From the NCBI RefSeq assembly GCF_004795255.1, contig NZ_SSBQ01000002.1, positions 2,995,501 through 3,059,500 of the forward strand: a DNA stretch of 64,000 bases, written 5' to 3'. Below are positions 1 through 64,000 of this stretch, in pieces. A program made the position numbers and the translations under genes. Origin of the DNA: Streptomyces sp. RKND-216 (GTDB taxonomy: Bacteria; Actinomycetota; Actinomycetes; Streptomycetales; Streptomycetaceae). Position 1 is the stretch's first letter, and each line of letters opens with the position of its first letter. The notes under the pieces were generated by a model that worked only from the letters and a program-made list of their open reading frames with translations, was not told where the DNA came from and ran no database searches.

Positions 1-594
1 ACCGCCGCCACGTTCGCGAACCCGGTGCTCATCACCGGCGCCGCGCTGCTGATGTGGCTGTCCACGGCCCTGCACGAGCTGGCGCACGGTGTGGTCGCCG
101 TGCGCTTCGGCGGCACCGTCGGCGAGATCGGGCTGCGCTGGAAACCGGTCCCGATCATGTACTGCAGCGTGGAGAACTACCTCTTCCTGCCCCGCCGCCG
201 GGACCGGATCTTCACCGCGGTCGCCGGGGCGGTGGCGAACCTGCTGTTCCTGCTGCCGTTCTGCGCGCTCTGGCTGTTCGTCCCCGTCGACGACGCCACC
301 CACGACGGGCTGGCCGGGCTGCTGCTCATCGGCACCGTCCAGGCGCTGGCCATGCTGCTCCCGTTGCCGCCGCTGGACGGCTACAAGGTGGTGAGCCAGG
401 CCGCCGGCGCCACCGCCCTGGCCGCCTCCAGCCGCGACTACCTGCGCCTCGCCCTGCGCCGCGACCCCGCGGCGAAGCGGTACCCGCGCCGTGCCCGTGC
501 CGTCTACACCGCCTACGGGCTCGGCTCCACCGCCGTGGTCGCCGGGCTGGCGGTCCTCGCCGCCCTGCTCGTCGCCTCGCTGTTCCACCCCTGA
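1..594 (+). CDS. M50-type (site-2-protease-like) membrane metalloprotease, 5' end missing
   Basis: The reading frame is open from base 1, so the start lies upstream of the window and only the last 197 codons are seen. A zinc-protease HELAH motif (HExxH) sits in a hydrophobic segment near position 73, and a PPLDG motif that supplies the third ligand in M50 proteases lies near 370. Several membrane helices follow. M50 enzymes cleave substrates within or close to the membrane. The gene is 11 bases ahead of an ABC transporter and in the same direction as a YcaO gene, so it probably belongs to the peptide-maturation operon, perhaps for leader removal or immunity; that role is inference. Family assignment is fairly secure, function is not. 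Confidence 0.75.
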   Translation, partial: TAATFANPVLITGAALLMWLSTALHELAHGVVAVRFGGTVGEIGLRWKPVPIMYCSVENYLFLPRRRDRIFTAVAGAVANLLFLLPFCALWLFVPVDDATHDGLAGLLLIGTVQALAMLLPLPPLDGYKVVSQAAGATALAASSRDYLRLALRRDPAAKRYPRRARAVYTAYGLGSTAVVAGLAVLAALLVASLFHP

Positions 595-605
595 AGGAGA
601 ACCAC

Positions 606-1586
606 GTGTCCACCACCCCCACGCCACCCCCCGGCCCGGCCGCCGCCGCGGACACCGGGCCCGACACGGACGCCGCAGGTACCGGCCCGGAGCCCGCCGT
701 CGAACTGACCGACGTGCACAAGCGCTACGGCGACACCCGCGCCGTCGACGGCGTCTCCCTCACCGTCCGCCGCGGTGAGTTCCTCGGACTGCTCGGCCCC
801 AACGGCGCGGGGAAGACCACGCTGGTGGAGATCATGGAAGGGCTGCGGCAGGCCGACTCCGGCACCGTCGGCGTCCTCGGCACGTCGCCCTGGCCCCGCA
901 ACCTGGCGCTGCTGCCCCGCATCGGCCTGCAGACCCAGGCGTCGGCCTTCTTCGTCCGCCTCACCGCGCGCGAGCACCTGCGGACCGTCGCCGCGCTGTA
1001 CGGCGCCGCCCGCGACGCCGCCGAACGCACCCTCGCCGTGGTCGGCCTCACCGAACAGGGCGACACCCAGGTGGAGGGCCTGTCCGGCGGCCAGCGGCAG
1101 CGGCTGGCCATCGCCTCGGCGCTGGTGCACGGCCCGGAGCTGATCTTCCTCGACGAGCCCACCGCCGCCCTCGACCCGCAGGCCCGCCGCGACCTGTGGC
1201 AGGTGCTGCGCGACCTCAAGGGCGAGGGTCGCACGATCGTCTACACCACTCACCACCTCGACGAGGCCGAGACGCTGTGCGACCGCGTCGCGATCATCGT
1301 GAACGGCCGCATCACCGCACTGGACACGCCCGCCCGGCTGGTCGCCGCCGGCAGCGGCAACACCCGCCTGCTCGTGCCCGCCGACCGGCTCACCGAGGCC
1401 CGCGCCCGCGAACTCCCCGGCGTGCTCGACGTGCAGGTCGACGGCGACGTGGTGGTGCTGGAAACCACCGAGGCGGGCCCCCTGCTCAGCGCCGTCGAGG
1501 CGGTCGCCGGGCTCCAGGGCGTCCGCACCCGCACCGCCAGCCTGGAGGACGTCTACCTGCAACTCACCGCGACCGGCGACCGCTGA
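606..1586 (+). CDS. ABC transporter ATP-binding protein of the peptide cluster
   Basis: A 326-aa ATPase of the drug/peptide-export type. It shows Walker A (GPNGAGKT), the LSGGQ signature, Walker B (LIFLDEP) and the switch His (TTHHLDEAE). The GTG start is chosen because GAAGGAGA lies 5 bases upstream; an open frame continues upstream without a ribosome site. The first 35 residues are a Pro/Ala/Thr-rich tail before the domain proper. The C-terminal 80 residues resemble the extra domain of CcmA/DrrA-type subunits. It pairs with the ABC-2 permease downstream, and the two would form a homodimeric-ATPase exporter. Given the YcaO and precursor next door, export of or immunity to the modified peptide is the likely job (inference). 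Confidence 0.9.
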   Translation: MSTTPTPPPGPAAAADTGPDTDAAGTGPEPAVELTDVHKRYGDTRAVDGVSLTVRRGEFLGLLGPNGAGKTTLVEIMEGLRQADSGTVGVLGTSPWPRNLALLPRIGLQTQASAFFVRLTAREHLRTVAALYGAARDAAERTLAVVGLTEQGDTQVEGLSGGQRQRLAIASALVHGPELIFLDEPTAALDPQARRDLWQVLRDLKGEGRTIVYTTHHLDEAETLCDRVAIIVNGRITALDTPARLVAAGSGNTRLLVPADRLTEARARELPGVLDVQVDGDVVVLETTEAGPLLSAVEAVAGLQGVRTRTASLEDVYLQLTATGDR

Positions 1587-1648
1587 CCGCACCCCACCAC
1601 GGCGACACACCCCCCACTCCCATCCCTTCCCGACACGGAGCAACGCCC

Positions 1649-2404
1649 ATGAGTGCGTACGCGGCGCTGACCACGGCCGGCTACCGGGCCTACACGCGCG
1701 ACAAGACCACCCTGTTCTTCTCCTTCGCCTTCCCGCTGCTCTTCCTCGTCGTCTTCGGCCTGATCTTCTCCGGCCAGGACGTCGACCAGAGCGGCAAGCC
1801 CTACATCAGCTACATCGCTCCCGGCGTGCTCTCCTGGGGCGTCGCCAACTCCGCCGTGTTCTGGATCGGCTTCGTCCTCATGCAGTGGCGGCGGGACGAC
1901 CTGCTGCGCCTCATCCGCATGACGCCCACCCGCCTGCCCACCGTGCTCGGCTCGCGCTACGTACTGGCGCTCGCCGTCGGCGTGGCGCAGACCGTGCTGT
2001 TCGTCGGCGTCGCGATGCTTCCCGCGTTCGGCCTGGAGGTCGACGGCCGGGTGCTGTTGATGATCCCGGTGCTGATCCTCGGCGTGACCGCGTTCCTCGC
2101 GCTCGGCGTCATCGTCGGCACGTACGGGAAGACGCCGGAGGCCGTCGCCGCCATCGCCAACTGCATCATGGTGCCGATGGCGTTCCTGTCCGGCGCGTTC
2201 TTCCCCATCGACGCCATGCCGGAGTGGATCCAGACCGGCTCCCACGTGCTCCCGCTGCGCTGGTTCAACGAGGGTGTGTCCGTCGCGCTGCTCGGTGACG
2301 GCAGCACCGCAGACGTCGCGCTGGCCTGTGCCGGGCTCACCGGCTTCACCGTCCTCTTCGGGCTGGTCGCACTGCGCACCTTCCGCTGGAGCGACCGCGC
2401 ATGA
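1649..2404 (+). CDS. ABC-2 type permease, partner of the upstream ATPase
   Basis: A 251-aa integral membrane protein with about six hydrophobic segments and the ABC-2 layout: an N-terminal amphipathic stretch, first helix near residues 22-42, and a C-terminal GAFFPIDAMPEWIQ loop typical of DrrB-like permeases. It starts 62 bases after the ATPase gene and ends in an ATGA overlap with the YcaO gene, implying translational coupling. It should form the channel of a peptide or antibiotic exporter. The substrate is inferred from neighbours only. Confidence 0.88.
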   Translation: MSAYAALTTAGYRAYTRDKTTLFFSFAFPLLFLVVFGLIFSGQDVDQSGKPYISYIAPGVLSWGVANSAVFWIGFVLMQWRRDDLLRLIRMTPTRLPTVLGSRYVLALAVGVAQTVLFVGVAMLPAFGLEVDGRVLLMIPVLILGVTAFLALGVIVGTYGKTPEAVAAIANCIMVPMAFLSGAFFPIDAMPEWIQTGSHVLPLRWFNEGVSVALLGDGSTADVALACAGLTGFTVLFGLVALRTFRWSDRA

Positions 2405-4449
2405 CGACGACGCCGACCGTGCCGCCGCCCGCGGACGCCGCCGCCTCGCCGGGGCCGCGCGCGCTGGAGTCCGCGCGCGCCCACCTGCAGCGCGAACTCG
2501 ACCCCCGCTACGTGCAGTTCCCCGCCTGCGCCGCCGACGCCGGACCGCAGCCGCTGGTGGTGCCGCTCGGCGCGGCGGACGTGCTCGGCGACGCCGCCGG
2601 CGACCGGTACGCCGCGGTGCGGCCGCACGCGACCGTGCACCTCACCGCCCGCGCCGTACTCATCGGGCCGTGGGGCGGCGATGCGGAGGCCACCGGCTGC
2701 GGGCGGTGCCTCGGCATGCGCTGGCAGCGGCTGCGCAGCCGCTCCGAACGCGAGGCCCTGGAGGGACGGCAGCCCCTGCAGGGCGCCGAGGACTGGCCGT
2801 TGCTCACACCGTTCGCGGTGGACGCCGTACGTGCCGCCTGGTCGTCGGCGTTCGGCCCGGTGCACGAGTCGGACCCGACCCCGGCCGGTCCGGTGGCCGC
2901 GCTGCGGCCGCCCCGGGCCGTACCGACGTCACCCGGAGCCGAAGGACTGCCGCGGGTGACACGCGTCGACCTGGCCACGCTCGCCCTGGCCACCTTCCCG
3001 ATGCTCCCCGAACCGCTGTGCCCGCACTGCGTGCAGCGTGTGCCGGACACCCGCGAGGCGGGCCGGATACCGCTCGGCCCGGCGCCCAAGCCGGACCCGG
3101 AGGGCTACCGCGTCCGGCCGCTGGAGTCGTTCCCGCTGCCCGGTGACGCGCTGGCCAACCCGGTGTGCGGCGCCCTCGGCTCGGGCACCTGGATCAACCC
3201 GGCCTCGACCACCACCGCCCCCGTCGCGGGCAGCGTCTTCGTACGCGGCTACGCCGGGCTCAACGACGTGACCTTCAGCGGTCAGGCCAGCCGCTACACC
3301 ACCAGTCGGCTGCTCACCTACCTGGAGGGTCTGGAACGCTACGCCGGCACCCATCGTCGTCGTCCCGAACAGCCCGTCGTCGCCTCCCTCGACGCCCTCC
3401 GGTCGGCCGGGGAGCCGGTGCTGGACCCCGCCGCGTGCGGCTTCTACGCCCCGGAGACCTACGCCACCGACCCCATGGTCAGCCCCTTCGACCCGGCCCG
3501 GGCGATCCCCTGGCTGTGGGGCCACTCGCTGCGCGACGACCGGCCGATCCTGGTGCCGGCCCGGCTGGTGCACTACAGCGCGGGTGTGGCGGCGGACAAC
3601 TTCGTCTTCGAGTGCTCCAACGGCTGTGCCACCGGCGGCAGTCCGGTGGAGGCGATGCTGTTCGCGCTGCTGGAGCTGATCGAGCGGGACGCCTTCCTGC
3701 TGGCCTGGCACACCCGCACTCCGCTCACCGAGGTCGACCTCGGCTCCTGCACCGGCCGCACCGTGCGGTCGCTGCTGGACCGGGCCGGCATGCACGGCTA
3801 CGACGTGCGGGCCTACGACACGCGCATGGACCTGCCGGTCCCCGTGGTCACCGGGCTCGCGGTGCGCCGGGACGGCGGCCCGGGCACGCTGTCCTTCGGT
3901 GCGGCCGCCGGGTTCGACCCGGAGGACGCCGTCGAGTCCGCGCTCTCCGAGGTGCTCACCTACATCCCGCATCTGCCGTACCAGGTCACCGAGCGGCAGG
4001 CGGAACTGGAGGCGATGGCAGCGGACTTCGGCCGCGTCCTGCACCTCAAGGACCACGCCCAGCTGCACGGTCTGCCCGGCATGGCGCACCACTCGCGGGA
4101 GTTCCTGGAACCGGCCGGACGCGGCGGCATCCCGGAGCTGTTCGCCGACTGGTACCGGGAACGGCCGAGCACCGGCGACCTCGTGGACGACCTGCGGCTG
4201 CTCGTCGACGCGCTGGCCGGCGCCGGCCACGACGTCATCGCGGTGGACCAGACGGCGCCCGAGCAGCGGCGGATGGGCCTGCACACGGTCTGCGCGACCG
4301 TTCCCGGGCTGCTGCCGCTCGACTTCGGCTGGAACCGGCAGCGGGTGCTGCGGACGCCCCGGCTGCTCACCGGGCTCAGACAGGCGGGCAGACGGGCCGA
4401 CGACCTGCCGGCAGCCGACGTCAAACGCGTACCGCACCCGTTCCCGTAA
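2401..4449 (+). CDS. YcaO cyclodehydratase fused to ThiF-like leader-binding region (TOMM)
   Basis: A 682-aa fusion. Residues about 1-215 look like the degenerate ThiF/E1-like partner protein of TOMM systems, with two CxxC pairs (C100/C103 and C207/C210) suited to a structural zinc. Residues about 230-682 are a YcaO domain: the two ATP-site helices read LLTYLEGLERY and ALLELIERDA, then the DQTAPEQR strand and a proline-rich end (VPHPFP) like the PxPxP tail of azoline-forming YcaOs. Such enzymes use ATP to turn Cys, Ser and Thr of a precursor into thiazolines and oxazolines. It overlaps the permease by 4 bases. No dehydrogenase or LanB dehydratase is in the window; they are expected upstream. 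The natural substrate is probably the convergent peptide at 4618-4794. Confidence 0.9.
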   Translation: MTTTPTVPPPADAAASPGPRALESARAHLQRELDPRYVQFPACAADAGPQPLVVPLGAADVLGDAAGDRYAAVRPHATVHLTARAVLIGPWGGDAEATGCGRCLGMRWQRLRSRSEREALEGRQPLQGAEDWPLLTPFAVDAVRAAWSSAFGPVHESDPTPAGPVAALRPPRAVPTSPGAEGLPRVTRVDLATLALATFPMLPEPLCPHCVQRVPDTREAGRIPLGPAPKPDPEGYRVRPLESFPLPGDALANPVCGALGSGTWINPASTTTAPVAGSVFVRGYAGLNDVTFSGQASRYTTSRLLTYLEGLERYAGTHRRRPEQPVVASLDALRSAGEPVLDPAACGFYAPETYATDPMVSPFDPARAIPWLWGHSLRDDRPILVPARLVHYSAGVAADNFVFECSNGCATGGSPVEAMLFALLELIERDAFLLAWHTRTPLTEVDLGSCTGRTVRSLLDRAGMHGYDVRAYDTRMDLPVPVVTGLAVRRDGGPGTLSFGAAAGFDPEDAVESALSEVLTYIPHLPYQVTERQAELEAMAADFGRVLHLKDHAQLHGLPGMAHHSREFLEPAGRGGIPELFADWYRERPSTGDLVDDLRLLVDALAGAGHDVIAVDQTAPEQRRMGLHTVCATVPGLLPLDFGWNRQRVLRTPRLLTGLRQAGRRADDLPAADVKRVPHPFP

Positions 4450-4532
4450 CCCCCGAGGGGAGTTCCCGTGCCGCACCAGCAACGTCAGCAGAGCGGCCCG
4501 CAGGCCCCGTTCCCCGTCGCCGCCGCACACGG

Positions 4533-4581
4533 CAGCGGCCCGTTCCCGCGCCGGAGACGGCGGTACGGGAACGGGCCGCTG
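4533..4581. terminator. Bidirectional hairpin between YcaO gene and precursor gene
   Basis: A perfect 16-bp inverted repeat (CAGCGGCCCGTTCCCG at 4533-4548, complement at 4566-4581) encloses a second 5-bp stem with a GAGA loop. It lies between two convergent genes, 84 bases after the YcaO stop and 37 bases past the precursor stop, as expected of a shared terminator. Confidence 0.85.
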
Positions 4582-4617
4582 GGGTACCTGAGATACCCGA
4601 GTCCGGTGGGAACCGGA

Positions 4618-4794
4618 TCAGGCGCTGCAGGAGGTGGTGCTGGTGGTGCTGGAGCAGGTCGAGGTCGACGAGCAGGAGGTGGAACCGGCCAGGACGACCT
4701 CGGCCGCGTCGGAGTAGTCCGAGATCTCGAAGGTCTCCGATTCGAGCTCCAGGATCTCGTCGGCGAGCGTGGCGAGCTGCGTCTTCTCAGCCAT
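4618..4794 (-). CDS. Thiazolylpeptide-type (thiopeptide/TOMM) precursor peptide
   Basis: A 58-aa peptide on the minus strand with ATG 5 bases after GAGGAGA. Residues 1-37 form an acidic leader with the ELESETFEISDY motif typical of thiazolylpeptide-type precursors, ending VVLAG. The following 21 residues contain 10 Ser, 7 Thr and 3 Cys and end in TSCSA, so 20 of 21 can be cyclised or dehydrated. That is what a YcaO/LanB pathway uses as substrate. The leader/core border after Gly37 is my estimate. It faces the YcaO gene across a shared terminator and is transcribed away from the M20 gene. Precursor status is well supported by composition and context; the final product is not predictable from this window. 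Confidence 0.88.
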   Translation of the reverse strand: MAEKTQLATLADEILELESETFEISDYSDAAEVVLAGSTSCSSTSTCSSTTSTTSCSA

Positions 4795-4892
4795 GGTGTC
4801 TCCTCAAGTCGCGCCGGCGGCCGGCTGTTCCGGCTGCGCGCCCCGGCGTCGGAACCATTGGACCCGGAGCCACTGGCAGATCCGCACGGCTT

Positions 4893-4926
4893 CCGCTGTC
4901 ACACCGCTGACAGCCGGTGTCAGCGG
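4893..4926. promoter_or_regulatory. Three-half-site operator in the precursor/M20 divergent promoter region
   Basis: CCGCTGACA (4904-4912) and its exact reverse complement TGTCAGCGG (4918-4926) are separated by 5 bases. A third copy, CCGCTGTCA (4893-4901), precedes the first at 11-bp spacing with one mismatch. The array lies between the divergent precursor and M20 genes, about 100 bases upstream of the precursor start and 63 before the M20 start. It looks like a dimeric regulator site plus an accessory half-site. The TrmB/LuxR-type regulator at 6689-7669 is the obvious candidate binder (inference). Confidence 0.6.
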
Positions 4927-4988
4927 ACTGCTCGGCATATGCGCAACGCGTGCAGCACGCTCGGAACGCGTACCCGAAGGAGGCGCTG

Positions 4989-6350
4989 ATGGCCACGGCG
5001 GCGGTCGCGGACCCGGCGGGCGCGGACCCGGGCCCCGGCCCGCGCGGTCCGGCCGTGCCCTCCGGTGTCCTGCGCGCCGCCCTGGAGCTGTACCTGGATC
5101 TGCACGCCCATCCCGAGCTGTCCGGTGCGGAGTCGCGCACAGCCGCCCGGTTCGCCGACGCCCTGGAGCGTGCCGGCTGCACGGTGACGCGGGGGGTGGG
5201 CGGGCACGGCGTGGTCGGCGTGCTGACGTCCGCCCCATCCGGGGACGGGAACGGACGCCCGCCCGGCCCCACCGTGCTGCTGCGCGCGGAGCTGGACGCG
5301 CTCCCCGTCGCCGAGAACACCGCCCTCCCCTACGCCAGTTCGGTGCCCGGGGTGATGCACGCCTGCGGCCACGACCTGCATCTCGCGGCGCTGTACGGCG
5401 CCGTGGCGATGCTCGCCGCCCGCCGGGAACGCTGGCGCGGCACCGTGCTCGTCGTCGGCCAGCCGGCCGAGGAGACCCTGGACGGCGCCCGGGCCATGCT
5501 CGAGGACGGCCTCTACGCACGCTTCGGCGTCCCCGACGTCGTGCTCGCCCAGCACACCGCGCCGCTGCCGGCGGGCACGGTCGCCCACGGCGACGGACCG
5601 GTGCTGGCGGGCAGCACCGCGCTGGACGTCCGCATCCACGGCCGCGGCGGGCACGGGGGTGCGCCGCAGCTGACCGTCGACCCGGTGGTCACAGCCGCCG
5701 CGGCCGTACTGCGCCTGCAGACCGTGGTGTCGCGGGAGACCGCGCCCGCCGAGCAGGCCGTGCTGACCGTCGGCGCGCTGCACGCGGGCGAACGGGCCAA
5801 CCTCGTTCCCGAGTCGGCCGCCCTGTCGGTCGGCCTGCGCGCCTTCTCCCCGGGCGCGCTGGCGCGGATGGAGACGGCCGTCGAACGGATCGTGCGCGGC
5901 GAGTGCGCGGCGGGCGGCTGCCCGCGCGAACCGGAGTTCGCCGTCGCCGCGCGCTCACCCGTCCTGCAGCCCGACGCGGACCTGACGACCACCCTGCGGG
6001 GTGGCCATGCGCGTCTGCTGGGGACGGCGCGGGTACTCCCGTGGCAGGCTGGAACCGCGGCCGAGGACTTCGCGTGGTTCGGGGCCGCGGGCGCGGACGT
6101 GCACGGCGCTGCCGGAGTGCGTACCGCGTACTGGATGCTGGGGGTGACCGGGGCCCGCACATGGCGGGCCGCCGCGCGAGCGCATGCCGGCGGTGCGTAC
6201 GGCATACGTGGCGAAGCGCGCGGCGTTCCGGCCAATCACGCACCGGAGTTCGCGCCGGACGTGCGTGTCGCGCTGCCCACGGGCATCGCGGCGATGTGCG
6301 ACGGCGCCGAAGCGATTCTGGACGTTCCGGAGGGGGAAACGTGCCGATGA
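4989..6350 (+). CDS. M20 family amidohydrolase/peptidase of the peptide cluster
   Basis: A 453-aa metallohydrolase of the M20D group (N-acyl-amino-acid amidohydrolases, IAA-amino-acid hydrolases and relatives). Metal-site motifs are complete: HACGHDLH at 124-131 (Cys126, His128), the PAEET pair Glu161/Glu162, His189, and a C-terminal NHAPEF His. The ATG is chosen because AAGGAGG lies just upstream; the frame is open further but has no ribosome site. It is divergent from the precursor gene and overlaps the next gene by ATGA. M20 enzymes cleave amide bonds of small acylated amino acids or peptides, so it could trim the leader, edit the C-terminal amide or inactivate the product. None of these roles can be read from sequence alone. 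Confidence 0.88.
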   Translation: MATAAVADPAGADPGPGPRGPAVPSGVLRAALELYLDLHAHPELSGAESRTAARFADALERAGCTVTRGVGGHGVVGVLTSAPSGDGNGRPPGPTVLLRAELDALPVAENTALPYASSVPGVMHACGHDLHLAALYGAVAMLAARRERWRGTVLVVGQPAEETLDGARAMLEDGLYARFGVPDVVLAQHTAPLPAGTVAHGDGPVLAGSTALDVRIHGRGGHGGAPQLTVDPVVTAAAAVLRLQTVVSRETAPAEQAVLTVGALHAGERANLVPESAALSVGLRAFSPGALARMETAVERIVRGECAAGGCPREPEFAVAARSPVLQPDADLTTTLRGGHARLLGTARVLPWQAGTAAEDFAWFGAAGADVHGAAGVRTAYWMLGVTGARTWRAAARAHAGGAYGIRGEARGVPANHAPEFAPDVRVALPTGIAAMCDGAEAILDVPEGETCR

Positions 6351-6628
6351 CGAGTGTGACCAGGGCCGACAGCAGTACGGTCCTCAGCTGCGCCTATATG
6401 GACATCGTGGTGGTGCGCCGGGAGCCCTGTGCTCCCGGCGGCGAGACCACGGTCGTCCGGCTGCTGGGACTGCTGCCGCCCCACTGGAGTTGCCTGCCGG
6501 AGGTCGAACGGGACCGTGTGGTGCTGCACGTGATGCTGGGCAGCACCGACGGCTGTGACGCCGTCCGCACCGAGGTGGAGGAGGTGATGGCGGACCCGGC
6601 CATGCGCGGCTGGTTCGCCGAGACCTGA
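6347..6628 (+). CDS. Unrecognised 93-aa protein coupled to the M20 hydrolase
   Basis: I do not recognise this family. The ATG overlaps the M20 stop as ATGA, with AGGGGG 10 bases upstream; a GTG 6 bases earlier is an alternative start. The product has four Cys (15, 28, 49, 70), a central LLGLLPPHWSCLP stretch, no signal peptide and an acidic C-terminus ending WFAET. Tight coupling suggests it works with the hydrolase, for example as a partner subunit, a carrier or an immunity factor. A double hairpin ends the transcript right after it. Confidence 0.7.
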   Translation: MTSVTRADSSTVLSCAYMDIVVVRREPCAPGGETTVVRLLGLLPPHWSCLPEVERDRVVLHVMLGSTDGCDAVRTEVEEVMADPAMRGWFAET

Positions 6629-6630
6629 CC

Positions 6631-6686
6631 GGGGGCGCGCGGCCGCGCGCCCCCGTGGAGGACCGGGCCCGCCTCGGCGGGCCCGG
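6631..6686. terminator. Two adjacent terminator hairpins between convergent genes
   Basis: A 24-bp perfect palindrome (arm GGGGGCGCGCGG, 6631-6654) is followed by an 11-bp stem with a 2-base loop (CCGGGCCCGCC, 6663-6686). They fill the gap between the 93-aa gene stop (6628) and the regulator stop (6689), one per direction. Confidence 0.85.
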
Positions 6687-6688
6687 GA

Positions 6689-7669
6689 TCAGACCCAGCC
6701 GTGTTCGCGGGCCAGCAGCGCCGCCTGGGCGCGGCTCGCCGCGCCCAGCACCCGCATGAGGTCGGCCACGTGCCGGCGGTAGGTGCGTACGGAGATCCCC
6801 AGCTCCCGCGCGCCCGCCTCGTCCTTGCCGACCGACACCATCGAGGCGAGCACCCGGCGCTCCATCTCGGAGAGCGTCGGTGTGCCGTCCGGCTCGCTGA
6901 TCGCGGTGAGGAGGTCCTCGGCCTGGTCCCAGATCTTCTCGAAGAGCGCGATGATGTTGCACACCAGGCCGCTCTCGTGGGCCAGCAGCGCCCCGCGCGA
7001 GGTGTCGCCGGGGTCGACGGGCACCAGGGCGACCCGGCGGTCGTAGACCAGGATGCGTTCGGAGGCGTCGTCGGCGACGCGGATCTGGGCGCCCTTGTGC
7101 GCCAGCTCCCTCAGGTAGGCGACGGTCGGCGGGTGGGTGGTCGCCTTGCGCAGCACGACGTTCCGGATGCGCACGCCGCGTCTGAGGCAGCGCATGTCCA
7201 GCGGCCGGGCGTGGTCGATGTTGGCCGGGGTGAGTTCGGTGTAGGGCTCGACCGAGAGGATCTCCTCGCGGGCGAAGAACGCCAGGTCGTCGATCCGGCT
7301 GCGAATCTGTGCCAGGTCGGTGAGCTGCTCCACTCCCTGCGGGGCGGGCGTACGCGAGCCCATCTCCGCGCGTAGAGCATCGATGACGTAGCGTGACTGG
7401 GTCACCCGCATGATCTCTTCGTGGAGTTCGTGCAGGCGGCGGTCCATCAGCCGGGCCATGGCGATGTCGGGGTTGGTCGGGGTGTACGCGTGGCGTTCGC
7501 CGCTGTCGCGCACCAGGCCGAACTCCCGGAGCCGTTCGAGCGCTCGCTTCGCGACGGGCGCGTCGATGTGCATCTTCACGTGGAGGTCGTCCGCAGGGGT
7601 GCCGGGATGGCGGAGGAAGTGCCGGTAGATCTCTTCTTCCTCCGCGGAGATGCCGAAGACTGACATCAT
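6689..7669 (-). CDS. TrmB/LuxR-type transcriptional regulator beside the peptide cluster
   Basis: A 326-aa regulator with two DNA-binding parts. An N-terminal TrmB-like winged helix (about residues 8-70) precedes a long linker domain, and a C-terminal LuxR-type helix-turn-helix (about 262-326) contains ELGISVRTYRRHVADLM. This architecture is common in Streptomyces next to RiPP and other antibiotic clusters. I place the start at the first Met of MMSVFG, where similarity to the family begins; an upstream open frame of 75 codons looks non-coding. It converges on the M20/93-aa operon and is a likely pathway-specific switch. The inverted repeat at 4893-4926 is a plausible target. Confidence 0.85.
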   Translation of the reverse strand: MMSVFGISAEEEEIYRHFLRHPGTPADDLHVKMHIDAPVAKRALERLREFGLVRDSGERHAYTPTNPDIAMARLMDRRLHELHEEIMRVTQSRYVIDALRAEMGSRTPAPQGVEQLTDLAQIRSRIDDLAFFAREEILSVEPYTELTPANIDHARPLDMRCLRRGVRIRNVVLRKATTHPPTVAYLRELAHKGAQIRVADDASERILVYDRRVALVPVDPGDTSRGALLAHESGLVCNIIALFEKIWDQAEDLLTAISEPDGTPTLSEMERRVLASMVSVGKDEAGARELGISVRTYRRHVADLMRVLGAASRAQAALLAREHGWV

Positions 7670-7956
7670 GTTGGTACCCAAGTCGGCCCCCTGCTGCTCG
7701 GATGGCGAACCGGTGGTGTGGCTCGTTGGTCGGGCGAGCACCACGGCGCGCGAGCAGAGCGCCGGGCGGGTCGAGGCCAGCGTATGCCGTGAACAGCCAC
7801 AGGTGCAGTGCGAGGAGGCAACGGAAGTGGAACCTGTGGACGAACCGTGATCGATGTCCTCGCTCTGCGTGGCGGTACCGGTTCGTAGGGACACGCACGG
7901 TACTCAAGTTGCCCGATGGACAACGAAGTTGTCGCAGATTCAACAGTCCCGTCCGC

Positions 7957-8000
7957 GCCGCCGCGGGCCCGTACCGTGACCGGTACGGGCCCGCGGCGGC
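7957..8000 (-). terminator. Terminator of the M43 metalloprotease gene
   Basis: A perfect 20-bp stem (7957-7976 with 7981-8000, including GGGCCCGTACCG) with a TGAC loop lies 34 bases downstream of the minus-strand protease stop. The rest of the 364-base gap to the regulator start (7670-7956) shows no gene; it should hold the regulator promoter. Confidence 0.88.
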
Positions 8001-8033
8001 CGGCGGAGGGTATGCGGCCCTCGCGCACGGCGG

Positions 8034-9101
8034 TCAGGCGCGGTAGGCCGTCCAGAACTCGTTCATGCGGTCCACCTGGCCCTGGGTGAACAGGGTCATG
8101 CAGGAGTCGTACGTGTAGTCCATGAAGTTGTGGATCGGGTCCACGCCTCCGCCGCTGCAGGTGTCGCGGCCCGTGGGGCACTCGAACGCGGGGCTGGCCT
8201 CGGCCGCGGTGTCCGAGACGTAGTCGCCCTGGCCGCCGCAGCCGCCCTGGAAGGTGTGGTACAGGCCCATCCAGTGGCCGACCTCGTGCGTGCCCGTGTC
8301 GCCCTCGTCGTAGTTGGTGGCCGAGCCGCCCGGCAGCGACGCGTCGAGGACGACGACGCCGTCCATCTCCGGCTCGCTCTGGTAGGAGGTCGGGAAGGTG
8401 GCCCAGCCGAGCAGGCCGCCGCCCAGGTTGGCGGTGTAGAAGTTCAGCGCGTTCGCGCCGCCCTGGCGGAGGCTGGACTTCATGTTGGCCTCGGCCGCGC
8501 TGTCCGGCTGGAGGCCGTTGTACCAGTTGGCGTTGTCCGTGTAGGTCGTGTCGACCAGCTCGAAGCTGTAGGGCGACGCGGTGTTGCCCGAGCCGACACC
8601 GCCGAAGGCGTCGTTGAGGACGTCCATCTGGGCGCCGATGTCGCCGGCGGTCAGCTTGCCGGTCGCGCCGTCGTGGACGACGTGGAAGTAGACCGGGATG
8701 GTGACGGGGGCGAGCTGGCCGTTCTTGCCCTTCTTCTGCGCGAGCAGACCGTCGGCGCGCATCCGGTCGAGCTTCTTGTCCAGGGCCCGCTCCATCGCGG
8801 CGGCCTTCTTCGCGCTCACCGCGTTGGGTTCGTGGGCGGCGTGGTCGTGGCCGTGCGGGCGGGTCACGCGGGCGGCGGCGGGGGCGTTGCCGTGGCCCTC
8901 GGCGTGGCTGGGCTCGGAGTTGCCGTGGCCCTCAGCGGTGCGGCACTCCGCATCGACCGATGCGGCGGTCGTGGAGCGGGCGGCGTCGGCGGCGGCTCCC
9001 GTGGGGGCGGAGACGGGCACGAGGGCGAGTGTTCCGGCCACTGCGGCGATACCGATGAGGCGGTTACGGGCGGATGGGGATATTCGTCTGAATCGGCGCA
9101 A
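8034..9101 (-). CDS. Secreted zinc metalloprotease, M43 (pappalysin/cytophagalysin) type
   Basis: A 355-aa secreted protease. The TTG start is chosen because GGGAGGAG lies about 7 bases upstream and a signal peptide follows directly: [13 protein letters not shown], a hydrophobic core, then an AxA-type cut near residue 37. Residues 59-90 are a His-rich prosegment with a repeated AEGHGN unit and seven His. The catalytic motif is [12 protein letters not shown] (HExxHxxGxxH), and a C-terminal NFMDYT supplies the Met-turn, as in M43 enzymes. It probably degrades extracellular protein. It stands alone, with its own strong terminator. A few other secreted peptidases lie 10 kb to the right, but not in one operon. 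Confidence 0.93.
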
Positions 9102-9604
9102 GGTGCGCTCCTCCCGAGACACCGGCGCGAGGGATCTCCTCGCATCCGCGGCGCAGGTTATGGCTGAGTGGCGAAAGCCAGCCAGGCCCGATCCGGCCCA
9201 AAGATTCGACGCAGCGTCGCCATCGGTGGGTGTGAGAGGTCTGGACAACTCGCGCCGGTGAGCCCACGCGACCGCCGTGTGACGCAGGACACTGCGGCAT
9301 GTGCGCGGATTCGTGCGGATGTGCGCACGGCTTGCCGGGGTGGGTCGTCCCGCGTCAAGGGTCGGGGAGGGTCATCGGAATCTGGCCGGAAAGCATCTTG
9401 CCTCGTCACTTACCGGCAAGGAGTGCGCCGGGTACCGGACGCCGGGGCGGCGCGGCGCGCAGGGGTGTACCGGCGGGTGGGGCGTACGGGGCGCGAGAGG
9501 TGTCCGGGATGTGCGCGATGTCCGGGGCCTGCGGTGCGCATGGGGCGCGCGGGGGCGGAGCGCTGGAGGTGGAGTGTCCCGCGTGCCGGGGGTCGCGGCG
9601 TGTG
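9102..9604. other. 503-base intergenic region without a recognisable gene
   Basis: This stretch separates two minus-strand genes. Open frames cross it but show no ribosome site, no family signature and inconsistent codon bias. It should contain the protease promoter near 9110-9300. I see no RNA gene or repeat that I can name; 9460-9600 is a low-complexity G-rich run. Confidence 0.5.
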
Positions 9605-10000
9605 TCAGAGGCGGCTCATGGTGCGGTCGACGGCGACCTCGATCAGTACCCGCTCCGGGTTGGGCTTCGGGCGCCGGCCGTAGCGCGCCTCGTACCGCTC
9701 CTCTGCGTCGGCGATCAGCGAGGGCTCGGTGCGGACCACCGCTCGGCCCTCCAGAGTGGCCCACCGCCGGCGGTCCACCTGGCACAGCGCGACCCGGCTG
9801 CCCCCCGGCCCGGCCGCCCGCACGTTGCGCACCTTCCGGCTCGTCCCGCGCGCGACCACCCGGGCCGTGTGCGTGCGGGGGTCGTACGTCACGCTCACCG
9901 GGACCACGTGTGGCGTGCCGTCGGGGCGGAAGGTGGTGAGAGTGGAGTAGTGGCGTTCGCGCCAGAAGGCGAGAAACGCCGGGTCGTCCTGGAGGGCCAT
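9605..10000 (-). CDS. PPOX-class F420-dependent oxidoreductase-like protein
   Basis: A 131-aa flavin/F420-binding split-barrel protein. The sequence opens [17 protein letters not shown] and continues with [20 protein letters not shown], the usual signature of this PPOX-class family, then the [11 protein letters not shown] cofactor loop. Members reduce small molecules with F420H2 or FMN; the substrate is unknown. The start is set at the ATG that begins the conserved region; the frame is open 43 codons further but that part crosses the clpB promoter. Divergent from clpB. Confidence 0.88.
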
Positions 10001-10085
10001 GCCCCGACCGTAGCGCGGGGTTGCACTGTGGTGGGGGCGGCTCGCGGGCGCCCTCGCGAGTGCTGCGCGGACTGCTGCCGATATA

Positions 10086-10106
10086 GTTGAGTGGAATAGA
10101 CTCAAC
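10086..10106. promoter_or_regulatory. HAIR element (HspR-type operator) upstream of clpB
   Basis: GTTGAGT, 7 bases, then ACTCAAC is a perfect inverted repeat. It differs from the known HspR-associated inverted repeat (CTTGAGT-N7-ACTCAAG) only by one symmetric base at each end. It lies 62 bases before the clpB start, inside an unusually AT-rich patch, so it very likely overlaps the promoter. HspR with DnaK represses clpB, dnaK and lon in Streptomyces until heat stress. Confidence 0.85.
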
Positions 10107-10167
10107 TTGTTGTACCGTGGACCGTGCAAGGCATGGGATATCGCGGAAGAAGGAGGCAGAGACGAGC

Positions 10168-12783
<2,616 letters not shown>

Positions 12784-12809
12784 CCGCCGGTGCAAACGGC
12801 CCGATACCC

Positions 12810-12840
12810 GGCCGGTGCGGGGACTGCCCCGCGCCGGGCC
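12810..12840 (+). terminator. Probable terminator after clpB
   Basis: GGCCGG.TGCGGGG pairs with CCCCGCGCCGGGCC around an ACTG loop; there is one bulge and one G-T pair. It starts 27 bases after the clpB stop. Confidence 0.65.
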
Positions 12841-12980
12841 GTGGTACCCGCCGCACGGGTGCCGCCCGGCCCGGGGCCCGTAGGGACCACCGACGGATGG
12901 CATCCGTCGCGGCCCGCGGTTTGCGTCTCCCGGCCCGTCATGGGGGAGGATGGCCGTATCCATACGAAGGGAAATCCACG

Positions 12981-13520
12981 GTGAGCATCGACCCGTCCTC
13001 GATCCCTAACTTCGGGGGCCAGCAGCCCGACCAGCAGGAGACCGGTCCCACCGGACCCGTCGTCCCCGACCAGGATCTGGTCAAGCAACTCCTCGACCAG
13101 ATGGAGCTGAAGTACGTCGTCGATGACGAGGGCGACCTCGCCGCTCCGTGGGAGGAGTTCCGCACGTACTTCATGTTCCGCGGCGAGGCGGAACAGCAGG
13201 TCTTCTCGGTGCGCACGTTCTACGACCGGCCGCACAAGATCGAGGAGAAGGGCGCCGTCCTCGAGTCGATCGACGACTGGAACCGCCGCACCCTGTGGCC
13301 CAAGGTCTACAGCCACACCCACGACGACGGCACCGTCCGCCTCATCGGCGAGGCACAGATGCTGATCGGCACCGGCGTGTCCCTGGAGCACTTCGTGTCC
13401 AGCGTCGTCAGCTGGGTGCGCGCCTCGATCGAGTTCGACAAGTGGATGGTGGAGCAGCTCGGGCTGGAGAAGGACGCCGGCTCCGGCGCCGACGGCGAGG
13501 ACTCCGGCTCCGACTCCTGA
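12981..13520 (+). CDS. YbjN domain protein
   Basis: A 179-aa soluble protein with a YbjN / type III secretion chaperone-like fold: conserved VVDDEGDLAAPWEEF, an FMFRG strand and a C-terminal FVSSVVSWVRASIEFDKW helix. The GTG start follows GAAGGG. The N-terminal 30 residues (Pro/Gln/Gly) and C-terminal 15 (Ser/Asp/Gly) are low-complexity tails. Its biochemical role is unknown; relatives in actinomycetes are conserved housekeeping-type genes. It appears to be transcribed on its own after clpB. Confidence 0.82.
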   Translation: MSIDPSSIPNFGGQQPDQQETGPTGPVVPDQDLVKQLLDQMELKYVVDDEGDLAAPWEEFRTYFMFRGEAEQQVFSVRTFYDRPHKIEEKGAVLESIDDWNRRTLWPKVYSHTHDDGTVRLIGEAQMLIGTGVSLEHFVSSVVSWVRASIEFDKWMVEQLGLEKDAGSGADGEDSGSDS

Positions 13521-13777
13521 CCTCTGACGCACGGCGCCCACGGGCCCGGACGAGGTGCCCCGGCACCCCGCCCGGGCCCGTCCGCGTCCGCATCCGTGCG
13601 ATCCGAGGCGTCCCGTTGGCGCGGCGGGCCACAAGGATCCCTTCCGACATGCGGAAGAGAGCGTCCGCATGTCGGTGCGGGGGTACCACCCATGGCGGTG
13701 TGACCTTTCCGTGACCTACCCTGGTCCGGCTCGTGATCCGAGGAGGACGGACGCGACGAGGCGGAAGATGGGCAGGC

Positions 13778-15871
13778 ATGCAGCGGCCAGAGGGCACGAC
13801 GGGTCCGGTCGGAACGACGGTGGCGGAACGCCCGCCGGGGACGCGCGAGGGCGCGCCGCCCCGCGAGCAGAGGTTCCGCGGCGACGTGGAGGGACTGCGG
13901 GCGCTGGCCGTGTGCGTGGTCCTGGCCTACCACGCGGGAGCGGCCACGTTCGCCGGGGGCTACGTCGGCGTCGACGTGTTCTTCGTCGTCTCGGGATATC
14001 TGATCACCGGCCTGCTGCTCCGGGAACTCCAGCAGACCGGCAGCATAGCCCTGACGCGGTTCTACGCCCGTCGCATGCGGCGCCTGCTTCCGCTGGCCTG
14101 CCTGGTGCTGCTCACGGCGGCCGCGGCGGCATGGCTGCTCTTCTCGCCGGTCGAGCGTCAGCAGGTCTTCGAGGACGTCATCGCCTCGGCGCTCTACGCG
14201 GTCAACTGGCAGCAGGCGGCAGAGGCGGTCGACTACTCCGCGGTGGGCACCGCCGCGAGCCCCGTCCAGCACTTCTGGTCCCTCTCCGTGGAGGAGCAGT
14301 TCTATCTCGTCTGGCCGCTTCTGCTGCTCGCCTGCGGTCTCGGCAGCCGACGACGCGCACCCCGGGTCCGTCTGGCATTCGGCCTGGGATCCGTCGCCGC
14401 CGCTTCCTTCGCCTACTCCGTAGTGCTGACGACCACCGAGGCGGGCGTGGCCTACTTCTCCACGCTCACCCGGGGATGGGAGCTGGCGGCCGGGGGACTG
14501 CTCGCCCTGGTGCCGACCGCGCGTCTGCGTGAACTCCCTCGCCGGGCGCCCGCGGTGCTGGGCTGCGGCGGCCTCGCCGCCGTCCTCACCTCCGTCACCG
14601 TCTACGACGACACGACGCCGTTCCCCGGCGTGCCCGTGCTGCTGCCGGTGCTGGGCACCGTCGCCCTCATCGCCGCCGGCACCGCGGGCCCCCACCCGGT
14701 CGCCCGGGTCCTGGAGCTCCCGCCCGTCCGCTACCTCGGCCGGGTGTCCTACTCCTGGTATCTCTGGCACTGGCCGGCCATCGTCTTCGCGACCGCCTTC
14801 TTCTCCGGTCTGCCCACCTCGATCCTCCTGCTCGTGGTGGTGCTCTCGCTGATTCCCGCCGCACTGAGCCACCGCCTGGTGGAGGAGTATTTCCGCCGCG
14901 CCCGCGCGTTCGCGCCGAACGGCCGCAGCCTGGCCCTGGGCGGCGGGTGCACGGCGCTCGCCGTCCTCGCCGCTGCGCTCTCCTGGAACAGCGTGCCGCG
15001 GGTGCCGCAGGCGGAGCCGCACGAGGTCACCGGTGCCCGGTCGTTGCTGGGCGGTGAGCCGCTGCAGCACACCGCGGACGCCTTGCGCCCGCTGCCGGAG
15101 AAGGCCGCCGAGGACAAGGGCCGGGCGCACCGGGACGGCTGCCTCGTCGCCCAGCGCGCCACCCGGTCCCCCGCGTGCGTCTACGGCGACACCACGGCCG
15201 GCACGACCGTCGTGCTCTATGGCGACTCCCACGCCATGCAGTACGCCCCGGCCCTGGAACGTGTCGCCCAGAAGCGGAAGTGGCGGCTGGTCGTGCTCAC
15301 CAAGTCCGGCTGCACGCCGGCGGACCTCCCCACCTGGAACCCCCGGCTCAAGCGGGAGTACACCGAGTGCGCGGAGTGGCGCGAGCGGACGCTGGAGCGC
15401 ATCGAGCGGGACGAGAAACCCGACCTGGTGGTGACCGGAAACCTGGCCACGGTGCGCGCCGTCGCCGACGGCGACCGGCTGGGGGCCGAGGACAGCGCCC
15501 GCCGCGTCCGGACGGCCTACGCCGACTCCTTGGAGCGTCTGCAGCGCGCGGGAGCGCGGACCGTCGTGGTCGCGGACAACCCGCACCCGCCCGAAGACGT
15601 GCCCGCCTGTGTCTCCGCACACCTGGAGGATCTCTCGCAGTGCGTCGTGCCCGAACGCACCGGACTGGACTTCACGCCGGTCAACCGCCAGGCGGCAGGG
15701 GACGTCTCCGGCGCACGGCTGATCGACCCGGGCGAGGCGTTGTGCCGGGACGGTGTCTGCCCCGCGGTGATCGGCAACGCACTCGTCTACCGCAACGGTG
15801 CGCACCTGACGGCGACGTACATGGAGACGATGGCCGACTGGCTGGACGGCGAGCTTCCCTCCGTCCGCTGA
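13778..15871 (+). CDS. OafA/YrhL-type membrane acyltransferase with C-terminal SGNH domain
   Basis: A 697-aa protein. Residues about 30-370 form an acyltransferase-3 domain with ten or so helices and the FRGDVEGLRALAV and YHAG motifs, then WSLSVEEQFYLVWP. Residues about 430-690 form an extracytoplasmic SGNH domain with a GDSH block (LYGDSHAMQYAP) and the C-terminal NGAHLT His. Such proteins move acyl groups, often acetyl, onto cell-wall polymers, polysaccharides or secreted molecules. The start is uncertain: an in-frame GTG at 13733 would add 15 residues. Converges with the SpoIIE gene; their shared hairpin overlaps both stops. Confidence 0.9.
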   Translation: MQRPEGTTGPVGTTVAERPPGTREGAPPREQRFRGDVEGLRALAVCVVLAYHAGAATFAGGYVGVDVFFVVSGYLITGLLLRELQQTGSIALTRFYARRMRRLLPLACLVLLTAAAAAWLLFSPVERQQVFEDVIASALYAVNWQQAAEAVDYSAVGTAASPVQHFWSLSVEEQFYLVWPLLLLACGLGSRRRAPRVRLAFGLGSVAAASFAYSVVLTTTEAGVAYFSTLTRGWELAAGGLLALVPTARLRELPRRAPAVLGCGGLAAVLTSVTVYDDTTPFPGVPVLLPVLGTVALIAAGTAGPHPVARVLELPPVRYLGRVSYSWYLWHWPAIVFATAFFSGLPTSILLLVVVLSLIPAALSHRLVEEYFRRARAFAPNGRSLALGGGCTALAVLAAALSWNSVPRVPQAEPHEVTGARSLLGGEPLQHTADALRPLPEKAAEDKGRAHRDGCLVAQRATRSPACVYGDTTAGTTVVLYGDSHAMQYAPALERVAQKRKWRLVVLTKSGCTPADLPTWNPRLKREYTECAEWRERTLERIERDEKPDLVVTGNLATVRAVADGDRLGAEDSARRVRTAYADSLERLQRAGARTVVVADNPHPPEDVPACVSAHLEDLSQCVVPERTGLDFTPVNRQAAGDVSGARLIDPGEALCRDGVCPAVIGNALVYRNGAHLTATYMETMADWLDGELPSVR

Positions 15872-15900
15872 ACGGGCGGGGCCGCCGACCCCGTTCAGCG
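15866..15900. terminator. Bidirectional terminator overlapping two stop codons
   Basis: CGCTGAACGGG (15866-15876) pairs perfectly with CCCGTTCAGCG (15890-15900), and the loop holds further GC pairing. The left arm contains the acyltransferase stop, the right arm the SpoIIE-phosphatase stop. Confidence 0.8.
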
Positions 15901-17976
15901 GCGGGTGATGCGGGCGATGAGCAGGGCGATGTCGTCGTGGTGGTCGGGGTGCCGCAGCGCGCGCAGCAGCCGGTCGCAGGTCTCCTGGAGCCCGGCCCCG
16001 GGCGTGAGGAGTTTCCGCAGCAGGGCCAGCCGTTCGTCGATGTCCTGGCCGCGCACCTCCACCAGGCCGTCGGTGTAGAGGACCAGTTCGTCGTCCGGGC
16101 GCAGCCGGACGGCGGTGCTGTGGAAGGGGACGGTGCCCACGCCGAGCGGGGCGCCGGTGGGCAGGTCGAGGAGCTGCGCGGGCAGCCCGGGGCGGGCCAG
16201 CACCGGTGGCAGGTGCCCTGCCGAGGCGAGCCGGCACTCGCCGGTGGCGGGGTCGTACACGGCGTACAAGCAGGTGGCGATCGACTGCTCCAGGCCGGTG
16301 CTGCTGCGGTCGACGCTGCGCAGGATGCCGTCCGGCTCCAGGTGGAGGTGGGCGAGCGCGCGGATGGTCGTCCGCACCTGGCCCATGGTCGCGGCGGCGG
16401 TGACTCCGCTGCCCATCACGTCGCCGACCACCAGCGCCGTCCTGCCACCCGCCAGCGGGATGACGTCGAACCAGTCCCCGCCGACTTCGCTGGCCGCCCC
16501 TGCGGGCTGGTAGCGGTAGGCGATCTCCAGGCCGGGCTGCGGCTCGGGGAGCTGCGGCAGCAGGGAGCGCTGGAGGGTGAGCGCGGTGGCCCGCTCCCGC
16601 TGGTACCAGCGCGCGTTGTCGATGGAGATCGCCGCCCGGCCGGCCAGTTCGCGGGCCAGCACGACGTCGTCCTCGTCGAAGGGCTCCGGGTTGCCGATGC
16701 GCTTGAGGTCGAGCGCGCCGAGCACCGTGCCGCGGGCGATGAGCGGGACGGCCAGGTAGGAGTGCAGCCCGGCGCGGTCGAGGAGCCGCGCCGACTCGGC
16801 GTCGCGGGCGATGAGGGCCAGGTCGGTGGGGCGCACCCGGGGCACGCGGACGGGGGCGCCGGTGGCGACGCACCGGGCGACCAGCCGGTCGGTGCCGTAG
16901 CGGGCGGCCTCGCCGACCGGGTCGGCGGCGCGGGCGGCCTCGGTCGGGTCCGCCTCGGCCAGCGCCAGCGCCCGGAACACCGGCGGCCCGGATGCCTCCC
17001 CGGGCCCGCCGCGGTGCTCCAGGACGTCCTCGAGGATGTCGACGGCGGCCAGGTCCGCGAGGCGGGGGACGACGGCGTCGGCGAGTTCGCGGGCGGTCTG
17101 CTCCAGGTCCAGGGTGGTGCCGATCCGTGCGGTGGCGTCCGCGATGGTGGTCAGCCGTTCCCGGGCGCGGGCCGCTTCGGTCGCCGCCTCGTGCTGCTGG
17201 GTGATGTCGCGCAGCGCGACGGTGAGCCCCAGCACGTCGCCGCCGGCCGACTCGAGACGGAAGTAGGAGAGGTGCCAGGCGTGCTCGTGGTCCGGGTCGC
17301 CTGCCGGGCGGCCCAGGACGGGCTGGTCGCGCAGCGGCGTCCCCGTCCGCAGGACGTCCCGCATCACCGACTCGGCCGTGTCGGAGTCGACGAACGGCAG
17401 GATGTGCCGGACGCTGCGGTCGAGGCGGGCGTGCGGCGGGAGGCCGGCGATGTCGCCCAGCGCGGGATTGACGCTGACGGTGCGCAACCGGGTGTCGAAG
17501 ACCGCGACTCCGATCGGAGACTGGGCGACCACGCGGGTGGACAGCGCGACCTCGCGCTCCACCTGGCGCACGGTGCCCTGGTCGGTCGCCAGCCCCAGCG
17601 CGTAGGGGTCGCCGCGGTCGTCCGTCAGCCGCATGTTGCGGAACTCCAGCAGGCGCACTCCGCCGTCCCGGTGGCGGACCGGGAACACGCCGGCCCACGC
17701 ACCGCTGCTTTCGGCCATGACCTCGGCGAAGAGCTTCTGCGCGCGGTCGCGGTACTCCGGGGGGACCAGCGTCCGTACTGCCGGACGCCCGAGCACCTCC
17801 GACGCGCGGAAGCCCATCAGCTCCTCGGCCTGCGGGCTCCACAGCACGATGCGCCCGGAGGCGTCGATCACCACGGCGGCGACGGCCAGGACGTCCATCA
17901 GTCCGCCGGGCGGCGAGGGGGCGAAAGAGGGGCGGTCCTCCTCGCCGACCCCGGTGCGGGACCCGTCGGTGACCAT
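15895..17976 (-). CDS. PAS-PAS-GAF sensor with SpoIIE/PP2C serine phosphatase domain
   Basis: A 693-aa cytoplasmic sensor phosphatase. Two PAS domains (about 25-145 and 150-275; VVIDASGRIVLWSPQAEELMGF, then VFDTRLRTVSVNPAL), a GAF domain (about 290-445) and a C-terminal SpoIIE/PP2C domain (about 475-693; GGDWFDVIPL, VGDVMGSG, DELVLYTDGLVE) follow in order. Metal-binding Asp residues of PP2C are present. Such proteins dephosphorylate anti-anti-sigma factors and so control alternative sigma factors in stress or development. The ATG is preferred because GGAGGGAG lies 9 bases upstream. No anti-sigma partner is adjacent. Confidence 0.92.
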   Translation of the reverse strand: MVTDGSRTGVGEEDRPSFAPSPPGGLMDVLAVAAVVIDASGRIVLWSPQAEELMGFRASEVLGRPAVRTLVPPEYRDRAQKLFAEVMAESSGAWAGVFPVRHRDGGVRLLEFRNMRLTDDRGDPYALGLATDQGTVRQVEREVALSTRVVAQSPIGVAVFDTRLRTVSVNPALGDIAGLPPHARLDRSVRHILPFVDSDTAESVMRDVLRTGTPLRDQPVLGRPAGDPDHEHAWHLSYFRLESAGGDVLGLTVALRDITQQHEAATEAARARERLTTIADATARIGTTLDLEQTARELADAVVPRLADLAAVDILEDVLEHRGGPGEASGPPVFRALALAEADPTEAARAADPVGEAARYGTDRLVARCVATGAPVRVPRVRPTDLALIARDAESARLLDRAGLHSYLAVPLIARGTVLGALDLKRIGNPEPFDEDDVVLARELAGRAAISIDNARWYQRERATALTLQRSLLPQLPEPQPGLEIAYRYQPAGAASEVGGDWFDVIPLAGGRTALVVGDVMGSGVTAAATMGQVRTTIRALAHLHLEPDGILRSVDRSSTGLEQSIATCLYAVYDPATGECRLASAGHLPPVLARPGLPAQLLDLPTGAPLGVGTVPFHSTAVRLRPDDELVLYTDGLVEVRGQDIDERLALLRKLLTPGAGLQETCDRLLRALRHPDHHDDIALLIARITRR

Positions 17977-18113
17977 GTACGGCTGCTCCCTCCGAAAGGG
18001 ACCCCGCGGGTGCCGGCCGTGCGGCGGACACCGGGGGAGGGACCGCGGTCCTCTCATCGTCTCTCGCCTCGCCGAGCGCCGCAGCTTCCCGTGGTGCCCC
18101 GGCCCGGACACGG

Positions 18114-18149
18114 CGGAGCCCGGCCGCCGGGATCGGCGGCCGGGCTCCG
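18114..18149 (-). terminator. Terminator of the M28 aminopeptidase gene
   Basis: A 16-bp perfect stem (arm GGAGCCCGGCCGCCG) with a GGAT loop, 27 bases downstream of the minus-strand aminopeptidase stop. Confidence 0.87.
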
Positions 18150-18175
18150 GCACGGTGGCGCGCGGTGGCGGACGG

Positions 18176-19225
<1,050 letters not shown>

Positions 19226-20824
19226 TTACTGCACGTTGACTCCGGTCCAGGCGGCCTCGACCGTGGACACCTCGGTGCTGTCCGCGCCGTAGAGGGCGGT
19301 GGCCGCGGCGACCGTCGCCCGGCGGGCGTCGGCGTAGTCCGTGGTGGAGGTCATCTCCTCGGTCAGCGCCTTGAACCAGATGGCCGCCGCCTTGTCGATG
19401 CCGATGCCCTCGACGGTGGAGTCGTCGTGCGTCGGGCTGTTGTAGGTGACGCCGTTGATGGTCTTCTCGCCGCTGCCCTCGGCCAGCAGGTAGAAGAAGT
19501 GGTTGCCGATGCCCGAGCTGTAGTGGACGTCGACGTTCGCGGCGTCCTCGGACCAGTAGTCCAGGGAGCTGCCGTCCTTGCTCGGCTGCGCCATGTAGCG
19601 CAGCGGGGAGCCGTCGCCGCGGATGTCGATCTTCTCGCCGACGTGGTAGTCGCCCGGGTCCTCCGGGTTCTGCGCGTGGAACTCCACGGCCGCGGCGAAG
19701 ATGTCGGAGGTGGCCTCGTTCAGGCCGCCCGACTCGCCCTGGTAGACGAGGCCGGCGGTGGCGGAGGTGACGCCGTGCGTCATCTCGTGCGCCGCCACGT
19801 CGATCGACGTGAGCGGGTGCTCGTTGTTCGCGCCGTCGCCGTAGGTCATGCAGAAGCAGGAGTCCTGCCAGAAGGCGTTCTGGTAGGCCTCGCCGTAGTG
19901 GACGCGGCTGGTGGCGCCCTCGCCGTCGCCGCGGATGCCGTCCCGGCCGTGCACGTTCTTGTAGTAGTCCCAGGTCAGCGCCGCACCGTAGTGGGCGTCG
20001 ACGGCCGCGGTCTGCGGGTCGGCGGGAGTGCCGTCGCCCCAGGTGTCGTCGGTGTCGGTGAAGACCTGGTTGCCGTTGTCGGCGTCCTGCGTCTCGTGGC
20101 CGCCGCGTGCGGAGTCGGTCATGGTGAACGACCCGCCGGAGCCCTCGGTCCCGATCTCGACCTCGCCGGCGTACATGCTGCTGCCGGTGCCGTTGTGCAC
20201 GGCCTGCCACTCGTACAGCTTCTCGCCGGTCTTCGCGTCGGTGACGACGTGCAGCTCGTTCGGGGTGCCGTCCTTCTGCTTGCCCCCGAGGACCTTCTCC
20301 CAGGCCAGCGTCGGCTTGCCGTCCGCGGCCCAGATCACCTTGCGCGGCGCCTTGCTGCCCTTCGCGTCCGCCTGCGCGGCGGACAGCGACGGCTTCTGGG
20401 ACTTCGGCGCGTCGGTGGAGGCCACCTTGATCTCGGCCTCGACGGCCTTGGTGACACCGGTCTTCTCGCCGGTCGCGTTGCGGTGCACGATCAGGTCGCC
20501 GCCGAGGACGGGCAGGCCGTCGAAGGTGCGGGCGTAGCGGGTGTGCGTGGAGCCGTCGCGGTTCTTCACCACGTCCTTCACCTCCAGCCCCTGCTTCTCG
20601 CCGAGGCCGAGGACCCGAGCGGTCCGCGCCTTGGCGGCGTCGGTGTCGGCCGACTTGACCAGCTCGGTGCGGTCCGACGGCGACAGCGAGACGGGCATGG
20701 CGCCCTTGTCGAAGCCGTCCTTGTCGGGAGCCGCTCCGGCGGTGCCGGCAGTCACGCCCGCGGCGACCAGCGCCGCGGTGGCGGCGAGGGCGGATATACG
20801 GTGCTTCTTCGTGGTGAGTCTCAC
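19226..20824 (-). CDS. Secreted thermolysin-like M4 neutral metalloprotease
   Basis: A 532-aa preproenzyme. The GTG start has AGAAGGAG 8 bases upstream and begins a signal peptide (VRLTTKKHRISAL, core, AGA cut near 31). An FTP/PepSY propeptide spans about 40-210. The mature catalytic part carries HEMTHGVT, the downstream GGLNEATSD zinc Glu, and the C-terminal YSSGIGNHFFYLL with the transition-state His region. M4 enzymes are extracellular endopeptidases activated by self-cleavage of the propeptide. Length and order are standard for streptomycete neutral proteases. A short palindrome at 20891-20904 lies in its promoter region. Confidence 0.95.
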   Translation of the reverse strand: MRLTTKKHRISALAATAALVAAGVTAGTAGAAPDKDGFDKGAMPVSLSPSDRTELVKSADTDAAKARTARVLGLGEKQGLEVKDVVKNRDGSTHTRYARTFDGLPVLGGDLIVHRNATGEKTGVTKAVEAEIKVASTDAPKSQKPSLSAAQADAKGSKAPRKVIWAADGKPTLAWEKVLGGKQKDGTPNELHVVTDAKTGEKLYEWQAVHNGTGSSMYAGEVEIGTEGSGGSFTMTDSARGGHETQDADNGNQVFTDTDDTWGDGTPADPQTAAVDAHYGAALTWDYYKNVHGRDGIRGDGEGATSRVHYGEAYQNAFWQDSCFCMTYGDGANNEHPLTSIDVAAHEMTHGVTSATAGLVYQGESGGLNEATSDIFAAAVEFHAQNPEDPGDYHVGEKIDIRGDGSPLRYMAQPSKDGSSLDYWSEDAANVDVHYSSGIGNHFFYLLAEGSGEKTINGVTYNSPTHDDSTVEGIGIDKAAAIWFKALTEEMTSTTDYADARRATVAAATALYGADSTEVSTVEAAWTGVNVQ

Positions 20825-21375
20825 CCGGTAACTCCTTCTGCGTGGGGACCGGGAGACGAGGTGAACTCCCGGGCAGAATCGGTTGCACATCACTCGAACG
20901 AGTGACGTAGAACGGCACCCTGCCACGAGAGTCGGGTTCATGTCACCGGTGCCCCAGCAATTGCCTTTTCGTTTGCAGGCGTTCGGCGCGTCTGCTATCC
21001 GGAGAGGTGGTGTGGACCCATGACGAGATCCCCACGTCAGAGGGCATGTCACGACGCCGTCGGGCAAGTGCCCGGCGAGCAGGGGCTTTTCTTCCGAAGA
21101 ACGTGAAGAATCGGTGCGCGTTCTTCGGTCTCGGCCGAATGCCAACTACCGAAGAGCCCGTGCGGCTCGTGCTGCACGGGCTTCGGCTCGCTCACCGAAC
21201 GCACATCCCGTTGCGATTGCCACGACGGGAAAATCTTCAACTACCGCTCTGCCGGGTGCCGTCCGCGTTCCGGGAAACCGTCCGGAATGCCGCCCTATCC
21301 GCTGCTCTGCGGCATGGGGAAACCCCGCGCGCCGGGCTCCCGGGGAATGGTCTCGCCGTCCGGGGGGAAGACGCC
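20825..21375. other. 551-base structured intergenic region upstream of the M4 protease
   Basis: No convincing gene is present; short open frames here lack ribosome sites. It contains CACTCG-AA-CGAGTG (20891-20904), a 14-base inverted repeat about 67 bases before the protease start that may be an operator, and a hairpin at 21149-21186 (CCGAAG plus GCCCGTGC with one bulged A, loop of 10). The stretch 21050-21260 is visibly less GC-rich than its surroundings, with TTCTTC/GAAGAA runs. The hairpin may end the aminotransferase transcript, though it is 190 bases past its stop. Confidence 0.5.
20891..20904. promoter_or_regulatory. Short inverted repeat upstream of the M4 protease, possible operator
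   Basis: CACTCG and CGAGTG are exact complements with AA between them, in the stretch expected to hold the protease promoter. No known regulator motif matches well enough to name one. Confidence 0.4.
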
Positions 21376-22563
21376 TCAGCCCGCGCCCTTGAGCCGCCGG
21401 GCCGCTTCGGCGAGCACGTCGTGCCGCTTGCAGAAAGCGAAGCGGACGTAGGGCGCCCCCGCGGCCTGGTGGTCGTAGAAGACCTGGGTGGGCACCGCGA
21501 CCACGCCGCAGCGTTCGGGCAGACCGAGGCAGAAGTCGAGTCCGCTCTCCGCGCCCAGCGGGCGGATGTCGGCGGTCACGAAGTACGTGCCGGCCGGCCG
21601 GAAGACGCCGAAGCCCGCTTCGGCCAGCCCCTGGGACAGCAGGTCGCGCTTCTCCCTCAGGTCCTCGCGGAGCGCGGTGTAGTAAGCATCCGGCAGCGCC
21701 AGCGCCTCGGCCACCGCGTACTGGAACGGCCCGGCGGAGACGAACGTGAGGTACTGCTTCGCCGAACGCACCGCCGTGACCAGCTCCGCGGACCCGGTGA
21801 CCCAGCCGACCTTCCAGCCGGTGAAGGAGAACGTCTTGCCCGCCGAGGAGATGGTGACCGTGCGGTCCCGCATGCCGGGGAAGGAGGCCAGCGGCAGGTG
21901 CTCGCCGTCGAAGACCAGGTGCTCATACACCTCGTCGGTGACGGCGAGCAGGTCGCGTTCGCGGCACAGTTCGGCGATCGCGGCCAGCTCCTCGCGGCGC
22001 AGCACGGTGCCGGTGGGGTTGTGCGGGCTGTTGAGCAGCAGCAGCCGGGTGCGGTCGGTGACGGCGTCGCGCAGCTCGTCCAGGTCGAGGTGGTAGGCGC
22101 CGTCCTCTCCGGGGCGCAGAGTGACCGGCACCCGCGTGCCGCCGGCCATCGCGATGCTCGCCGCGTACGAGTCGTAGTACGGCTCCAGGGCGATCACCTC
22201 GTCGCCGGGCTCGACCAGGCCCAGCAGCGAGGCCGCGATCGCCTCGGTGGCCCCGGCGGTGACCAGCACCTCACGGTCCGGGTCGCAGGTGACGCCCAGG
22301 TGGCCGTAGAACCGTTCCTGATGGGCGGCCACCGCCTGCCGGAGCTCCGGTACGCCCGGCCCCGGCGGGTACTGGTTGCCGCGGCCGTCCCGCAACGCCC
22401 GTACGGCGGCCTCGCGCACCTCCTCCGGGCCGTCGGTGTCCGGGAAGCCCTGGCCCAGGTTGATCGCGCCGGTGCGCACGGCGAGGGCCGACATCTCGGC
22501 GAAGATCGTGGTCCCGAACTCGGCGAGGCGGCGGTTGAGCAGCGGGCGTCGGTCAGCGGTCAT
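21376..22563 (-). CDS. Class I/II pyridoxal-phosphate aminotransferase
   Basis: A 395-aa fold-type I aminotransferase. INLGQGFPDTDGPE opens the substrate domain, NSPHNPTGT is the PLP-ring motif, and SSAGKTFSFTGWKVGW holds the Schiff-base Lys. It most resembles kynurenine/methionine/N-succinyldiaminopimelate aminotransferase-like proteins (YbdL, DapC group); the exact substrate cannot be told from sequence. The ATG 9 bases after GAGGA is chosen over one 9 bases earlier. Upstream and divergent is a small membrane protein; nothing downstream explains its pathway, though a kyn operon lies 8 kb away. Confidence 0.85.
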   Translation of the reverse strand: MTADRRPLLNRRLAEFGTTIFAEMSALAVRTGAINLGQGFPDTDGPEEVREAAVRALRDGRGNQYPPGPGVPELRQAVAAHQERFYGHLGVTCDPDREVLVTAGATEAIAASLLGLVEPGDEVIALEPYYDSYAASIAMAGGTRVPVTLRPGEDGAYHLDLDELRDAVTDRTRLLLLNSPHNPTGTVLRREELAAIAELCRERDLLAVTDEVYEHLVFDGEHLPLASFPGMRDRTVTISSAGKTFSFTGWKVGWVTGSAELVTAVRSAKQYLTFVSAGPFQYAVAEALALPDAYYTALREDLREKRDLLSQGLAEAGFGVFRPAGTYFVTADIRPLGAESGLDFCLGLPERCGVVAVPTQVFYDHQAAGAPYVRFAFCKRHDVLAEAARRLKGAG

Positions 22564-22742
22564 GGGCGCCATCCTCGGGCACACCCCCCGCATCCTCAAC
22601 CTCGTCGTACCACCGGGAAGCTCTGGTCTTCCTCAACTCCGGTGTGAGCGAAGCCGGCGGCGGCGATACCTCTGCCAAGCGCGGCGTCGCCGGTACAGGG
22701 GGCCGGCGACGTCCGGACAGTACAGCACGAACGGGGGATCTC

Positions 22743-22958
22743 ATGAGCATCGTCATAGGCATCGTCCTGGTCGCCGTGATCGCGGTGATCATCGCCGTGT
22801 CGGCGAGCACGGCAGGGAAGTCCCGCCCGAAGCGGCGGACGCGGAGCACCTGGGGCAGTGGCGCCTGGGTCGGGCCGGGCGGCGGTGACGGCGGGGGCGG
22901 CTACTTCGACGGAGGCGGCGGCGACGGCGGTGGTGGCGACGGGGGCGGAGGCTGCTGA
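22743..22958 (+). CDS. Small single-helix membrane protein with Gly-rich tail
   Basis: 71 aa. Residues 2-22 form one hydrophobic helix (SIVIGIVLVAVIAVIIAV), followed by a basic KSRPKRRTR stretch and a tail of Gly/Asp repeats (GGGDGGGG units) ending in Cys. No known function. The ATG follows a GGGGGA sequence. Similar small glycine-rich membrane proteins are widespread in streptomycetes. The low-complexity tail makes gene status plausible rather than certain. Confidence 0.6.
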   Translation: MSIVIGIVLVAVIAVIIAVSASTAGKSRPKRRTRSTWGSGAWVGPGGGDGGGGYFDGGGGDGGGGDGGGGC

Positions 22959-23253
22959 AGCCGACGGCGGCTGCCCGCTCCGGCACGGAGGACAGGCCGG
23001 GGCGGGGCCGTCCGTCCGGACGCCCGGCCGGGCCCGGACGCGTCCGTGGCGTGCGGCCGCTCGGTGACATGCGCGTGAGGGCACCGTGACCGCGCGGTGT
23101 CCTTGAGGATTGAACAGGTGAGCGCTCCCGCCCCCACGCGGATGGAAACCGGCCACGGAAGGGCAAAAACGCTGTAGGTGTGGCGAGTTCCGTGATTCGG
23201 TGAAGGCTCCACCCCCCTCCACCACCACCGACTGCGTCTTGCGGAGCCGACCC

Positions 23254-23859
23254 ATGCTCACCACTCTCAAGACCGCGTACAGCGATACCCGCGCCGGCGA
23301 CCTCGCCTGGGCGCTCGGTCTGGAACCGCTTCCCGCGCTGGCCACGCTGGACCTCGAACTCGCCGACGCACACGTGCAGTTGCGGCTGCTGGGCGCGTCG
23401 CACCAGGTCATCCTCGAGGACGGCCGGGGCTCCTGCTCCGAGACCGTCGCCTGCATGCCCGGCAGCACCGCACCGCTGCCGCTGGGCGTCTCCCGGCAAC
23501 TCGGCGAGCGGGACTACGAGTTCGCCTCCCGCGTGGAGACCCTGTCGACCGGCTCGTTCGTCGGCAGGGCGCAGGAGCTGATCGCGCTCGTCGCGGAACA
23601 CCCGCACGGACTCGCGGGCACCTATCCGGGCAGCCCGCACGCCTTCACCGCGCTGCTGGTGCAGCGGCACGAGGATCAGGTGCACTGGCGCACCTGGCAC
23701 TCGTACCCGCAGGAGGGCAGGCTCGTCTCGACCCGCACCCGGGTGGTGCTCGACGTGCTGCACGCGGGCGGGGCCCCGGAACGCCGCGCGGACCTGAACA
23801 CCCGCGGGGACGGCCGTCGGTCGTCCGGCGGGGCAGGCCGGGAGGGAGCGCTGCTCTGA
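23254..23859 (+). CDS. DUF2617 family protein
   Basis: 201 aa, starting MLTTLKTAYSDTRAGDLAWALG, a stretch I recognise as the opening of DUF2617. The middle part (FVGRAQELIALVAEHPHGLAGTYPGSPHAFTALL) is also characteristic. Function is unknown. It is followed 116 bases later by the membrane spermidine-synthase-like gene, a pairing usual in Streptomyces, which suggests a shared but uncharacterised pathway. The C-terminal 30 residues (Arg/Gly-rich) are likely disordered. Confidence 0.82.
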   Translation: MLTTLKTAYSDTRAGDLAWALGLEPLPALATLDLELADAHVQLRLLGASHQVILEDGRGSCSETVACMPGSTAPLPLGVSRQLGERDYEFASRVETLSTGSFVGRAQELIALVAEHPHGLAGTYPGSPHAFTALLVQRHEDQVHWRTWHSYPQEGRLVSTRTRVVLDVLHAGGAPERRADLNTRGDGRRSSGGAGREGALL

Positions 23860-23975
23860 CGGGGGCCGCGCCCGCGCCCGCCCGGCGTGAACGGGGTAGC
23901 GCGCACGGGTGCGCACGCCCCGGTCACGCTTGTGGGTGACAGGCGGGGCATATTCCGTCACGTAGCGTGCGTGTC

Positions 23976-25631
23976 ATGATCGACCAGTACGTCCCGTCCG
24001 CACGGCTGCCCGTACCGGCCGCCGTCGGCCGGGCGGTGGTGCTGGTCTGCGTCTTCGTCTGCGCGGCCTGCGGACTCGTCTACGAGCTCGAACTCGTCGC
24101 GCTGGCCGCCTCCCTCATCGGGGACCCGGTGACCCAGGCGTCGGTGGTGCTGGCCGTGATGGTCTTCGCCATGGGCGTCGGCTCGCTGCTGGCCAAACGG
24201 CTCCGCTGCCGCGCGGCCGTCGGCTTCGGTCTGGTGGAGGGCCTGCTGGCGCTGGTCGGCGGCGGCTCCGCGATGGCGCTGTACGCGAGCTTCGCCTGGT
24301 TCGGTGCTCCCCGGGCCACGCTGGTGGCCCTCGCCGTCGCCATCGGTGTGCTGATCGGCGCCGAGATGCCGCTGCTGATGACCCTGATCCAGCGCATCCG
24401 GCGCCAGGACCCCGGCGGCGCCGTCGCCGACCTGTTCGCCGCGGACTACGTGGGTGCGCTGGTGGGCGGGCTCGCCTTTCCCTTCCTCCTGCTGCCGTTC
24501 TTCGGACAGCTGACCGGCGCCCTGCTCACCGGGGTGGTCAACGCGGTGGCCGGCGGCGTGGTGGTGCTCTGGCTCTTCCGGTACGACCTGGGCCGCCGTG
24601 CCCGCTGCGGCCTGCTGGTCGTCAACGGCGCGGTGTGCGCGCTGCTCGCCCTCGCCGCCCAGCTCGTCTCCCCCTTCGAGCACGCCGCCCGGCAGGCGCT
24701 CTACGGCGCGGACGTCCGGGTCTCCGTCGACGCGGACGGCCGGCAGCTCGTGCTCACCGGGCAGCCGCTGCCCGGCAGCCGCCGCAGCGGCGGCGAGCAC
24801 CTGCTGCGGTTCTTCGTCGACGGCCGGCTGCGGGTCTCCTCGGCCGACGAGGAGCGCTACCACGAGGCGCTGGTGCACCCGGCGTTCGCCTCCGGTCCGC
24901 GCGGCCGGGTGCTGCTGCTCGGCGGCGGCGACGGCCTGGCGCTGCGGGAGATCCTCGGCTACCGCCAGGTCCGGTCGGTCACGGTGCTGGTGCAGGAGCC
25001 CGGAGTGGTGGACCTGGCCCGCACCGATCCGGTGCTGACCCGCATGAACGGCCGCGCCTTCGCCGACCCCCGCGTGCGGGTGGTCACCGCCGACGCCTTC
25101 CACCGCCTGCGGACCCGCGATCCGGGCGCGCGACCGTACGACGTGATCCTCTCCGGCCTGCCCGGCCCGCAGGGGCCGGACGCGCGCCGGCTCTATTCCC
25201 AGGAGTTCTACGGCCTGCTGGCCCGTGCCCTCGCACCGACGGGCCGCCTCGCCGTGCACGGCGGACCGCCGGACCTGAGTCCCCGCGATTTCTGGACGGT
25301 CGAGGCGACGCTTCGGGCGGCGGGCCTGGCCACCACGCCGTATGCCCTGGGCGGGCGGGTCTCCGGGCACGCCACGGCCTCCGCCCGTCCGGCCCTCCCC
25401 TTTCCCGGCGACGGAGACGGAGAGCCCGGGCGTGTCTCGGACCAGTGGGGATTCGTGCTCGCCGCGCCCGGGAACACGCCGCCCGCCGTGCGGACGGCGC
25501 CGCCACCGGTACGGCCCGCGCTCAGCGCGCTGACCGGACGCTCCCTGTCCTCCGCAGTGAGCCGTGCGGGGGCACAGCGCATGGCCGGGCTGCCTTCCTC
25601 CACGCTGATGCACCCGCGCTACGACGAGTGA
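23976..25631 (+). CDS. Membrane-embedded spermidine-synthase-like protein
   Basis: 551 aa. Six or seven transmembrane helices occupy residues about 18-215. A cytoplasmic spermidine-synthase-type methyltransferase fold follows, with the nucleotide loop [15 protein letters not shown] and a [11 protein letters not shown] strand where polyamine synthases carry D-x-x-D. Classic SpeE catalyses aminopropyl transfer from decarboxylated SAM to putrescine; the usual catalytic Asp appears replaced (LSGLPG instead of xDSTDP-like), so a different reaction is possible. Paired with DUF2617. An in-frame start 9 bases earlier is an alternative. Confidence 0.85.
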
Positions 25632-25778
25632 GCACGTGCCGCCGCCGTCGGACGGGGGTGGCGGGGCAGGGGCGAGCCGCGCGCCCGGGGGATGCCGGGC
25701 GCCGGGTGCATCACGACGCGCGGAGGAATGCTGCCGGGGATGTCCATCGATTCGGTCCTGGTGGGTAGGCTCCGGCGT

Positions 25779-26726
25779 ATGGAGCACGAGGTGTACGTTC
25801 CGTTTTCCGTCGGCTCGGTACGTGCGGCGCTCGCCGAGCGTGAGCGCGTGGCACGCTGCGTCCCCGGACTCCAGGTGGACGCCGCTTCGGGCGGTGGCGA
25901 CGCGGTGGAGGGCCGCCTGCGCGTCCGCATCGGGGGCTCCACCATCACCTACCGGGGCAGTCTCACGCTGATCCCGCAGGGCGACGGCTTCACCGTCGAG
26001 GGATCCGGCGCCGAGGCCCGTGGCAGCGGCACGGTCAAGCTCGCGCTGAAGCTGGTGCCGCACGCGGCCGAGGACGGTGAGGGCACCCGCCTCACCTGCT
26101 CCGGCACGGTGACGGGGGAGGGCCGCCTTTTCGAGCACGAGCAGAGGACGACGGTCGGCGCCGGAAGACGGCTGCTGGACCGTTTCTGCTCCGCGCTGGA
26201 GGAGAGCTTGCGCACGGACGGCGTCTCCGGCGTCTCCGGCGTCTCCGGCCCTCCGTCCGGTGCCGAGGGACCCGAGGACGTCGAGTCCCGGAGCGGCGCC
26301 GGGCGTCCCGCCGGGCTCGGCGCACCCGACGACAACGAGCGCGTCATCCCCGGCATCCCCGGTCCGGAGACCGGCGAGCCCTCGGCCCGCCGGGAGGAGG
26401 AGAAGCCGTCCGGCGGCATCTTCGACGCCGACGTCCCGCCCTCGTCCCTGGACCCGACGGGCGACGAGATCGACGACGAGGAGCCGTTCGAGGAGGAGTT
26501 GGTCGACGAGGACGCCGCGACAGCGGAGGCCGCACACGCCCGGCGCACCATGATCGGACGGAGCGCCGAAGAGGTGGACCATGCTCCGCCGCGCGGCCGC
26601 TACGCGCCGGTGCCCTCGCCCCAGACCGGCGCCGCGACCGACGCGCTGCGCTGGGCGGCGCCCGCCGCGGCCGCCGTCCTCGCTGGTGCCGTCGTGCTGA
26701 CCCGCGCGCTGCGACGCCGCCGCTGA
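25779..26726 (+). CDS. SRPBCC/CoxG-like lipid-binding domain protein with C-terminal membrane anchor
   Basis: 315 aa. Residues 1-145 match the START/SRPBCC family (carbon monoxide dehydrogenase subunit G-like): MEHEVYVPFSVGSVRAALAERERVARCVPGLQ. A long acidic, disordered linker follows, including three GVS repeats and an EEPFEEELVDED patch. A hydrophobic helix (about 288-307) and an RRRR tail end the protein, so it is probably tail-anchored with the binding domain in the cytoplasm. No CO dehydrogenase genes are nearby, so the ligand is unknown. The ATG is placed at the start of the conserved domain. Confidence 0.78.
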   Translation: MEHEVYVPFSVGSVRAALAERERVARCVPGLQVDAASGGGDAVEGRLRVRIGGSTITYRGSLTLIPQGDGFTVEGSGAEARGSGTVKLALKLVPHAAEDGEGTRLTCSGTVTGEGRLFEHEQRTTVGAGRRLLDRFCSALEESLRTDGVSGVSGVSGPPSGAEGPEDVESRSGAGRPAGLGAPDDNERVIPGIPGPETGEPSARREEEKPSGGIFDADVPPSSLDPTGDEIDDEEPFEEELVDEDAATAEAAHARRTMIGRSAEEVDHAPPRGRYAPVPSPQTGAATDALRWAAPAAAAVLAGAVVLTRALRRRR

Positions 26727-26907
26727 TCCGGGCGTCCTGTCGTCGAGCGGCCGGTTTCGCGGTCGCCGGCCCGCGCAGTGTGCCGAGGTCGCGGGCGGCG
26801 CGTGCAAGCCGCCGCCGTCCATGCCGTGCGGGCGACCTTGCGACGGTCCGTCAACACCCGGGCGCGGCCGCGCACCTCACCCAGGGCGTCCCCCTTAGGG
26901 TCGTCGC

Positions 26908-27744
26908 ATGACCAACTCCGCCACCCCCGTCACACTCCGCTCCGGCGACACCGCGGTCACCGTCGAACCGGAGAACGGCTGCCGTCTGGCGTCGCTCGTC
27001 GCGGGCGGCACCGAACTGCTGGTCCAGGGCCCCGGCCACGGGGCGTTCGTCATGGCTCCCTGGTGCGGTCGCACAGACCACGGGCGCTTCCGCAACGGCG
27101 GGGAGCTGCACCAGCTACCGGTGCCGTCCGAGCAGGACGTCCGCGACGGGCTCGGTGGTCCGCACGCGATGCACGGCACGGTCCGGCGCCTGCCCTGGCG
27201 CACCATCCGTGCCGATGAGCGATCCGCCGCGTTCACCGTCGGGCTGACCGACCCGTGGCCGTGGGACGGCGTGGTGACCCAGCTGGTGGAGCTGGCGGAG
27301 GACGGCGGCGGCATCACGCTCACCCTGGGCGTGGAGACCTACGGCAACTCGTTCCCGGCACAGGCCGGCTGGCACCCGTGGTTCCGCCGCACGCTGCGCG
27401 AGGGCGGAGCGGAGGCGCAGATCCGCTTCGCGCCGGAGTGGCAGGAGGAGCGCGGCGCGGACCATCTGCCCACCGGCCGTCGCATCGAGCCGCAGCCCGG
27501 GCCGTGGGACGACTGCTTCGGCATGCCGCAGGGCGTGGACGTCACCCTGACCTGGCCGGAGGAGCTGGAGCTGAACGTCTCCAGCCGCGCCGAGTGGGTG
27601 GTGCTCTACGACGAGCAGCCGGCCGCCGTATGTGTGGAGCCGCAGTCCGGCCCGCCGAACGGGCTCAACTCGCTGCCGCGTTTCGTCACGCCGATCGAGC
27701 CGTTGGAGATCGCCACCACCTGGACCTGGCGCCACCTGACCTGA
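26908..27744 (+). CDS. Aldose 1-epimerase (mutarotase) family protein
   Basis: 278 aa. The beta-sandwich epimerase family is recognised from MAPWCGRTDHGRF (substrate Arg), GPHAMHGTVRRLPW (catalytic His), QAGWHPWFRR (second His) and a C-terminal VCVEPQSGPPNGLN (catalytic Glu). These enzymes interconvert alpha and beta anomers of sugars. It ends 39 bases before pyrE in the same direction and could be co-transcribed with it, although the functions are unrelated; the pairing is common in Streptomyces. Confidence 0.9.
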   Translation: MTNSATPVTLRSGDTAVTVEPENGCRLASLVAGGTELLVQGPGHGAFVMAPWCGRTDHGRFRNGGELHQLPVPSEQDVRDGLGGPHAMHGTVRRLPWRTIRADERSAAFTVGLTDPWPWDGVVTQLVELAEDGGGITLTLGVETYGNSFPAQAGWHPWFRRTLREGGAEAQIRFAPEWQEERGADHLPTGRRIEPQPGPWDDCFGMPQGVDVTLTWPEELELNVSSRAEWVVLYDEQPAAVCVEPQSGPPNGLNSLPRFVTPIEPLEIATTWTWRHLT

Positions 27745-27783
27745 CCCGACCCGATCAGTGGGCGCTCGCATAGGCTCGGGTGC

Positions 27784-28323
27784 ATGGACGAGACGCGTGC
27801 CGCGCTGCTGCAACAGATCAAGACCAAGGCCGTGGTGCACGGCAAGGTGACTCTCTCCTCCGGGATCGAGGCCGACTTCTACGTCGACCTGCGCCGGATC
27901 ACCCTGGACGGCGAGGCGGCCCCGCTCGTGGGGCAGGTCATGCTCGACGCCACCGCCCACCTCGACTACGACGCCGTGGGCGGCCTGACGCTGGGCGCCG
28001 ACCCCGTCGCGGCCGCCATGCTGCACGCGGCGGCCGCCCGCGGCCGTCACCTGGACGCGTTCGTCGTGCGGAAGGCCGGCAAGGCGCACGGCCTCCAGCG
28101 CCGCATCGAGGGCCCGGACGTCGCCGGACGGCGCGTGCTGATCGTGGAGGACACCTCCACCACCGGGGGTTCCCCGCTCACCGCCGTCGAGGCCGCGCGC
28201 GAGGCGGGCGCCGAGGTGGTCGCGGTGGCGACCATCGTGGAACGCTCCGCCGCGGCCGCGATCGACGATGCCGGCCTGCCGTACGTGTACGCGTACGACC
28301 TGAACGACCTGGAACTCGCCTGA
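27784..28323 (+). CDS. pyrE: Orotate phosphoribosyltransferase
   Basis: 179 aa, the usual size. It joins orotate and PRPP to make OMP in pyrimidine synthesis. The PRPP-binding motif reads VLIVEDTSTTGGS, and the N-terminal LSSGIEADFYVDLR and the VRKAGKAHG loop are typical of PyrE. The other pyr genes are not in this window; pyrE is commonly separate in streptomycetes. A parS site follows 25 bases after its stop. Confidence 0.95.
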   Translation: MDETRAALLQQIKTKAVVHGKVTLSSGIEADFYVDLRRITLDGEAAPLVGQVMLDATAHLDYDAVGGLTLGADPVAAAMLHAAAARGRHLDAFVVRKAGKAHGLQRRIEGPDVAGRRVLIVEDTSTTGGSPLTAVEAAREAGAEVVAVATIVERSAAAAIDDAGLPYVYAYDLNDLELA

Positions 28324-28347
28324 CGTTCACGCGGACGGCCGGTCGAT

Positions 28348-28361
28348 GTTTCACGTGAAAC
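28348..28361. other. parS centromere site (ParB-binding)
   Basis: GTTTCACGTGAAAC is a perfect 14-bp palindrome and matches the Streptomyces/Bacillus parS consensus exactly. It sits between pyrE and fba, in non-coding sequence. In Streptomyces, ParB binds some twenty such sites clustered around oriC, so this implies an origin-proximal locus. Confidence 0.88.
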
Positions 28362-28572
28362 TACGTTCCGTGACCGACTCCGCCGCCGTCGTGCGCGGAC
28401 CGGCCGCCCGGGAGGCCGCCCGGGCCCGCGGGTGAGGGGGGCTGGAGGTTCGGGCCCCGTCTGGAAAGATGGGGGGCGACGATGACGTCGCCTCCCTCAG
28501 CCGAGCCCGGTCCCGGACCCCGACCCCGGAGCCGTACGGCCACGCACCACGTACTTCACAAGGAGCGGACAG

Positions 28573-29595
28573 ATGCCCATCGCAACCCCCGAGGTCTACA
28601 ACCAGATGCTCGACCGGGCGAAGGCAGGCAGGTTCGCCTACCCGGCCATCAACGTCACGTCTTCGCAGACGCTGCACGCCGCTCTGCGCGGCTTCGCCGA
28701 GGCGGAGAGCGACGGCATCATCCAGATCTCCACCGGCGGTGCGGAGTTCCTGGGCGGCCAGTACGACAAGGACATGGTCACGGGTGCGGTGGCGCTCGCC
28801 GAGTTCGCGCACATCGTCGCGAAGAAGTACCCGGTGAACGTCGCCCTGCACACCGACCACTGCCCCAAGGACAAGCTGGACGGCTACGTCCGCCCGCTGG
28901 TCGAGATCTCCAAGGAGCGCGTGGCCGCAGGCCAGAACCCGCTCTTTCAGTCCCACATGTGGGACGGCTCCGCCGAGAACCTCAAGGACAACCTGGAGAT
29001 CGGCCAGGAACTGCTCGCCGCCACCGCAGCCGCCAAGATCATCCTCGAGGTCGAGATCACCCCGACCGGCGGCGAGGAGGACGGCGTCACCCACGAGATC
29101 AACGACGAGCTCTACACCACCGTCGACGACGCCATCCGCACCGCCGAGGCCCTCGGCCTGGGGGAGAAGGGCCGCTACCTGCTGGCCGCGTCGTTCGGCA
29201 ATGTGCACGGCGTCTACAAGCCGGGCAACGTCGTGCTCCGTCCGGAGCTGCTGCGCGACCTCCAGGACGGAGTCGCCGCGAAGTTCGGCACGCAGAACCC
29301 GTTCGACTTCGTCTTCCACGGCGGTTCCGGCTCCACCGACGAGGAGATCGCCACCGCGCTGGAGAACGGCGTGGTCAAGATGAACCTGGACACCGACACC
29401 CAGTACGCCTTCACCCGCCCGGTCGCGGACCACATGTTCCGCAACTACGACGGCGTGCTCAAGATCGACGGCGAGGTCGGCAACAAGAAGGTCTACGACC
29501 CCCGCAGCTGGGGCAAGGCAGCCGAGAAGAGCATGGCCGCGCGCGTGCAGCAGGCCTGCGGCGCCCTGCGCTCGACCGGCACCCGCCTGAAGTGA
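28573..29595 (+). CDS. fba: Class II fructose-bisphosphate aldolase
   Basis: 340 aa. This zinc aldolase splits fructose-1,6-bisphosphate in glycolysis and makes it in gluconeogenesis. Zinc ligands and catalytic residues are visible: LHTDHCPKD (Asp, His), HMWDGSAE, LEVEITPTGGEEDG, FGNVHGVYKPG (His) and VFHGGSGST (His). Length fits the class IIA/actinobacterial form. AAGGAGC lies just upstream of the ATG. The upstream 210 bases carry the parS site and presumably the promoter; a very strong terminator follows. Confidence 0.96.
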   Translation: MPIATPEVYNQMLDRAKAGRFAYPAINVTSSQTLHAALRGFAEAESDGIIQISTGGAEFLGGQYDKDMVTGAVALAEFAHIVAKKYPVNVALHTDHCPKDKLDGYVRPLVEISKERVAAGQNPLFQSHMWDGSAENLKDNLEIGQELLAATAAAKIILEVEITPTGGEEDGVTHEINDELYTTVDDAIRTAEALGLGEKGRYLLAASFGNVHGVYKPGNVVLRPELLRDLQDGVAAKFGTQNPFDFVFHGGSGSTDEEIATALENGVVKMNLDTDTQYAFTRPVADHMFRNYDGVLKIDGEVGNKKVYDPRSWGKAAEKSMAARVQQACGALRSTGTRLK

Positions 29596-29640
29596 CCCGC
29601 ACGCCCGGACGCTGACGCGCACGGCGCCCACCCGGCTCCC

Positions 29641-29676
29641 CACAGGGCCCGGCACCGCACGGTGCCGGGCCCTGTG
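29641..29676 (+). terminator. Terminator of fba
   Basis: A perfect 17-bp inverted repeat (CACAGGGCCCGGCACCG and complement) with only two bases between arms, 45 bases after the fba stop. Confidence 0.9.
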
Positions 29677-29712
29677 CGGTGGGTGCCCGGGCCGGGCGTG
29701 CAGACTGGAGAC

Positions 29713-30126
29713 ATGACCGTTCACGAGAACCTGCTCGGGGGCCCGCCCCCGACCCACCTGCCCGACGACCCCGAGCCGCGGGAGCTGCTCGCCTCCGGCA
29801 CGGCGCCCGCCGACGTGGCCGCGAAGCACCCCACGTCCTCGCTGGCCTGGGCGCAGCTCGCCGACGACGCCTACACCGCGGGACGAGTCGTCGAGTCGTA
29901 CGCCTACGCCCGCACGGGCTACCACCGGGGCCTGGACGCCCTGCGCCGCAACGGCTGGAAGGGCCACGGCCCGGTGCCGTTCGAGCACGAGCCGAACCGC
30001 GGCTTCCTGCGCGCGCTGCACGCACTCGCCCGGGCGGCCCAGGCCATCGGCGAGCTGGAGGAGTACGAGCGCTGCAGCACCTTCCTCAAGGAGAGCTCGC
30101 CGACCGCGGCGTCCACGCTGTCGTAG
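29713..30126 (+). CDS. DUF3151 family protein
   Basis: 137 aa, opening MTVHENLLGGPPPTHLP and containing TSSLAWAQLADDAYTAGRVVESYAYARTGY in two recognisable blocks; both are typical of DUF3151, a small soluble actinobacterial family with TPR-like helices. Function unknown. The gene conventionally follows fba in actinomycetes, as here, but a strong terminator separates them. Confidence 0.88.
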   Translation: MTVHENLLGGPPPTHLPDDPEPRELLASGTAPADVAAKHPTSSLAWAQLADDAYTAGRVVESYAYARTGYHRGLDALRRNGWKGHGPVPFEHEPNRGFLRALHALARAAQAIGELEEYERCSTFLKESSPTAASTLS

Positions 30127-30365
30127 CGAACGGCGTAGCGCTCGGTGTGACACACGGCGCCGCACGGCGCGCGGGGCCTGCCCGGATGGCCGGGTGAGCA
30201 CCGCCTCGCGGCATATGCCCGGCCCGGACTTGTCCCGGCCGGGCATGCTCGCGATGATGCTGTGTGGGCCGCGCACGGATCGCACGGCCCGAGGGGACCG
30301 GAGCTCCATCGCCGAACGGAAGGAGCGGACCGCTACCCGGACGCCACGATCCACGGAGACACCAG

Positions 30366-31256
30366 ATGTCCCACGAAACCGGCGTTCCCGCCGGTCAGCC
30401 GTCCCCGGACGCACCCGCGCCCGAGCCGCAGACCGACGAGGTACAGGCCCCCGAGCTGGACTTCCACGGCACCACCCCGTACGAGGACTACGTACAGGCG
30501 GACGTGCTCACCCACCTCCAGCACCCGCTCTCCGACGACCCGGGCGAGATGGCCTTCCTGGTCACCACGCAGGTCATGGAGTTGTGGTTCACGCTGATCG
30601 TCCACGAGTGGGAGACCGCTGCGCGGTCGTTGCGCGGGGACGACCTGAACGGCGCGCTCGCCGCGCTGAAGCGTTCGACCTACGAGTTGCAGTCGCTGAA
30701 CGCGTCCTGGGAGCCGATAGCCCACCTCACCCCCGCGCAGTTCAACGCCTACCGCTCCGCCCTCGGTGAGGGCAGCGGCTTCCAGTCCGCCATGTACCGG
30801 CGGCTGGAGTTCCTGCTCGGTGAGAAGTCCGCCTCCATGCTGGTGCCGCACCGCGGCGCCCCCCGCGTGCACGCCGAGCTGGAGAAGGCCCTGCACCAGC
30901 CCAGCCTCTACGACGAGGTGCTGCACTACCTGTCCCGGCACGGCCAGGACGTGCCCGCGCAGGTGCTGGAGCGGGACGTGTCGCGCAAGTACGAGCCCGA
31001 CGCGGCCGTCGAGGCCGTGTGGGCCGGCGTCTACACGGCGGAGGGCGACGGCGATCGGGAGCTGGTCCGCCTCGGCGAGGCGCTGACCGAGGTCGCCGAA
31101 CTCGTCTGGCGCTGGCGCAACGACCACCTGGTCGCCACCCGCCGCGCCATGGGCTCGAAGGTCGGCACCGGCGGCTCCGCCGGCGTCGCCTGGCTCGAGA
31201 AGCGCGCCACCAAGAATGTGTTCCCCGAGCTCTGGACGGCCCGCAGCCATGTCTGA
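30366..31256 (+). CDS. kynA: Tryptophan 2,3-dioxygenase
   Basis: 296 aa. This haem enzyme opens the indole ring of L-tryptophan with O2 to give N-formylkynurenine. Signature stretches are TPYEDYVQADVLTHLQHP, QVMELWFTLIVHEW (haem/substrate pocket), SGFQSAMYRRLEFLLG and WRNDHLVATRRAMG, where the His is the likely haem ligand. The first 35 residues are a variable Pro-rich tail. First gene of a three-gene operon; it overlaps kynU by 8 bases. Confidence 0.95.
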   Translation: MSHETGVPAGQPSPDAPAPEPQTDEVQAPELDFHGTTPYEDYVQADVLTHLQHPLSDDPGEMAFLVTTQVMELWFTLIVHEWETAARSLRGDDLNGALAALKRSTYELQSLNASWEPIAHLTPAQFNAYRSALGEGSGFQSAMYRRLEFLLGEKSASMLVPHRGAPRVHAELEKALHQPSLYDEVLHYLSRHGQDVPAQVLERDVSRKYEPDAAVEAVWAGVYTAEGDGDRELVRLGEALTEVAELVWRWRNDHLVATRRAMGSKVGTGGSAGVAWLEKRATKNVFPELWTARSHV

Positions 31257-32505
31257 GACCACCACAGTCGCGGGCGCAGCCCGCCGCGGCGACCCCGCCG
31301 AGGAGGCCGCCGCCCTCGACGCCGGCGACCGTCTCGCCGCCAAGCGCGCCGAGTTCGTCCTCGACGACACCGTCTACCTGGACGGCAACTCGCTGGGCGC
31401 GCTGCCCGCCGGGGTGCCCGACCGGGTCGCCGACGTGATCCGGCGGGAGTGGGGCGAGATGCGCATCCGCTCCTGGACCGAGTCCGGCTGGTGGGAGGCC
31501 CCCGAGCGGATCGGCGATCGCATCGCCCCGCTCGTCGGCGCAGCCCCCGGCCAGGTCGTGGTGTCCGACTCCACCAGCGTCAATGTGTTCAAGGCCGTCG
31601 TCGGTGCCGTCCGCATCGCGCAGGAGGACGCCCCCGGCCGCACCGAGGTCCTGGTGGACGCCTCCACGTTCCCCACGGACGGCTACATCGCCGAGTCCGC
31701 GGCCCGCATGACGGGCTGCACCGTGCGTCCGGTCCCGGCGGGCGAGATGGCCGCCGAGGCCGGCCCGTACACGGCCGTGATGCTGGTCAACCACGTCGAC
31801 TACCGCACCGGCGAACTCGCCGACCTGTCCGGCACGACCCGGGCGGCCCACCGGGCCGGCGCGCGCGTGGTGTGGGACGTGTGCCACACCGCGGGTGCAC
31901 TCCCCGTCGACCTGGACGCGCACGGCGTCGACTTCGCCGTCGGCTGCACCTACAAGTACCTCAACGGCGGCCCCGGCGCGCCCGCGTTCCTGTACGTGCG
32001 CGCCGACCTGGCCGAGCGCTTCGACTCGCCGCTGCCGGGCTGGAACTCGCACGTCGACCCGTTCGCCATGGCCTCGGTCTACGCGGCGGGCGAGGGCGCG
32101 GTGCGCGGCCGCGTCGGCACGCCCGACATCCTGTCGCTGCTCGCGCTCGAGGAGTCGCTGAAGGTCTGGGACGGCGTCGACATCGCGGACGTGCGTGCGA
32201 AGTCCCTCGCCCTGACGGACTTCTTCGTCCGCTGCGTCGAGGCGTACGTACCGGACGGACGGGTGCACGTCATCACCCCGACCGCGCACGAACGGCGCGG
32301 CAGCCAGGTCGCGCTGCGCTGCCCGGACGCGGGCGAGGTGATGACGGAGCTGATCGCGCGCGGCGTCGTCGGCGACTACCGCCGGCCCGACGTGCTGCGC
32401 TTCGGCTTCACTCCGCTCTACACCTCGTTCGCCGACGCCGAGCGCGCCGCGCGCGTGCTCGCAGAGGTGCTGGCCGAGGCCACGACGCCGGGCGGCCCGG
32501 CTTGA
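31249..32505 (+). CDS. kynU: Kynureninase
   Basis: 418 aa. This PLP enzyme cleaves kynurenine to anthranilate and alanine. Features are VYLDGNSLGALP at the N-terminus, VSDSTSVNVFK, WDVCHTAGALPVDL (Asp binding the PLP ring), GCTYKYLNGGPGAP with the Schiff-base Lys, and a C-terminal PDVLRFGFTPLYTSF. The ATG is chosen because translation is coupled to kynA (8-base overlap). With its neighbours it completes tryptophan degradation to anthranilate. Confidence 0.95.
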   Translation: MSETTTVAGAARRGDPAEEAAALDAGDRLAAKRAEFVLDDTVYLDGNSLGALPAGVPDRVADVIRREWGEMRIRSWTESGWWEAPERIGDRIAPLVGAAPGQVVVSDSTSVNVFKAVVGAVRIAQEDAPGRTEVLVDASTFPTDGYIAESAARMTGCTVRPVPAGEMAAEAGPYTAVMLVNHVDYRTGELADLSGTTRAAHRAGARVVWDVCHTAGALPVDLDAHGVDFAVGCTYKYLNGGPGAPAFLYVRADLAERFDSPLPGWNSHVDPFAMASVYAAGEGAVRGRVGTPDILSLLALEESLKVWDGVDIADVRAKSLALTDFFVRCVEAYVPDGRVHVITPTAHERRGSQVALRCPDAGEVMTELIARGVVGDYRRPDVLRFGFTPLYTSFADAERAARVLAEVLAEATTPGGPA

Positions 32506-33239
32506 GCGACGCCCCCGGCACAGGGCAGGCCGACCGGGAGTGGGCCGCGCTGAGCGGCCTGCCCCCGGTCGCCCCCGACCGCACCCTGCGCTACGGCGAC
32601 CACCCCTCGCAGGTGATCGACCAGTACGGCCCGCCCGACGGCCCCCGCGTCACCGTGCTGCACGGCGGCTACTGGCGGGAGGCGTACGACCGCTCCCACC
32701 TCACGCCGTTCGCGGGGGCGCTGGCCGCGCACGGCTGGACCGTCGACCTGGTGGAGTACCGCCGGATCGGCGGCGACGGCGGCTGGCCGCGTACGGCCGA
32801 CGACGTCGACGCCGCGCTGGGCGCCCTCCGCGCACCCCCGCACGTGCTGCTCGGCCACTCCGCGGGCGGCCAGCTCGCGCTGTGGGCGGCGTGGAAGCGG
32901 GACCGCGCGGCGGCAGCCCGCGTGCTGGCCGTCGCGCCGGTCGCCGACCTGGCCCGCGCCCACGCCCTCGGCCTGAGCGAGGGTGCCGTCGCGGAGTTCC
33001 TGGGCGGCGAGGAGCACGTCGCGGCGCGGCTGCCGGAGGCCGACCCGATGCGCCTCTTCCCCCGCGTCCCGGTGGAGATCCTGCACGGCACCGCCGACCC
33101 CGACGTCCCCGTCGAGCTCTCCCGCCGCTACGCGGCCGACTGGGGCGCCCGCCTCCACCTCCTCCCCGCCACCGGTCACTTCGCCCCCCTCACCCCCGGC
33201 ACCCCCGCCTTCCACGTCCTCCTCGACGCCCTGCGCTGA
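32502..33239 (+). CDS. Alpha/beta-hydrolase, probable N-formylkynurenine formamidase (AFMID type)
   Basis: 245 aa. The HGGYW motif (LHGGYWREAYDR) is the oxyanion motif of arylformamidases and esterases of this type, and GHSAGG carries the nucleophile Ser; a late Asp (HGTADPDVPVE) and His (TGHFAP) complete the triad. The TTG start overlaps the kynU stop (TTGA), so coupling is likely; no stronger start is near. It supplies the missing step between kynA and kynU: hydrolysis of N-formylkynurenine to kynurenine. It is not the metal-dependent KynB family. Confidence 0.85.
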   Translation: MSDAPGTGQADREWAALSGLPPVAPDRTLRYGDHPSQVIDQYGPPDGPRVTVLHGGYWREAYDRSHLTPFAGALAAHGWTVDLVEYRRIGGDGGWPRTADDVDAALGALRAPPHVLLGHSAGGQLALWAAWKRDRAAAARVLAVAPVADLARAHALGLSEGAVAEFLGGEEHVAARLPEADPMRLFPRVPVEILHGTADPDVPVELSRRYAADWGARLHLLPATGHFAPLTPGTPAFHVLLDALR

Positions 33240-33367
33240 CGTCCTGGCCTCGCTCGGCGCCACGCCACGCGCGGGGATCGTGGGCCCGTCCGCGGCGGAC
33301 CGAACGGGCCGTCGGGCGGCGGCGCGGAGCCGGGCCGGGAAATCCAGGCGTCGTCCACCCGGTCTCG

Positions 33368-33786
33368 TCAGCCGGGTGGGTCCGGTTGCTTCGCCGGGGC
33401 GGCGTCGTGCCGGTCCGAGGGTGCCCGGCGCCGTAGGGCGCTGCGCGTGCGGTCCATCTCCCGCCACTCCGGACGGAGTGCGGACGCCGAGACCACCGCG
33501 ACGTACACCACCGCCACGCCCACGAGCGCGGGTGCCAGGCCGACTGCTGGGCCGGGTGGGGGCGTTGGCCGACCGCGAGCAGCAGCAGCCGGTCGCCGCG
33601 CAGGAAGCGGAAGCCGTCCACGAAGATCCGCCAGTAGCCCTCGGGCACCTCCTGACCAGGCGTCGAAGGCGGTGTCGCGGCCCGCCCCACCCCTCGCGGC
33701 AGCGTCACGCCGATCACCAGCGAGCCGAGCGCGAACAGCACCGCGATGACCGCCAGGCTGGGGCCGCGACGACGTCGCGGCCCCAC
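33368..33786 (-). pseudogene. Decayed major-facilitator (MFS) transporter remnant
   Basis: One frame (33565-33786) encodes a transporter-like helix (SLAVIAVLFALGSLVIGVTLP) and YWRIFVDGFRFLRGDRLLLLAV, a usual loop-helix of streptomycete MFS proteins. The frame then turns to nonsense, while a second frame resumes the last helix (GLAPALVGVAVVYVAVVSAS) and a normal cytoplasmic tail ending at 33368. At least one frameshift plus loss of most of the protein is needed to explain this. About 140 of more than 400 residues remain. Not functional. Confidence 0.72.
33760..33784. terminator. Perfect hairpin at the edge of the MFS remnant
   Basis: GGGGCCGCGACG and its complement flank a single A. It lies 16 bases downstream of the minus-strand gene ending at 33800, so it probably terminates that transcript; it also marks the point where the MFS remnant is cut. 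Confidence 0.7.
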
Positions 33787-33799
33787 TCGGGAGAGCCCG

Positions 33800-34096
33800 C
33801 TACGGCCGGCTGACCGGCTCCGGACGACTGCCGCCGACCCGGCGGCAGTGCGGGGTGTCGGCCGGACGGGTCGTCACGGGGGCGTCGGCGAGGGCGAAGC
33901 AGAGCTGCGCGTGCAGCAGTTCCGCCTCCGCCGGGGACATGCGGAGGGCGAGGTCGCCGTCGAACCGGCCGTCCTGCTGCAGCCAGAGGTGCAGCGCGTA
34001 CCGCCCGTCCTCCTCCCGCCGCAGCGGCTTGCCGGGAACGCGATGGACGCGCAGTCCCCCCGGGAGCGAGCCCGTCAGGCGGCCACCCCCGCCCAC
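33800..34096 (-). CDS. Unrecognised 98-aa protein
   Basis: I do not recognise the family. The GTG start overlaps the upstream gene by 22 bases. The chain contains GRYALHLWLQQDGRFDGDLALRM in one stretch and SPAEAELLHAQLCFALADAP in another; a helix close to the end suggests a small folded domain. The C-terminus is Arg/Pro-rich. It could be a dedicated partner of the exported protein encoded upstream. Start uncertain. Confidence 0.45.
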   Translation of the reverse strand: MGGGGRLTGSLPGGLRVHRVPGKPLRREEDGRYALHLWLQQDGRFDGDLALRMSPAEAELLHAQLCFALADAPVTTRPADTPHCRRVGGSRPEPVSRP

Positions 34097-34383
34097 GACG
34101 CCCCGCTCGCCGGGGAGCCGACGCCCTGCCCGTCGAGGGCGACTGCCAGTGCGGTGATCCGCTCCCGCTGTTCGGGGGTCAGCAGCCACGGTCGGCTGAG
34201 GACGCGCCCGGGGTGGTCCACGATCGGCCACCAGTCGTCCGCGGCGCGCGGCGAGGGCCGCGATGCGGCCGGGGTCGCCGTGTCGCCCGTCGCCGTCCTG
34301 CGGCGGCACCCGGTGGCGGGCACGAGCACGGCCACCAGGCCGGTGAGTGCCCGCAACAGGGCATGCCGGATAGGCTTGGTCAC
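34075..34383 (-). CDS. Small exported protein, possible lipoprotein
   Basis: 102 aa from a GTG behind GGAGCG. The N-terminus (MTKPIRHALLRALTGLVAVL) is a signal peptide ending PATGC, a weak lipobox that would put a lipid on Cys26. A Thr/Ala/Arg-rich linker leads to DDWWPIVDHPGRVLSRPWLLTPEQRERI. No known domain. It is translationally coupled to the 98-aa gene below. Confidence 0.5.
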   Translation of the reverse strand: MTKPIRHALLRALTGLVAVLVPATGCRRRTATGDTATPAASRPSPRAADDWWPIVDHPGRVLSRPWLLTPEQRERITALAVALDGQGVGSPASGASWAGVAA

Positions 34384-34534
34384 GCTGACGCTCCTCTACA
34401 AGCGTTGGCCACGCCCCGGGGTGGTCGGACACCGCCGGGGCATCTTCACGTCGGCAACCTGTTGATTGCCGACGGCACTTGAATCTCCAAGCGTGCTCAC
34501 GCTAGCGCGAATTCCAGCTACTTCACAACGTTTG

Positions 34535-34726
34535 TCACTTCGAAGAGTGAAGCGGCATATGCCTGACGTAACCGAGGAAGGCTCTCGCTGCCGCCGTACC
34601 GAGGTCGGCTATGACGTCGGGATCGTCGCTCTCCCGTATGAGGAGGCCGTCCTCGTGCCGGGCGACCTCCAAACAGTTACCGTCGGAGTCCTCGGAGTAG
34701 GAGGACTTGTGCCAGTCGAGATGCAC
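34535..34726 (-). CDS. DUF397 small protein, partner of the WhiJ-like regulator
   Basis: 63 aa, GTG start with GGAGCAGA upstream. The WHKSSYSEDSDGNCLEVAR opening is the hallmark of DUF397. Such proteins are encoded next to WhiJ-like HTH regulators in Streptomyces, where genetic work on whiJ points to mutual control of development. It begins 13 bases after the regulator gene, in the same operon. Confidence 0.9.
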   Translation of the reverse strand: MHLDWHKSSYSEDSDGNCLEVARHEDGLLIRESDDPDVIADLGTAAARAFLGYVRHMPLHSSK

Positions 34727-34739
34727 TCTGCTCCTGCTT

Positions 34740-35600
34740 TCACAGCTGCTTCGCCACCTCCCGGATCATGTCGCGGGAGGAGGCATGGTCGAGTGAGCGC
34801 TCCTCCATGCGGCAGAGGATGGCCCGGTAGTTCGCGAGTTGGGTCTCGCCGTGCAGGAACGCCGCCCCGGTCGGCGTGTCCTTCTGCACCGTATCGAGCT
34901 GTGCGACCGGCCCCGAGGCGTAGAGCGCGGAACTGCCCGCGCTGGGGAAGCCGCCCGCCGCGAACGGAAGGACCCGAACCGTCACGTGGGGGTGGTCCGA
35001 CTGCTCCAGGAGGTGATCCAGTTGTCGCTTGGCGACGGCGATTGCTCCGAAACGCATGCGCAGTGCGGTCTCGTGGATGAGGAACGTGCACGCGGGCGGG
35101 TCGCCGTGGTGCAGGACGCGGCTCCGGCCGACCCTGAAGGCGACCTTCCTCTCCAGCTCCTCAGCCGGAAGAGGAGGTACCGCTTCGTTGAAGACCGCGC
35201 GGGCGTAGTCCTCGTGTTGGAGAAGACCGGGCATGTGCGTGATCTGTGCCGTCCGCAGGGCGACTGCGTGGTGCTCCATCTCGGCAAGGTCCAGCAGTCC
35301 GGCGGCCAACAGGTCCCGGTAGCCGTCCCACCAGTTCTTCGCGCCCGCCCGCCGCTCGCGGGCCATTCCGGCCAGGGCGCCCACGTAGTCCTGGTCATGG
35401 CACGCGTAGTTCGCCGCCCACACGCGGACGCGGTCCTGACTGACGCCGAACCGCCCCGACTCCGTGTTGCTCATGGTGGTCTTGTCGGTGCCGTGCAACG
35501 CGGCCGCATCCGTCAGGGACAACCCCGCGTGTTCGCGCATCTTGCGCAACTCCGCTCCGAGGCGACGCTGACGCTCCGTCGGCGGCTTCCGCACGGCCAT
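34740..35600 (-). CDS. WhiJ-like XRE regulator with DUF5753 domain
   Basis: 286 aa. An XRE helix-turn-helix occupies about residues 12-68 (LGAELRKMREHAGLSLTDAA), and the rest is the DUF5753 ligand-like domain (WWDGYRDLLA, HMPGLLQHEDYARAV, HVTVRVLPFAAGG). The ATG is chosen at the start of the conserved region, with GGGAAGG upstream. Streptomyces have dozens of these regulators, each usually with a DUF397 partner as here; the third member of the classical whiJ locus, a kinase-like anti-sigma protein, is absent. Target genes are unknown. Confidence 0.9.
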   Translation of the reverse strand: MAVRKPPTERQRRLGAELRKMREHAGLSLTDAAALHGTDKTTMSNTESGRFGVSQDRVRVWAANYACHDQDYVGALAGMARERRAGAKNWWDGYRDLLAAGLLDLAEMEHHAVALRTAQITHMPGLLQHEDYARAVFNEAVPPLPAEELERKVAFRVGRSRVLHHGDPPACTFLIHETALRMRFGAIAVAKRQLDHLLEQSDHPHVTVRVLPFAAGGFPSAGSSALYASGPVAQLDTVQKDTPTGAAFLHGETQLANYRAILCRMEERSLDHASSRDMIREVAKQL

Positions 35601-35966
35601 CGACCCGCCCTTCCCAAGCCCTTCACGACCCCACAGGCTAACCGGCGCCGTCCTGCCACCGGCACTGTTGGTGACTCTGCGTGCGGTGCGGCCATCGACG
35701 TGCATCGGGGGCGGGGGTGCAAGGGCGCATCAAGGCGCTCGACCGTTCCGTCCGATCCGTGACGTGGGACGGCGTCGGAGACCGGTCACGCCTGGGGAGA
35801 CGTGGGGATTGGACTTTGTTGGGGAATGCCGCTGACGAGGGGTGGCTCGTCCCTTCTTCTCCGTGAGCGACCGAGGCGTGACGCCCGCCCCGCCGCGTGA
35901 GGCCGTGCGGAGGGCGAGGTGTCGCGGGGTGTTCACCTGCGTGGAGTGTCCGCAGAGGCGGGGCGG
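35601..35966. other. 366-base intergenic region
   Basis: No gene is supported here. It carries the XRE gene promoter (35610-35750 is the likely part) and the downstream end of the small gene at 35967. Short open frames exist on both strands but have no ribosome site or family match. The patch 35800-35870 is relatively AT-rich. Confidence 0.5.
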
Positions 35967-36158
35967 TCACATGGGCGGGTAGATGTCGCCGCCGGCCATG
36001 CCGCTCTCCTGCTCGCAGCGGCTCTCCATCCGTCGGGCTTTCTCCTCCAGGCGGGCGCGCTGCTCGGGGTCGTCCGTCCCGGCGGCGGCCTTCGTCAGGT
36101 CCCGCACCTGCGCGCGCATCTGCTGGACCCGGCGCCGCGACTCTTCCATGGCCGTCAT
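35967..36158 (-). CDS. DUF6381-type small protein
   Basis: 63 aa: MTAMEESRRRVQQMRAQVRD, then a helical KAAAGTDDPEQRARLEEKARRM segment and a C-terminal SGMAGGDIYPPM tail. The all-helical, charged composition and the ending match a small streptomycete family of unknown role. The ATG sits after GGGAGCG. Standing alone between the regulator pair and purA. Confidence 0.75.
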   Translation of the reverse strand: MTAMEESRRRVQQMRAQVRDLTKAAAGTDDPEQRARLEEKARRMESRCEQESGMAGGDIYPPM

Positions 36159-36402
36159 GACCGCTCCCTGGGCTACGGGGAAGAAACCGTGCAATCCCCA
36201 TCGAAACAGACGCGGCGCCCACCCGTCATCCCCGCGCCGGGAACGCCGCCCGGGGCGGAGACGACGAACGGCCGACGGGACGCCCACGGGCAGGTGTGTG
36301 CGTGGGTGCCCCGTCGGCCGAACGCGCCGGGCCGGGCCGCTCGGGCGCCGGCCCGCTCACCGCCGGACGATCGGCTGATCAGGCCGTCATGCCGTACGGC
36401 GG

Positions 36403-37818
<1,416 letters not shown>

Positions 37819-37934
37819 TTACCGGAACCGGTTGCCGGGGTGCGAACGCCCGTGGCACTCGGGCCGGGGCGTGCGCCCGGCCGCGCGGGCTCGCGGGCTG
37901 CGAGCGCCCGACGAAACCTGGAGAGAGGAACGAC

Positions 37935-39125
37935 GTGTCGGCTCCAGACCTGCTGGTCGTCATCGACCCCGTCGCCCGGGCGACGGACGGGGAGTCCGTA
38001 CGGATCGCGAGGGACGTCCTCTGCGCGGGCGCCGGCGCGGGAGGGGCGAAGGTGTGCGTGCCCGAGTGCGCGGCGGATGTGGAACGGGCGCTCGCCCGGC
38101 GCGGCAGCCGGCGGCCGGTGGTGGTCGGCGACGACCGTGCCCTGCTGCGCACCGTGCGGCTGCTGTACCGGGAGCGGGAGCTGTCGGCGTGCGCGCTGGC
38201 GGTGGTGCCGGTCGGCCCGCCGGACGTCACCGTGCTGGCCCGGGCCCTCGGTGTGCCCGGCGACGCCGTCGCCGCCTCGCGGGTGGCGCTGAACGGCACG
38301 GACCGTGCCCGGGACCTGCTGGTCGACGACAGCGGCGGAGTGGTGCTGGGGGCGCTTCGTGTGCCCGCGCGCGCCGGGAGTGCGGGCGGTGCGCGCGGCG
38401 CGGACGGCGCGGGCGGTTCCTGCGGTCCGGGAGCGGGCCCGCCCGCGGCGGACGGGGCGGGCCCGGGCGAGCCGGCGGCCCAGGGCGACCGGGTGCCGGA
38501 GCCGCGCCCGCCTGCCCGCGAGGCGCCGCCCGGCGGAGGCGCGGCGCGCGGAGGGGCGGTTCCGGGAGAGCCGGGGGCCGACGGCGGGGCGCGTGGCACC
38601 GGTGCGCGCGGGGGCGCGGACGGCCCGGGGGCCTGGGCGGTGCCCCGGCACGGTTCCGCTTCCGCCGCGGCCGGGTACGGGCAGCGCGGCGGTCACGCCG
38701 ACGCGCGGGAGCCGCTGCTCCGCGTCGGCCGTTCGCTGGTACGGACGCTCGCGCGGCCGCTGCCGTTGCTCGGGGCACTGGCGGGCGCTGCCGGGGGGCC
38801 GGCCGGCGGGCACGGACCGCCGCTGCGGCTGCGCGTGGAGGCCGACGGAGCGACGCTCGCCGACCTGGACCGCCCGGTCGTGGGGGTGTGGCTGGCTCCC
38901 GGGGGCGACGGACTGGCGACGGTCGCGGTGCGCCGCCGGGCCACGTCCGAACCGCTCTACGCCCGCGCACGCACGGTCACCGTCTCCGGGCCCGACTTCC
39001 GATACCGCGCGGACGCGCTGGTCGGCGGACCCGTCCGGGCCCGCACCTGGACGGCCATGGACTCGGCCTGGTGGCTCACCCTGCCGGGGCCGGCGGCGGG
39101 CGACGACGAGCACGGCGACGCCTGA
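37935..39125 (+). CDS. Diacylglycerol-kinase-like protein with degenerate catalytic motif
   Basis: 396 aa, GTG start 4 bases after GAGAGGA. The N-terminal third (LLVVIDPVARATDGESVRIARDVL) has the start of a DAGK/NAD-kinase-type fold, but the GGDGT loop is replaced by VVGDDRALLRT. A 130-residue Gly/Ala/Pro-rich disordered insert follows (about 145-255), then a C-terminal beta-domain (LRLRVEADGATLADLDRPVVG, TVTVSGPDFRYRADAL) typical of lipid-kinase C-domains. It is annotated as a diacylglycerol kinase in relatives beside purA; catalytic activity is doubtful. Confidence 0.7.
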   Translation: MSAPDLLVVIDPVARATDGESVRIARDVLCAGAGAGGAKVCVPECAADVERALARRGSRRPVVVGDDRALLRTVRLLYRERELSACALAVVPVGPPDVTVLARALGVPGDAVAASRVALNGTDRARDLLVDDSGGVVLGALRVPARAGSAGGARGADGAGGSCGPGAGPPAADGAGPGEPAAQGDRVPEPRPPAREAPPGGGAARGGAVPGEPGADGGARGTGARGGADGPGAWAVPRHGSASAAAGYGQRGGHADAREPLLRVGRSLVRTLARPLPLLGALAGAAGGPAGGHGPPLRLRVEADGATLADLDRPVVGVWLAPGGDGLATVAVRRRATSEPLYARARTVTVSGPDFRYRADALVGGPVRARTWTAMDSAWWLTLPGPAAGDDEHGDA

Positions 39126-39178
39126 GGATGGCCTGAGGAGGCCCGGGGACGTCTGAGGACGCCCGGGGACGGGGACGT

Positions 39179-39222
39179 CACGGTGCCGGTGCCGGGTTCC
39201 CCCTTCCGGCACCGGCACCGTG
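39179..39222. terminator. Bidirectional terminator between convergent genes
   Basis: A perfect 17-bp stem (CACGGTGCCGGTGCCGG and complement) with a 10-base loop lies 54 bases after the kinase-like gene stop and 17 bases past the minus-strand stop at 39239. Confidence 0.88.
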
Positions 39223-39238
39223 GCTCCTGGGCGGAGCG

Positions 39239-39901
39239 TCAGCTCCGCAGCTTCTCCACGGCCGTACGGGTCGTCGTGCGGAAGTCGTCGACTGGGGCGT
39301 GCGAGAGGTTCCCCATCTGGCCCCAGTCCACGACGGTCACGGTGCGGCCGTCGCGCCCGATGCCGAAGAGGTGGGCGTCGCTGGTGCCGGTGCCGTCCGG
39401 GTCGGCGGTGTCCACGCCGTAGACGTGGGCGCCCTCCTGCACGTCGACGCGCCCGTAGTCGACCAGTTCGGCCTCCGCGCCCGGGTACTGCTCCTCGTAC
39501 GCCGCCGCGCAGGCCCGTACCGACTCCTCGGCCTCCGCGGCGAGTGCCCGAGCGTCCTTCAGGGTGGCCGTCCGCACGCTGACCTGCACGGCGGAGGTGT
39601 CGAACTCGGTCCAGAACCGCCGGTGCGACGCTCCCTCGGCGGGCAGCGCGTCCTCCAGGCAGAACACCGGGAACTCCGGCAGGCCGGCCGCCGCCTCCTC
39701 CGCGTACCACGCGGAGGACGGGTGCGCGGGGAGTTCGTCCGGCGCGAGGAACGCCGGCGCGGCGGCCGCCCGGCGGGACGCGTCCGCGGGCGCGCCCTCC
39801 GGCGCCGCCTGGGCGGAGCCCACGGCGACCAGGCCGATCGTGGTGGTGACGACGGCGGCCGTGAGAGCCGCGGTGCGCAGGGCGCGGCGGTGGATGTGCA
39901 T
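39239..39901 (-). CDS. Secreted protein of unknown function
   Basis: 220 aa. A clear signal peptide (MHIHRRALRTAALTAAVV, AQA cut near 32) and GGAGGG ribosome site support the start. The mature part has two Cys that could pair, and a C-terminal GRDGRTVTVVDWGQMG plus DDFRTTTRTAVEKL stretch, resembling PknH-like sensor or lipoprotein domains found outside the cell in actinobacteria. No catalytic motif. Divergent from an HTH membrane protein that may be functionally linked. Confidence 0.75.
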   Translation of the reverse strand: MHIHRRALRTAALTAAVVTTTIGLVAVGSAQAAPEGAPADASRRAAAAPAFLAPDELPAHPSSAWYAEEAAAGLPEFPVFCLEDALPAEGASHRRFWTEFDTSAVQVSVRTATLKDARALAAEAEESVRACAAAYEEQYPGAEAELVDYGRVDVQEGAHVYGVDTADPDGTGTSDAHLFGIGRDGRTVTVVDWGQMGNLSHAPVDDFRTTTRTAVEKLRS

Positions 39902-40091
39902 GGTGGGTGTCCCTCCGTTTGACGGTTCACCAGGAGCGTTGCCCGGCGTGTCACATGGGGGCAACAGCTCGCGGGGAATCCGGGACGCCGGGACGTCCGC
40001 ACGTACGCTGACATGGGGAAACGGAGTGGCCCTGGAACGCTTCCCGGGACGGGAACCGGCGGGACGGGACGACGGAGGGGAGCCGGCCGGG

Positions 40092-41501
40092 ATGGGTGCA
40101 GCGCGGGACACGGAGGAGTTCGCCGCTTGCCTGCGGCGGCTGAAGGATCGTTCGGGACGCAGTTACGGGCAACTCGCCCAGCGCGCCCACCTGAGCACGT
40201 CGACGCTGCACCGCTACTGCAACGGCCAGGCGGTGCCGCTGGACTACGCGCCGGTGGAGCGGCTCGCGCGCCTGTGCGGCGCGACGCCGGAGGAACTGCT
40301 CGCACTGCACCGGCGCTGGGTGCGGGCCGACGCGAGCCGCGCCCGACGGGACGGCGACGTGCCGGGCGGCGCGCGGGCGGTCGAGCCCGTGGCGCACGGC
40401 GGGCCGGCGGCCGATGCGGGAGGGCCGCCGCCCGCCGAGGGCCCGCCGTCGCCCGCGGATGCGCCACCCGACACCGGCCCGGCGTCACCCGCCGTCCCGG
40501 TGGCGGCGGACGGGGGCGAGGACCGAGGGGAGCGGGCCGCCGGAGTGGCGGACGACCGGCCGGGCGCATGGCGGAGCGTCGCCGCCCGCCTTCGGCTGTG
40601 GCGGGTGGCCGCCCTGGTCGCCCTGGTCGTAACGGTGGCCGTGTCCGCCTTCGTCGCCTCCGGCCCGGAGGGGCGCGGAGCAGACCCCACCCCTGTCGCC
40701 GGTCCGGACGGCGCGCGGCGGGCTGCCGGCCCCGCGGCGACCGCGTCGCCCACCGCCCCGGGGCGGGAGCGCACCCCCTCGGGGTCACCCTCCGCGGCCG
40801 CCCGTCAGGCCGGACCGGAGAAGGACGCCCCCGGGAAGAAGCAGGGCGGTGAGGGCCGGGGGCGGGACGTCACCGGGTCGCCGCTGACCTGGACCGCCGG
40901 GTTCCACGTGTGGCGGCACGGCTGTGACCACACCTATCTCGTGGACCGCGCGCCGACACAGGTGCCGGAGCCGCCCGTGGAGCAGGACGCGCGCGGCTGG
41001 GCCTCGGCGGTGGGCGCCGTGCACGGCGGCGACACGGTGGTGGAGGCGACCGTACGGGCGGCCGGTGCGGAGCCCGTGGTGGTCGAGGGCGTGTACGTGC
41101 GGGTGGCGGACCGGCGCGCGCCGCTGGACTGGCCGGCGTACGGGATGAGCAACGGGTGCGGCGGGGCGCTCACTCCGGCCGCGTTCACGGTGGGCCTGGA
41201 CGCGGCCCGGCCGGTGGCCCGTCCGCAGGACGGGTACGACGGCGAGGATGGGACGCATCTTCCGGCGACGCGCCTGCCGTACCAGGTGACGGCCGGCGAG
41301 CCGCTGGTGCTGCGGGTCGAGGCGCGGACGGAGCGGTACGACTGCGAGTGGTACCTGGAGGTGCGCTGGAGCAGCGGCGACCGCACGGGGACGCTGCGGA
41401 TCGACGACGGCGGCCGGCCGTTCCGTACGAGCGGGGGCGGCGACGGCGAGGCGTACGGCTACGACTGGGGCGCCGGCGCGTGGCAGGGGGCGGGTGCGTG
41501 A
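40092..41501 (+). CDS. HTH-domain membrane protein with extracytoplasmic domain
   Basis: 469 aa. An XRE-type helix-turn-helix is at residues about 8-75 (YGQLAQRAHLSTSTLHRYCNG). A Pro/Ala-rich cytoplasmic linker, one transmembrane helix (about 174-196; VAALVALVVTVAVSAFVAS) and a second Pro/Ser-rich linker lead to an outside beta-domain (about 262-469) with three Cys. This layout is common in Streptomyces, where it may couple an outside signal to DNA binding or membrane-tethered regulation. GGAGGGGAG lies 11 bases upstream. Function unproven. Confidence 0.75.
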   Translation: MGAARDTEEFAACLRRLKDRSGRSYGQLAQRAHLSTSTLHRYCNGQAVPLDYAPVERLARLCGATPEELLALHRRWVRADASRARRDGDVPGGARAVEPVAHGGPAADAGGPPPAEGPPSPADAPPDTGPASPAVPVAADGGEDRGERAAGVADDRPGAWRSVAARLRLWRVAALVALVVTVAVSAFVASGPEGRGADPTPVAGPDGARRAAGPAATASPTAPGRERTPSGSPSAAARQAGPEKDAPGKKQGGEGRGRDVTGSPLTWTAGFHVWRHGCDHTYLVDRAPTQVPEPPVEQDARGWASAVGAVHGGDTVVEATVRAAGAEPVVVEGVYVRVADRRAPLDWPAYGMSNGCGGALTPAAFTVGLDAARPVARPQDGYDGEDGTHLPATRLPYQVTAGEPLVLRVEARTERYDCEWYLEVRWSSGDRTGTLRIDDGGRPFRTSGGGDGEAYGYDWGAGAWQGAGA

Positions 41502-41560
41502 GTCCGCGCCCCTCCGCTCCCCCCGCCCCGTCGCGGCGGGGTTCGGCCGGCCGTCCGGGG

Positions 41561-42049
41561 TCAGTCGCCGGAACGCGCCCGCTCTGCGCGCAGCTCCCGC
41601 CAGCGGGCCATCAGGCCGGAGAGTTCGTCCTTGAGGAAGGCGAAGAACTCGCCGGTCTCCTTGAGGCGGCGGCCCGCCGGGGTGTCGGGGCCGATGGCCT
41701 CGGCACCGGCGCGGGCGGTGGCCGACCAGCGGGAGAGCAGGACGTCGCGGTTGGTGAACGTCTCCCACCAGACGTCCTCCTGGACGCGGTAGAGCTCCCG
41801 CCGTGAGCCGGGGGCCCGTTCGCGGCTGACCATGTGCACGCCGGCCAGGTAGCGCACCGCGCCGGACACGGCCGCGGGGCTGACCTGGAGCCGGTCGGCG
41901 AGTTCGGCCGAGCTGAGGGCGCCCTCGTCGGAGGCGAGCAGGCACGCGAACACCCGGGCCGCCATGCGCTGCATGCCGGCCTCCGTCAGGTCGGCCGCGA
42001 AACGTTCGACGAAGGGCGACAGGCGCGTCGCGTAGTCGTCGGCACTCAC
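41561..42049 (-). CDS. GbsR/MarR-family repressor of the divergent ABC exporter
   Basis: 162 aa, GTG start. A winged helix-turn-helix (about 30-90; SSAELADRLQVSPAAVSGAVRYL) is followed by a helical dimerisation part. It matches the GbsR-like MarR group that controls drug exporters. It is divergent from the ATPase gene, and the AT-rich gap contains a near-perfect 16-base inverted repeat suited to its dimer. It likely represses the exporter and itself until an inducer binds. Confidence 0.85.
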   Translation of the reverse strand: MSADDYATRLSPFVERFAADLTEAGMQRMAARVFACLLASDEGALSSAELADRLQVSPAAVSGAVRYLAGVHMVSRERAPGSRRELYRVQEDVWWETFTNRDVLLSRWSATARAGAEAIGPDTPAGRRLKETGEFFAFLKDELSGLMARWRELRAERARSGD

Positions 42050-42105
42050 CCTGGCGTTCTCCCCTGTGCGGTGATCTCTCCTCCGAATCCTAGCTGCTCT
42101 GAATC

Positions 42106-42129
42106 TTCATAAATTTCTGAACCTAATGT
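42106..42129. promoter_or_regulatory. Operator and -10 region for the ABC exporter operon
   Basis: TTCATAAATTTCTGAA (42106-42121) is an inverted repeat with one mismatched pair and stands out in an otherwise very GC-rich sequence. TAATGT (42124-42129) follows and lies 12 bases before the ATG, which has no ribosome site, so the mRNA is probably leaderless. A bound repressor would cover the promoter. Confidence 0.6.
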
Positions 42130-42141
42130 AGCTTCGTGTGT

Positions 42142-43086
42142 ATGACCAAGGCAAGGGAAGCCCTCTCCGTGTCGGGCCTCGTGAAGACGTTCGGCCGGAC
42201 ACGGGCGCTCGACGACCTCGACCTGCACGTCGACGTGGGGGAGGTGCACGGCTTCCTCGGCCCGAACGGCGCGGGGAAGTCGACGACGATCCGGGTCCTG
42301 CTCGGCCTGCTGCGGGCCGACGGGGGACACGCACGCGTACTGGGACTCGACCCGTGGCACGACGCCGTCCCGCTGCACCGGCGGCTCGCGTACGTGCCCG
42401 GCGACGTCGAGCTGTGGCCCAACCTCACCGGCGGTGAGGCCATCGACCTCCTCGCCCGCCTGCGCGGGGGAGACGGTGTGGACAAGGGGAGGCGCGACGA
42501 ACTCCTCGAACGCTTCGACCTCGACCCGACGAAGAAGGGCCGCACCTACTCGAAGGGCAACCGGCAGAAGGTCGCAATCGTCGCGGCGCTCGCCTCGGAC
42601 GCCGAACTGCTCCTGCTCGACGAGCCCACGGCCGGCCTCGACCCGCTCATGGAGGTCGTGTTCCAGGACGTCGTCACCCAGGCGAAGGCGGCCGGCCGGA
42701 CCGTGCTGCTCTCCAGCCACATCCTGGCCCAGGTGGAGAAGCTCTGCGACCGGGTGAGCATCGTGCGGCTCGGGAAGGTCGTGCAGTCCGGCACGCTCCA
42801 GGAGATGCGCCACCTCACTCGGACCACCGTCGAGGCGGAGACGGAACGCCCGGCGACCGGACTGGAGGAGCTGACGGGCGTGCACGATGTGCAACGCGAC
42901 GACGGGCGGGTGCGCTTCGCCGTGGACGGCGCCCAATTGGACGCGGCGATCCGGCGGCTCACCGAGTGCGGCATCCGCTCGCTGACCAGCCACCCGCCCA
43001 CGCTGGAGGAGCTGATGCTCCGCCACTACGGCGACGTGGCGGACGGCGAGGAGGCCGGCGCGCTCCGGAGCGGGGTGGGCTCGTGA
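42142..43086 (+). CDS. ABC exporter ATP-binding protein
   Basis: 314 aa. Walker A GPNGAGKS, a shortened signature (YSKGNRQK in place of LSGGQ), Walker [13 protein letters not shown] and switch His ([11 protein letters not shown]). The SKGNRQK form is typical of ATPases for macrolide/tetronasin-type export (TnrB-like). No Shine-Dalgarno precedes the ATG. The stop overlaps the permease start (GTGA). With the permease it should pump a hydrophobic antibiotic or lipid outward. Confidence 0.92.
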
Positions 43087-44741
43087 CCGCCACCGTGGAG
43101 CGGACGGCCGCCGGCTCCGCGACCGGAACGGACGCGCGCGGAGGCGCGCTGGCCGGCACGGGCGTGCTGCTCCGCTTCGCCCTGCGGCGCGACGGCGTAC
43201 GCCTGCCCGTCTGGATCGGGGCGCTGACCGCCGGCACGCTCGCCTCGCTGTCGAGCTTCGAGCAGACCTACTCGACCGACGCGGACCGCACGGCCATCGC
43301 GAAGACGCTGGGAAGCCCGGCAGGGCTGGCGATGAGCGGCCCCGGGCACTACCTGGACGATTACGGTCTCGGCGCGATGATGGGCCATCAGATGCTCGGC
43401 TTCGTAGCCGTGCTGGTCGGGCTGATGACCGTGCTCACCGTCGCACGGCACACCCGGATGGAGGAGGAGACCGGCCGCGCCGAGCTGGTGCGGGCGGCCG
43501 TCGTGGGACGGCACGCGCACCTGACGGCGGCTCTCGTCACCGCGGCGCTGGCCTCCCTGGCACTCGGCGGCCTGCTCGCGGCGGGCCTGGGCGCGAGCGG
43601 CGCCGAGGGCGTCGGGTGGCACGGTTCCCTTCTGTACGGGGCGGCGCACGCGGCCGTCGGCATCGTCTTCGCCGGCGTCGCCGCAGTAACGGTGCAGGTC
43701 ACGCAACACTCCCGGGGCGCCTCCGGGATGGCCCTGGCCGCCATCGGCGCCGCGTACGCGCTGCGGGCCGCGGGAGACGTGGGCGGCGGCGCGCTGTCGT
43801 GGCTGTCGCCGATCGGCTGGGCGCAGCGCACCTACGTCTTCGTCGACGACCGCTGGTGGCCGCTGCTGCTCTGCCTGCTGCTCGCCGCCGGTGCGGCAGC
43901 CGCCGGGTACGTGCTCAGCACCCGGCGCGACCTCGGCGCCGGACTGCGGGCGGCGCGGACCGGCCGCGGCTCCGCGTCGGGCCTGTTGACGCGCCCCGTC
44001 GGGTTCGCGCTGCGGCAGCAACGCGGGCTGCTGTACGGCTTCGCGGCGGGCCTGTTCGTCCTCGGCGCCATGTACGGCTCGATCCTCGGCCAGGCCGAGG
44101 AGATGATCGAGGACCTCGCCGAGCTGAGGGAGGTCGTGCGGCAGGTCGGCGACGCCTCGCTCGCCGAGTCGTTCGCCGCGACGGTGATGATCGTGGTGGC
44201 GGTCGTCGCCTCCGTGCACGGGGTGATGGCGGCGCTGCGGCCGCGTGCCGAGGAGACCGCCGGGCGTGCCGAACCCCTGCTGGCCACCGGCCTGTCCCGG
44301 GCACGCTGGGTCGGCAGCCACGTCGCGGTGGCGACCGCGGGAGGTGTCGTCGTGCTGCTGGCCGCCGGGCTGGGCTTCGGCCTGCTGGGGGCCGCGAGCA
44401 CGGGCGACGCGGGCGTGGTGCCGGACCTGCTGGGCGCGGCACTGGCCTACGCGCCCGCGCTCTGGGTCACCGCCGGGGTCGGCGTCGCCCTCTTCGGCTG
44501 GGCGCCGCGCGCCACGGCCGCGGTCTGGATCGTGCCGGTGTACGCGTTCGTGGTCGGCTACCTGGGCCCGATCCTGGACCTCCCCGACTGGCTCGCCGAG
44601 TTGTCACCCTTCGGCCACGTGCCGCGGGTGCCGGCGGAGAGCATGGACTGGGGAGCGGCGGCCGGTCTCACGGCGGTGGCGGCGGCCCTGGTCGCCTTCG
44701 GGATCGCAGGATTCCGCCGACGGGACCTGGAGACGAAGTAG
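43083..44741 (+). CDS. Large ABC exporter permease (TnrB3-like)
   Basis: 552 aa with about twelve transmembrane segments in two similar halves (each begins with a block like [15 protein letters not shown] or [15 protein letters not shown]), as in tetronasin-resistance permeases, which behave as fused ABC-2 dimers. GTG start coupled to the ATPase stop. Conserved loops [21 protein letters not shown] and [14 protein letters not shown] are present. Likely function: drug or self-made-metabolite efflux; no antibiotic genes are immediately beside it. Confidence 0.9.
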
Positions 44742-44764
44742 CGGCTGCTCACGCAGCAGCCGCT
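44740..44764. terminator. Terminator between permease and GNAT remnant
   Basis: AGCGGCTGCT, CACGC loop, then exact complement. The left arm contains the permease stop's last base and the right arm reaches the stop codon of the minus-strand GNAT remnant. Confidence 0.82.
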
Positions 44765-44951
44765 ACAGCGCGACGAGACCTGCGGCGGTCGGCCGGAAGC
44801 CGCAGGTCTCGAGGTAGAACCCCCGCAGGTGCTCCTCGAAGTCGACGTGCAGCCACCGGCACCCGGCGGCGCGGGAACCCCGCGCCGCCGTCGCGACCAA
44901 CTCCGCGCCGACACCCCGGGAACGGCGGTGGGCGGCCACCACCGGTCCCCG
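44763..44951 (-). pseudogene. C-terminal fragment of a GNAT acetyltransferase
   Basis: About 62 codons match the end of a GNAT fold: the acetyl-CoA loop RSRGVGAELV, then GCRWLHVDFEEHLRGFYLE and CGFRPT, a usual last strand. The N-terminal half, including the first strands, is missing; the upstream frame is non-coding and runs into the divergent gene's promoter. A truncated, probably non-functional relic. Confidence 0.65.
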
Positions 44952-45073
44952 CTCTGTCCGTGGCCGCGACCGGACGCACGTACGGGTGGCCCGGGCAGGC
45001 TCACCCCCGTGGGGGGCACCCGAAGAGGCGCGCACCGGGTGCAGCGGGCCTGCCGTGCTGGTCGGATGGCCGT

Positions 45074-45640
45074 ATGACTCCGCGCGCCCGTCCCCACCTC
45101 GCCGCAGCGGTCGCGGCATGCGCCGCGGTCGCCGCGCTCGCCGTGCCGTCCGCCGCCGCGAGCGAAGGGGGCGGAGCCCCCGGAGCGCCGGACACCAGCC
45201 GTCCCCGGGACGCGGTCACGCTCACACCGGCGGCCGGCGACCCCGGCAGCACGGTGACCGTCCGGGCGCGATGCGGTGGGGACGTGGACCACGGAGGCGT
45301 GTTCTCCACCGCTTTCGCGGACGCGCCGGCGTTGCGGCCGGCTGCCGCCGGGGGCGGTCTCGTCGCCGAGGCCCGGGTGAAGTCCGGCCTGCCGCCCGGC
45401 CGTTCGTACGTCGTCACCGCGAACTGCAGCGCCGCCGAGTCGCTGACCACCACCTTCGTCACGTCCGAAGGGCGCTCGCACCGCCACCTGGCCCGTGGGG
45501 GGAGCGGGGAGGAGGCGAACCAGGTCGACGGCGTCGCCCTCGCCTTCGGCGGCGGGCTGGCCGGGGCGGCGCTCGCGGGTTACCTGCTCACCGCCCGCCG
45601 GGTCGCGTCCCGGCGCCGGGCCCGCGCGGGGCGGCGGTGA
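45074..45640 (+). CDS. Exported membrane-anchored protein upstream of the sortase-like gene
   Basis: 188 aa. A signal peptide (MTPRARPHLAAAVAACA, ASA cut near 29), an Ig-like domain (DAVTLTPAAGDPGSTVTVRARCGG; Cys pair with NCSAAES) and a C-terminal hydrophobic helix (GLAGAALAGYLLTA) with an Arg-rich tail. It resembles a cell-wall-sorted protein but has no LPXTG motif. It lies 4 bases before the sortase-like gene in one operon, a pairing known in Streptomyces. Confidence 0.78.
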   Translation: MTPRARPHLAAAVAACAAVAALAVPSAAASEGGGAPGAPDTSRPRDAVTLTPAAGDPGSTVTVRARCGGDVDHGGVFSTAFADAPALRPAAAGGGLVAEARVKSGLPPGRSYVVTANCSAAESLTTTFVTSEGRSHRHLARGGSGEEANQVDGVALAFGGGLAGAALAGYLLTARRVASRRRARAGRR

Positions 45641-45644
45641 ACCG

Positions 45645-46322
45645 GTGACGACCCGGTACGAGCGGCTGTCCTCGCGCAGCCGCCGCCTCGAGGTGGTCTC
45701 GGTGGTCGCGGCCGTGGTCTTCACCGTGGTGACGTGCCGGTTCGTTCCGGGACCGTCCGCGGCGAACGCCGCGGTCCTGGCCGCGGACACCGGCGCTGGG
45801 GAGTCCGGCCTGGCGGTCAGCGACCGGGTGCCGGGGGTGGACGCCGGGGCCGGGGAGGCGTCGGGACGTCCGGCGCGTACGGCGCCCGTACGGGTCGCCA
45901 TCCGCGGGACCGGCGTGGACGCGGGGATCGTGCCGGTCGAGGAGCGCGCCGGGGACGGCATCCCGGTCGCACCGCCCGACGACCCGATGCAGGTGGCCTG
46001 GGCGGCTGGACTTCCGGCGCCCGGCGAGAAGGGCGCGGCCGTGCTGGTCGGGCACCTCGACGCCGGGACCGGTCCGGCGGCGTTCGCTGGCCTCGGCGGG
46101 TTGCGCGCGGGCGCGCAGATCAGGGTGCTGCGGGCGGACGACCGGACGGTGCGGTACGAGGTGCACGCCGTGCAGCGGTACGGGGCGGCAGGGCCGCCGG
46201 GAGAACTCGGCGACGTGCCCGGGGACGCCGGTGGAATGCTCCGCCTGGTCGCGGTCGGCGGCGCCTGGACGGAACCTGTCGTCGACGACACGAGCGTCGT
46301 CGCGTTCGCCCACGCCCGCTGA
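45645..46322 (+). CDS. Class F sortase-like protein lacking the catalytic Cys
   Basis: 225 aa, GTG start. A cytoplasmic basic end, one helix (about 15-38) and an external sortase fold. The region of the catalytic His is intact (VLVGHLDAGTGPAAFAGLG), but the strand that should read LITCGG reads LRLVAVGG, with Val204 where the nucleophile Cys belongs, and the late Arg motif (YRDN-like) reads VDDTS. The only Cys is in the membrane helix. So it keeps the fold but cannot act as a transpeptidase by the known mechanism. It could be a binding protein or an early decay product. Co-transcribed with the upstream exported protein. Confidence 0.8.
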   Translation: MTTRYERLSSRSRRLEVVSVVAAVVFTVVTCRFVPGPSAANAAVLAADTGAGESGLAVSDRVPGVDAGAGEASGRPARTAPVRVAIRGTGVDAGIVPVEERAGDGIPVAPPDDPMQVAWAAGLPAPGEKGAAVLVGHLDAGTGPAAFAGLGGLRAGAQIRVLRADDRTVRYEVHAVQRYGAAGPPGELGDVPGDAGGMLRLVAVGGAWTEPVVDDTSVVAFAHAR

Positions 46323-46375
46323 GCACGCCGACCGCCCGGCGGCATGGCGTGGCGCGGCATGTCGTGGCGGTGGGG

Positions 46376-48286
46376 TCAGCGGTGCGTGCGGGACATACGG
46401 GTCTCCTGCGCGCGGGTGAGGCGGAGCACGACGAGGATGGCCAGGATCGTCGCGGGCACCAGCAGCAGGTCGGTGACGATGCCCCAGACCAGCCAGCCGC
46501 GCGCCTCCAGCGCGGTGCTCGCGTCGTGCCACTCCTGCCAGCCGAGCAGGGAGCCGATGAGGGAGCTGGTCAGCCACATCGTCCACCAGCCGTTGAGCAG
46601 CCCCGTACGGTGCGGCCCGGCGCCGTTCCAAGCGGGCCGGCCTGGCGCGGGGGGAGCGCAGGCGGCCCAGATGTCGTCGGCGATCTGCTTGGGGATCCAC
46701 AGGTTGGCGACGGGGAGGAACCAGCCGCCGATCGCCATGCCGGGGCCGTACCGCATAACGCCGGGGCGGAACGCCTCGGCGTTCAGCCGCACCCGCCAGA
46801 ACCACATCAGCCACAGGGTGATCAGCGGCAGGGCGACGAGGAACGCGAGGACGTCCAGCGTGACGGACCACGCCTTGAGGCCGTCGTAGTCGGGGACGAG
46901 GGTCGGTTCCCAGGAGTCGGCGTAGTCGCTGTAGGTGCCGTAGGCGGCGAAGCTGAACAGCAGGTCCAGCACCGTCCAGGCCAGCACGGCGGCGAGCAGG
47001 GTCCAGGTGGCCGTGGCCAGGCCGCGAGGGGAGCGCGGAGGTCCGGACGGCGCCGCGCCGGCGCGCTGCTGTCCGGCCGCGGGCCGGGGGCCGGGGCCGA
47101 CCGTTCCCGGACCGTACGGGGAGGTGGTCCGGTATCCGGTGTGGTGCGGGCCGGGAGGGGGCGTGGGCCCGGGGCTCCACGGCCTGGGTTGCGGGTAGCC
47201 GTACGGTCCCGGCGTCGCGGATGCGGCCGGCCCGGGCGGCGTGCCCGGCACGCCGTAGGCGGACGGGGGCGGACCCGGCGGCCGGTAGGGGCCCGGCGGC
47301 GGAGTGCCCGTACCCGCGCCCAGACCGGGGCCCGTCGCCGTCCCCGCGGACGACGCCGGGGCGCGGACCGCCGCAGCCGCCTCCGGGTCCTCGCTGTCCA
47401 GCAACTGCACGGCGTGACGCCCGAGCTGGGCGAGGACCTCGCCCGGCAGCCAGGTGCCGGAGAGTTCGTCACCCGCCCAGCCGGCCAGCGTCCCGAGGCT
47501 GGGGCGTTGCGCCGGGTCCTTGGCCAGGCAGGCCGTGATGAGGTCGCGCAGGCGGCCCTCGATGCCGGTGAGGTCCGCCTCCTCCTCGGCGATGCGGAAC
47601 ATCAGTGCGTGGATGCCGGAGTCGGCGGTACCGAACGGCATCCGGCCGGTCGCCGCGTACGCCAGCACCGCGCCGAGGCAGAACACGTCGCAGGCGGCCG
47701 TGACGGGCGTGCCGCGCACCTGCTCCGGGGACATGAACCCGGGAGAGCCGATCACCGCGCCGGTACTGGTGAGCCCGCCGGAGGACTGGAGCGCGGCGTC
47801 GACGGCGCGGGCGATGCCGAAGTCGATGACGCGCGGGCCGTCGAAGGTGATGAGGACGTTGGACGGTTTGAGGTCGCGGTGCACCAGGCCGGCGGCGTGG
47901 ATGGCGGTCAGCGCCCGGATCAGGCCGGAGGCCAGCGCGAGGGCGGACTGCTCGGGGAGCGGGCCGTAGTCGTGGTCGACCACTTGGGCGAGGGAGGGAC
48001 CGGCGATGTAGCCGGTGGCGACCCAGGGCTCGGCGGCCTCGGTGTCGGCGTCCAGGACCGGCGCGGTCCACTCGCCGCCGACCCGCCGGGCGGCGGCGAT
48101 CTCCAGGGCGAAGCGGCGGCGGAAGTCCGGCTGCCGGGCGAGTTCCGCCTTGACGGCTTTCACCGCCACCGTCCGGCCCCGTTCGGAACGGGCCAGGTAG
48201 ACGCGGCCCATGCCACCCTCGCCCAGTCTGCCCAGCAGGCGGTAGCCGCCTATCCAGCGAGGGTCGTGGCTGCCCAGCCCCTCCAT
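46376..48286 (-). CDS. Ser/Thr protein kinase with DUF4328 membrane domain
   Basis: 636 aa. A Hanks-type kinase occupies about residues 13-275: Gly loop GEGGMGRVYLA, VAVKAVK Lys, HRDLKPSN catalytic loop, DFGIA and a Ser-Pro-Glu-Gln activation end (GFMSPEQ). A 150-residue Pro/Gly-rich linker leads to a C-terminal DUF4328 with five or so membrane helices and WFLPVANLWIPKQIADDIW. The kinase should be cytoplasmic and the DUF4328 part may sense something in the membrane. ATG start at the first Met before the domain. Substrate unknown; no adjacent phosphatase. Confidence 0.92.
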   Translation of the reverse strand: MEGLGSHDPRWIGGYRLLGRLGEGGMGRVYLARSERGRTVAVKAVKAELARQPDFRRRFALEIAAARRVGGEWTAPVLDADTEAAEPWVATGYIAGPSLAQVVDHDYGPLPEQSALALASGLIRALTAIHAAGLVHRDLKPSNVLITFDGPRVIDFGIARAVDAALQSSGGLTSTGAVIGSPGFMSPEQVRGTPVTAACDVFCLGAVLAYAATGRMPFGTADSGIHALMFRIAEEEADLTGIEGRLRDLITACLAKDPAQRPSLGTLAGWAGDELSGTWLPGEVLAQLGRHAVQLLDSEDPEAAAAVRAPASSAGTATGPGLGAGTGTPPPGPYRPPGPPPSAYGVPGTPPGPAASATPGPYGYPQPRPWSPGPTPPPGPHHTGYRTTSPYGPGTVGPGPRPAAGQQRAGAAPSGPPRSPRGLATATWTLLAAVLAWTVLDLLFSFAAYGTYSDYADSWEPTLVPDYDGLKAWSVTLDVLAFLVALPLITLWLMWFWRVRLNAEAFRPGVMRYGPGMAIGGWFLPVANLWIPKQIADDIWAACAPPAPGRPAWNGAGPHRTGLLNGWWTMWLTSSLIGSLLGWQEWHDASTALEARGWLVWGIVTDLLLVPATILAILVVLRLTRAQETRMSRTHR

Positions 48287-48393
48287 GCGTCCTCCCCCGT
48301 GTCGTGCCGTGCCGTGCGGCAGTCAACCGCCACCGAGGATAGAGGGGTTCGCCCGGTCCGAGGCGGGCCGGCCGGAGACCCGAGTCGTTACCG

Positions 48394-48837
48394 TTACCGG
48401 CCGTGCCGGGCGCCCCTGACCGGTTGCGGCGTGTCCGGCGCGGACTCCAGGGCGTCCAGCGCCCCGGTGAGGCGCCGCAGCGCGTCCAGCGCCCGCGCGA
48501 ACTCCGCCTGGCCGCGCTGTTGTTCGGAGAGCCGGTGGGCGAAGTCGGCGTGCTGCGGGGCGATGCGGCGTACGGCGGCGAGCCCGTCGGCGGTGGGCGC
48601 GAGCAGCTTGGCCCTGCGGTGTGCCGGGTTGGGGCGGTACTCGGCGAGGCCGCGGTCGGCCAGCTCCTCGGCGACGGAGAGGAACTGCCCGTCGATGCGG
48701 AACGCGGTCAGTGCCGTGCCGCTCAGCAGGTCCGGCGTCGCCGCCGCTTCCCTGGTGCCGGCCGGCCCCGTGCCCGCTGCGCCCGTCGAGTCCGCCGGGC
48801 CGGCGGCCGGACCCTCGGCGGCCAGCCGGTCGACGTG
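48394..48837 (-). pseudogene. MarR-family regulator pseudogene with internal deletion and no start
   Basis: A 147-codon open frame ends at TAA (48394-48396) and encodes ELADRGLAEYRPNPAHRRAK, then LLAPTADGLAAVRRIAPQHADF: the wing and last helix of MarR. The frame begins right after an in-frame TAG (48838-48840) and has no ATG, GTG or TTG before the conserved part. In place of the expected 50 or so residues holding the recognition helix, the sequence jumps from FRIDGQFL to SVAEELADRGL. So it has lost its start and its DNA-reading helix. CTG initiation cannot be excluded but would not restore DNA binding. Confidence 0.72.
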
Positions 48838-49040
48838 CTACGCCACTCGGCCCAACCCGCGTGACGAACGACGACGCCGCCACCTCGCCACGATGGTACG
48901 CACCGTGTCCTCGCGGGTGCCCGGTGTGAGCAACCTCCCGGCGCCAGGTCGATGGGGAACCCCACATTCCGTCGCGCACCCGCGACGCGTGCCGGGAGCG
49001 GTCCTTACCCTGTGGGGGCCGACCGAGAGGTGAGATACGC

Positions 49041-50435
49041 ATGACCAGTCAGGACTCCACGCCCGCGGCCTTCGCCGTCCCCGGGGACAAGGGCGCCGTC
49101 AAGGCGGCCGACCGTGCCCACGTCTTCCACTCCTGGTCCGCCCAGGGGCGCATCGACCCGCTCGCGGTCGCCGGTGCCGAAGGTGCGTACTTCTGGGACT
49201 ACGACGGGAACCGCTACCTCGACTTCTCCTCCCAGCTGGTCAACACCAACATCGGCCACCAGCACCCCAAGGTCGTCGCCGCCATCCAGGAGCAGGCCGG
49301 CCGGCTGTGCACCCTGGCACCCGGCTTCGCCGTCGACGTCCGCTCGGAGGCGGCCCGGCTCATCGCCGCACGCACCCCCGGCGACCTGGACCGGATCTTC
49401 TTCACCAACGGCGGCGCCGAGGCGATCGAGAACGCCGTGCGCATGGCCCGGGTGCACACCGGGCGACCCAAGGTGATGGCCGCCTACCGCTCGTACCACG
49501 GCGCCACGGCAGCCGCCATCAACCTCACCGGCGAACCGCGCCGCTGGGCCTCCGACACCGGCACCGCCGGCGTCGTCCGCTTCTTCGGCCCGCACCTCTA
49601 CCGCTCGCACTTCCACGCCACCACCGAGGCCGAGGAGTGCGCCCGTGCGCTGGAGCACCTGGAGCAGACGATCCTCTTCGAGGGCCCGCACACCCTCGCC
49701 GCGGTGGTGCTGGAGACCATCGTCGGCACCGCCGGCGTGCTGATGCCGCCCGAGGGCTACCTGGCGGGCGTCCGCGAGATCTGCGACCGGCACGGCATCC
49801 TGCTCGTGCTGGACGAGGTGATGGCCGGCTTCGGCCGCACCGGCACCTGGTTCGCGGCCGACCTGTACGACGTCGTGCCCGACCTGCTGACCTTCGCCAA
49901 GGGGGTCAACTCCGGCTACGTGCCACTGGGCGGCGTGGCCATCTCCCAGGCGGTGGCCGCCACGTTCGACGACCGCCCCTACCCCGGCGGCCTCACCTAC
50001 TCCGGTCACCCCCTCGCCTGCGCCTCCGCGGTCGCGACGCTCAACGCGATGGCCGAGGAGGGCATCGTGGAGAACGCCGCGCGTATCGGCGAGGACGTCC
50101 TCGGACCCGGCCTGCGGGAGATCGCCGCACGCCACCCGTCGGTCGGCGAGGTGCGCGGCACCGGGGTCTTCTGGGCGCTGGACCTGGTCCGCGACCGGGA
50201 GACCCGCGAACCGCTGGTGCCCTACAACGCGTCCGGCGACGCGGCGAAGCCGATGAACGACTTCGCGGCCGCATGCAAGACGCGCGGCCTGTGGCCCTTC
50301 GTCAACATGAACCGCACCCATGTGGTGCCGCCGTGCACCGTCACCGAGTCGGAGGCCAAGGAAGGGCTGGCCGTGCTGGACGAGGCCCTGTCCGCCGCCG
50401 ACGCCCACACCACCGATGCGGGGCGCGTGCGGTGA
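49041..50435 (+). CDS. Class III PLP aminotransferase (omega-amino acid/pyruvate type)
   Basis: 464 aa. The domain shows FWDYDGNRYLDFSSQLVNTNIGH, the PLP phosphate loop TNGGAEAIENAVRMAR, the LVLDEVMAGFGRTG Asp and the FAKGVNSGYVPLGG Schiff-base Lys. This group transaminates beta-alanine, GABA, taurine or similar amines. The N-terminal HVFHSWSAQG motif is typical of the beta-alanine/taurine branch. The stop overlaps the GntR gene start (GTGA), so the regulator probably controls this enzyme. GAGAGGTG precedes the ATG. Confidence 0.9.
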   Translation: MTSQDSTPAAFAVPGDKGAVKAADRAHVFHSWSAQGRIDPLAVAGAEGAYFWDYDGNRYLDFSSQLVNTNIGHQHPKVVAAIQEQAGRLCTLAPGFAVDVRSEAARLIAARTPGDLDRIFFTNGGAEAIENAVRMARVHTGRPKVMAAYRSYHGATAAAINLTGEPRRWASDTGTAGVVRFFGPHLYRSHFHATTEAEECARALEHLEQTILFEGPHTLAAVVLETIVGTAGVLMPPEGYLAGVREICDRHGILLVLDEVMAGFGRTGTWFAADLYDVVPDLLTFAKGVNSGYVPLGGVAISQAVAATFDDRPYPGGLTYSGHPLACASAVATLNAMAEEGIVENAARIGEDVLGPGLREIAARHPSVGEVRGTGVFWALDLVRDRETREPLVPYNASGDAAKPMNDFAAACKTRGLWPFVNMNRTHVVPPCTVTESEAKEGLAVLDEALSAADAHTTDAGRVR

Positions 50436-51088
50436 TACGGCGCAGCACCCTGCGGGCGCAGGTCGCCACCGCACTCCGGGACGAGATCCTCGCCGGCCGG
50501 CTGCCGACCGGGAGGGACTTCACCGTCAAGGAGATCGCCGACCAGTACGGCGTCTCCGCGACCCCGGTACGGGAGGCGCTGGTCGACCTCGCCGCGCAGG
50601 GTCTGCTCGACATGGAGCAGCACCGCGGTTTCCGCGTGCACGAGTTCTCCCCGGCGGACTTCCGCGCCATGATCGACGCCCGCTCGCTGGTCATGGAGGG
50701 CGTCTTCCGCTGGATACGGCAGCGCGGCGGCACCGTCGAGCTGCCCGACCGGGACGCGCTGCAGTCGGTGCGACGGCGCGCCGTCGCCGCCGAACGCGCC
50801 GCGCTCCTCGGAGACCTGGACATCCTCATCGGCTACGACCTGCGCTACTGGCGCGAGTTGGGCGGTGTGGTGCACAACCCGTACGTGCGCGACTTCCTGG
50901 ACCGCGTCCGCGTGCAGTGCTGGGCCTTCGCGGTGCCGGTGCTGCGCCGCGAGGAGAAGCTGGCCGGCCGCCTGTGGACGGGGCACTGCACGCTGCTGGA
51001 CGCGGTGGAGGAGCTGGACCTGGACGGGGCACAACGTCTCCTCACCGAGTACGACGCGCACGCGCTGACGCTGGTCGACGGCCCCTGA
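50432..51088 (+). CDS. GntR-family (FCD) regulator coupled to the aminotransferase
   Basis: 218 aa. N-terminal winged helix (residues about 5-70; QVATALRDEILAGRLPTG, then GVSATPVREALVDLAAQGL) and a C-terminal all-helical FCD-type domain, where Asp/His residues (IDARSLVMEG, HNPYVRDF, WTGHCTLLDAV) could bind a metal and small acid. GTG start in a GTGA overlap with the aminotransferase gene. Likely senses the amine or keto acid handled by the enzyme. Confidence 0.9.
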   Translation: MIRRSTLRAQVATALRDEILAGRLPTGRDFTVKEIADQYGVSATPVREALVDLAAQGLLDMEQHRGFRVHEFSPADFRAMIDARSLVMEGVFRWIRQRGGTVELPDRDALQSVRRRAVAAERAALLGDLDILIGYDLRYWRELGGVVHNPYVRDFLDRVRVQCWAFAVPVLRREEKLAGRLWTGHCTLLDAVEELDLDGAQRLLTEYDAHALTLVDGP

Positions 51089-51202
51089 CCGGGCCGTCTC
51101 CACGGCGGGCGGACGCTGTTCCTGCCGAGGGGATCTCCCGCACCGGCGCCCCCCGGTCTACCCTGAGGCCGTCGGCCGCCCCCAACCCGCGGAGCGAATC
51201 CC

Positions 51203-51853
51203 TTGGCCTGTGACCTGTGGCTCGTCCCCCTCGTCGACGTGCTGTGCCACAGCCCCGACAATCCCTTCGCGGAGGAGATCGCGACCTACGACCGGGCGCT
51301 CGCCGCGTCCGGCCTGCCGTCCGTCCCCGTGTACGGGTACGTACCGGGGCTGTCCGGCGATGTCGCCCCCGTCGCCGGCTTCGACTACGACGCACTGCAC
51401 CTGCTGCGCCGCGCGCATCTCCTCCAGCTGTGCAACCTGGAGGTCACCCCGGTGGACGCCCTCGGCGGCGACTACGAGCAGCTGCTGGAGATGTTCGAGC
51501 AGACCGCCCAGCAGTCCCACTTGGTCTGGCACTACGACCACGCGGGCGCGTACGTGCCGGTGGACTTCCCGGCCCCGCTCGCCACGGACGAACTCCTCGA
51601 GGGCGGAGGCCCGCTGGGCTCCAGCCAGGGGCTGCTGCGCGAACTGGAGGCGGTCGCCCCCTTCGTGGGCATCGACCCGCACAACCCGCCGCCGCCGCCC
51701 GAGGCGCCCACCCGGCCGACCGAGCTGGAGGAGCCCGCCGTGGCGCCCGCGTACGGCGAGGGCCCGTTCGCCCGGGAGCAGCACGTGTGGCTCGGGCTGC
51801 ACCAGGCCGCGACGCGCAGCCTCGCCCAGGGCTCGATGATCATTTTCAGCTGA
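51203..51853 (+). CDS. Unrecognised 216-aa protein
   Basis: No family I can name. The TTG start is supported by GGAGCG upstream and a normal codon pattern. No signal peptide or membrane segment. The sequence is acidic with a PHNPPPPPEAPTRP linker and a C-terminal REQHVWLGLHQAATRSLAQG helix. The N-terminal WLVPLVDVLCHSPDNPFAEE and GYVPGLSGDVAP stretches look like a compact soluble fold. Conserved-looking and single; it lies between the GntR gene and a secreted hydrolase. Confidence 0.7.
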   Translation: MACDLWLVPLVDVLCHSPDNPFAEEIATYDRALAASGLPSVPVYGYVPGLSGDVAPVAGFDYDALHLLRRAHLLQLCNLEVTPVDALGGDYEQLLEMFEQTAQQSHLVWHYDHAGAYVPVDFPAPLATDELLEGGGPLGSSQGLLRELEAVAPFVGIDPHNPPPPPEAPTRPTELEEPAVAPAYGEGPFAREQHVWLGLHQAATRSLAQGSMIIFS

Positions 51854-52001
51854 CGCTCCGTCCGCGCCGTCCGGCTACCGGACGGCCGGGTGTTCTTGCC
51901 GGACATCCCGGACAGGACCTAGCCGCGGGCCCTCCCGGCGCGGCACCATCTGCGGGTCGGCGCGGCCTGCGCCGGCGTCTGTGCACGTGTCAGGAGGGCA
52001 A

Positions 52002-53591
52002 GTGAGACGAACCGCATCGGTGGCCGTCGCCTTGGCGGCGATGGCATCGGGCCTGGTCTCGGCAGTGCCGGCGACAGCCGCCGCGGGATCACCCGCCGCG
52101 GCGTCGTCCGTGGACTGGACGGACTGCGGTACCGCGAACAACCCGACCATGCAGTGCGCGGCGATCGACGTGCCGCTGGACCACGCCCGTCCTGAGGGTC
52201 GGCAGATCCAGATCGCCGTCAACCGCATCCCGGCCACCGCCGAGGAGAGGCAGGGACCGCTGCTGGTCAACCCGGGCGGCCCCGGAGGCAGCGGCCTCGG
52301 CCTCGCCGGCTACGTCGCCCGTTCGCTGCCCGCCGACGTGGCCGCGCAGTACGACGTCATCGGCTTCGACCCGCGCGGCGTCGGCAAGAGCGAACCCGCG
52401 CTGGAGTGCAAGCCCGGCTACTTCGACGCCACCCGGCCGGACTCCGTGCCGCACGACTTCCGCACCTTCGCGGAGAACATCTCGCGCGCCGCGTCCTTCG
52501 CCGTCGACTGCGGCATCCGCCACGAGGGCGTACTGAAGCACATCAACACCCGCAACACCGCGCGCGACATGGACGCCATCCGCGCCGCGCTGGGCGCCGA
52601 GCAGATCAACTTCTTCGGGTACTCGTACGGCACCTACCTGGGCTCCGTGTACGCCGAGCTCTTCCCGGAGCGGGTGCGCCGGATGGTCCTCGACAGCATC
52701 GTCGACCCGACGAAGGTCTGGTACGAGGCCAACATCAGCCAGAACTACGCCTTCGACGAGCGCTTCACGGCGTTCACGGCCTGGATCGCCGAGCACGACG
52801 CGACGTACGGACTCGGCACCGACGCGGAGAAGGTCGAGGCCCGCTGGTACGACATGCGCACCGCCATGCGGGACGAGCCGGCGAAGGGCGTCGTCGGACC
52901 GGCCGAGCTGGAGGAGTCCTTCCTGCCCGGCGGCTACTACAACGGCTACTGGCCCGCCATGGCCGAGGCGTTCGCCGCCTACGTCCACGAGGGCGACGAG
53001 CAGGCGCTGCTCGACCTGTACGACGACTACGGCAAGGTCACCGGGACGAACGGCTACAGCGTCTACACGGCCGTCGAGTGCCGAGACGCGAAGTGGCCGC
53101 GCGACTGGGGCACCTGGTACGAGGACGCCCGCGAGACGTACCGGAAGGCGCCGTTCCTGACCTGGTCCAACACCTGGTACAACGCGCCGTGCGCGTTCTG
53201 GCCCACCCGGCAGCCGGAGGCCACGGACGTCCGCAACGACGACATCCCGCCGGTGCTGCTCTTCCAGGCCACCGACGACGCGGCCACCCCGTACGCCGGC
53301 GGCGTGAAGATGCACAGGCTGCTCGACGACTCCCGCCTCGTGGTCGAGGAGGACGGCGGCAATCACGGCATCACGCTCGGCGGCAACGCCTGCCTGGACC
53401 GGTACCTGACGGAATACCTGGCCGACGGCACGCTGCCGGACGCGCGCCGCGGGGTGGACGCGACCTGCGACACCCTCCCGGAGCCGGAGCCCGCCCACGC
53501 CGCCTCCGCGCAGAAGGGCGAGCGGAGCGCGCCGTCCGCGGACCGCGCCGACGGCGCGGAACTGCACCGGCTGCTGGGGGCACGCCCCTGA
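52002..53591 (+). CDS. Secreted alpha/beta-hydrolase, tripeptidyl-aminopeptidase-like (TAP C-terminal)
   Basis: 529 aa. A signal peptide (VRRTASVAVALAAMASG, ATAAA cut near 30) follows a GTG closely preceded by AGGAGGG. The hydrolase core shows LLVNPGGPGGSG (oxyanion), GYSYGTYLG (nucleophile Ser), a late Asp (ATDDAATPYAGG) and GGNHGITLG (His). The four Cys in the cap and the layout match streptomycete SlpD/SlpE and Tap enzymes, which remove tripeptides from N-termini of secreted proteins. The Ser/Ala-rich last 45 residues may be a spacer or sorting tail. Confidence 0.93.
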   Translation: MRRTASVAVALAAMASGLVSAVPATAAAGSPAAASSVDWTDCGTANNPTMQCAAIDVPLDHARPEGRQIQIAVNRIPATAEERQGPLLVNPGGPGGSGLGLAGYVARSLPADVAAQYDVIGFDPRGVGKSEPALECKPGYFDATRPDSVPHDFRTFAENISRAASFAVDCGIRHEGVLKHINTRNTARDMDAIRAALGAEQINFFGYSYGTYLGSVYAELFPERVRRMVLDSIVDPTKVWYEANISQNYAFDERFTAFTAWIAEHDATYGLGTDAEKVEARWYDMRTAMRDEPAKGVVGPAELEESFLPGGYYNGYWPAMAEAFAAYVHEGDEQALLDLYDDYGKVTGTNGYSVYTAVECRDAKWPRDWGTWYEDARETYRKAPFLTWSNTWYNAPCAFWPTRQPEATDVRNDDIPPVLLFQATDDAATPYAGGVKMHRLLDDSRLVVEEDGGNHGITLGGNACLDRYLTEYLADGTLPDARRGVDATCDTLPEPEPAHAASAQKGERSAPSADRADGAELHRLLGARP

Positions 53592-53616
53592 CCGGCTGAG
53601 CCGGAGCACCGCAGAC

Positions 53617-53654
53617 GACGGGGCCCGTCCGCCATCCGGCGAGCGGGCCCCGTC
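53617..53654 (+). terminator. Terminator of the secreted hydrolase gene
   Basis: GACGGGGCCCG and its complement form an 11-bp perfect stem with a 16-base loop, 26 bases after the stop. Confidence 0.8.
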
Positions 53655-53686
53655 CGTGTGCCGGGCCGCGTCCGTGTGCCGGGCCG
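53651..53686. repeat. Two perfect tandem copies of an 18-bp unit
   Basis: CGTCCGTGTGCCGGGCCG occurs twice head to tail (53651-53668, 53669-53686), partly overlapping the terminator. Probably a replication slippage product; no function is suggested. Confidence 0.85.
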
Positions 53687-53718
53687 TGGGGTGTCACCCT
53701 CGTCGCGTCCCGCATGGC

Positions 53719-54120
53719 GTGGCACGGTCACCCGTTCGGCATTGCGAGGGGACCCACACGGGGAACAGCCGAAACCGGCGCAGAGCTGCCGTCGCCCTGC
53801 TGACGGCGGCGCTGGCGGGGGCGTCGATCCTGACCGGTACGACGGCGACGGCCGCCGTGCCCGGGGCGGGCGCGGGCGCCGCGGCGGCCGACTACCGGTG
53901 CGGCGACAACCAGGAGTACACCGGCACGCCTCCGTGGCGGAGGGCCGAGATCAGCTCCTACAACTGCGGGGACTCGACGGTGTACCGGCGCCTCCGCGGC
54001 GAGCGCTACCCGGGCGTCCCGTACCCCTGCCTGCGCGTCTCGGCGGGCCAGGTCCGCACGTTCGGCTCCTTCAACCCGATGTACGGCATGCCCTCCGGCA
54101 CAGAGCCCTGCCAGCCCTGA
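53719..54120 (+). CDS. Small secreted Cys-containing protein, start codon uncertain
   Basis: The mature part (about 65 aa after an AVP/AAA cut) has four Cys in a C..C..C..C pattern (YRCGD, SYNCGD, YPCLRV, EPCQP), compatible with two disulfides, like small secreted inhibitors or toxins; no named family. GTG at 53719 gives 133 aa, but the signal peptide proper starts at RNRRRAAVALLT. A ribosome site (GAGGGG) lies 6 bases before an ACG at 53758, exactly where an ATG would be expected, so translation may begin at ACG or the start may be mutated. Confidence 0.6.
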   Translation: MARSPVRHCEGTHTGNSRNRRRAAVALLTAALAGASILTGTTATAAVPGAGAGAAAADYRCGDNQEYTGTPPWRRAEISSYNCGDSTVYRRLRGERYPGVPYPCLRVSAGQVRTFGSFNPMYGMPSGTEPCQP

Positions 54121-54147
54121 CGCCCACCGGGCGGGGTCCCTCGGACG

Positions 54148-54189
54148 CCGTGCGGGCGCGGAGGAGCCGCCTCCTCCGCGCCCGCACGG
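54148..54189. terminator. Strong bidirectional terminator
   Basis: A perfect 19-bp stem (CCGTGCGGGCGCGGAGGAG and complement) with a CCGC loop, between the convergent secreted protein gene and SLATT gene. Confidence 0.9.
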
Positions 54190-54241
54190 GGCGTCGTCTT
54201 CCGTCAGGTCGCCGTCCTCGGCTGTCGCCCGCAGCGGGCGG

Positions 54242-55000
54242 TCAGCGGTCCGGGGGACGCTGGCGGGGCATGTTGGGGCGAAGACTCGGATGCGGCAGGC
54301 GTCCGCCCGCAGGGCCCGCCGGGCCGTCCGCACGGGGGGCGGCGGCCCCGCCGAACACCCCGGCGACACCCTTCGTCTGTACCCGCAGCGGCGTCGTCGT
54401 CGCGCGGAACTCGACCATCCAGTCCGCCGTCTCGGCCCGCACCAGCTCCGTGACGTCCTCGGTGAAGCCCCGCAGCACGGACAGGCAGCGTTCGGCCGCC
54501 TCCGCCGCGGTGCCCTCGGTGGGCCCGAGCACCTCACGGATGGACTCCGACGCCCAGTCGTACTGCAGCGCCTCCAGGCGCCGTTGCACCGCCTGCGCCG
54601 TCGCGACGTCACGCATCCATCCCGAGGTGAGGCCGAACCAGCGGTCGCAGCCCGCGCACACCGCGGCCCCCAGCAGCGCGACGAAGCCCCACGCCGTCAA
54701 CGGCGCGTCGAACGCCCCGGTGAGCTGGAGCAGCGGCAGGACGGCGCCCGCACCCACTCCGGCGGCGGTGCCCGCGCGGAGCGTGCGCGCGACGCGGCGC
54801 TTCCAGCGGCGGTCGGACAGGTACCACTCGACCATGTCGAGAGCGCCTTGTTCCACCCACTGGTAGAGCTCCTCCAGACGCTCCGCCGGCTCGCCCCAGT
54901 CGCCCAGCGGGAACGCGCGGCTCAGCAGGTCCCCCCGGCCGCCGCGTCGCGGCTTCCCGTTGCGCGAAGCGCCCTCTGGCCGCTTTTCCGGCTGACTCAC
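54242..55000 (-). CDS. SLATT-domain two-helix membrane protein
   Basis: 252 aa. A cytoplasmic amphipathic start (LYQWVEQGALDMVEWYLSD), two transmembrane helices (about 75-95 and 102-122) and a long C-terminal helical part (MRDVATAQAVQRRLEALQYD, CLSVLRGFTEDV) are the SLATT layout. SLATT proteins are thought to form membrane effectors, some in nucleotide-triggered anti-phage systems. Here no nucleotide cyclase or SLOG gene is nearby and the same gene is usual beside purC in Streptomyces, so a housekeeping role is more likely. Confidence 0.7.
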   Translation of the reverse strand: MSQPEKRPEGASRNGKPRRGGRGDLLSRAFPLGDWGEPAERLEELYQWVEQGALDMVEWYLSDRRWKRRVARTLRAGTAAGVGAGAVLPLLQLTGAFDAPLTAWGFVALLGAAVCAGCDRWFGLTSGWMRDVATAQAVQRRLEALQYDWASESIREVLGPTEGTAAEAAERCLSVLRGFTEDVTELVRAETADWMVEFRATTTPLRVQTKGVAGVFGGAAAPRADGPAGPAGGRLPHPSLRPNMPRQRPPDR

Positions 55001-55136
55001 CCGCCACTCCCTACGACAGCCCCCACACCGGCCACTTCCACCCCCTTCATACCGCCGGAAGAGGGATCCGCGGGGGCTTTCGGCGTCTTCCCGTCCCGAA
55101 GTGGGCAGTTGAGAGACCGGAGACCCCCCGCACGCA

Positions 55137-56051
55137 TCACTCGAAAGGGTGACCAGTGAGGAGCCGGAACGCCTCCGCGTACTTGGCGCGGGTCCGCGCG
55201 ACGACCTCCGCCGGGAGCTCCGGGGGCGGCTGCTCGCCGTGCCGGTCCCAGCCCGACTCGGGCCCGGACAACCAGTCCCGCACGTACTGCTTGTCGAACG
55301 ACGGCTGCGGGCGACCCGGCTGCCAGGTGTCGGCGGGCCAGAAGCGCGAGGAGTCGGGGGTCAGTGCCTCGTCTGCGAGGACGAGCTCCTGCTCGCCGTC
55401 CGGGCCCTCCGCGAAGCCGAACTCGAACTTCGTGTCCGCGAGCACGATGCCTCGCTCCCGCGCGATGTCGCGGGCGCGCGCGTAGACGGCCAGAGTGGTC
55501 TGCCGCAGCTGCGCCGCGGTCTCCACGCCGACGCGGCGGGCGACCTCCTCGTAGCTGACGTTCTCGTCGTGCTCGCCGACCTCGGCCTTGGTCGCAGGCG
55601 TGAAGATCGCGGCGGGCAGTTCGGAGGCGTCCTGAAGGCCCTCCGGCAGCGCCAGTCCGCAGACCGTGCGCGTCTTCTCGTACTCCAGAAGGCCCGAGCC
55701 GGCCAGGTAGCCGCGTGCCACGCACTCCACGGGCACCATGCGCAGCGAGCGGCACACCAGGGTGCGCCCCTCCCAGTCGGCGGGCGCGCCGTCCGGCAGG
55801 TCGGAGGACAGCACGTGGTGCGGCACCAGGTCGGTGAGGTTCTCGAACCACCACAGGGAGAGCTGCGTGAGGATGCGGCCCTTGTCCGGGATCGGGGTCG
55901 GCAGGACCCAGTCGTACGCCGAGATCCGGTCGCTGGCGACCATCACCAGGTCGCCCGCCTCGTTCTGGTACAGGTCGCGCACCTTGCCGGTGTGCAGGTG
56001 CACCAGCCCGGGCACCTGCACGGGTTCGGGCTTGTGGACGAATCCGGACAC
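55137..56051 (-). CDS. purC: SAICAR synthetase (phosphoribosylaminoimidazole-succinocarboxamide synthase)
   Basis: 304 aa. It couples CAIR with aspartate using ATP in purine synthesis. Motifs are HTGKVRDLYQ, VASDRISAYDW, PVECVARGYLAGSG and LADTKFEFG, with FDKQYVRDWL near the end. The GTG start has AGGAGA 6 bases upstream; an open frame continues far upstream but is non-coding. Length fits bacterial PurC of the longer type. Other pur genes close by: purD, 5 kb to the right, in the same direction. Confidence 0.96.
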   Translation of the reverse strand: MSGFVHKPEPVQVPGLVHLHTGKVRDLYQNEAGDLVMVASDRISAYDWVLPTPIPDKGRILTQLSLWWFENLTDLVPHHVLSSDLPDGAPADWEGRTLVCRSLRMVPVECVARGYLAGSGLLEYEKTRTVCGLALPEGLQDASELPAAIFTPATKAEVGEHDENVSYEEVARRVGVETAAQLRQTTLAVYARARDIARERGIVLADTKFEFGFAEGPDGEQELVLADEALTPDSSRFWPADTWQPGRPQPSFDKQYVRDWLSGPESGWDRHGEQPPPELPAEVVARTRAKYAEAFRLLTGHPFE

Positions 56052-56233
56052 GGTCTCTCCTGTGCTCGCGTGCTGCCGGGAAACGCCCGGGCCTCGGCCG
56101 CCCGGCTCCGGCGGTGCTGGTCCGATTGTCCTGTACGCGGCCCGTCCCGGCCCGCCCGGGGTCGTGCCCGCCGCCCGGGTGAGATGGGGGAGGGCGGGGG
56201 CCGTGTGGGCCGACGAGGAGCGCGCGGGCGGCG

Positions 56234-57739
56234 TCAGCAGCGTCGGCAGATCCGGTCGAGCAGGTTGGCCGTCGCGCGCTGGACCCGCTGGTCGACGTGG
56301 CCGGGCCGGTCCAGTGCCGGCGACCAGGCGAACGTCCCGGAGGCGAAGACGAGGGCGCCGCTCGGCGCCCGGTACAGCGAGGTCTCCTGGTGGCGCCGGG
56401 CGCCGGAGGCGTCCTGGTAGGGGGAGTGCGCCAGCAGGATGCGCTCGGTGTGCTCGGGCAGCGGCGTGCGCGGGAAGTAGCGGTCGGCCTCGCCCGCCAC
56501 CAGACCCGGCAGCTCGTCGCCCTCGGCGACGCCCGTGGCCCGCCACAGCCAGTGGCCGGTGTTCCGCACCACCAGTGGGTGCGGCTGCGGCACCTGCCCC
56601 GCGTACTGCACGCCCAGCAGCTGCTGCTCCGGTTCGCCCTGTTCGCGCCACAACAGCGCACGGCCGCCGCCCTGCCGCTTGCGGCAGGTCAGCAGGCGGT
56701 TCTCGGCGTCACCCGGCAGCGCCTGCAACTCGACCCGCCAGTACATGGTGTTGGCGGACAGGAACACCAGGGACGTGCCCGTGTCCCGGGCCCGTTCCGC
56801 GGCGCGCCGCATCGGCACCGACCAGTACTCGTCGTGGCCGGGGAAGACCAGGCCGCGGTACCGGGTCGGGTCGATCCGGCCGGAGTGCAGGTCGCGCGTG
56901 TCCGCGTAGGCCAGGTCGTAGCCGTAGCGCTCCGCCCAGCGGATGAAGTCGTAGGCGTGCCCCACGTGCAGCGGCAGACCCGCCCCCGCGTACGGCCGGG
57001 CGAACGACACCGTGACCGCCGCGTCCTCCTCGCCCAGCAGCCGGCCATCCTCGTCCCACGCGTGGTAGAGGCTCGCGCCGGTGCGGCCGTCCTCGGGGAA
57101 GAGGTTGTACGCCTGCCAGGTGACGTCCGGCATCAGCAGCAGGAGGTCCGCGGGGTCGCGGTCCCGCACGGTGAATGGGATGTGCGAGCGGTGGCCGTCC
57201 GCGGTGGTCAGCACGGCGACGTGGGCGCCCGTCGACCAGTAGTCCGGGATCTGCAGCCGCCAGGACAGCCACCAGTGGTGGCAGGACGCCGTGCGGTCCG
57301 CGACCAGCGGCTCGGGCTGCACGATGCCGGACAGTCGGGGGCTGGTGGTGATCTTGGTCGCGCCCTCCCCGCCGTAGTGCCCGATCCGGTAGACGTCCAC
57401 GGAGAACGGCTGCGGCGGGCTGACCGTGACCCGGAAGTCGATCGACTCGCCCGGAGCGACGCCGCCGCCGGACGACGCGAAGCCCTTGATCTGGCAGTGC
57501 ACGTCGTCGGCCGTACGCGGACCGCCGTGATGCGCGCGCCGTCCGCGGGCCGCCTGCCGCTCGCGCTGCACGGGGAGAATGCCGGACTGGTCGACGTCCA
57601 CGTACCAGGGGACGACCTGCCCGTCGTCGAAGTAGTTCTCGCTGCCGCGCAGCCAGGGCAGCGGGCCCTGGGCGAACGGATCGCTCACCGCGTGCGCGAG
57701 CGCCCCCGACTCCCAACGCCTGATCTGCTCGGTCCTCAC
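56234..57739 (-). CDS. N,N-dimethylformamidase large-subunit-like protein
   Basis: 501 aa, GTG start behind GGAGGGG. It has the beta-sandwich DVYRIGHYGG region, then a flavodoxin-like part (DLLLLMPDVTWQAYN, GLVFPGHDEYWSVPMR, LVFLSANTMYWRVEL). His and Asp/Glu in GHDEYW are conserved in dimethylformamidases, which hydrolyse DMF to dimethylamine and formate with iron. No small subunit gene is present, and no signal peptide is seen. Members of this family occur between purC and purD in Streptomyces; the natural substrate is unknown. Confidence 0.78.
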   Translation of the reverse strand: MRTEQIRRWESGALAHAVSDPFAQGPLPWLRGSENYFDDGQVVPWYVDVDQSGILPVQRERQAARGRRAHHGGPRTADDVHCQIKGFASSGGGVAPGESIDFRVTVSPPQPFSVDVYRIGHYGGEGATKITTSPRLSGIVQPEPLVADRTASCHHWWLSWRLQIPDYWSTGAHVAVLTTADGHRSHIPFTVRDRDPADLLLLMPDVTWQAYNLFPEDGRTGASLYHAWDEDGRLLGEEDAAVTVSFARPYAGAGLPLHVGHAYDFIRWAERYGYDLAYADTRDLHSGRIDPTRYRGLVFPGHDEYWSVPMRRAAERARDTGTSLVFLSANTMYWRVELQALPGDAENRLLTCRKRQGGGRALLWREQGEPEQQLLGVQYAGQVPQPHPLVVRNTGHWLWRATGVAEGDELPGLVAGEADRYFPRTPLPEHTERILLAHSPYQDASGARRHQETSLYRAPSGALVFASGTFAWSPALDRPGHVDQRVQRATANLLDRICRRC

Positions 57740-57881
57740 GCTTTCGCACCCCTCCCGGACGGGTCGTCCCCGGTTCACTGGGCCAGCACATCACATGGAG
57801 CGAGTATTCGGTCACCGTTCGTCGCGATTTCTCGCGAGGGGCCCTGCCGCGGGGACGGGCACCGCCGCCCCGGGGCAGCGC

Positions 57882-59708
57882 CTACACCAGACGGACCGGC
57901 TTGTCGGCGCGGATGCCGCGGGCCGTCAGCCAGTCGCGCAGCGGGCCGGGGTCGCCGTCCTCGACCAGGTCCAGCACAGGTCCCGCCAGGTCGGTCGCCC
58001 GCTCGCCGTCGATGAGCAGGGCGGGCCCGTCCAGCCAGTCGAGGCCCGGTGCCGCGTCCGCGGTGTCCACGGCGGCGCAGCACACCGCCGCCGTCACGTG
58101 CTCGGCCATCAGCTCCCGCCCGGAGCGCTGCGGCCGCAGGGGCAGTCCCATCGGTGAGGGCTGCCCGGCTCCCGGCAGCACCGGCTCGTCCAGTCCGGGG
58201 GCCGTCGGACAGGCGTCCTGCGCGGCCTCGGCCCGCGCGACGTCGGCGCTGATCCGGGCCGCGACGGCGTCCGTGCCGCCGGCCGCGAGGCGCTCCAATA
58301 TCCGGCCCACCGCCGCCTCCGCGTACGAGACGGTCGGTGCCGCCGCACCCCCGGCGCCGGACGGTGCCCGTGCCGCCGCGTCCGCGTCCGCGGGCGGCGT
58401 GTGCTCGGCGGCTCCCGCCCGGCCGTTCGGCTCCGTGGCGTCGAGGGCGGCGAACAGGCGGGCCGCCTCGCCCCGCCAGATCCGGTCGACGACCTCCTCC
58501 GGGTAGTTCGTCCAGTCCACGGGCGCCCAGCCGGAGCCCTCCCCGCGAGGCTCGCCGTGGAAGAGCCGCGCGGCCAGCAGTGAGACCGAGGCGTCGACCG
58601 CACCCGGCTCCTCCAGCAGATCGCACGCCGGACGCTCGCCCAGGCGCGAGGCGAAGCCATCCGCGAGGCGGTCCCGGCGGGACAGCTCGGTGAGGGCCGC
58701 CACCACACCGGCGTCGAGCCGGGAAGGCCAGCGGCCGGTGCGCCAGGCGGGCAGCGCCACCCGGGTCAGCAGCCGGTCCCAGCCCGCGTAGGCCAGGCCG
58801 ACCTGCTCCTGCGCGGTGGTGCGCAGCGCACGGTCCACGTGCTGTGCGCGGTCCGCGGCGGCGGCGGCCACCCCGCGCTCCATCTCCGCGGCGTGCGGCC
58901 CGCAGGCGCGCAGCAGCACCCGGGCGACCAGCCCGGTGAGCCGCAACACCGCCCGCCACGCCGGACGCGGCCCCGGACCGGCGTCGCGCCGGTGGCCGGC
59001 GCGGGCGCGGTCCGCGACGGCGACCGCCGCGTCCAGGCCGCGCACGCAGCGGCGCGCGGCGGCTATGTCCGGATGCGCGGACGGGCCGGTGCCCGCGACG
59101 ACGGGGGCCAGCAGGGCGCGCAGCTCCGCCACCCGCATCCACCACAGGAACGGCGAGCCGATCACGAGTACCGGCGGCGCCTGAGAACGGCGCCGGCGCA
59201 GCCACCGCACCGGCGCGCTGCCCGGCATCCTCCGCTCCTGCGCCGGGTGCGTACGGTCCTCCAGCCAGCTGTCGCAGTCCGGGGTGAGTGCGAGGGCCGA
59301 CGGCACGGGCACGTCGAGCCGGTCGGCGAGTTCGCGCACCAGCACATACAGGTCCGGGGCCTGCGCGCGGGTCACCGGCACGGTCGGACTGGTTGCCGGC
59401 CGGGCGCGGGCGATCACGGCGGCGACCCCGCCCGCGACGGCCAGCGCCAGCACGGCGGCGGCCGTCACGGCCCAGGTGGCCGGCGCCCAGCCCGGGCCGG
59501 CCAGGCCCGTGCTCGCGGCGACGTGCAGGATCACCGCAGCACCCCCCGGCAGCAGGGCCGCCGCCAGCGCGGTGCCGCGGATGCGGAGCACCGCGAGGGC
59601 GTGATCCCTCGCGGACGGCGCATGGGGCGCCGTGGGCGCCGTGCGCGCCGAATGCGCCGAGTGCGGAGCCGGCACTGACCGCTCACCCCCGAAGACGTAG
59701 GAGGACAT
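57882..59708 (-). CDS. M48-like membrane protein without the zinc site (pseudopeptidase)
   Basis: 608 aa. Two transmembrane helices (about 42-65 and 78-101), then a stretch like the N-terminal M48/Oma1 fold: PDLYVLVRELADRLDVPVPSA, then VLVIGSPFLWWM and AELRALLAPVVAG (near 195-206). In M48 proteases the last stretch reads LRAVLAHELGH; here HExxH is replaced by PVVAG, so catalysis is excluded. The remaining 400 residues are Ala/Arg-rich with a disordered insert near 440-470. Conserved position between purC/DMF-like and purD suggests a real function, perhaps binding. Confidence 0.65.
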   Translation of the reverse strand: MSSYVFGGERSVPAPHSAHSARTAPTAPHAPSARDHALAVLRIRGTALAAALLPGGAAVILHVAASTGLAGPGWAPATWAVTAAAVLALAVAGGVAAVIARARPATSPTVPVTRAQAPDLYVLVRELADRLDVPVPSALALTPDCDSWLEDRTHPAQERRMPGSAPVRWLRRRRSQAPPVLVIGSPFLWWMRVAELRALLAPVVAGTGPSAHPDIAAARRCVRGLDAAVAVADRARAGHRRDAGPGPRPAWRAVLRLTGLVARVLLRACGPHAAEMERGVAAAAADRAQHVDRALRTTAQEQVGLAYAGWDRLLTRVALPAWRTGRWPSRLDAGVVAALTELSRRDRLADGFASRLGERPACDLLEEPGAVDASVSLLAARLFHGEPRGEGSGWAPVDWTNYPEEVVDRIWRGEAARLFAALDATEPNGRAGAAEHTPPADADAAARAPSGAGGAAAPTVSYAEAAVGRILERLAAGGTDAVAARISADVARAEAAQDACPTAPGLDEPVLPGAGQPSPMGLPLRPQRSGRELMAEHVTAAVCCAAVDTADAAPGLDWLDGPALLIDGERATDLAGPVLDLVEDGDPGPLRDWLTARGIRADKPVRLV

Positions 59709-60224
59709 TCATGACGTGACGCGACGAACGACGACGTGGCGGACGGAGCCTGTCGTATGCCCCCACTGTGGCACCACGCACCGACGACGCAATGCGCGGT
59801 GGGCCAGTCGAGGACCGCCCCGCGCGGCCGTACGCGGCTTGCCGGGAACCCTAGTTGGGGGCCGCGCGAGCGTCAGCCGCTCGGCCGGGCCGTCACTCGA
59901 TGGAATGGCTTTGCCCAACGGTGTTGCGCCCGGGCTCCTGATGCGGGCGCCCCATTCGTCCCTTCTGGCTCAAGTGCCACGAGGGTCGGCCGGCGACGGG
60001 CGGCAGGTACGGCAGGCGGCCGCCGATGGTTCGCGGGACGTTGAGGCCGGAGTGGCGGCGGTGTGGCCCGACCGGTCTCCGCCGGGTGCGGTGCCGCCGT
60101 CCCCGCGGAGCGGTGCGCGTGCGTCGCTCCTCCCGGCTGCGTGCTCTCCACCGCCGGACGCCGACGTTCCAGCGCCCGTCCCCACCTGCTTCCCCGGCGG
60201 GTGAGGGGCCGGGCTCCGGCGGGG
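59709..60224. other. 516-base region between divergent gene and purD end, no supported gene
   Basis: It holds the promoter of the minus-strand M48-like neighbour (from 59709) and the end region of purD. A plus-strand open frame of 162 codons (59716-60204) contains CPHCGTTH at its start but has no ribosome site, weak codon bias and a low-complexity end, so I leave it out. No RNA gene seen. Confidence 0.5.
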
Positions 60225-61481
<1,257 letters not shown>

Positions 61482-61609
61482 GTGAGGCAGCGTAGCCGTC
61501 CGCGCCGTCGCGGTACGACGTCGGGCCCGGCGACCACGTCCCGCGCGGGACCGTCCGCGACCTGACCGGCGCCGGCGACCCGGGACGACCCGGCAGCGAT
61601 CCGGGAACG

Positions 61610-61639
61610 ACGAAGGGCCCCGGCGACGGGGCCCTTCGT
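61610..61639 (-). terminator. Terminator of the tRNA-Gly gene
   Basis: A 13-bp perfect stem (ACGAAGGGCCCCG) with a GCGA loop begins 6 bases after the tRNA 3' end on the minus strand, so the tRNA is probably a separate transcript from purD. Confidence 0.88.
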
Positions 61640-61645
61640 ACTCTG

Positions 61646-61718
61646 AGCGGACGACGAGGCTCGAACTCGCGACCTCAACCTTGGCAAGGTTGCGCTCTAC
61701 CAACTGAGCTACGTCCGC
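61646..61718 (-). tRNA. tRNA-Gly, anticodon GCC
   Basis: 73 nt on the minus strand. The acceptor stem GCGGACG pairs with CGTCCGC; the D arm reads AGCTCAGTTGGTAGAGC; the anticodon arm is CAACC-TTGCCAA-GGTTG with GCC at the middle, reading GGC/GGU; the T loop reads GTTCGAG. The 3' CCA is not encoded, as is usual for Streptomyces. No integrase or duplicated 3' end is seen that would suggest an integrated element here. Confidence 0.97.
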
Positions 61719-61836
61719 ATCGCACCGCCGTTCCCGTGCGGTGCGTGGCCCAGTATAGCCATGCTGCAGAGGGGCTCGTGCCACCGCTGCGGCGTGAGCA
61801 CGTTCACGCCCCGGGTGGCGGGGGCGCGGTGCTCCC

Positions 61837-62481
61837 TCAGAGCCAGCCGCGTTCGCGCGCTGCGCGTACGGCCGCGTGCCGGTTCTCCGCGCCGAGCTTC
61901 GCGGTCGCGGCGGAGAGGTAGTTGCGCACGGTGCCCTGTGCGAGGCGGGCGCGTGCGGCGATCTCGGCGACCGGGGCGCCGTCCGCGGCGAGTTCGAGGA
62001 GTTCCGCCTCTCGTGCGGTGAGCGGGGAGTCGCCGGAGCTGATGGCGTCGGCGGCGAGTTCGGGGTCGATGTAGCGGCTGCCCGCGTGCACAGTGCGGAT
62101 GATCTCCGCGAGCCGCTGCGCGGAGACCGTCTTGGGCACGAAGCCGCGCACGCCCGCCTCCAGCGCCCGTTTGAGGTGGCCGGGACGCCCGTGGCCCGTG
62201 ACGATCATGGTGCCGCAGCCGGGTGCGTCGGTGCGCAGCGAAGCGGCGACGGCGACTCCGTCGGCGCCGGGCATCTGGAGGTCCAGGACGGCGACGTCAG
62301 GGGAGTGGGCCCGCGCCATGGCCAGTGCCTCCGGGCCGGAGGCGGCCTCGGCGACGACGGAGAGGTCGTCCTCGAGGGCGAGCAGTGCGGCGAGGGCGCC
62401 GCGGATGAGGTGTTCGTCGTCGGCGAGCAGGACGCGGATGCGCTGTGCGGGCTGCTCCCGGTGAGGTTCGTGTCCGTTCAC
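61837..62481 (-). CDS. NarL/LuxR-type response regulator (DesR-like)
   Basis: 214 aa, GTG start with GAAGGGACGAGG upstream and overlapping the kinase stop (GTGA). The receiver (about 15-135) has the DDEH acidic pair, phosphorylated Asp67 ([11 protein letters not shown]), Thr/Lys switch residues (VTGHG and PKTVS). A LuxR-type HTH follows (about 150-205; [25 protein letters not shown]). Works with the kinase below; the DesK/DesR group senses membrane state and regulates exporters or desaturases. Target unknown. Confidence 0.93.
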
Positions 62482-63995
62482 CCTCGTCCCTTCTCCTGGG
62501 CTCCAAGTCCGCCGTCCCGGACTCCTGCCATGTCTGCTTCGTCCCCGCCGACGGGGTCGCCGGCCGGCTCACGCGGTCCGTCCGGGGCCCTGCCGTTGCG
62601 GTCTCCGTCCGGCCGGGCCCGTTCCTCCGGGGCCGGGGCGGGCGGGGCGTGTGCGGCTGCGTCCGCGCCGCGGGGCGGCGCCGTGGCGTCCTGCGGCCGG
62701 GCGCCCGGGCGGCCCGGCGCGGCCGCGGACAGCGGGATATCCACCGTGAGACGGAACGTGCCGGGAGACGGCCGCTCGGCGGTGAGTACGCCGTGCAGGG
62801 CCGTCAGCCGCTCCCGCAGGCCCGCGAGGCCGGCGCCGCCGGTCTGCTCGCCCGGGGGCGGCGACCCGGGCCGGGGCCGTCCGCCGGGCTCCCGCGCCCC
62901 GTCGTTCTCCATGACGAGCACCGCCGCCCCGCGTTCGACCCGCACCGTGACGTCGCAGCGCGAGGCGTCCGCGTGCCGCAGCACGTTCGTGGCGCCCTCG
63001 CGCACCACCCAGCCCAGTGCCGCGCGGACCGGCGGCGGCAGGTGGTCGTCGTCGTCCCGGGAGGTGACCCGGCAGCCAATGCCCGCCGCCCGCAGCACGC
63101 CGCGTGCACCGGCGAGTTCCGTGGTGAGATCGGCCTCCCGGTAGCCGCGGACCACGTCGCGCACCTCGCGCTGGGAGTCGCGGGCGATCCGCTGCACCTC
63201 GACCATCTGGTCCAGCGCCGCCTCCGGGCCGCGGTCGTTCCGGCGCGCCAGTTGCCCGGCGAGCTCGCTCTTGAGCGCGATGACGGACAGGTTGCGGCCC
63301 AGGACGTCGTGCAAGTCGCGGCCGAAGCGCAGGCGTTCCTCGGCGACGGCCAGCCGGGCCTGCGTCTCGCGGGCGTCGTCCAGTTCGCGCATCACGGCGA
63401 TGTACCAGGCGGACGAGCGGGTGCTCACGCCCATCGCGAGGCCGCCGACCGCGGCGACGGCGGCGAGCGCCCCCAGTTCGCCACCCTCGACGCCGACGGC
63501 GGCGAAGACGCCGGTCAGCGTGGCGACCACCCCGGCCAGCGTCCAGGCCGTGACGCGTACGGGCATCAGCAGTGCGTACGGCATAAGGAAGGCGCCGACG
63601 CTGACCATCAGGACCATGCCCTCGGCCGCTTCACCTCCCTGGCGGTCGGCCACCAGGAGCCATGCGGTGAGTCCGGCGGCGAGGGCGGCCAGTACACCGA
63701 GTACGGCGACGCCGAGCCACGGAGGCGGACGTTCCCCCAGGTAGGCGCGGAGCGCTCGGCCCACCACCACGGAGGCGGCGGCGCACAGCACGGCGTGGAC
63801 GGCGAGGACCGCCCATGCCGCCGCGGCCGCCGCAGAGGTGTCGGCGGCCTTCGCGGGAACCTGGGACAGACCGGCCAGCAGCATGATCCAGGGGAGCGCG
63901 AACAGCGACCAGCGGGTGGACGCCTCGACCTGGGCGTGCCGGCTGCGCCCGTGCCAGACGGCGCGTCTGTTCCGTAGCCAGCCGATCATCTCCAC
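62478..63995 (-). CDS. DesK-type sensor histidine kinase
   Basis: 505 aa. Four to six transmembrane helices occupy about residues 28-190. The HisKA_3 box (RFGRDLHDVLGRNLSVIALKS; His as phosphate site) and HATPase domain (GWVVREGATNVLRHA, ENDGA, GGAGLAGLRERL) follow. The last 75 residues are Pro/Arg/Gly-rich and look disordered. The start at GTG 63995 is 5 bases from the window edge, so a start further upstream cannot be excluded. Same operon as the response regulator, overlapping by 4 bases. Confidence 0.92.
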   Translation of the reverse strand: MEMIGWLRNRRAVWHGRSRHAQVEASTRWSLFALPWIMLLAGLSQVPAKAADTSAAAAAAWAVLAVHAVLCAAASVVVGRALRAYLGERPPPWLGVAVLGVLAALAAGLTAWLLVADRQGGEAAEGMVLMVSVGAFLMPYALLMPVRVTAWTLAGVVATLTGVFAAVGVEGGELGALAAVAAVGGLAMGVSTRSSAWYIAVMRELDDARETQARLAVAEERLRFGRDLHDVLGRNLSVIALKSELAGQLARRNDRGPEAALDQMVEVQRIARDSQREVRDVVRGYREADLTTELAGARGVLRAAGIGCRVTSRDDDDHLPPPVRAALGWVVREGATNVLRHADASRCDVTVRVERGAAVLVMENDGAREPGGRPRPGSPPPGEQTGGAGLAGLRERLTALHGVLTAERPSPGTFRLTVDIPLSAAAPGRPGARPQDATAPPRGADAAAHAPPAPAPEERARPDGDRNGRAPDGPREPAGDPVGGDEADMAGVRDGGLGAQEKGRG

Positions 63996-64000
63996 GCTTC

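Follow-up and report, generated by a model that had tools for sequence, protein, structure and literature searches.

Does a short gene of Streptomyces sp. RKND-216, whose predicted peptide ends in a tract of almost nothing but serine, threonine and cysteine, direct the synthesis of a thiopeptide, or of a related peptide that lacks the pyridine? The gene lies in a window of 64,000 nucleotides (G000:C2:2995501–3059500) from a genome of 5.6 Mb that is 99.9% complete. An earlier note had described a minus-strand open reading frame (ORF) of 58 amino acids (aa) with a ribosome site and a core containing 20 Ser, Thr or Cys among 21 residues, and translation and reading of the sequence confirmed each of these points. 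The precursor gene (4618–4794, minus strand) starts with ATG, 5 nt downstream of the ribosome-binding site GAGGAG (4800–4805, minus strand; read from the sequence), and its product consists of a leader of about 37 aa and a predicted Ser/Thr/Cys core of about 21 aa. The C-terminal 21 residues comprise 3 Cys and 17 Ser or Thr (20/21); the runner-up among the 466 ORFs of at least 30 aa in the whole window reaches 12/21, as does the maximum in a control of 60 first-order Markov windows. The peptide passes TIGR03892, the NCBI thiazolylpeptide precursor model named in the same note as a check, with 50.6 bits (cut-off 25), and NF033400 with 41 bits (cut-off 30), and a Pfam search of it returned no match. 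The note judged the core to have more hydroxyl residues than those of classic thiopeptides; cores of the berninamycin type are rich in Ser and Thr to a similar degree. As described, the gene is convergent with a YcaO gene (2401–4449), but the exporter that had been placed next to it (606–2404) lies beyond the YcaO gene, near rather than adjacent.

The DNA to the left of base 1 was fetched, and its coordinates are given here as L005. On the plus strand it carries genes for an AfsR/SARP-type regulator (L005:2608–4629), an F protein that joins a leader-binding part to a degenerate YcaO part (about L005:4628–6829; PF02624, 48.8 bits over profile positions 80–321), a fused YcaO protein, YcaO1 (L005:6810–8831), a SagB dehydrogenase (about L005:8765–10501; TIGR03605 123.2, cut-off 78.4), LanB-N (L005:10539–13331; PF04738, 164.7 bits) and a LanB-C protein of 369 aa (L005:13328–14437; PF14028, 145.3 bits). 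LanB and SagB genes, two of the three components that had been expected left of base 1, are therefore both present. The next gene, also on the plus strand, encodes an M50-type membrane metalloprotease of 386 aa (L005:14434–15594, equal to G000:C2:2994934–2996094; PF02163, 31.9 bits), the 3′ part of which occupies window positions 1–594; it scores 92.1 bits against NF041824 (daptide_HExxH), under the cut-off of 300, which makes it a distant likeness of the daptide protease, and is a candidate leader protease by sequence. Further along the plus strand follow the two exporter genes, encoding an ABC transporter ATPase of 326 aa (606–1586; PF00005, with a drrA model score of 227.2 bits that is below the cut-off of that model) and an ABC-2 permease of 251 aa (1649–2404; PF01061, 101.5 bits), and then a second fused cyclodehydratase, YcaO2, of 682 aa with a leader-binding/C-like part and a YcaO part (2401–4449; PF02624, 259.5 bits). 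Beyond the precursor gene lie plus-strand genes for an M20 peptidase/amidohydrolase of 453 aa (4989–6350; PF01546, 89.6 bits; TIGR01891, 261.6) and, beside it, a 93-aa protein with no Pfam match (6347–6628), followed by a minus-strand gene for a TrmB/LuxR-type regulator of 401 aa (6689–7894; PF01978 and PF00196). The 13 cluster genes of this genome contain no internal stops.

The F protein scores 41.1 against TIGR03882 (cut-off 36.9) and 71.8 against TIGR03693 (ocin-ThiF), under the cut-off of 561.9. For the YcaO cyclodehydratase, TIGR03604 gives 295.5 against a cut-off of 219.25; YcaO2, which is 42% identical to YcaO1, scores 297.7 against TIGR03604 and 80.9 against TIGR03882, and ends in PHPFP. 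This C-terminal motif, which is linked to azoline-forming YcaO proteins, is found in 67/67 relatives of YcaO1 and 65/65 relatives of YcaO2 that were examined. With a near-full YcaO domain and PHPFP in all relatives examined, both YcaO proteins are probably active. Among solved structures, LanB-N is nearest to 6ec7 (‘Lantibiotic dehydratase domain protein’; 139 bits), which we take to be TbtB of thiomuracin, and scores 38 bits against the goadsporin protein 9jhq.

The third expected component, a [4+2] pyridine synthase, is described as class-defining for thiopeptides (PMC8120280, PMC9247985), and it was not found. PF04738 and PF14028 have one match each in the genome, LanB-N and LanB-C. Profile searches of the 99.9%-complete genome with PF14028, NF045556 and TIGR03891 revealed no second LanB-C-type protein: all three models pick LanB-C, the sole other hit being a TIGR03891 match of 12 bits that lies below threshold, and a pyridine synthase recognizable to these models elsewhere in the genome was accordingly rejected. 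Against the pyridine-synthase model NF045556, LanB-C scores 95.9 bits (cut-off 325). This falls inside the range of 83–104.6 given by glutamate-elimination partners among the matches listed (7 of 14), which come from genomes with real pyridine synthases. In addition, an H[ML]xxNR motif is present in 15/15 proteins of the window's family and 14/14 elimination partners, and in 0/14 pyridine synthases; the corresponding HMTNNR stretch of LanB-C is invariant in 26/26 aligned sequences. A tree places the window's LanB-C family outside the pyridine synthases (100/100), although its three separate groups do not by themselves pair this family with the elimination partners. A fold comparison made to distinguish elimination from cyclization leaned towards the pyridine synthases, which the predicted fold of LanB-C resembles more than it does LanB domains, with TbtD/PbtD closest. 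At 369 aa the protein also exceeds the 299–349 aa over which the elimination partners were matched. The proposal that the peptide is a new member of the thiazolylpeptide family thus stands in part: TIGR03892, LanB and SagB tie it to the thiopeptides, but present evidence does not support a new pyridine-containing thiopeptide.

To what extent is this arrangement conserved? A search with LanB-N gave 97 relatives, of which the best 80 were used, and both 10-kb flanks were available for 58 of these 80 loci; gene presence in the 58 was scored with thresholds of our own choice. The best 80 of the 97 are mostly from Streptomyces, with two from Micromonospora and one from Sphaerimonospora, and the nearest among them is from Streptomycetaceae bacterium MP113-05 (86%). 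The SARP, F, YcaO1, SagB, LanB-N, LanB-C, M50 and ABC ATPase genes are present in all 58 covered loci, the ABC permease and YcaO2 in 57, and the M20 gene and the precursor in 56; the LuxR-type regulator occurs in 26/58 and an ORF similar to the 93-aa protein in 22/58. A single plus-strand gene order, from SARP to M20, is common to 54/58 loci; in two exceptions, from Micromonospora, M20 is at the opposite end, and the remaining two loci have lost or lack some of the genes. Locus L077 is without precursor and M20 inside the locus. In L013 (about 14881–16046), the ABC permease, YcaO2, precursor and M20 genes are jointly missing and the ATPase adjoins the LuxR gene, as the result of either a deletion in that relative or an assembly fault. 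Neither L013 nor L077 has a recognizable precursor, and motif patterns for divergent precursors gave no match in either locus.

The precursor itself is widespread in the order. A motif search recovered 97 precursors, distributed over 93 of 142 loci (L006–L147), the window's own copy (L118) included: 66 in 63/80 LanB-N-relative loci and 31 in 30/30 further loci, the latter being the best matches of an order-wide precursor search and therefore leaning towards likeness. Of the loci with no precursor match, 32 (L086–L117) had been fetched for other genes. The motif requires a core rich in Ser, Thr, Cys, Ala or Gly, but phmmer, which makes no demand on core composition, found the identical 66 precursors in the 80 LanB-N-relative loci. 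In an order-wide sample, 68/391 genomes had a precursor match at E ≤ 0.001, comprising 65 close matches (at least 79% identity, the window's own included) and three weak ones; in a phylum-wide sample the precursor matched 4/396 genomes, all of the same genus and including the window's own. With a close precursor in 65/391 genomes of the order, the peptide is no rarity.

The core is nearly constant across this family. Among 81 distinct sequences, 14 of the 21 core positions are invariant, a figure that applies to Ser/Thr/Cys-rich precursors because the motif pattern favours such cores. Cys exchanges with Ser or Thr at core sites 1, 2, 4, 10, 14 and 20: site 4 is Cys in 56 sequences, Ser in 13 and Thr in 12, site 10 is Cys in 77 and Ser in 4, and site 1 is Cys in 6 of the 81. 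We infer from these sequences that such swaps mark azole-forming sites, for which this pattern would be expected. Site 12 is Ala in two sequences, and the two Micromonospora precursors have two extra residues ahead of the core, which shift their leaders in position counts. Of seven invariant serines, all but the one at site 18 (hence 3, 5, 6, 8, 11 and 15) use both TCN and AGY codons across the family, indicating that the residue rather than the DNA is kept. Consistent with this, pairwise comparison of 82 distinct sequences gave 19718 synonymous and 3439 amino-acid-changing core codon differences, 3279 of the latter staying within Ser/Thr/Cys. As core codon differences mostly leave the residues unchanged, the precursor is a gene under selection at the protein level. 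We preferred these codon-outcome counts to a simple pN/pS, which is 0.547 for the core and is inflated by TCN/AGY serine switches counted as non-synonymous steps.

Taken together, these data suggest that the cluster probably makes a hypermodified RiPP containing azoles and dehydroamino acids but no pyridine, one that is probably linear, related to thiopeptides and goadsporin-like in its logic. Gene content, gene order, family assignments and conservation are observed, and characterized relatives supply by analogy every chemical step of the pathway that we propose. The acidic leader would be bound by the F protein, and the two fused YcaO cyclodehydratases would make azolines at a subset of the core Cys, Ser and Thr residues; the best candidates are core sites 1, 2, 4, 10, 14 and 20, given that relatives exchange Cys with Ser or Thr there. 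SagB would then oxidize azolines to azoles, LanB-N would glutamylate remaining Ser and Thr residues using Glu-tRNA, and LanB-C would eliminate glutamate to leave dehydroalanine (Dha) or dehydrobutyrine (Dhb). The M50 protease may cut off the leader, the ABC-2 transporter may export the product, the M20 peptidase could trim it, and the SARP protein would switch the cluster on. If the core runs from S1 to A21, its [M+H]+ before modification would be 1976.737, lowered by 20.026 for every azole and by 18.011 for every dehydration. In goadsporin, YcaO, SagB and a split LanB are described as producing azoles and Dha, with the azoles made first and required for dehydration (PMC5303826); for lactazole, an azoles-first order has been hypothesized and the order of enzyme addition is reported to be critical (PMC7210931). 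In the pyridine-forming pathways described, the leader is ejected by the cycloaddition itself (PMC9247985, PMC7210931), whereas here an M50 gene is present in 58/58 covered loci, which fits proteolytic leader release.

A true thiopeptide would demand that LanB-C be bifunctional, carrying out both glutamate elimination and [4+2] cycloaddition, or that another enzyme make the pyridine. TIGR03892 membership of the precursor, the resemblance of LanB-N to 6ec7 (TbtB, by our assumption), the TbtD/PbtD-like predicted fold of LanB-C and its length beyond the elimination-partner parts all point in this direction. Nevertheless, we consider it unlikely: LanB-C carries the HMxxNR motif, its 95.9 bits against NF045556 lie within the elimination-partner range among the matches listed, and a protease gene would be superfluous for a pyridine pathway. 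Moreover, the lactazole pyridine is described as needing Ser1 as Dha (PMC7210931), whereas 6/81 sequences here have Cys at core site 1, provided that the core does begin at this site.

The presence of both a dehydratase and core Cys residues would also allow a thioether (lanthipeptide-like) or otherwise cyclized product, formed by addition of Cys to Dha or Dhb. This is very unlikely, as two cyclodehydratases would compete for the Cys residues and the cluster has no LanC-like gene, the three LanC-like matches of the genome lying at C2:0.77, 0.91 and 3.9 Mb; a class I lanthipeptide was rejected for the lack of LanC in the cluster. An azole-only polyazole, with the LanB pair in a different role such as tRNA-dependent (PEARL-like) amino-acid addition, is in line with the other roles described for LanB-like proteins (PMC11212132); yet the LanB-C gene follows LanB-N in 58/58 covered relatives and HMTNNR is invariant in all 26 aligned sequences, making this highly improbable. 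That the cluster is decayed and silent seems to us extremely unlikely: the losses in L013 (ABC permease, YcaO2, precursor and M20) and L077 (precursor and M20 within the locus) would agree with decay, but the 13 genes of the window's genome are free of internal stops, and core changes are mostly synonymous across the family. A bolder version of the pyridine-less azole and dehydroamino-acid peptide that we favour is possible, although we hold it only tentatively. It would be a RiPP class of its own across Streptomyces, with nearly every core residue modified by two specialized cyclodehydratases and a split LanB, and a structure nearly frozen by selection, and it may act less as a diversifying antibiotic than as a conserved signal or development factor; more radically, LanB-C might perform both elimination and cyclization.

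How does the cluster compare with known systems? With thiopeptides of the thiomuracin/GE2270 type it shares a TIGR03892 precursor, an F-type leader-binding protein, a fused YcaO, SagB and a split LanB, the LanB-N of which has 6ec7 (presumably TbtB) as its nearest solved relative. It differs in having two fused YcaO proteins plus F, an M50 protease, no pyridine synthase gene that we could find and a core that hardly varies within the family. Goadsporin is described with a fused YcaO, SagB, a split LanB and no [4+2] enzyme (PMC4603692, PMC5303826), like the cluster here, which in contrast has two cyclodehydratases, an F protein, a thiopeptide-type leader and a LanB-N that is only distantly similar to the goadsporin protein 9jhq (38 bits). 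The scanned cluster proteins include no goadsporin-type acetyltransferase or peptidase–ABC fusion; the ABC proteins have no peptidase domain, and the M50 gene is separate. The coryneazolisins, which are predicted only and compared here by description, also have two D proteins, LanB-like dehydratases, a Ser/Thr/Cys-rich core and no cycloaddition enzyme (PMC4603692). However, they are from Corynebacterium, one of their D proteins is discrete, their core is interrupted by Ile, and the passages describing them do not mention an F protein (PMC4603692). Dehydrazoles (carnazolamide) are similarly described as combining azoles and dehydrated Ser in one hypermodified peptide, but through a DUF4135 dehydratase instead of a split LanB (PMC10676384). 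A dehydrazole was rejected here, the sole DUF4135 match in the genome being at C2:776052–777173, over 2.2 Mb from the cluster. That match and the first of the three LanC-like matches lie in one 1948-aa frame (G000:C2:774675–777173), probably a LanM-type lanthipeptide synthetase outside the cluster.

Clusters with thiopeptide labels and no assigned product have been published for Streptomyces: ‘LAP, thiopeptide’ clusters in S. albidoflavus, with 4% similarity to fluostatins (PMC11678301), a ‘thiopeptide-lantipeptide’ cluster in J1074 as well as two relatives (PMC4018334), and, in S. lavendulae CCM 3239, the strain of our locus L076, a ‘Thiopeptide, LAP’ cluster entered as ‘Not reported’ (PMC8510958). 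These are likely to be the cluster studied here. Among the matches listed in openly licensed papers we found no description of the peptide or product, a weak form of absence; neither the precursor sequence nor TIGR03892 by name for Streptomyces thiopeptides had a match in such papers. Each element of the cluster has a precedent, as goadsporin and the coryneazolisins are described as having no cycloaddition enzyme and an extra fused cyclodehydratase has been reported in thiopeptide clusters (PMC4603692). What appears to be new is the combination of these elements and its conservation. Few antibiotic producers have been searched as intensively as Streptomyces, yet for this cluster, whose precursor has a near-constant core and occurs in about one-sixth of the sampled genomes of the order (65/391), we could find no product. 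With a single Ser/Thr/Cys tract serving as substrate for two YcaO enzymes, and with natural Cys/Ser/Thr swaps, the cluster offers a good test of how YcaO and LanB enzymes divide chemically similar residues between them, and of the relationship between thiopeptide pathways and linear azole peptides.

Some relatives depart from the common precursor arrangement. Two or three precursor genes per cluster are found in L022 (19192–21848), L054 (18885–19633) and L120; the cores differ in L022 and L054, and one L022 core has Ala at site 12. In L043, L056, L060 and L080, the precursor ORFs (975–1229, 590–841, 980–1219 and 958–1242, respectively) are on the plus strand ahead of the SARP gene, and their Cys pattern has moved from core sites 4, 10 and 19 to sites 1, 14 and 19, which looks like a re-patterning of the product.
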